Of a DNA stretch of 17,653 bases, positions 1 through 17,653 are shown in pieces (the first letter of the stretch is position 1; each line of letters starts with the position of its first letter). Source of the DNA: Candidatus Kaiserbacteria bacterium (GTDB taxonomy: Bacteria > Patescibacteriota > Minisyncoccia > Phycocordibacterales > UBA2100); NCBI GenBank assembly GCA_003545515.1, contig DPYD01000045.1:1-17653 (forward strand). The letters run 5' to 3'. Below the pieces are notes generated by a model, which made no database searches, was not told where the DNA came from, and worked only from the letters and a program-made list of their open reading frames with translations. The translations under genes and the position numbers were made by a program.

Positions 1-750
1 ATATTCGTTCGCGATCTCGGCAAAACGTTCCATGTCTGCATCCGATTGGTAGTAGCCGACTTTCAAAATGAATTTCTTGTCCTTTATACTGTCTCGTATC
101 CCTTTCGCTATTTTTTCTGTCACATCAAGGTTGTAGCAGATCAACCCTTCATTGCCGATATTCGGGCATGAGAGATTCGTCTCAAGTACATGAGCCCCCG
201 TTTCGTTGGATAAGCGCGCGGCGAGAACATAGTCGTCTATAAGCTCCTGCTGTGTTTGATTCGGTTTGACCGTACCCATAAAACTCAAGACGAGCACCTG
301 CCCTTTCCCGGCCGATTGAACGGCTTTTTTTGCATCTTCTTGCCATACTGCCGCCGGCTTTGATGGTACGCCAAACGAGTTAGTGATGGATAGAGGTTCC
401 GCATACGTCGTGTCCGCGACGAGTGGCTTCTTGAGCACCTCGAGCGTAAGATCGCCTTCCGGGTGTATTGCGAGTACGTTCGGGAAAGGATGGCAGGGGA
501 AAGCGTCGCTCCTCACTGTTTTATAGACGCAGATATCGAACCCTTTCTCAAAAGCGGCTTTGCAGAATTTGCTGTTCAAGAGCGGCCCTGCGGGGATACC
601 GAACGGAGCATACACGTTGTGCCCTAAAAAATCTGCTTTCGGTTCACCCTTTTGTGCAAACACTCTTTCATCGGCGAAAGCGCCAAACGGACCCGCATTA
701 TAATTCTCCTCGTATGACTTTGTAGGATCGTAAAACGGTGCTTGGAGCAT
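1..750 (-). CDS. pyrD: Dihydroorotate dehydrogenase-like protein (3' end outside window)
   Basis: The frame stays open from an ATG at 750 to the window edge, giving the first 250 residues; the C-terminus is missing. Seen: an FMN-barrel start with GIPAGPLLNS (51-60), a KTV strand motif (77-79), NSFGVPS (124-130) and the diagnostic ETNLSCPN (190-197), whose Asn and Cys region contacts the orotate ring in class 1 DHODHs. These motifs define the dihydroorotate dehydrogenase family, which oxidises dihydroorotate to orotate with FMN in pyrimidine synthesis. A related dihydropyrimidine dehydrogenase-type flavoprotein is possible because the C-terminal half is unseen. The start has no Shine-Dalgarno, but a good promoter (TTGAGT, 18 bases, TATACT) ends 6 bases before the ATG, so the mRNA may be leaderless. 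The promoter overlaps the 3' end of the GGDEF gene. No other pyrimidine gene is visible in the window. Confidence 0.9.
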   Translation of the reverse strand, partial: MLQAPFYDPTKSYEENYNAGPFGAFADERVFAQKGEPKADFLGHNVYAPFGIPAGPLLNSKFCKAAFEKGFDICVYKTVRSDAFPCHPFPNVLAIHPEGDLTLEVLKKPLVADTTYAEPLSITNSFGVPSKPAAVWQEDAKKAVQSAGKGQVLVLSFMGTVKPNQTQQELIDDYVLAARLSNETGAHVLETNLSCPNIGNEGLICYNLDVTEKIAKGIRDSIKDKKFILKVGYYQSDADMERFAEIANEY

Positions 751-756
751 GGGCGC

Positions 757-786
757 AGTATAGCGCGCCTTGAGACCGTAACTCAA
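757..786 (-). promoter_or_regulatory. Promoter of the dihydroorotate dehydrogenase gene
   Basis: On the minus strand a -35-like TTGAGT (786-781), an 18-base spacer and a -10-like TATACT (762-757) lie upstream of the ATG at 750, with only 6 bases between the -10 box and the ATG. Transcription would start at or next to the start codon. The -35 box overlaps the stop region of the preceding gene. It is the best two-box promoter in the window by eye. Confidence 0.5.
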
Positions 787-1430
787 GAATCTTCATTCAA
801 CAGCCCCGCAACGGCAACGTGATTTCTTCCTCCGTTGCCTTTTGAATCATAGAGGGCTTCGTCGGCCTTTTTATACAATCGCTCAACGCCTCTGGGTCCT
901 GTTGTCTCCGCCACACCAATGCTGACCGTCACTTTTATTTTATTGCCGTCGAAAAGAACGACCTCTGCGGACTCAACTTCTCTTCGAATTTCTTCCGCTT
1001 TTCCGATCGCTTCATTTCCGGCATTTTCAAGACAAACGGCAAACTCATCCCCCGCCCATCGAGCCGTGAGATCCGAATCACGACGAACATGTCTTTTGAT
1101 AGCATCGGCTACAAGACGCAACACTTTATCTCCCACTGGATGACCATGCGTGTCATTCACGGATTTAAAACGATCAACATCAATAAGAAGAAATGAAACC
1201 CGCTCCAAAGAATCTCCGATCCTCCTTTTTCGAAAGCGTTGCAAAAGTTCTTTCATCCTCTCTTCAAAAGCCTCACGCTTTAGGAGCCCTGTGAGTGCAT
1301 CAACATTTGCGCGCCTCTCCAATTCTTGCATATGAGCTGTATGTTGCTCATGTTGATTTGTTAGCGCCATCCCAGCAGACGGATCGTCTTCATAATCCGG
1401 CCTCTGTAGCGGCCTTATCTCTTCCAGCAT
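783..1430 (-). CDS. Stand-alone GGDEF (AGDEF) diguanylate cyclase
   Basis: This is a 215-residue soluble protein with a short N-terminal helix (about 1-40) and one GGDEF domain (about 41-210). Visible motifs: DALTGL at the domain start (44-49), the Mg/GTP-binding segment DVDRFKSVND (84-93), and the signature as AGDEF (126-130) preceded by WA. The inhibitory I-site RxxD is intact as RDSD (117-120), exactly five residues before the signature. AGDEF variants can be catalytically active, so it is probably a cyclase joining two GTP into c-di-GMP with product inhibition, but this is inferred. There is no PAS, GAF or membrane segment, so the input is unclear; the helix may dimerise it. The start has no Shine-Dalgarno and a TATACT box sits 7 bases upstream. 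No EAL or HD-GYP partner is in the window. Confidence 0.92.
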   Translation of the reverse strand: MLEEIRPLQRPDYEDDPSAGMALTNQHEQHTAHMQELERRANVDALTGLLKREAFEERMKELLQRFRKRRIGDSLERVSFLLIDVDRFKSVNDTHGHPVGDKVLRLVADAIKRHVRRDSDLTARWAGDEFAVCLENAGNEAIGKAEEIRREVESAEVVLFDGNKIKVTVSIGVAETTGPRGVERLYKKADEALYDSKGNGGRNHVAVAGLLNEDS

Positions 1431-1437
1431 GGAATAT

Positions 1438-1466
1438 AGTATACTCGCTATCGTCTTTGCGCTTAA
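1438..1466 (-). promoter_or_regulatory. Candidate promoter of the GGDEF gene
   Basis: On the minus strand TATACT (1443-1438) is 7 bases before the ATG, with a weak -35-like TTAAGC (1466-1461) at a 17-base spacing. No Shine-Dalgarno lies between the -10 box and the start, so the transcript would be leaderless. The -35 match is poor, which limits confidence. Confidence 0.35.
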
Positions 1467-1475
1467 TCTTTCGAG

Positions 1476-1646
1476 CTATTTCATCTTCACTCCCTTGAAA
1501 GCTCGACCCTTACGAGCCATTTGGTCCACAAATTGTCCGGTTTTGTTGTCAACCTTGGTCCAACGTTTATTTTGCGGAGAAAGAACCTGCGAGCGGCTCT
1601 TCACCTTCCCTTTCCGTCCTTTCCCCTTTTGAGCGTTTCTTGCCAT
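1476..1646 (-). CDS. 56-residue very basic small protein, unknown function
   Basis: A short frame runs from ATG (1646) to TAG (1476). The product is rich in Lys, Arg, Gly and Gln with few acidic residues. It begins MARNAQKGKGRKGK, has a central segment SPQNKRWTKVDNKTGQFVDQ (23-42) and ends GRAFKGVKMK (47-56). A pattern of aromatic, charged DxKTGxF(V/M)D then PFKGVRK-like end recalls small hypothetical proteins I associate with Parcubacteria, but I have not checked this. The highly cationic composition suits nucleic-acid or ribosome binding (inference). It starts 6 bases after the 35-residue gene upstream, suggesting co-transcription. No Shine-Dalgarno is seen. The coherent basic composition and absence of any competing gene favour a real gene. 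Confidence 0.6.
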   Translation of the reverse strand: MARNAQKGKGRKGKVKSRSQVLSPQNKRWTKVDNKTGQFVDQMARKGRAFKGVKMK

Positions 1647-1652
1647 AACCAA

Positions 1653-1760
1653 TTACAACCCGATCGCCTGCATAGCATTTCCCCAACTGTTTCCAACGCC
1701 GAAATAGTAACCTATTGCAATGCCTACAGAGAGTAGAATAATTGTTTTAATAAATCCCAT
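1653..1760 (-). CDS. 35-residue single-pass membrane miniprotein, unknown function
   Basis: The frame runs from ATG (1760) to TAA (1653). The product begins MGFIKTIILLSVGIAIGYYF, one hydrophobic helix with a GxxxG-like spacing at about residues 13-21, followed by a short polar tail ending NAMQAIGL. It would be a tiny inner-membrane protein. It sits just before the basic 56-residue gene and after the DUF2585 membrane protein. A TGATACACT extended -10-like sequence lies 8 bases before the ATG, and the purine run AAGAGGG directly abutting the ATG is too close to be a normal Shine-Dalgarno. Short frames this size arise by chance, so its reality rests on the membrane-helix composition, promoter and tight spacing. 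Confidence 0.45.
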   Translation of the reverse strand: MGFIKTIILLSVGIAIGYYFGVGNSWGNAMQAIGL

Positions 1761-1768
1761 ACCCTCTT

Positions 1769-1777
1769 AGTGTATCA
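1769..1777 (-). promoter_or_regulatory. Extended -10-like box before the 35-residue gene
   Basis: TGA followed by TACACT (box at 1774-1769) is 8 bases before the ATG at 1760. No good -35 was found at 16-18 bases. The surrounding DNA holds imperfect inverted arms (CTTAG near 1766 and CTAAG near 1795 on the plus strand), which could be an operator or chance. Confidence 0.3.
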
Positions 1778-1800
1778 GACGGTTTTCAATACTAAGGTAA

Positions 1801-2370
1801 TTATCCACCGACTGGCGCATTCAGACCGGATTGCCAAACATGTATAAATTCAAACTGATGAAGAAGGCCTATGACATTTAGTGCTAGGTTGTCGCGTATA
1901 GAATAGCCGACAAAAACTTCCATACCAATTCCGAGAACTATAACGGTGAAAATCGGCCACTTCCACGCCATGAGAAATCCGACGACCATCGCTATCGTAT
2001 CCATAACAGAATTGATAATGCTGTCGCCTATGTATCCTTGTGCGAGCGCCTGTTGGCGATAATGCTCTATAACAATCGGAGTGTTCTCAAACACTTCCCA
2101 ACCAATTTCTATACCAAGCGCCAAGAGAAAACGTATTCCGATAGATAGGCGCGGAAAGAAAAACCACAGACCGAGATAAAAAAGAAAACCATGGATGATG
2201 TGCGAGAAGGTATACCAATCCGTGAGATGTTGTGAGTTTCCAGAGCTCAAAACTACCCCTTCCCACACTTTTATGTAGTCACACTCGCAAATTGACGGCT
2301 GACCCAAGATATACAACACGAACACTTGCAAAACAACAAGCGCTAGAGCGCCGAATATAACCCGACTCAT
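1801..2370 (-). CDS. DUF2585/UPF0314 family integral membrane protein
   Basis: This 189-residue protein has about five hydrophobic segments (roughly 4-23, 53-71, 77-92, 118-136, 139-158). Family marks I recognise from UPF0314 proteins are the block VLSSGNSQHLTDWYTFSHII (40-59), the intramembrane motif GIEIGWEVFENT (86-97), GDSIINSVMDT (115-125) and FVGYSIRDNLALNVI (153-167). Several polar and charged residues inside the membrane (His57, His60, Glu88, Glu92, Glu95, Asp124) suggest a buried catalytic or ion-binding site; the biochemical role of the family is not known to me. The family is best known from alphaproteobacteria, so finding it here could reflect transfer. It lies 90 bases after msrB. 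A perfect inverted repeat sits one base before its start codon, overlapping the probable -10 box. Confidence 0.85.
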   Translation of the reverse strand: MSRVIFGALALVVLQVFVLYILGQPSICECDYIKVWEGVVLSSGNSQHLTDWYTFSHIIHGFLFYLGLWFFFPRLSIGIRFLLALGIEIGWEVFENTPIVIEHYRQQALAQGYIGDSIINSVMDTIAMVVGFLMAWKWPIFTVIVLGIGMEVFVGYSIRDNLALNVIGLLHQFEFIHVWQSGLNAPVGG

Positions 2371-2371
2371 A

Positions 2372-2390
2372 ATCTGTTAGTTTAACAGAT
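2372..2390 (-). promoter_or_regulatory. Perfect 8-bp inverted repeat at the DUF2585 start (operator or hairpin)
   Basis: ATCTGTTA, a 3-base spacer and TAACAGAT form a perfect palindrome ending one base before the ATG at 2370. It contains the -10-like TAAACT (2384-2379), preceded by TGT (extended -10), 8 bases before the ATG. No U-run follows, so it is not a terminator. It could bind a dimeric repressor over the -10 element or, if transcribed, hide the start codon. Confidence 0.45.
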
Positions 2391-2460
2391 ACTTCTTGAG
2401 AAAACGTATGGGGGAAGAACAAGGTAAGCCCGTTTGAGATTGAAGCACAATGCTACTCAT

Positions 2461-2853
2461 TCACTTCTCTTCGAGATCGAGGCAGACGGAGTTTATGCAA
2501 TACCGTTTACCTGTTTGTGTTGGTCCGTCAAACATATGTCCTAAATGCGAGCCACATCGAGCGCAAGTAATTTCTGTACGCTCCATGCTGTGTGACGTAT
2601 CATGATGAGATTCCACCGCCCCGGGAAGAGCGTCCTCAAAGGATGGCCAGCCCGTCCCGGAATCAAATTTCGCATCTGAGGAGAATAAAGGATTATCACA
2701 TGCGGCACAGGTATATGTGCCGCCTGCCTTCTCATGTAGATATTTGCCAGTGAATGCCATTTCAGTACCTTTCTCACGTAGAATGCGGTACTGTTTCGGT
2801 GTCAGTACTTTCTTCCAACCCTCCTCCGATTCCGGCATTGGATGTTTCGTCAT
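2461..2853 (-). CDS. msrB: Peptide-methionine (R)-S-oxide reductase MsrB
   Basis: This is a complete 130-residue single-domain MsrB, the usual length. Zinc is held by two CxxC pairs, CAAC (49-52) and CARC (97-100). The family core GTGWPSF (66-72), [10 protein letters not shown] (101-110) and RYCINS (117-122) with catalytic Cys119 is intact, with His103 and His106 in the active-site wall. It reduces the R-epimer of methionine sulfoxide in oxidised proteins, normally regenerated by thioredoxin. It is cytoplasmic, since no signal peptide is seen. No Cys lies before GTGWPSF in the usual resolving position; Cys124 might serve, or a different recycling mechanism applies. It starts 24 bases after typA. 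There is no Shine-Dalgarno, but an extended -10 sits 6 bases before the ATG. No msrA is adjacent. Confidence 0.97.
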
Positions 2854-2859
2854 ATGTAA

Positions 2860-2868
2860 ATAATATCA
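2860..2868 (-). promoter_or_regulatory. Extended -10 element before msrB
   Basis: TGATATTAT (TGn plus TATTAT at 2865-2860) is 6 bases upstream of the msrB ATG, in the 24-base gap after typA. No clear -35 box lies at standard spacing; extended -10 promoters can do without one. The mRNA would be leaderless. Confidence 0.35.
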
Positions 2869-2877
2869 CTACGTCCT

Positions 2878-4716
2878 TCAGGATTGTCGTTTTGCTCGCG
2901 AGCGATCTATTTCTGTAAGTTGTTGTTTGCGCAAACGGACACTAGTGGGAGTGATCTCCAAATACTCGTCTCCAGCCATAACCTCTAGGCCTCTTTCTAT
3001 CGTTAGCTCATAGGGCGGAGTAAGCACTATGGCCTCGTCTGAAGCACTGGCACGCACGTTTGTAAGGTTTTTCCCCTTAGTCGGATTTACCGACATCTCT
3101 TCACCTTTAGCGGTATTACCTATAACCATACCCTCGTACACTTCCGTTGCCGGTGCAATGTACAACACTCCGCGTTCTTGCAGATTCCACAGAGCATACC
3201 CGAGGGCCTTACCGCTTGTCATTGAGATCATGGAACCAACCCCGCGTTTCTTTATCTCACCAGCGTGAGCGCGGAAACCGATAACGCGCGACGAAAGTAT
3301 TCCCTCACCTTTCGTATCTAAGACAAATTGGCTTCTGTAACCTAAAAGACCGCGGGTCGGTCCTTCGAAAATAAGACGCACCTGATTCTCATGCACCTTG
3401 AGATCCTTCATGACAAACTTGCGCGCGCCGAGCCGTTCAATGATAGAGCCCTGATACGTATTTGGAGTATCCACTACTACTTCTTCATATGGTTCCAGCG
3501 TTTTCCCTTCCGTATCTTTCTGGAAAATGACCTGCGGCTCTGATACTTGCATCTCGTACCCTTCGCGCCGCATATTTTCCAACAAGATAGCAATATGTAA
3601 TTCGCCGCGGCCGGAAACCCTGAATGTGTCTCCTGCTTGCCGTGAGCTTGCTTGCCCTGAGGAATTCGAAGGGGTTGAATCGGAATCGAACTCGACGCGC
3701 AGACCGACGTTCACTTCAAGCTCACGTTCCAAGCGTTCACGAATCTGTCGCGAAGTGACATATTTTCCCTCTCTGCCGGCGAATGGCGAGCTGTTAACGA
3801 GGAAATTGAGCGTAATAGTCGGTTCATCAACGTGGATAGCGGGAAGCGGTTCCGCATCCTTATTAGCAGTAATTGTTTCTCCAATGTAAATATCCGGAAG
3901 ACCCGCAACAATGACAATATCGCCACTTTCAACTTTCGCAGTATCAACTCTCTGAAGGCCCTTGAAGGTGAATAATTTCGTTATCTTTCCGGTACGTGTT
4001 TCTCCTGCTTTTTTTATATATACTGCATCACCGGTATGAAGTACTCCATCGTACACGCGTGCGATAGCCAGGCGACCTAGGAAACTGTCATACGCGAGGT
4101 TAAATGGTTGTAAACTCGCGAGTTTTTCCGCAGAAGTTCCAACAGAAGCCGGTGGTACATGTTTAATAATAGTATCCAAAAGTGGCGTCAGATCTTTGGA
4201 GTCGTCCGATAATTTCAACTTCGCTATACCCTGCTTTCCTATCGTATATACAACCGGAAAATCGCACTGCTCATTGGATGCGCCGAGCTCAAGAAACAGC
4301 TCCAACACCTGCTCTTCCGCCAATTCCGGATTTGCCGCTGGTTTGTCAATTTTATTTATAACAACGATTGGTTTCAGACCAAGTTCCAGAGATTTTTTGA
4401 GGACAAAGCGCGTCTGCGGCATTGGACCTTCCTGCGCATCAACCACCAGTAGAACAGAATCAATTGAGCGAAGTACGCGTTCTACTTCTGAACCGAAATC
4501 CGCGTGCCCGGGTGTGTCTACTAGGTTAATTTTTGTTTCCTTATACGGAATAGAGGCATTCTTGGAATAAATTGTTATACCACGCTCTAACTCTAAAGTA
4601 TTCGAATCCATGGATACGCCTTCCTCCGCGACACCCGTTTGCCGTAAGAGCGCGTCGGTTAGAGTTGTTTTTCCGTGGTCAACATGTGCGATTATTGCGA
4701 TGTTACGTATTTCCAT
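2878..4716 (-). CDS. typA: TypA/BipA ribosome-associated translational GTPase
   Basis: At 612 residues this is full length for TypA/BipA. The N-terminal GTPase domain shows G1 AHVDHGKT (10-17), the switch-region ERGITI (44-49), G3 DTPGHADFG (67-75) and G4 NKID (121-124). EF-G-like domains II, III and V follow, then the TypA-specific C-terminal domain (about 480-605) with [13 protein letters not shown] and [14 protein letters not shown]. It binds the 70S ribosome and supports 50S assembly and growth under cold or stress conditions (known for the family). A Ser/Gln/Ala-rich stretch at about 344-362, [16 protein letters not shown], interrupts the normally tight link between the LRVE strand and VSGRGELH; it looks like an in-frame insertion of repeat-derived DNA. 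A terminator-like hairpin lies immediately upstream, ending 8 bases before the start. No Shine-Dalgarno is seen. Confidence 0.97.
3631..3684 (-). repeat. In-frame repeat-like insertion inside typA
   Basis: The DNA encoding TypA residues about 345-362 contains CCTTCGAATTCCTCAGGGC and a doubled CAAGC / GGCAAGC pattern. It resembles the short dispersed palindromic repeats (CCTTCGACAAGCTCAGG type) I recall in CPR and other genomes. The encoded [16 protein letters not shown] is low-complexity and has no counterpart in the typical TypA core. It keeps the frame open. Assignment as a mobile repeat is inferred from composition only. Confidence 0.4.
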
Positions 4717-4724
4717 ACCGTTTA

Positions 4725-4747
4725 AAATAAAAAACTCCGAGTCGGAG
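4725..4747 (-). terminator. Intrinsic terminator after the HAD gene, directly upstream of typA
   Basis: On the minus strand CTCCG-ACT-CGGAG (4747-4735) forms a 5-bp GC-rich hairpin with a 3-base loop, followed at once by TTTTTTATTTT. It lies 34 bases after the HAD stop and ends 8 bases before the typA ATG. It would close the otsA-otsB-ATPase-HAD unit. A TATAGT box (4762-4757) lies just upstream of it, so typA transcripts from that box would begin with this hairpin; it may therefore also act as an attenuator or 5' stabiliser. The stem is short. Confidence 0.55.
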
Positions 4748-4781
4748 ATTTGACTTACTATACGCTAATTTTGGAGAAAAG

Positions 4782-5420
4782 CTATAGCTGATCGGCAAAA
4801 TAATCATGTATGGCTGGCGGAATCTCTGTTGGTGTATTAACGATGCAAAATGGATTGCCTTTTTTCAATATTTCGTGTGAATGCCAGCCCCACGAGACGC
4901 CTATCGAGCCAACGTTCATACTGTTCGCCTCCCGCATATCTCCCAAACTGTCTGTAACAAAGACGCACTCCGAAGCAGATGTCGCGTATTTCTCGAACAC
5001 CATTCGTATCTTTTCTGTTTTATGCGTATGCACATCGTTTCCCATCACTTCTGAAAAATAGCGACCGAGATGATACTTTTCTAGGAAACCCTGAATTGGG
5101 CTCGTTATGGTAGAAGATATTACGATAAGGACATACTCTTTCGATAATGTTTCAATTATTTGATCCATTCCAGTGAATGGTTGCGCCTCTTTCTCAAAAG
5201 CGGGTACATATTCAGCGAACCAATCGAGGTCGTGTCGACATTCGACGTGATTTCCGGGAAGCGATTCCCACTTCCAATCATTAACATTCCCCTCGAACGC
5301 GCGATTATATTCACTACTCGTAATACGCGTACACATCTTTTGTGATACGGATAGCGCAGTGGCATATGAATCGGCGATGACTCCGTCAAAATCAAACAGG
5401 ATAAATCTCTTACGCGGCAT
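4782..5420 (-). CDS. HAD-superfamily phosphatase (phosphoglycolate phosphatase-like)
   Basis: This 212-residue cytoplasmic enzyme has all four HAD motifs: motif I DFDGV with nucleophile Asp10 and acid/base Asp12, motif II Ser102/Ser103 in VISSTITS, motif III Lys134 in HKTEK, and motif IV FVTDSLGDMREA with Asp157 and Asp161. A helical C1 cap lies between residues about 15 and 85. These marks fit subfamily I phosphatases such as phosphoglycolate phosphatase or beta-phosphoglucomutase-like enzymes, and the substrate cannot be read from sequence. Its start lies inside the end of the P-type ATPase gene (11-base overlap), so the two are co-transcribed and probably translationally coupled. Given the sugar-phosphate neighbours, a sugar-phosphate substrate is a reasonable guess. 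An intrinsic terminator follows it. Confidence 0.9.
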   Translation of the reverse strand: MPRKRFILFDFDGVIADSYATALSVSQKMCTRITSSEYNRAFEGNVNDWKWESLPGNHVECRHDLDWFAEYVPAFEKEAQPFTGMDQIIETLSKEYVLIVISSTITSPIQGFLEKYHLGRYFSEVMGNDVHTHKTEKIRMVFEKYATSASECVFVTDSLGDMREANSMNVGSIGVSWGWHSHEILKKGNPFCIVNTPTEIPPAIHDYFADQL

Positions 5421-8115
5421 AACTCATTAGCTTATCTGATTTGCCTAATCGTACGCGGCGGCGCATGTAGAACTTGCGGATTTCCTCGACAACAATGACG
5501 GAAAAGGCGATTGAAACTATGAGAATCCATTCGGAGAGTGTAAGTGCTGAAGTATAAAGTACCTTTTGGAGCGGCGGCAGATACACAGCAAGTAATTGCA
5601 AACAAATAACGATAAATGTCGCCCCAACGAGAAACCTGTTGGAGAAAGGATTCATGGTGAAGAGCGATTCGCTTTCAGAACGACAGTTCCATGCATTGAA
5701 CCACTGAAAAACCGCAAGTGTCGTGAGCGATATTGTAAGAGCTTTCGTGAGATTGTCACCATACAAGCTGAAAAGATACAGGGTGCCAGCCGCCATAGTG
5801 ACGGCCATCAATGGGATCCGATGAGCCATAAGAGCATCAATAAGATATTTCCTCGGATGCTCAAAAGTGCCTTTGAGAAGACCTTTTTCTTTCGGCTCCA
5901 TCGCAAGCGATACATCAAGGAATGGATCGGTAACAAAATTGAGCCAGATTATCTGAGAAGGAAGAAGGGGCAGGGGGAGTGCTAAAAGAAGTGCTCCAAT
6001 AAGAACAAAGATTTCGCTTGCATTAGTAGAAAAAAGATAAAGAATGACTTTCTTAATCGCCTTATAGATACCCCGTCCCTCCTCGATGGCGGAGACGATA
6101 GAGCCAAAATTGTCGTCGAGAAGAACGATGTCGGACGCTTCTTTTGCAACTTCTGTGCCAATTCCCCCCATGGCAACTCCGAGATCCGCCGCGACCAAGG
6201 ACGGAGCATCATTGACCCCGTCCCCCGTCATCGCAATAATAAGCCCAGTGCTTTTATATGCTTTGATAATGCGTAGTTTGTGCTCCGGTGTCATACGCGC
6301 AAAAACACTGATGTTTCCTATTCTTTCGGTAAGCTGATAATCAGAAAGTTCATTCATTTCGTCTCCCGTTATGACGTCCTCTCCGTCATGAAAAATACCC
6401 GCCTCGGAAGCAATAGCCAGAGCCGTCACCTTATGGTCCCCCGTTATCATAACGACTTTAACTCCTGCATCGAGAGCTTTGCGCATAGCATCAGGCACTT
6501 CTGGACGAAGTCCGTCTTTCATCCCCAAAAAACCCACAAACGTAAGGCCTCTTACATCATCCGTAGAAAGCAGATCGCCTGAATGGTACTTTTCAGCGAG
6601 CGCTACGGTACGTAAGCCCTTTTCAGATAGTTTTAAGAAACGAGACTCCAATTCCGTGCGCTCTTGTTCCAAAAGCGAGTGAGGGAAGTCGTCGCGATAC
6701 ACGGTATCGCAATAGGCAAGAATGATTTCCGGGGCACCTGCAACCATCAGTACGTTCTTGTCGTGTGCCTGACGAAGAACGGCGTGATACTTTACGCTTG
6801 AATCGAACGGTAACTCGGACAGAAGGGGTGTATTTTTCTCCACATCGTCTTTATGAAATCCCAACTTCTGTCCAAAAACCTGGAGTGCGGCTTCTGTTGG
6901 ATCTCCTGCTACACGCCAACGCGATAGTTCTTCAGAAAACATAGCGCGAGCGTTCGCGGTTGAAGCGGCAATCTCGCCAAGACGCATGAGACCGAGGTGC
7001 TCCGTCGGAGCGACAAGAACCCCCGCAATGCGTACTTCCCCTTTCGGCTCGTAACCGACTCCTGATATGTCATAGAGTTTCCCGCCAACATACGCCTTTT
7101 CAACTATGATCTCGTTCTTTGTCAGAGTCCCCGTTTTATCAATGGCGATGACGCGCGCTTGGCCTAGCGCCTCGACCGCTTGAAGTCTTTTCACCAATGC
7201 GTTCTTTTTTCCCATGCGCCAAACGCCCGTCGCGAGAACCAGCGTCAACACGATGGGAAGCCCTTCGGGGATAGCTGATACGGCGAGTGCCACAGCTGTC
7301 GTGAACATCCGCTCAGCTGAGTATCCGGCCGCCATTCCGAAAACAAAGAGAAAGGCGCTAACTCCAAACACTACGATTATGATGAGGCGTGAGAGATACC
7401 GTATATTTGTGGCTAACGGAATTTCAGCGACAGAACCGGCTACCTCCTCTGCTATCCTTCCGATGACGGTTCTCGAACCTGTCGCGACTACTACCGCTTT
7501 CCCATTGCCGGCAACGATGTAGGTTCCTTTAAAAACCATGTTTACCTGCTCCGAGGGCGACAGGTTCGGTTCAAATAACGGTTCGCTTGATTTGGCAACC
7601 GGCACCGATTCTCCTGTAAGAGATGCCTCATCCACCGTAAGAGAATGCGAAAGAATTATCCGCGCATCCGCCGGAATCTTTTCCCCTTCCTGTAGAATAA
7701 CAATGTCGCCCTCGACCACTTCTTTGTCCGGCACGATGAACTCCTTGTCGCCGCGTACGACCTCTGCGTTCGTCTCGACGAATGTCTTTAAAGCTCGAAT
7801 GGTATTTTGAGCGCGCCCTTCCTGCACAGTACCTACAATCGAATTCAATATGAGAACGGCAACAATGATCGCGCCGTCAGCGATCTGCCCCATGGCAAAA
7901 ACGATTGCTCCCGCACCGAGGAGAACATAGATAAGAGGGCTCTTAAACTGTCTCAAAAAAAGTAGTGCGAGATTCTCCGCTTTTGCTTCCGGCAATACGT
8001 TTAATCCGGAATCCTTAAGACGCCGCGCCGCCTCATCCGTATGCAATCCTTTCTCACTCGTATCAAGCGCGTGGAACACCTCCTTTATTTCTTGTGTATG
8101 CCAGGCGTCCAACAT
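5410..8115 (-). CDS. P2-type (SERCA/PMR1-like) cation-transporting ATPase, probably Ca2+
   Basis: A complete 901-residue P-type ATPase. Order: N-terminal cation-ATPase domain (1-70), M1-M2, actuator domain with TGES (167-170), M3-M4 with PEGLP (283-287), phosphorylation site DKTGTLT with Asp326, nucleotide-binding domain (about 340-600) with KGAPE-like AGAPE, hinge TGDGVNDAP (630-638) and M5-M10. Ion ligands resemble SERCA site II: Glu284 in M4, and Asn726 and Asp730 in LNFVTDP (M6). Asn698 and Glu701 (M5) and Thr729 keep most site I positions, but the M8 glutamate is Gln804 (QWFNAWN), so site I is altered. Likely export of Ca2+ or Mn2+ with one ion per cycle (inference). It begins 6 bases after otsB, has its own -10-like TACAAT overlapping the otsB stop, and overlaps the HAD gene by 11 bases. 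Confidence 0.95.
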   Translation of the reverse strand: MLDAWHTQEIKEVFHALDTSEKGLHTDEAARRLKDSGLNVLPEAKAENLALLFLRQFKSPLIYVLLGAGAIVFAMGQIADGAIIVAVLILNSIVGTVQEGRAQNTIRALKTFVETNAEVVRGDKEFIVPDKEVVEGDIVILQEGEKIPADARIILSHSLTVDEASLTGESVPVAKSSEPLFEPNLSPSEQVNMVFKGTYIVAGNGKAVVVATGSRTVIGRIAEEVAGSVAEIPLATNIRYLSRLIIIVVFGVSAFLFVFGMAAGYSAERMFTTAVALAVSAIPEGLPIVLTLVLATGVWRMGKKNALVKRLQAVEALGQARVIAIDKTGTLTKNEIIVEKAYVGGKLYDISGVGYEPKGEVRIAGVLVAPTEHLGLMRLGEIAASTANARAMFSEELSRWRVAGDPTEAALQVFGQKLGFHKDDVEKNTPLLSELPFDSSVKYHAVLRQAHDKNVLMVAGAPEIILAYCDTVYRDDFPHSLLEQERTELESRFLKLSEKGLRTVALAEKYHSGDLLSTDDVRGLTFVGFLGMKDGLRPEVPDAMRKALDAGVKVVMITGDHKVTALAIASEAGIFHDGEDVITGDEMNELSDYQLTERIGNISVFARMTPEHKLRIIKAYKSTGLIIAMTGDGVNDAPSLVAADLGVAMGGIGTEVAKEASDIVLLDDNFGSIVSAIEEGRGIYKAIKKVILYLFSTNASEIFVLIGALLLALPLPLLPSQIIWLNFVTDPFLDVSLAMEPKEKGLLKGTFEHPRKYLIDALMAHRIPLMAVTMAAGTLYLFSLYGDNLTKALTISLTTLAVFQWFNAWNCRSESESLFTMNPFSNRFLVGATFIVICLQLLAVYLPPLQKVLYTSALTLSEWILIVSIAFSVIVVEEIRKFYMRRRVRLGKSDKLMSYAA

Positions 8116-8121
8116 TGAGTA

Positions 8122-8922
8122 CTATTGTACCCGATTTCTAACTTTATTCTGTTGTTTTGCAATAAAAAGGGACGAGAGAAAAGAATCTACCTCCCGTCGC
8201 GAGAAAATGTTGTAGCGCGCAAGACTTTTCTTCGTGTGCCCGACACGAATAGTGACACCATTGCGTAAAGTCCTAAAAAGCGCTTCGTCAGTAACATCAT
8301 CGCCCAGAGATATCGGGAGGGTCCCCTTCGGAAGGCGCTTCAGCATCCATAAAGCGACAGATCCTTTATCCCACCGGGTATTCGGACGTATATTGAAAAG
8401 CATATGCCCTCCGACTACAGTGAGTTTCCCGCCCTTTACATACGTATCGAGTACTTTTGAGATGGCGGTAATTGCGTGTTTGCGGAAGCGCGGAGACACC
8501 ATGCGATAATGTATCGATATCGTTAGATCCTTGTCCTCGAGACTCAATCCGAGAAATTGTTTTGATAGCGCTCTGCAGTCCCGCAGAATCATATCAAGTA
8601 TTCTGCGGTTTGAAGTGGGAACGGGCACACTAAAATTTTTAGAGTTAAACTTCCATTCAAGACCGTGATTACCTCCATAAGAGAGCCCGCGAATACCCAC
8701 GCGGCGTCGTACGTCTTTAAGGGCTCGTCCGGAAATAACTGCCACAAAAAATTGTTTTGCGCACGCAACGAGAAGCTTCTTTGTTCGCGCCCCTATCAGC
8801 GCTTTTCTGTGATCGCGGGTTATGGGAGAAAGCACGCCATCAAAATCAAGGAAAAGTGCAATGTGCTTCGCACTCGCAACTCGAGCGAGCACCTTTTTCC
8901 TACTCTCTCGCAAATTATGCAT
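8122..8922 (-). CDS. otsB: Trehalose-6-phosphate phosphatase OtsB
   Basis: This 266-residue HAD enzyme is of the T6PP type. Motif I is LFLDFDGVLSPI with Asp26 (nucleophile) and Asp28. Also present are SGR (64-66), the cap/core marker YGGNHGLEW (82-90), the cap motif around NIRPNTRWDKGSVA with Lys186 (motif III), and motif IV GDDVTDEALF (207-216), which binds Mg. It removes phosphate from trehalose-6-phosphate to give free trehalose in the cytoplasm, completing the OtsAB pathway. Its ATG lies only 3 bases after the otsA stop, so the two genes are certainly one transcript and probably coupled. No Shine-Dalgarno is visible. The C-terminal end is basic (KQQNKVRNRVQ). If the neighbouring synthase uses another acceptor, this could be a glucosylglycerol-phosphate-type phosphatase, but the motifs favour T6P. 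Confidence 0.93.
   Translation of the reverse strand: MHNLRESRKKVLARVASAKHIALFLDFDGVLSPITRDHRKALIGARTKKLLVACAKQFFVAVISGRALKDVRRRVGIRGLSYGGNHGLEWKFNSKNFSVPVPTSNRRILDMILRDCRALSKQFLGLSLEDKDLTISIHYRMVSPRFRKHAITAISKVLDTYVKGGKLTVVGGHMLFNIRPNTRWDKGSVALWMLKRLPKGTLPISLGDDVTDEALFRTLRNGVTIRVGHTKKSLARYNIFSRREVDSFLSSLFIAKQQNKVRNRVQ
8124..8129 (-). promoter_or_regulatory. -10-like box for the P-type ATPase gene
   Basis: TACAAT (8129-8124) lies 8 bases before the ATPase ATG and overlaps the otsB stop codon. No convincing -35 is visible inside the otsB end. It may give an internal leaderless transcript of the ATPase and HAD genes, in addition to read-through from otsA. Confidence 0.33.
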
Positions 8923-8925
8923 GAC

Positions 8926-11160
8926 TCAGGCAAGATTCGCCACTGTTTTCAAAAATTCGGCCGACCAACGGTACACATTGCTGTCTCTCACGGCATTTCG
9001 CATTACCTTCATTCTCCTGTGTACCTCCGCTGGTGACATTGCGAGCGCCTTGGAAATTGCCTCCGCTACTTCCTCCGCGCTATAGGGATTGACGATAAGC
9101 GCACCTTTCAAATCACGTGCGGCGCCGGTGAACTGCGAGAGAATGAGAGTACCGTCTTCTTTGCTTCGCGCGGCTACGAACTCTTTCGCAACAAGGTTCA
9201 TGCCGTCATGGAGCGACGTTACGAGGCAGAGATCTGCTGCAGCATACAAAGGATGGAGCTCCTCATGCGAGAAATGTTTTTTCTCGAAGTGGATGGGGCG
9301 CCAGTTTCCGTCCTCGAATTTTTTGTTTATGCGCCCTGCCTCCGCCGCGCATTCGTCGGCGTAGTCGCGATATTTCTTGCTTCCTTCGCGTGACGGCGAA
9401 GAAATCTGCAAAAATGTGAACTTACTGCGGTACTGCGGATTTGCATCAAGGAAAAATTCTATCGCTTTGAAGCGCTCGAGAATGCCCTTGGTGTAATCAA
9501 GTCGGTCTACGCCTAAACCTATATACTCTGTCTCTATGCCGAGATTTTTGAACGCGTTTTTATCGGGCGGCGTAGCTTTTTCTTCCGTGCCGCCGAGTGC
9601 GGGCGCGCCGTTCGTAAATGCGATGGATATCGGAAACGCTCGGACGTACGATGTGTGCTCATCGCGCGTAATGGAGAACTGCTCGAGATCAATGAGCGCC
9701 TCCACTTCCTTCCCGACAGTCTCAAGAAAGTTGTTGCAATGCTGCTGCGTATGGAACCCGATAAGATCCGCGCCTAGGATCCCCTCCAAAAGCTCTTTGC
9801 GCCACGGACAGATGGAGAATAATTCAGCCGAGGCCCATGGAATGTGCCAAAAGAATCCGACGCTCGCGTCAGGGCGAGCGTTCTTTAGCATCCTCGGCAA
9901 AAGCGCGAAATGGTAATCTTGGACGAGAATGATGGGATTTTGGAGATCCTTTATCTCCGCGAGGATAGTTTCGGCGAATTTTCCGTTAACGCGGCGATAC
10001 GCCATCCAATCGTTCTTGCGGAACACCGGTCTTGTGTGCGCCATGTGCGAGAGAGGCCATAGAGCTTCGTTCGAGAATCCGACGTAAAACCCCTGCACGT
10101 CTTTCTGCGTCAGCCAAACACGCTTCAACGTATAACGCGGTTCTTCTGGCGGCACTTGCACTTTCCCCTGTGCATCAGCGACCTCACGATCGGCATTGCC
10201 GCTTCCGTGTGCCACCCATAAGCCGCCGCATGCTTCCATAACCGGCTCAAGCGCCGTTACCATGCCGCTCGCGGGCACCGACCACTTCGTCTCGTTGCCC
10301 ACCTTTTCGTGCACATACGGCTCACGGTTGGATACGAGCACTATCGGCCGGTTTCTAAGATGTGCTTTTACGAATTCTTTCAGGCGCTCTGCGGTCCACG
10401 GCGTATCGAGCTTCTCGAGGCGCATGCGCGCTTCCTCGCTTGCGGCACTCCGCGCTTGCGACAAGCTCTTTGAGAGTTTGGCTATCTCACTTGCGAGCGG
10501 TTGAAAGAAAAATGAATGCTCAGTGACAACGCCTACAGTGCCGCTTCCTGCGCGCGTTCTTCGCACCGATTCCGCCAGCCGAGAGAGCGGCTTCACGATG
10601 ACCCAGCGCACGATTGCCGCGATGACGATGGAGAAAAAGAGGATTTGCACCGCAAGACGAGTAAGATTATCCAACCAAATACGCGTTATGTATGTGTTAA
10701 TGAAGTCGGCATTTTGCACGAGAAGTAGTGCCCCGACAACCCTTTGTTCTTCATGCAATGGTACTGCGAAAACATAAAAACTACCGTCACTACTTCGTAC
10801 GAATTCTCCCCGCGATGAGTCGGCGTCCATGACGTTCGCCGCAAGAGTATTGCCGCGTATGCTAGCCGGAAGGTTTTCAGATACTGCGATTATTTCCCCC
10901 CGCGGATCCACCACAACAAGTCCGCGCAATCGTTCGTTATCGGTGAACCGGCCAACAGTTCTCTGCAATGTCTCGGCGGAGCCCGCAGAATACGCTGGCT
11001 CAATCGATTCTTTAAGACTGTCCGCAAGAAGGCGCGTGCGATACCCAAGGTCATTGGAAAGAGTAGCTTTTTCCTCGCGCACTTGTACAAAAGTAAACCC
11101 GAAGTTAACTACACTCAAAACAATAACAACGCCGGCAATTATCCAAAAGATGTGCTTCAT
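8926..11160 (-). CDS. otsA: Membrane-anchored sensor-HAMP-trehalose-6-phosphate synthase fusion
   Basis: A 744-residue two-part protein. N-terminal part: TM1 (about 4-26), an extracytoplasmic domain of about 130 residues (28-160) with a Cache/PAS-like core (RGLVVVDPRGEIIAVSENLP at 79-98, then DGSFYVFAVPL), TM2 (about 166-189), a HAMP domain starting KPLSRLAESV with Pro191 and its second helix at 221-237, and a helical linker to about 262. C-terminal part (270-744): GT20 synthase with VSNREPY (276-282), VQDYHFALLP (413-422), FFWHIPW (436-442), GVDRLDYTKG (550-559; Arg553 and Lys558 equivalents bind the donor phosphate) and SLHDGMNLVAKEF (649-661). It joins glucose from UDP-glucose to glucose-6-phosphate. 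The donor loop reads PASGM rather than the usual GG, marking a divergent subfamily. The obvious inference is that an outside signal tunes synthesis. Confidence 0.94.
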   Translation of the reverse strand: MKHIFWIIAGVVIVLSVVNFGFTFVQVREEKATLSNDLGYRTRLLADSLKESIEPAYSAGSAETLQRTVGRFTDNERLRGLVVVDPRGEIIAVSENLPASIRGNTLAANVMDADSSRGEFVRSSDGSFYVFAVPLHEEQRVVGALLLVQNADFINTYITRIWLDNLTRLAVQILFFSIVIAAIVRWVIVKPLSRLAESVRRTRAGSGTVGVVTEHSFFFQPLASEIAKLSKSLSQARSAASEEARMRLEKLDTPWTAERLKEFVKAHLRNRPIVLVSNREPYVHEKVGNETKWSVPASGMVTALEPVMEACGGLWVAHGSGNADREVADAQGKVQVPPEEPRYTLKRVWLTQKDVQGFYVGFSNEALWPLSHMAHTRPVFRKNDWMAYRRVNGKFAETILAEIKDLQNPIILVQDYHFALLPRMLKNARPDASVGFFWHIPWASAELFSICPWRKELLEGILGADLIGFHTQQHCNNFLETVGKEVEALIDLEQFSITRDEHTSYVRAFPISIAFTNGAPALGGTEEKATPPDKNAFKNLGIETEYIGLGVDRLDYTKGILERFKAIEFFLDANPQYRSKFTFLQISSPSREGSKKYRDYADECAAEAGRINKKFEDGNWRPIHFEKKHFSHEELHPLYAAADLCLVTSLHDGMNLVAKEFVAARSKEDGTLILSQFTGAARDLKGALIVNPYSAEEVAEAISKALAMSPAEVHRRMKVMRNAVRDSNVYRWSAEFLKTVANLA

Positions 11161-11412
11161 GGATACTGTATGGTGAGAAAACGAGCGCTTGAAAGAAGTA
11201 TGATTACTGCTCTCTTTTCCGCCGATGTCGGTGAATTCTCTATTTCTTCTGAATCAGCAAAGGATACCATTTTTGGGCCTTTTGCGCCATATGGATGAGC
11301 TTCTCTCTTTTTACTGGCGAGCGTTGTGCGAGAGTCCCGAAAGCTTGCTTTCGCATTTCCGAGCCGAGGAGCCAGAAATCGGCAAACGCCCTGCGGTCTC
11401 GAAAGAGCCGAT
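11161..11412 (-). other. Unexplained intergenic block between the ROK kinase and otsA
   Basis: This is the longest gap between recognisable genes. On the minus strand, right after the ROK stop, AAATCGGC pairs with GCCGATTT (8 bp) around a UCU-UUCG-AGA hairpin. CTGGC/GCCAG then encloses CGAAAG-CAAG-CTTTCG. A 38-codon frame (11356-11240, MRKQAFGTLAQ... ending LLIQKK) crosses it, and the same frame stays open without a start codon back into the ROK end. It could be a structured leader of otsA, an independent small RNA, a small gene, or gene debris. Near the otsA ATG a TACAGT box lies 4 bases upstream. No intrinsic terminator with a U-run was found after ROK. Confidence 0.4.
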
Positions 11413-12201
11413 TTATGACAAGAGCGCCCTTCCTCCGTAGAGGCCGCCAGAATCTCCGAGTTCGGCCATCTCGATAACAGGAACTTCGGGATACATTGTG
11501 AGAAGTTTTGTAAACGACTCTCGAACTCGCGAAAGCGGAATTGGATTAACGCCGACTATCATCGAGCCGCCGAGGACGATGGTGTCCGGCGACCAATGCA
11601 CGACTGTGTTGTAGAGGCCGATAGCGAGAATGTCGGCAAGCTTGTTGCGCTCTTCCAGGGAATCGAGCTCTTTCGGATGAATGCCGAATTTCTTCTCGAC
11701 GGCCGTGCCGGAGACGAGATCTTCCAATTCCACGCCGTCAATGAGCTGGCGCCCTATCTCCGGATTATAGGTTGAACGGTCAATGCGACCGTCCACGATG
11801 CGGTCTCCACCGACGCCGGTCGAGACCGTTATGTATGCGCATATTTTTGAGCCGCGCCCCGCTCCATAGTGAACTTCTCCCAAACCTATGAGTGCCGTGT
11901 CATGCACTATTTGCACTGGTGCATCTAGCGCTTCAGAAATCCCAGTCACAAGGTTAGTCCCTTCCCATTGAGGGAGGATTTTGTCCAAGAGAAATACTCC
12001 GTTGACGACTGCGCCTCGAATACCTCCCGCAACGGCTTCTATTCTTTCTCCCGCCGCAACATCGAGAGCAAGCTGTACCAGCATTGCGATACCTTCTTTG
12101 GGATCCTGCGGGGTCGGATACTTTTTCTCCTTCCCGATACCATCTGAAAGAACGGGAGCCACCCGCATAGAAGTTCCCCCTATGTCAAACGCAATTTTCA
12201 T
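11413..12201 (-). CDS. ROK-family sugar kinase (glucokinase-like), lacking the zinc motif
   Basis: A 262-residue actin-fold kinase: phosphate loop DIGGTSMR (6-13), a conserved GGIRG (59-63), catalytic Asp101 in VHDTALIGLGE, the second ATP-binding loop VSTGVGG (126-132), and C-terminal VLGGSMI (209-215). It would phosphorylate glucose or a related hexose with ATP. The ROK signature is incomplete: EIGRQ replaces EIGH, and the CxCGxxGCxE zinc loop before LEDLVSG is absent, so the length is below the usual 290-320. The start at 12201 is chosen because the truncated paralogue at 14728 begins at the same residue and GGAG lies 11 bases upstream. An ATG at 12210 would add MNY and overlap the glycosidase stop by 4 bases. 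It is the last gene of cassette copy 2 and may phosphorylate the sugar freed by the glycosidase. Confidence 0.9.
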   Translation of the reverse strand: MKIAFDIGGTSMRVAPVLSDGIGKEKKYPTPQDPKEGIAMLVQLALDVAAGERIEAVAGGIRGAVVNGVFLLDKILPQWEGTNLVTGISEALDAPVQIVHDTALIGLGEVHYGAGRGSKICAYITVSTGVGGDRIVDGRIDRSTYNPEIGRQLIDGVELEDLVSGTAVEKKFGIHPKELDSLEERNKLADILAIGLYNTVVHWSPDTIVLGGSMIVGVNPIPLSRVRESFTKLLTMYPEVPVIEMAELGDSGGLYGGRALLS

Positions 12202-12206
12202 ATAAT

Positions 12207-13394
12207 TCATTTCTCCATCATATCAAGCACCAATGCGCCCCATGTGAAATCTTTCGCTCCGTAGCCCTCACCTGTTTCGGGATTGTAGTATTCGCGAAAT
12301 CCTGAAAGCTCAAGAAGCTTTACACTTTTTTTGAGAATGTCCTCCGCTTCCGCAGTAAAACCATACCGTAGGAGACCGTGGTATATGAACCAATGTATCG
12401 ACATCCAAATAGGGCCGCGCCAGAATCCGTTGGCGCTATATGACTCCTCGCGCATCGAAACTGTCCGAATACCAAACGGTGAGTAGAATGTCTTAGGATT
12501 ATGAAAATGCGTTTGTACGACCGTCTTCGCTTCTTCCTGCGTATAGAGACCGGCAAAAAGCGGGGCAAAGTGCGCCCACGTCTCCACACGAATCTTCTCA
12601 TGGTCTGCGTCCATGACCGACCAGAAGACGCCGTCCTCAAACATGTACTCGCGCATCGCTTCGGTCATCAGGCCGGCATTCAATGTGCAAAACTCTGCAT
12701 CCTCGGTTCTACCAAGTAACGAGGCCAAGGAACCGAGAATCTTCAAGTTCTCTACCAAAAAGACGTTGAAGGGAACATCTTTCACCCAGAAATTCTTGGA
12801 TGTGCATAACTCCACTTCAAAATTGCAGGCCTTGTTCGCTTCAACGAGCTCTAGCCGGCGGCGGAAATGTGTTTCATTGGAAATATCGAAAGGCACATTC
12901 AGTGCTTTGTCAAAACGCGGCGAATTATCCTCGCCCGATTCGTCGGGATTGATAATGCCCGCAAGGTTATGGTCAAGAGGATCACGTTTGGTAACAAGGT
13001 AGCGATAAAATCGCATCATCGAAGGATATATTTCCTCCAAAAATGCTTTGTTTGAAGTTCTCTCGTAAACATCCTGTACCGCATACGCCAATATCGGCGG
13101 TTGAGTAATTGTGCTTGTGTCATTCTTACCCCAGTCAACTTTTATCGCTTCGGCTTTTACCCAATAAATCATGTGCGGCAACATGCCGTCTTCAAACTGA
13201 TGCGAGACGAGCGAGATCAGTTCCTTTTTTGCGTCTTCAAGACTGAAATGCGAGAGCACGATAGCGTGAAAACACGAATCCCATAGCCATTGGTACGGAT
13301 AGGTGTCGTGAGAAGGAATGGTGTATTGAAACCCTTTTGTCGTCCATCGATTACTTTCCAAAATGCGACGAGCTTCTTTATCAAGATTAAACAT
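12207..13394 (-). CDS. GH63/MGH/trehalase-like (alpha/alpha)6 glycosidase, copy 2
   Basis: A 395-residue protein covering a single (alpha/alpha)6-barrel catalytic domain. Marks: YQWLWDSCFHAI (34-45), TQPPILAYA (97-105), INPDESGEDNSPRFD (148-162) with likely general acid Asp156, the mid-domain block NFWVKDVPFN (201-210), GFWRGPIWMSIHWF (323-336) and REYYNPETGEGYGAKDFTWG (367-386) with likely general base Glu368. Residue roles are by analogy with GH63 enzymes such as mannosylglycerate or glucosylglycerate hydrolases and trehalases. There is no signal peptide, so it would hydrolyse an intracellular alpha-glycoside, possibly trehalose or a glycosylglycerate, with inversion. It lies 24 bases after its GT4 and 5 bases before the ROK kinase. 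The substrate cannot be decided from sequence. Confidence 0.86.
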   Translation of the reverse strand: MFNLDKEARRILESNRWTTKGFQYTIPSHDTYPYQWLWDSCFHAIVLSHFSLEDAKKELISLVSHQFEDGMLPHMIYWVKAEAIKVDWGKNDTSTITQPPILAYAVQDVYERTSNKAFLEEIYPSMMRFYRYLVTKRDPLDHNLAGIINPDESGEDNSPRFDKALNVPFDISNETHFRRRLELVEANKACNFEVELCTSKNFWVKDVPFNVFLVENLKILGSLASLLGRTEDAEFCTLNAGLMTEAMREYMFEDGVFWSVMDADHEKIRVETWAHFAPLFAGLYTQEEAKTVVQTHFHNPKTFYSPFGIRTVSMREESYSANGFWRGPIWMSIHWFIYHGLLRYGFTAEAEDILKKSVKLLELSGFREYYNPETGEGYGAKDFTWGALVLDMMEK

Positions 13395-13418
13395 AATGTA
13401 CTTTCTTGGAAATATAAA

Positions 13419-14591
13419 CTATTGGTACTTCTGCAAACACTTGTTATAAACAGCGATTGTATCTTGCACCATGATCTCAAGTTGATACTTTTCGCGAAAC
13501 ATTTCCCGTCCGGTGCGGCCCATTCGACTAGCCACCTCAGGATGCTTGAGCAAACGTACTATGGCGTTGGCGAGTGATACAGGATCACCCGAAGGTACAA
13601 TGAGGCCATTCTTACGCGCCTTGATAATCTCTGACATGCCGCCCCTTGGGGTTACAATAATGGACTTTCCTGCGCTCATGGCCTCAATGGTTGCGAGGCC
13701 GAACGGTTCATCAAATATCGAAGGGTATACGACAAGCGTACAGGCGGCATACATAAGCGGCATACGTTCAACAGGATATTGATCGACCAATACATCTCGT
13801 TGCAGCCCGAAATGGTTCAGAAGTTCAAGTACTTTTGCCATTCCCTCCTCTTGCAGATTGTGCCAATCGACAACGTCCGTAGTGCCAGCCATAACGAGCA
13901 ACGCATCAGGGATGCGTCTTTTGACCAACCGAAATGCCTGTGCCACTATATGGCTCCCCTTATCAACATGCATGCGTGCAGGATGAAAAATAACATTTCT
14001 GCCACGCAGCTGTGGATATAACTTGTGTGCCTCCTCGGGTTTAGCATCAAAAAAAGGAGTGCCATCAATCCCATGGTGAATTACTGTAACGTCGTGCGAG
14101 GGAGTCCCATACCCCATAAGAGCGTGTTTGATGAACTTACTGACAGCAATCGTATGGTCCCATGCTCCGATGCGTGTGATGTTCATGAAGAGTCGATCGT
14201 TCCATACATTGTGTGCCGTGAGAACGATAGGAATCTTCCTTTTATTTGCCTCGTTCTTTACAACACGTGCATGCGCCTCACTAAAATAATGAAGATTGTG
14301 CACATGGATAAGGTCCGGTTTTGATTCGTCAAAGTAAGACCTGACAGCATCAGCGATAGCACCTTCAAGCGAGGCTGAGACTTTTTTTGAGAGCAGACCA
14401 AGATTCATAAGTGAGACCCGACGAATTTGCACCCCTCGATCGATATACAATTGTGGAATCCCTTCGTGCGAACCAGTTAGCACGGATACCTGATGTCCGG
14501 CACGAACAAGTGCCGGGCAGAGTTGAACAAGATGTGTTTCCACACCGCCGATAACCGGCGGATAAGCCCAATGAAGCATGGCTATTTTCAT
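13419..14591 (-). CDS. GT4-family glycosyltransferase, copy 2
   Basis: A 390-residue retaining glycosyltransferase with GT-B fold. The N-terminal Rossmann domain begins MKIAMLHWAYPPVIGGVETH, with the glycine turn at 15-16 and HVHNLHYFS (96-104). The C-terminal domain has FHPARMHVDKGS with Arg206 and Lys211 for the donor phosphates and the EPFGLATIE site (Glu295, Glu303). The sugar donor and acceptor are unknown; there is no membrane segment. The start at 14591 is chosen because it aligns with the paralogue at 17126 residue for residue. A GTG at 14639 would add 16 residues unrelated to the family and overlap the ROK remnant. No Shine-Dalgarno is seen; TACACT lies 11 bases upstream. It heads cassette copy 2, so it probably makes the glycoside that the next gene's product cleaves, or both act in a cycle. 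Confidence 0.92.
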   Translation of the reverse strand: MKIAMLHWAYPPVIGGVETHLVQLCPALVRAGHQVSVLTGSHEGIPQLYIDRGVQIRRVSLMNLGLLSKKVSASLEGAIADAVRSYFDESKPDLIHVHNLHYFSEAHARVVKNEANKRKIPIVLTAHNVWNDRLFMNITRIGAWDHTIAVSKFIKHALMGYGTPSHDVTVIHHGIDGTPFFDAKPEEAHKLYPQLRGRNVIFHPARMHVDKGSHIVAQAFRLVKRRIPDALLVMAGTTDVVDWHNLQEEGMAKVLELLNHFGLQRDVLVDQYPVERMPLMYAACTLVVYPSIFDEPFGLATIEAMSAGKSIIVTPRGGMSEIIKARKNGLIVPSGDPVSLANAIVRLLKHPEVASRMGRTGREMFREKYQLEIMVQDTIAVYNKCLQKYQ

Positions 14592-14635
14592 GGTGTTACT
14601 AGAGTGTACCTCACGAGAATCTACTGTCCTAGATA

Positions 14636-14728
14636 TCACGCGTGAGGATTTTTCACTTCATCGATGCCACCGTCGGAAACCAACGCCACGCGCATATTTG
14701 TCCCACCTATGTCAAAAGCTATGCGCAT
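14636..14728 (-). pseudogene. Truncated ROK kinase remnant (30 codons)
   Basis: An ATG (14728-14726) overlapping the glycosidase stop as TGATG opens a 30-residue frame beginning MRIAFDIGGTNMRVA and ending VKNPHA before TGA (14638-14636). It matches the first residues of the ROK kinase at 12201 (13 of the first 15 positions) including the ATP phosphate loop, then stops at the point matching YPTPQD. The other 230 or so residues, with the catalytic Asp, are gone; the next gene begins 44 bases on. It cannot be a kinase. Deletion by recombination between cassette copies is the simplest explanation. The intact frame and coupled start leave room for a retained leader-like role, but decay is more likely. 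Confidence 0.87.
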
Positions 14729-15927
14729 CACGATTCCATCATATCAAGCACAAGCCCTCCCCAAGTAAAGTTTATTGCGCCATATCCCCCTCCCGTGTAT
14801 GGGTGGAAGTGTTCTCGAAAACCGCTTTTTTCAAGAAGATTTAGAGAGTGGCTTGCCAGCGTGTTGGCAAGCTCGTCAAAACCGTAATTGCGCAAACCAT
14901 GGAACACGAACCAATTGACTGATATCCAAACAGGTCCTCGCCAGAATCCGTCCGGATTAAACGATGGCTCATCTGCCGAAACCGTAGGGAGAAGGAATGT
15001 TGTTGAAAACTCATTCTCATTTTTAAGATGTTTTTCTACAAGAAATCTTGCCTCTTCCTGTGTCGGGATTTTCGCAAAAAGTGGCGCAAACATCGCCCAT
15101 GTCTTTATCTTTATCTTATCGTAGTGCTCTCCCCGTGTAGACCAAAAGATTCCATCCTCTAACATAAGTTCACGCATTGCGAGTGCGATGCGCCCGGCTT
15201 CAGCATCGAAATATTCAGCATCGTAGCCATTGCTTATCTTCTGTGCAATTTTACTGAGACATCGAAGATTCTCGACCATAATGGCATTAAATGGAACGTC
15301 CTTCACCCAAAAAAAATTCTTCATACAAAAGGGAGCGTCAAATCCGCATTTCCTATTCTCGTCGACCAGCGTAAGTCTGCGTTTGAAGTTCTCGTCCAAA
15401 TCGTGAACAGGGGGAAGATCAAGCGCCTCATCAAAACGGGGCGAATTGTCCTCGCCTGACTCATCTGGATTTATTATGCCAATCAGGTGCCGCTCGTGGG
15501 GATCTCGCTCGTGAAGAAGATACTTATAGAAGTGATAAAGCGCGGGATATATCTTTTCGAGGAATTTCGTGTCGGGATCCTTTTGAAAAATCTTCCACGC
15601 CGCATATGCAAGCATCGGCGGCTGGGTGATGCTCGACGTTCCATCCCGACCCCACGCGATATTTAGGTGATCATGCTCAGCCGCTTCGCTTTTCTCCCAA
15701 TAAATCATGTGAGGTATCATGCCGTTTTCAAACTGCCGAACAGTAAGCGAGAGGAGCTCTTTTTTTCCATCCTCAGGACTTAGGTGAGAAAGAATGATGG
15801 CATGAAAGCAAGAATCCCACAGCCATTGGTATGGGTACGATTGAGGAGACGGGACTGTGTATTGATGCTCACCGCTTTTGCGCCGATTATTCAGAAGGAT
15901 ATCGTACGCTACTTGTTTTAAATCCAT
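14728..15927 (-). CDS. GH63/MGH/trehalase-like (alpha/alpha)6 glycosidase, copy 1
   Basis: A 399-residue paralogue of the glycosidase at 13394. The same blocks are present: YQWLWDSCFHAI (33-44), TQPPMLAYA (101-109), INPDESGEDNSPRFD (152-166) with likely acid Asp160, FFWVKDVPFN (205-214), GFWRGPVWISVNWF (327-340) and REHFHPYTGGGYGAINFTWG (371-390) with likely base Glu372. The block near the base differs (HPYTGGGYG against NPETGEGYG), and an extra stretch AEHDHLNIAWG (83-93) lies before the QPP loop, so the two enzymes may differ in substrate. There is no signal peptide. It begins 23 bases after its GT4. Its stop overlaps the start of the ROK remnant. TATAGT 14 bases before the ATG could be a weak internal promoter. 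Confidence 0.86.
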   Translation of the reverse strand: MDLKQVAYDILLNNRRKSGEHQYTVPSPQSYPYQWLWDSCFHAIILSHLSPEDGKKELLSLTVRQFENGMIPHMIYWEKSEAAEHDHLNIAWGRDGTSSITQPPMLAYAAWKIFQKDPDTKFLEKIYPALYHFYKYLLHERDPHERHLIGIINPDESGEDNSPRFDEALDLPPVHDLDENFKRRLTLVDENRKCGFDAPFCMKNFFWVKDVPFNAIMVENLRCLSKIAQKISNGYDAEYFDAEAGRIALAMRELMLEDGIFWSTRGEHYDKIKIKTWAMFAPLFAKIPTQEEARFLVEKHLKNENEFSTTFLLPTVSADEPSFNPDGFWRGPVWISVNWFVFHGLRNYGFDELANTLASHSLNLLEKSGFREHFHPYTGGGYGAINFTWGGLVLDMMES

Positions 15928-15950
15928 ACACTAGTAATTCTACTATACTC

Positions 15951-17126
15951 TCACGTCTTGTATTTTTTGATGGTATCTCTATAGACGTGAACTATCTCGC
16001 CAACCATTCGTGAAAGAGAATAGTGTAACTTGAACTCTTCCCGACCTCGCTTCCCAATCTTCTGCGCCAAAGCAGAATTCTTAAAAAGCCGTGTTACTGT
16101 GTTTGCGAGCGCCTGATGATTAAACGGCTCCACTATGTATCCGGAAACGCCGTGTCGTACCACTTCCGGCATTCCGCCTGAGCGCGTCACTACGAGTGGT
16201 TTCGCTGAAGCGAACGCTTCAAGCATTGCTATACCGAATGGCTCAGGAGACGTGGAGGGATACACGACTACCTCCGAGGCGGCGTACATAGCAGGCATCA
16301 AACCAATCGGATATTGATCAATGAGCGTGTCTCCTCGTAAGTTGAACAAGTCTAGCAATTCAAGAACGTACGCGATGTCGTGTTGCTGACTTTCTCCCCA
16401 ATCAATAATGTTCTTTGTACCAGCTAGAACGAGAAATGCATCAGGCACTTTTTCTTTGATGAGCCGAAAGGCCTGCACGACGACATCACTGCCTTTGGCT
16501 AATCCCATGCGCGCAGAATGAAATAAAACCCTCTTCCCTTGAAGCATCGGGTATCTGGCATATGCTTCTTTTCCCGACGCTCTAAAGAAAGGCCCCCCTT
16601 CTATGCCGTGGTGAATGGTCACGGCGAGTTTCTCATTCAGCCCGAATCCTTCAAGAGCGCGCTTGATGAAATCACTAACAGCAATAATGCGATCCCATTT
16701 GATATCTCTCGTCAGCTTTACGCACAAAGAGTCGGCCCATATGTTGTGAGCCGTTAGAATAAGTGGAATCCTTCGTCGCTTTGCCTCTGCCTCAACAACT
16801 CTCGCATGCATTTCACTAAAATAGTGCATGTTGTGGACGTGTAGAACATCTGCTTTTGAGCTATCCAAGAAAGCGTTAACGGAATTCCTAATCTCTTTTT
16901 CAAGATTGGCAAAGCCGCGACGATAGAGCCAATTCAAATCCATTATGGGAAGGCGCGTAATATGCACGCCCTTGTCAATAAATTTGCTTGGGGAATCGGC
17001 GTGTGCACCTGTAAGCAAACTGACGGAATGACCTTTCTTGACTAGGGCAGGGCCAAGCAACAAAAGATGAGTCTCCACACCGCCGATGACAGGCGGATAG
17101 CCCCAATGGATCATCGCGATATTCAT
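15951..17126 (-). CDS. GT4-family glycosyltransferase, copy 1
   Basis: A 391-residue GT-B enzyme, paralogue of the GT4 at 14591. Seen: start MNIAMIHWGYPPVIGGVETH with glycines 15-16, HVHNMHYFS (96-104), FHSARMGLAKGS with Arg206 and Lys211 (donor binding) and EPFGIAMLE with Glu295 and Glu303 (the ExxxxxxxE of retaining GT4 enzymes). It is cytoplasmic. The family includes sucrose- and trehalose-type synthases as well as wall and polysaccharide transferases, so the donor and acceptor cannot be named. Glycosidase pairing points to a soluble glycoside rather than a polymer (inference). Its ATG lies 5 bases after the stop of the RCK gene, suggesting it is transcribed together with the ion-transport gene. 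TATAAG lies 4 bases before the ATG and no Shine-Dalgarno is seen. Confidence 0.93.
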   Translation of the reverse strand: MNIAMIHWGYPPVIGGVETHLLLLGPALVKKGHSVSLLTGAHADSPSKFIDKGVHITRLPIMDLNWLYRRGFANLEKEIRNSVNAFLDSSKADVLHVHNMHYFSEMHARVVEAEAKRRRIPLILTAHNIWADSLCVKLTRDIKWDRIIAVSDFIKRALEGFGLNEKLAVTIHHGIEGGPFFRASGKEAYARYPMLQGKRVLFHSARMGLAKGSDVVVQAFRLIKEKVPDAFLVLAGTKNIIDWGESQQHDIAYVLELLDLFNLRGDTLIDQYPIGLMPAMYAASEVVVYPSTSPEPFGIAMLEAFASAKPLVVTRSGGMPEVVRHGVSGYIVEPFNHQALANTVTRLFKNSALAQKIGKRGREEFKLHYSLSRMVGEIVHVYRDTIKKYKT

Positions 17127-17131
17127 AGCTC

Positions 17132-17653
17132 TTATACCCTAACAGGCGCCGGAGAAGGATGCTCATGTCCGAGCGCTATACGCAATTTGAGACTTTCGAT
17201 GTGCTCTCGACGGAGTTTTTTGTAGTGCGACTTCTTGTCTTTGAATTTTACGACAAGCTCCGCCGCATACTTGCCACCTAAGAAATGCGGCAAAATGACG
17301 TAATCGACGCCTTCGTCATAGTGCGAAAGCGCATCCTTTATTCTGTGCGCGAGCACCATAACAACCGCACCCGGACTCTTCGCCTTAACAGCACGGTGAA
17401 TGAGGAGATTGGTTTCGGAGTCGGGAATGGTAGAAATGACAAGTTCCGTACCCGATAGTTCGAGTGATTCGAGAAAATCCACATCGCCCGCATCGCCAAA
17501 TTCATGCACTATACCCCTCCTCTCAAGATCAGCGTTGATCGTCGGATCATATTCAACGACGAGAAAATCTTTACCTGCGGCAGAGAACGTCTCTAAAAAA
17601 TCATACCCAAGCCGTCCGCATCCGAAAAGCACAATTGGGTAACGTTTCTGATG
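17132..17653 (-). CDS. RCK/TrkA-N domain, C-terminal part of a KefB-type antiporter or channel (5' end outside window)
   Basis: The frame is open to the window edge, giving 173 C-terminal residues; the GTG at 17632 is internal, since HQKRYPI is readable before it. The domain is a Rossmann RCK: the dinucleotide loop VLFGCGRLGYDF, a strand ending VVEYDP whose acidic residue can bind ribose, GDAGDVDFLE, STIPDSETN and HRIKDALSHYDEGVDYVILPHFLGGKYAAEL. In this context the family senses NAD(H) or nucleotides and gates K+ or cation flux. The sequence before GCG (KRYPIVLFG) is what follows the membrane domain in KefB-like cation:proton antiporters, so that is the likely identity, with a stand-alone TrkA or channel as alternatives. 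The tail ends HPSPAPVRV. The GT4 gene starts 5 bases later. Confidence 0.87.
   Translation of the reverse strand, partial: HQKRYPIVLFGCGRLGYDFLETFSAAGKDFLVVEYDPTINADLERRGIVHEFGDAGDVDFLESLELSGTELVISTIPDSETNLLIHRAVKAKSPGAVVMVLAHRIKDALSHYDEGVDYVILPHFLGGKYAAELVVKFKDKKSHYKKLRREHIESLKLRIALGHEHPSPAPVRV

Follow-up and report, generated by a model that had tools for sequence, protein, structure and literature searches.

A trehalose-6-phosphate synthase in one piece with a transmembrane Cache and HAMP-like sensor half: a likely receptor enzyme present in many bacterial phyla

Results

Domain organisation of the sensor-T6P synthase

In the 17,653-nucleotide stretch of Candidatus Kaiserbacteria DNA analysed here (the window), a sensor of the kind usual on signalling kinases is encoded in one piece with a trehalose-6-phosphate (T6P) synthase. 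The architecture of the protein is near certain, and it is likely that the product works as a one-piece receptor enzyme in which the sensor directly controls T6P synthesis. The analysis establishes the order of the domains, their predicted fold, an intact set of active-site residues, helices of constant length, a neighbouring phosphatase gene and a wide distribution.

The gene is an open frame of 744 aa on the minus strand (8926..11160), with the same start as in most aligned relatives; all features given below lie on this strand. TM1 (residues 4–22; 11095..11151) has a hydropathy of 2.47 over 19 residues and is modelled as the first part of one long helix (2–59). It is followed by a single Cache domain (residues ~29–151; 10708..11076) and by TM2 (171–189; 10594..10650), assigned by hydropathy and modelled within one helix (152–203) continuing into HAMP AS1. 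A HAMP-like domain (184–237; 10450..10611), comprising AS1 with Pro191, a connector (205–218) and AS2 with Glu225, was assigned from profile comparison and a subthreshold Pfam match. The stretch of AS2 plus linker (219–255; 10396..10506) overlaps this domain and is a helix (217–251) in the model, and the GT20 T6P synthase domain (273–742; 8935..10344) completes the protein. Every part of the order TM1-Cache-TM2-HAMP-linker-GT20, as proposed in a previous sequence-only reading, was borne out by hydropathy, Pfam and the fold model, and the residues named there (Pro191, Arg553/Lys558 and the motif DGMNLVAKE) were correct on sequence check. That reading had also made itself depend on a structure check, and in the monomer model both the extracytoplasmic Cache fold and the HAMP-like helix pair are present.

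The sensor half resembles that of WalK-type kinases

GT20 structures crowded the fold search made with the full model, and the N-terminal half was therefore folded separately. A Cache fold was found between the two TM segments, and the entire N-terminal half superposed on WalK-type TM-Cache-TM-HAMP histidine kinases (PDB 9a5d, 4ywz), TM helices and HAMP position included. Such kinases carry a kinase core after HAMP, whereas the window protein has a biosynthetic glycosyltransferase in that place and its HAMP is divergent; no kinase domain is found among its Pfam matches. The Cache domain remained under the Pfam cut-offs (dCache_1, 17.0 against 45 bits; sCache_3_2, 15.6 against 28.4; Cache_WalK, 15.4 against 27).

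Pfam HAMP (PF00672) matched residues 184–233 at 14.2 bits (E 0.043), below its cut-off of 25, and for this reason the domain is here termed HAMP-like. The same model, at E up to 1, matched 4 of 44 relatives. A PF00672 search of 55 genomes gave 17 matches, one exactly at residues 184–233 of the sensor-T6P synthase gene and a second, at 13.4 bits, in the homologue of genome G029; no match was obtained at the sensor gene in the other 12 of the 14 genomes carrying it (in one of the 14 the N-terminal half is a fragment). Pfam HAMP alone being insufficient, a profile comparison with controls was used. The aligned sequences were assigned by eye to two types, S1 and S2, with 3 of 44 rows (L079, L082 and L083) in neither group. 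When 20 type-S1 rows (residues 180–245) were compared with 11 above-cut-off HAMPs from the window's genome and its relatives, a probability of 90.7 and a score of 32.2 were obtained over 54 aligned columns; 60 column shuffles scored at most 16.1, and the control regions TM1 and Cache 11.2 and 9.0. Type S2 (21 rows) scored 7.7 against the HAMP profiles, which is no HAMP match; only type S1 thus shows the AS1-connector-AS2 register together with a profile resembling that of real HAMPs. Against single sequences, a HAMP model built on the relatives' HAMPs gave weak matches (E 0.63 for the window protein, E 1e-6 for the best, L074).

The window protein has both the AS1 proline (Pro191) and the AS2 glutamate (Glu225). 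Among the Patescibacteria rows, Pro191 occurs in 88/115 (missing in 27) and Glu225 in 115/115; the corresponding counts are 20/22 and 22/22 in S1, and in S2 Pro191 occurs in 0/19 rows, with Asp or Glu at position 225 in 18/19. Weak N-terminal matches were also found to HAMP-coupled diguanylate cyclases and to the phosphatase SiaA, receptor enzymes which hold an outside sensor and an enzyme in one polypeptide. HAMP modules are known drivers of signalling outputs; those enzymes make or remove signals, whereas the product of the window protein's GT20 domain is a bulk protectant's precursor.

Helix lengths and linker sequence are conserved

Conservation was assessed on 115 rows, namely the window protein and relatives of 700–800 residues. 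In all of them TM2+AS1 spans 53 residues, AS2+linker 37 and the linker to GT20 26, whereas connector length ranges between 12 and 17. Mean pairwise identity was 0.47 in the TM1 helix, 0.43 in Cache, 0.42 in TM2+AS1 and 0.22 in the connector. It reached 0.71 (AS2+linker) and 0.75 in the linker, 0.67 and 0.64 in the two main parts of GT20, and 0.33 in one GT20 loop. Because the rows had been selected through their match to residues 1–270, conservation of the N-terminal part, linker included, is inflated. Across phyla, TM2+AS1 is 53 residues long in 22/22 S1 and 17/19 S2 rows, and AS2+linker, counted from residue 221, has 34 residues in 19 S1 rows and 35 in three, with 27 in 16/19 S2 rows. The constant linker lengths, together with the high conservation, lend indirect support to a sensor controlling the enzyme.

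AS2 hydrophobicity has a helical period, matched in strength by 17 of 5000 shuffles; for AS1 the figure was 93 of 5000, with the peak at 3.2 rather than 3.5. No helical period was found in the hydrophobicity of residues 234–252 (2218/5000 shuffles as strong), and a coiled coil in this stretch after AS2 is therefore unsupported.

The GT20 domain and its product

The window protein matches Pfam PF00982 at 402 bits (cut-off 32.5; residues 274–740) and the NCBIfam OtsA equivalog TIGR02400 at 444 bits. The latter value is under the cut-off of 565, so that the protein belongs to the GT20 family but diverges from the OtsA equivalog; TIGR02398, glucosylglycerol-phosphate synthase, matches as well, at 304 bits and below cut-off. 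At 11/11 checked positions the donor, acceptor and catalytic residues of OtsA are intact, and we take their roles to be those given in the OtsA literature. Two further labels were dropped: W40, which with neither of the numberings tried corresponds to a Trp in E. coli OtsA, and L365, whose label is unsure. Among Patescibacteria rows, Arg9 of the acceptor site is changed in 20/115 and Trp85 in 19/115 (e.g. P0015, P0101, P0103 and P0119), and judging from these residues such relatives may use an acceptor other than glucose-6-phosphate.

Soluble OtsA/Tps1 enzymes (GT20; PDB 5jij, 1uqu) share with the window protein the GT-B fold, the active-site residues and a trehalose-6-phosphate phosphatase (TPP) partner gene; unlike it, they have neither TM segments nor a sensor. 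According to PMC6879718, mycobacterial OtsA is a tetramer, dimers occurring elsewhere; the N-terminal domain is dynamic and the enzyme is regulated allosterically, by metabolites, and on this account control through the N-terminus is plausible. The Arthrobacter OtsA (PMC5685639) also ties a T6P synthase to osmotic stress sensing, but it is self-assembling and the abstract mentions no receptor domain.

Distribution and phylogeny

The sequence-only reading had allowed that such architectures may exist in databases; by N-terminal and contig searches the TM-sensor-GT20 form proved to be widespread in many bacterial phyla. N-terminal searches at E 1e-3 retrieved at least 646, 2576 and 1942 proteins (~8000 scored candidates each), and nearly all of the best 120 of each carry GT20 in precomputed Pfam. 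The named nearest relatives are from Kaiserbacteria, Taylorbacteria, Staskawiczbacteria and Paceibacterota, all of them Patescibacteria, and on this ground the window's genome is placed there too. The 360 relatives listed are named T6P synthase, apart from two entries as 'hypothetical protein' and one as T6P synthase plus membrane protein, and precomputed Pfam assigns a few of them a Cache-type domain but none a HAMP; the given names thus carry no hint of a receptor.

A contig scan with the window protein as single query gave no match. The alignment-based contig scan recovered at least 80 loci, a lower bound on the distribution, of which 40 (21 S1, 19 S2) were counted as sensor forms because they combine a pair of TM segments with a long N-terminal half; BLASTP at E 1e-3 within this small set matched 25/40 (19 S1, 6 S2) to the N-terminal half of the window protein. 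By record title the 40 sensor loci belong to Acidobacteriota, Omnitrophota, Elusimicrobiota, Levyibacteriota/Patescibacteria, Gemmatimonadota, Planctomycetota, Pseudomonadota, Rokuibacteriota, Nitrospirota, Thermodesulfobacteriota, Myxococcota and Bdellovibrionota, most of them being metagenome bins in which misbinning may affect the phylum label.

In the window's genus GT20 was found in 19/52 genomes, all 19 with the sensor half, which in some is split over contigs or frames. In G010 and G050 of the same genus (L019, L028, L017 and L029) the sensor-T6P synthase is split over two frames, by decay or assembly error. GT20 exceeded the cut-off in 37/379 genomes of a Patescibacteria sample, and the best-match Patescibacteria loci (L034–L062, n = 29) comprise 11 sensor forms, 16 GT20-first proteins and two single enzymes. 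The OtsA-first two-domain proteins of other Patescibacteria (725–790 residues) have the same enzyme domain as the window protein and share its phylum; unlike it, they are without an N-terminal sensor and have instead a TPP-sized C-terminal part.

A quick tree was built from 88 GT20 domains, with SH-aLRT as the sole branch support and no bootstrap; six of the 80 loci (L067, L069, L075, L115, L116 and L137), mostly partial or odd, were excluded. All 46 sensor rows fall into a single branch (support 96), together with six anchor rows and one short row. The 'sensor' label requires five changes on this tree, and the topology fits, without proving, a single fusion followed by losses. The rhizobial members of the branch (L106, L110, L113 and L032, an Aminobacter plasmid) have a single TM anchor at variable distance to GT20 and an N-terminal half too short for a Cache domain.

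Two acidobacterial loci (L138:3937-7500 and L142:4711-7470) encode, each in one frame, sodium/proton exchanger (PF00999)-GT20 fusions of 1187 and 919 aa. They are sister rows with support 99 in the GT20 tree and represent another membrane-joined T6P synthase, perhaps with ion or osmotic coupling; a scan of the frames upstream of the nearest single enzyme, L135, found no exchanger. In Myxococcales, L131:701-7860 is a frame of 1435 aa with GT20 at its end and no other Pfam match at E 0.5, adjoining a response-regulator/sigma-54 activator gene.

Gene neighbourhood

Immediately downstream, after a 3-nt gap, lies a TPP gene (8122..8922, minus strand; PF02358 E 1e-33, TIGR00685 above cut-off), followed 6 nt further by a P-type cation ATPase gene, with its best match of calcium type (5410..8115, minus strand) and overlapped by a HAD gene. 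The ATPase is likely to belong to the same operon as the T6P synthase and TPP. Some loci of the same genus (L008, L013, L027 and L030) likewise have ATPase-like genes close to the T6P synthase. Upstream are a ROK-family, glucokinase-like kinase at a distance of 252 nt (11413..12210, minus strand; PF00480 E 5e-23), an MGH1-like, trehalase-clan glycoside hydrolase (12207..13394, minus strand; PF22422 E 2e-76, PF01204 Trehalase E 6e-12) and GT4 genes. Positions 12207–17126 hold two tandem pairs of GT4 and MGH1-like hydrolase, apparently a duplicated module. A promoter scan upstream of the sensor gene found none, with 0.2 expected.

When the five window-neighbour genes were scored beside the 40 sensor loci, TPP was found in 33/40, a GT4 match in 8/40 and the others in at most two. 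A TPP match on the same strand starts no more than 450 nt downstream in 11/18 S1 and 16/19 S2 loci, lies elsewhere in the locus in five more and is absent from five; three S1 loci were too short to judge. In Noviherbaspirillum aridicola the gene order is sensor-T6P synthase, TPP, GH15 trehalase and ROK kinase, a cluster which would cover trehalose synthesis, breakdown and, presumably, re-phosphorylation. A TPP-GH15 trehalase-T6P synthase cluster is reported for Ramlibacter (excerpt of PMC3164672). In the window's genome (717 kb, 79% complete) HisKA had no match in the partly masked sequence and HATPase_c had four, which does not bear out an absence of histidine kinases.

Discussion

In the proposed mechanism, the extracytoplasmic WalK-type Cache domain would sense something outside the cell, and TM2 with the HAMP-like helix pair would relay the change across the membrane into the helical linker. 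The linker joins GT20 directly ahead of its first strand; this strand runs towards Arg279, the residue that binds glucose-6-phosphate. By shifting either the N-terminal Rossmann domain or the geometry of the dimer, the linker might determine how fast T6P is made, and the phosphatase encoded next door would then turn T6P into trehalose. We infer a dimeric state, an effect of the linker on activity and an environmental stress as stimulus.

The N-terminal half might instead be a membrane tether that merely brings trehalose synthesis to the membrane, close to a transporter, an ATPase or the envelope, the sensor derived from a kinase-like receptor no longer signalling. The one-TM Mesorhizobium and Aminobacter relatives nested within the sensor branch, the 19/40 loci of type S2 without a recognisable HAMP, the P-type ATPase gene downstream in the window and the exchanger-GT20 fusions, another way to join a T6P synthase to the membrane, all agree with this reading. 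A tether, however, has no need of constant TM2-AS1 and AS2-linker lengths or of high linker identity, and the two-TM sensor-like half is retained in 46/53 branch rows against six with an anchor only; we regard the tether as rather unlikely.

Much less probable is a product other than T6P, for instance glucosylglycerol phosphate, made from another acceptor or donor. The TIGR02398 match, the missed OtsA equivalog cut-off and the altered Arg9 and Trp85 of some Patescibacteria rows point that way; against them stand the 11 checked residues, all retained in the window protein, the adjoining TPP gene and the higher score of the OtsA model (444 vs 304 bits). Very improbable, too, is a reverse or bifunctional signalling, in which the T6P synthase is a metabolic sensor that passes on the state of its substrates, either outward or to a partner. 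The receptor LapD is reported to signal bidirectionally across the membrane (excerpt of PMC5231407) and the Arthrobacter OtsA also acts as a stress sensor (excerpt of PMC5685639), yet no signalling partner occurs among the five window-neighbour genes scored at the 40 sensor loci.

With the receptor enzyme as the preferred reading, the evidence tips somewhat in favour of a broader proposal: a family of receptor T6P synthases in a dozen phyla, possibly of single fusion origin, in which an outside stimulus would directly set compatible-solute synthesis through a Cache-HAMP-helix relay, as transmembrane allostery without kinase, second messenger or transcription. The modules themselves are known; what is new is the output domain, and that so widespread a family has drawn little notice. 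The sequence-only reading knew of no characterised example, and broad queries of open-licence PMC papers agree with it, no account of a HAMP or transmembrane receptor coupled to GT20 or T6P synthase being found among the top matches listed; where HAMP and T6P synthase did occur in one paper, they stood in separate contexts.

Type S2 has cultured hosts (Noviherbaspirillum, Bosea), the window's type could be expressed elsewhere, and the sensor-T6P synthase could be a chassis for chimeric receptors. If the receptor reading is true, a HAMP driving a protectant-making metabolic enzyme would be about the shortest possible osmotic or envelope-stress response, useful to reduced genomes such as the 0.7-Mb one of the window, in which sugar protection may be switched on directly from outside the cell.
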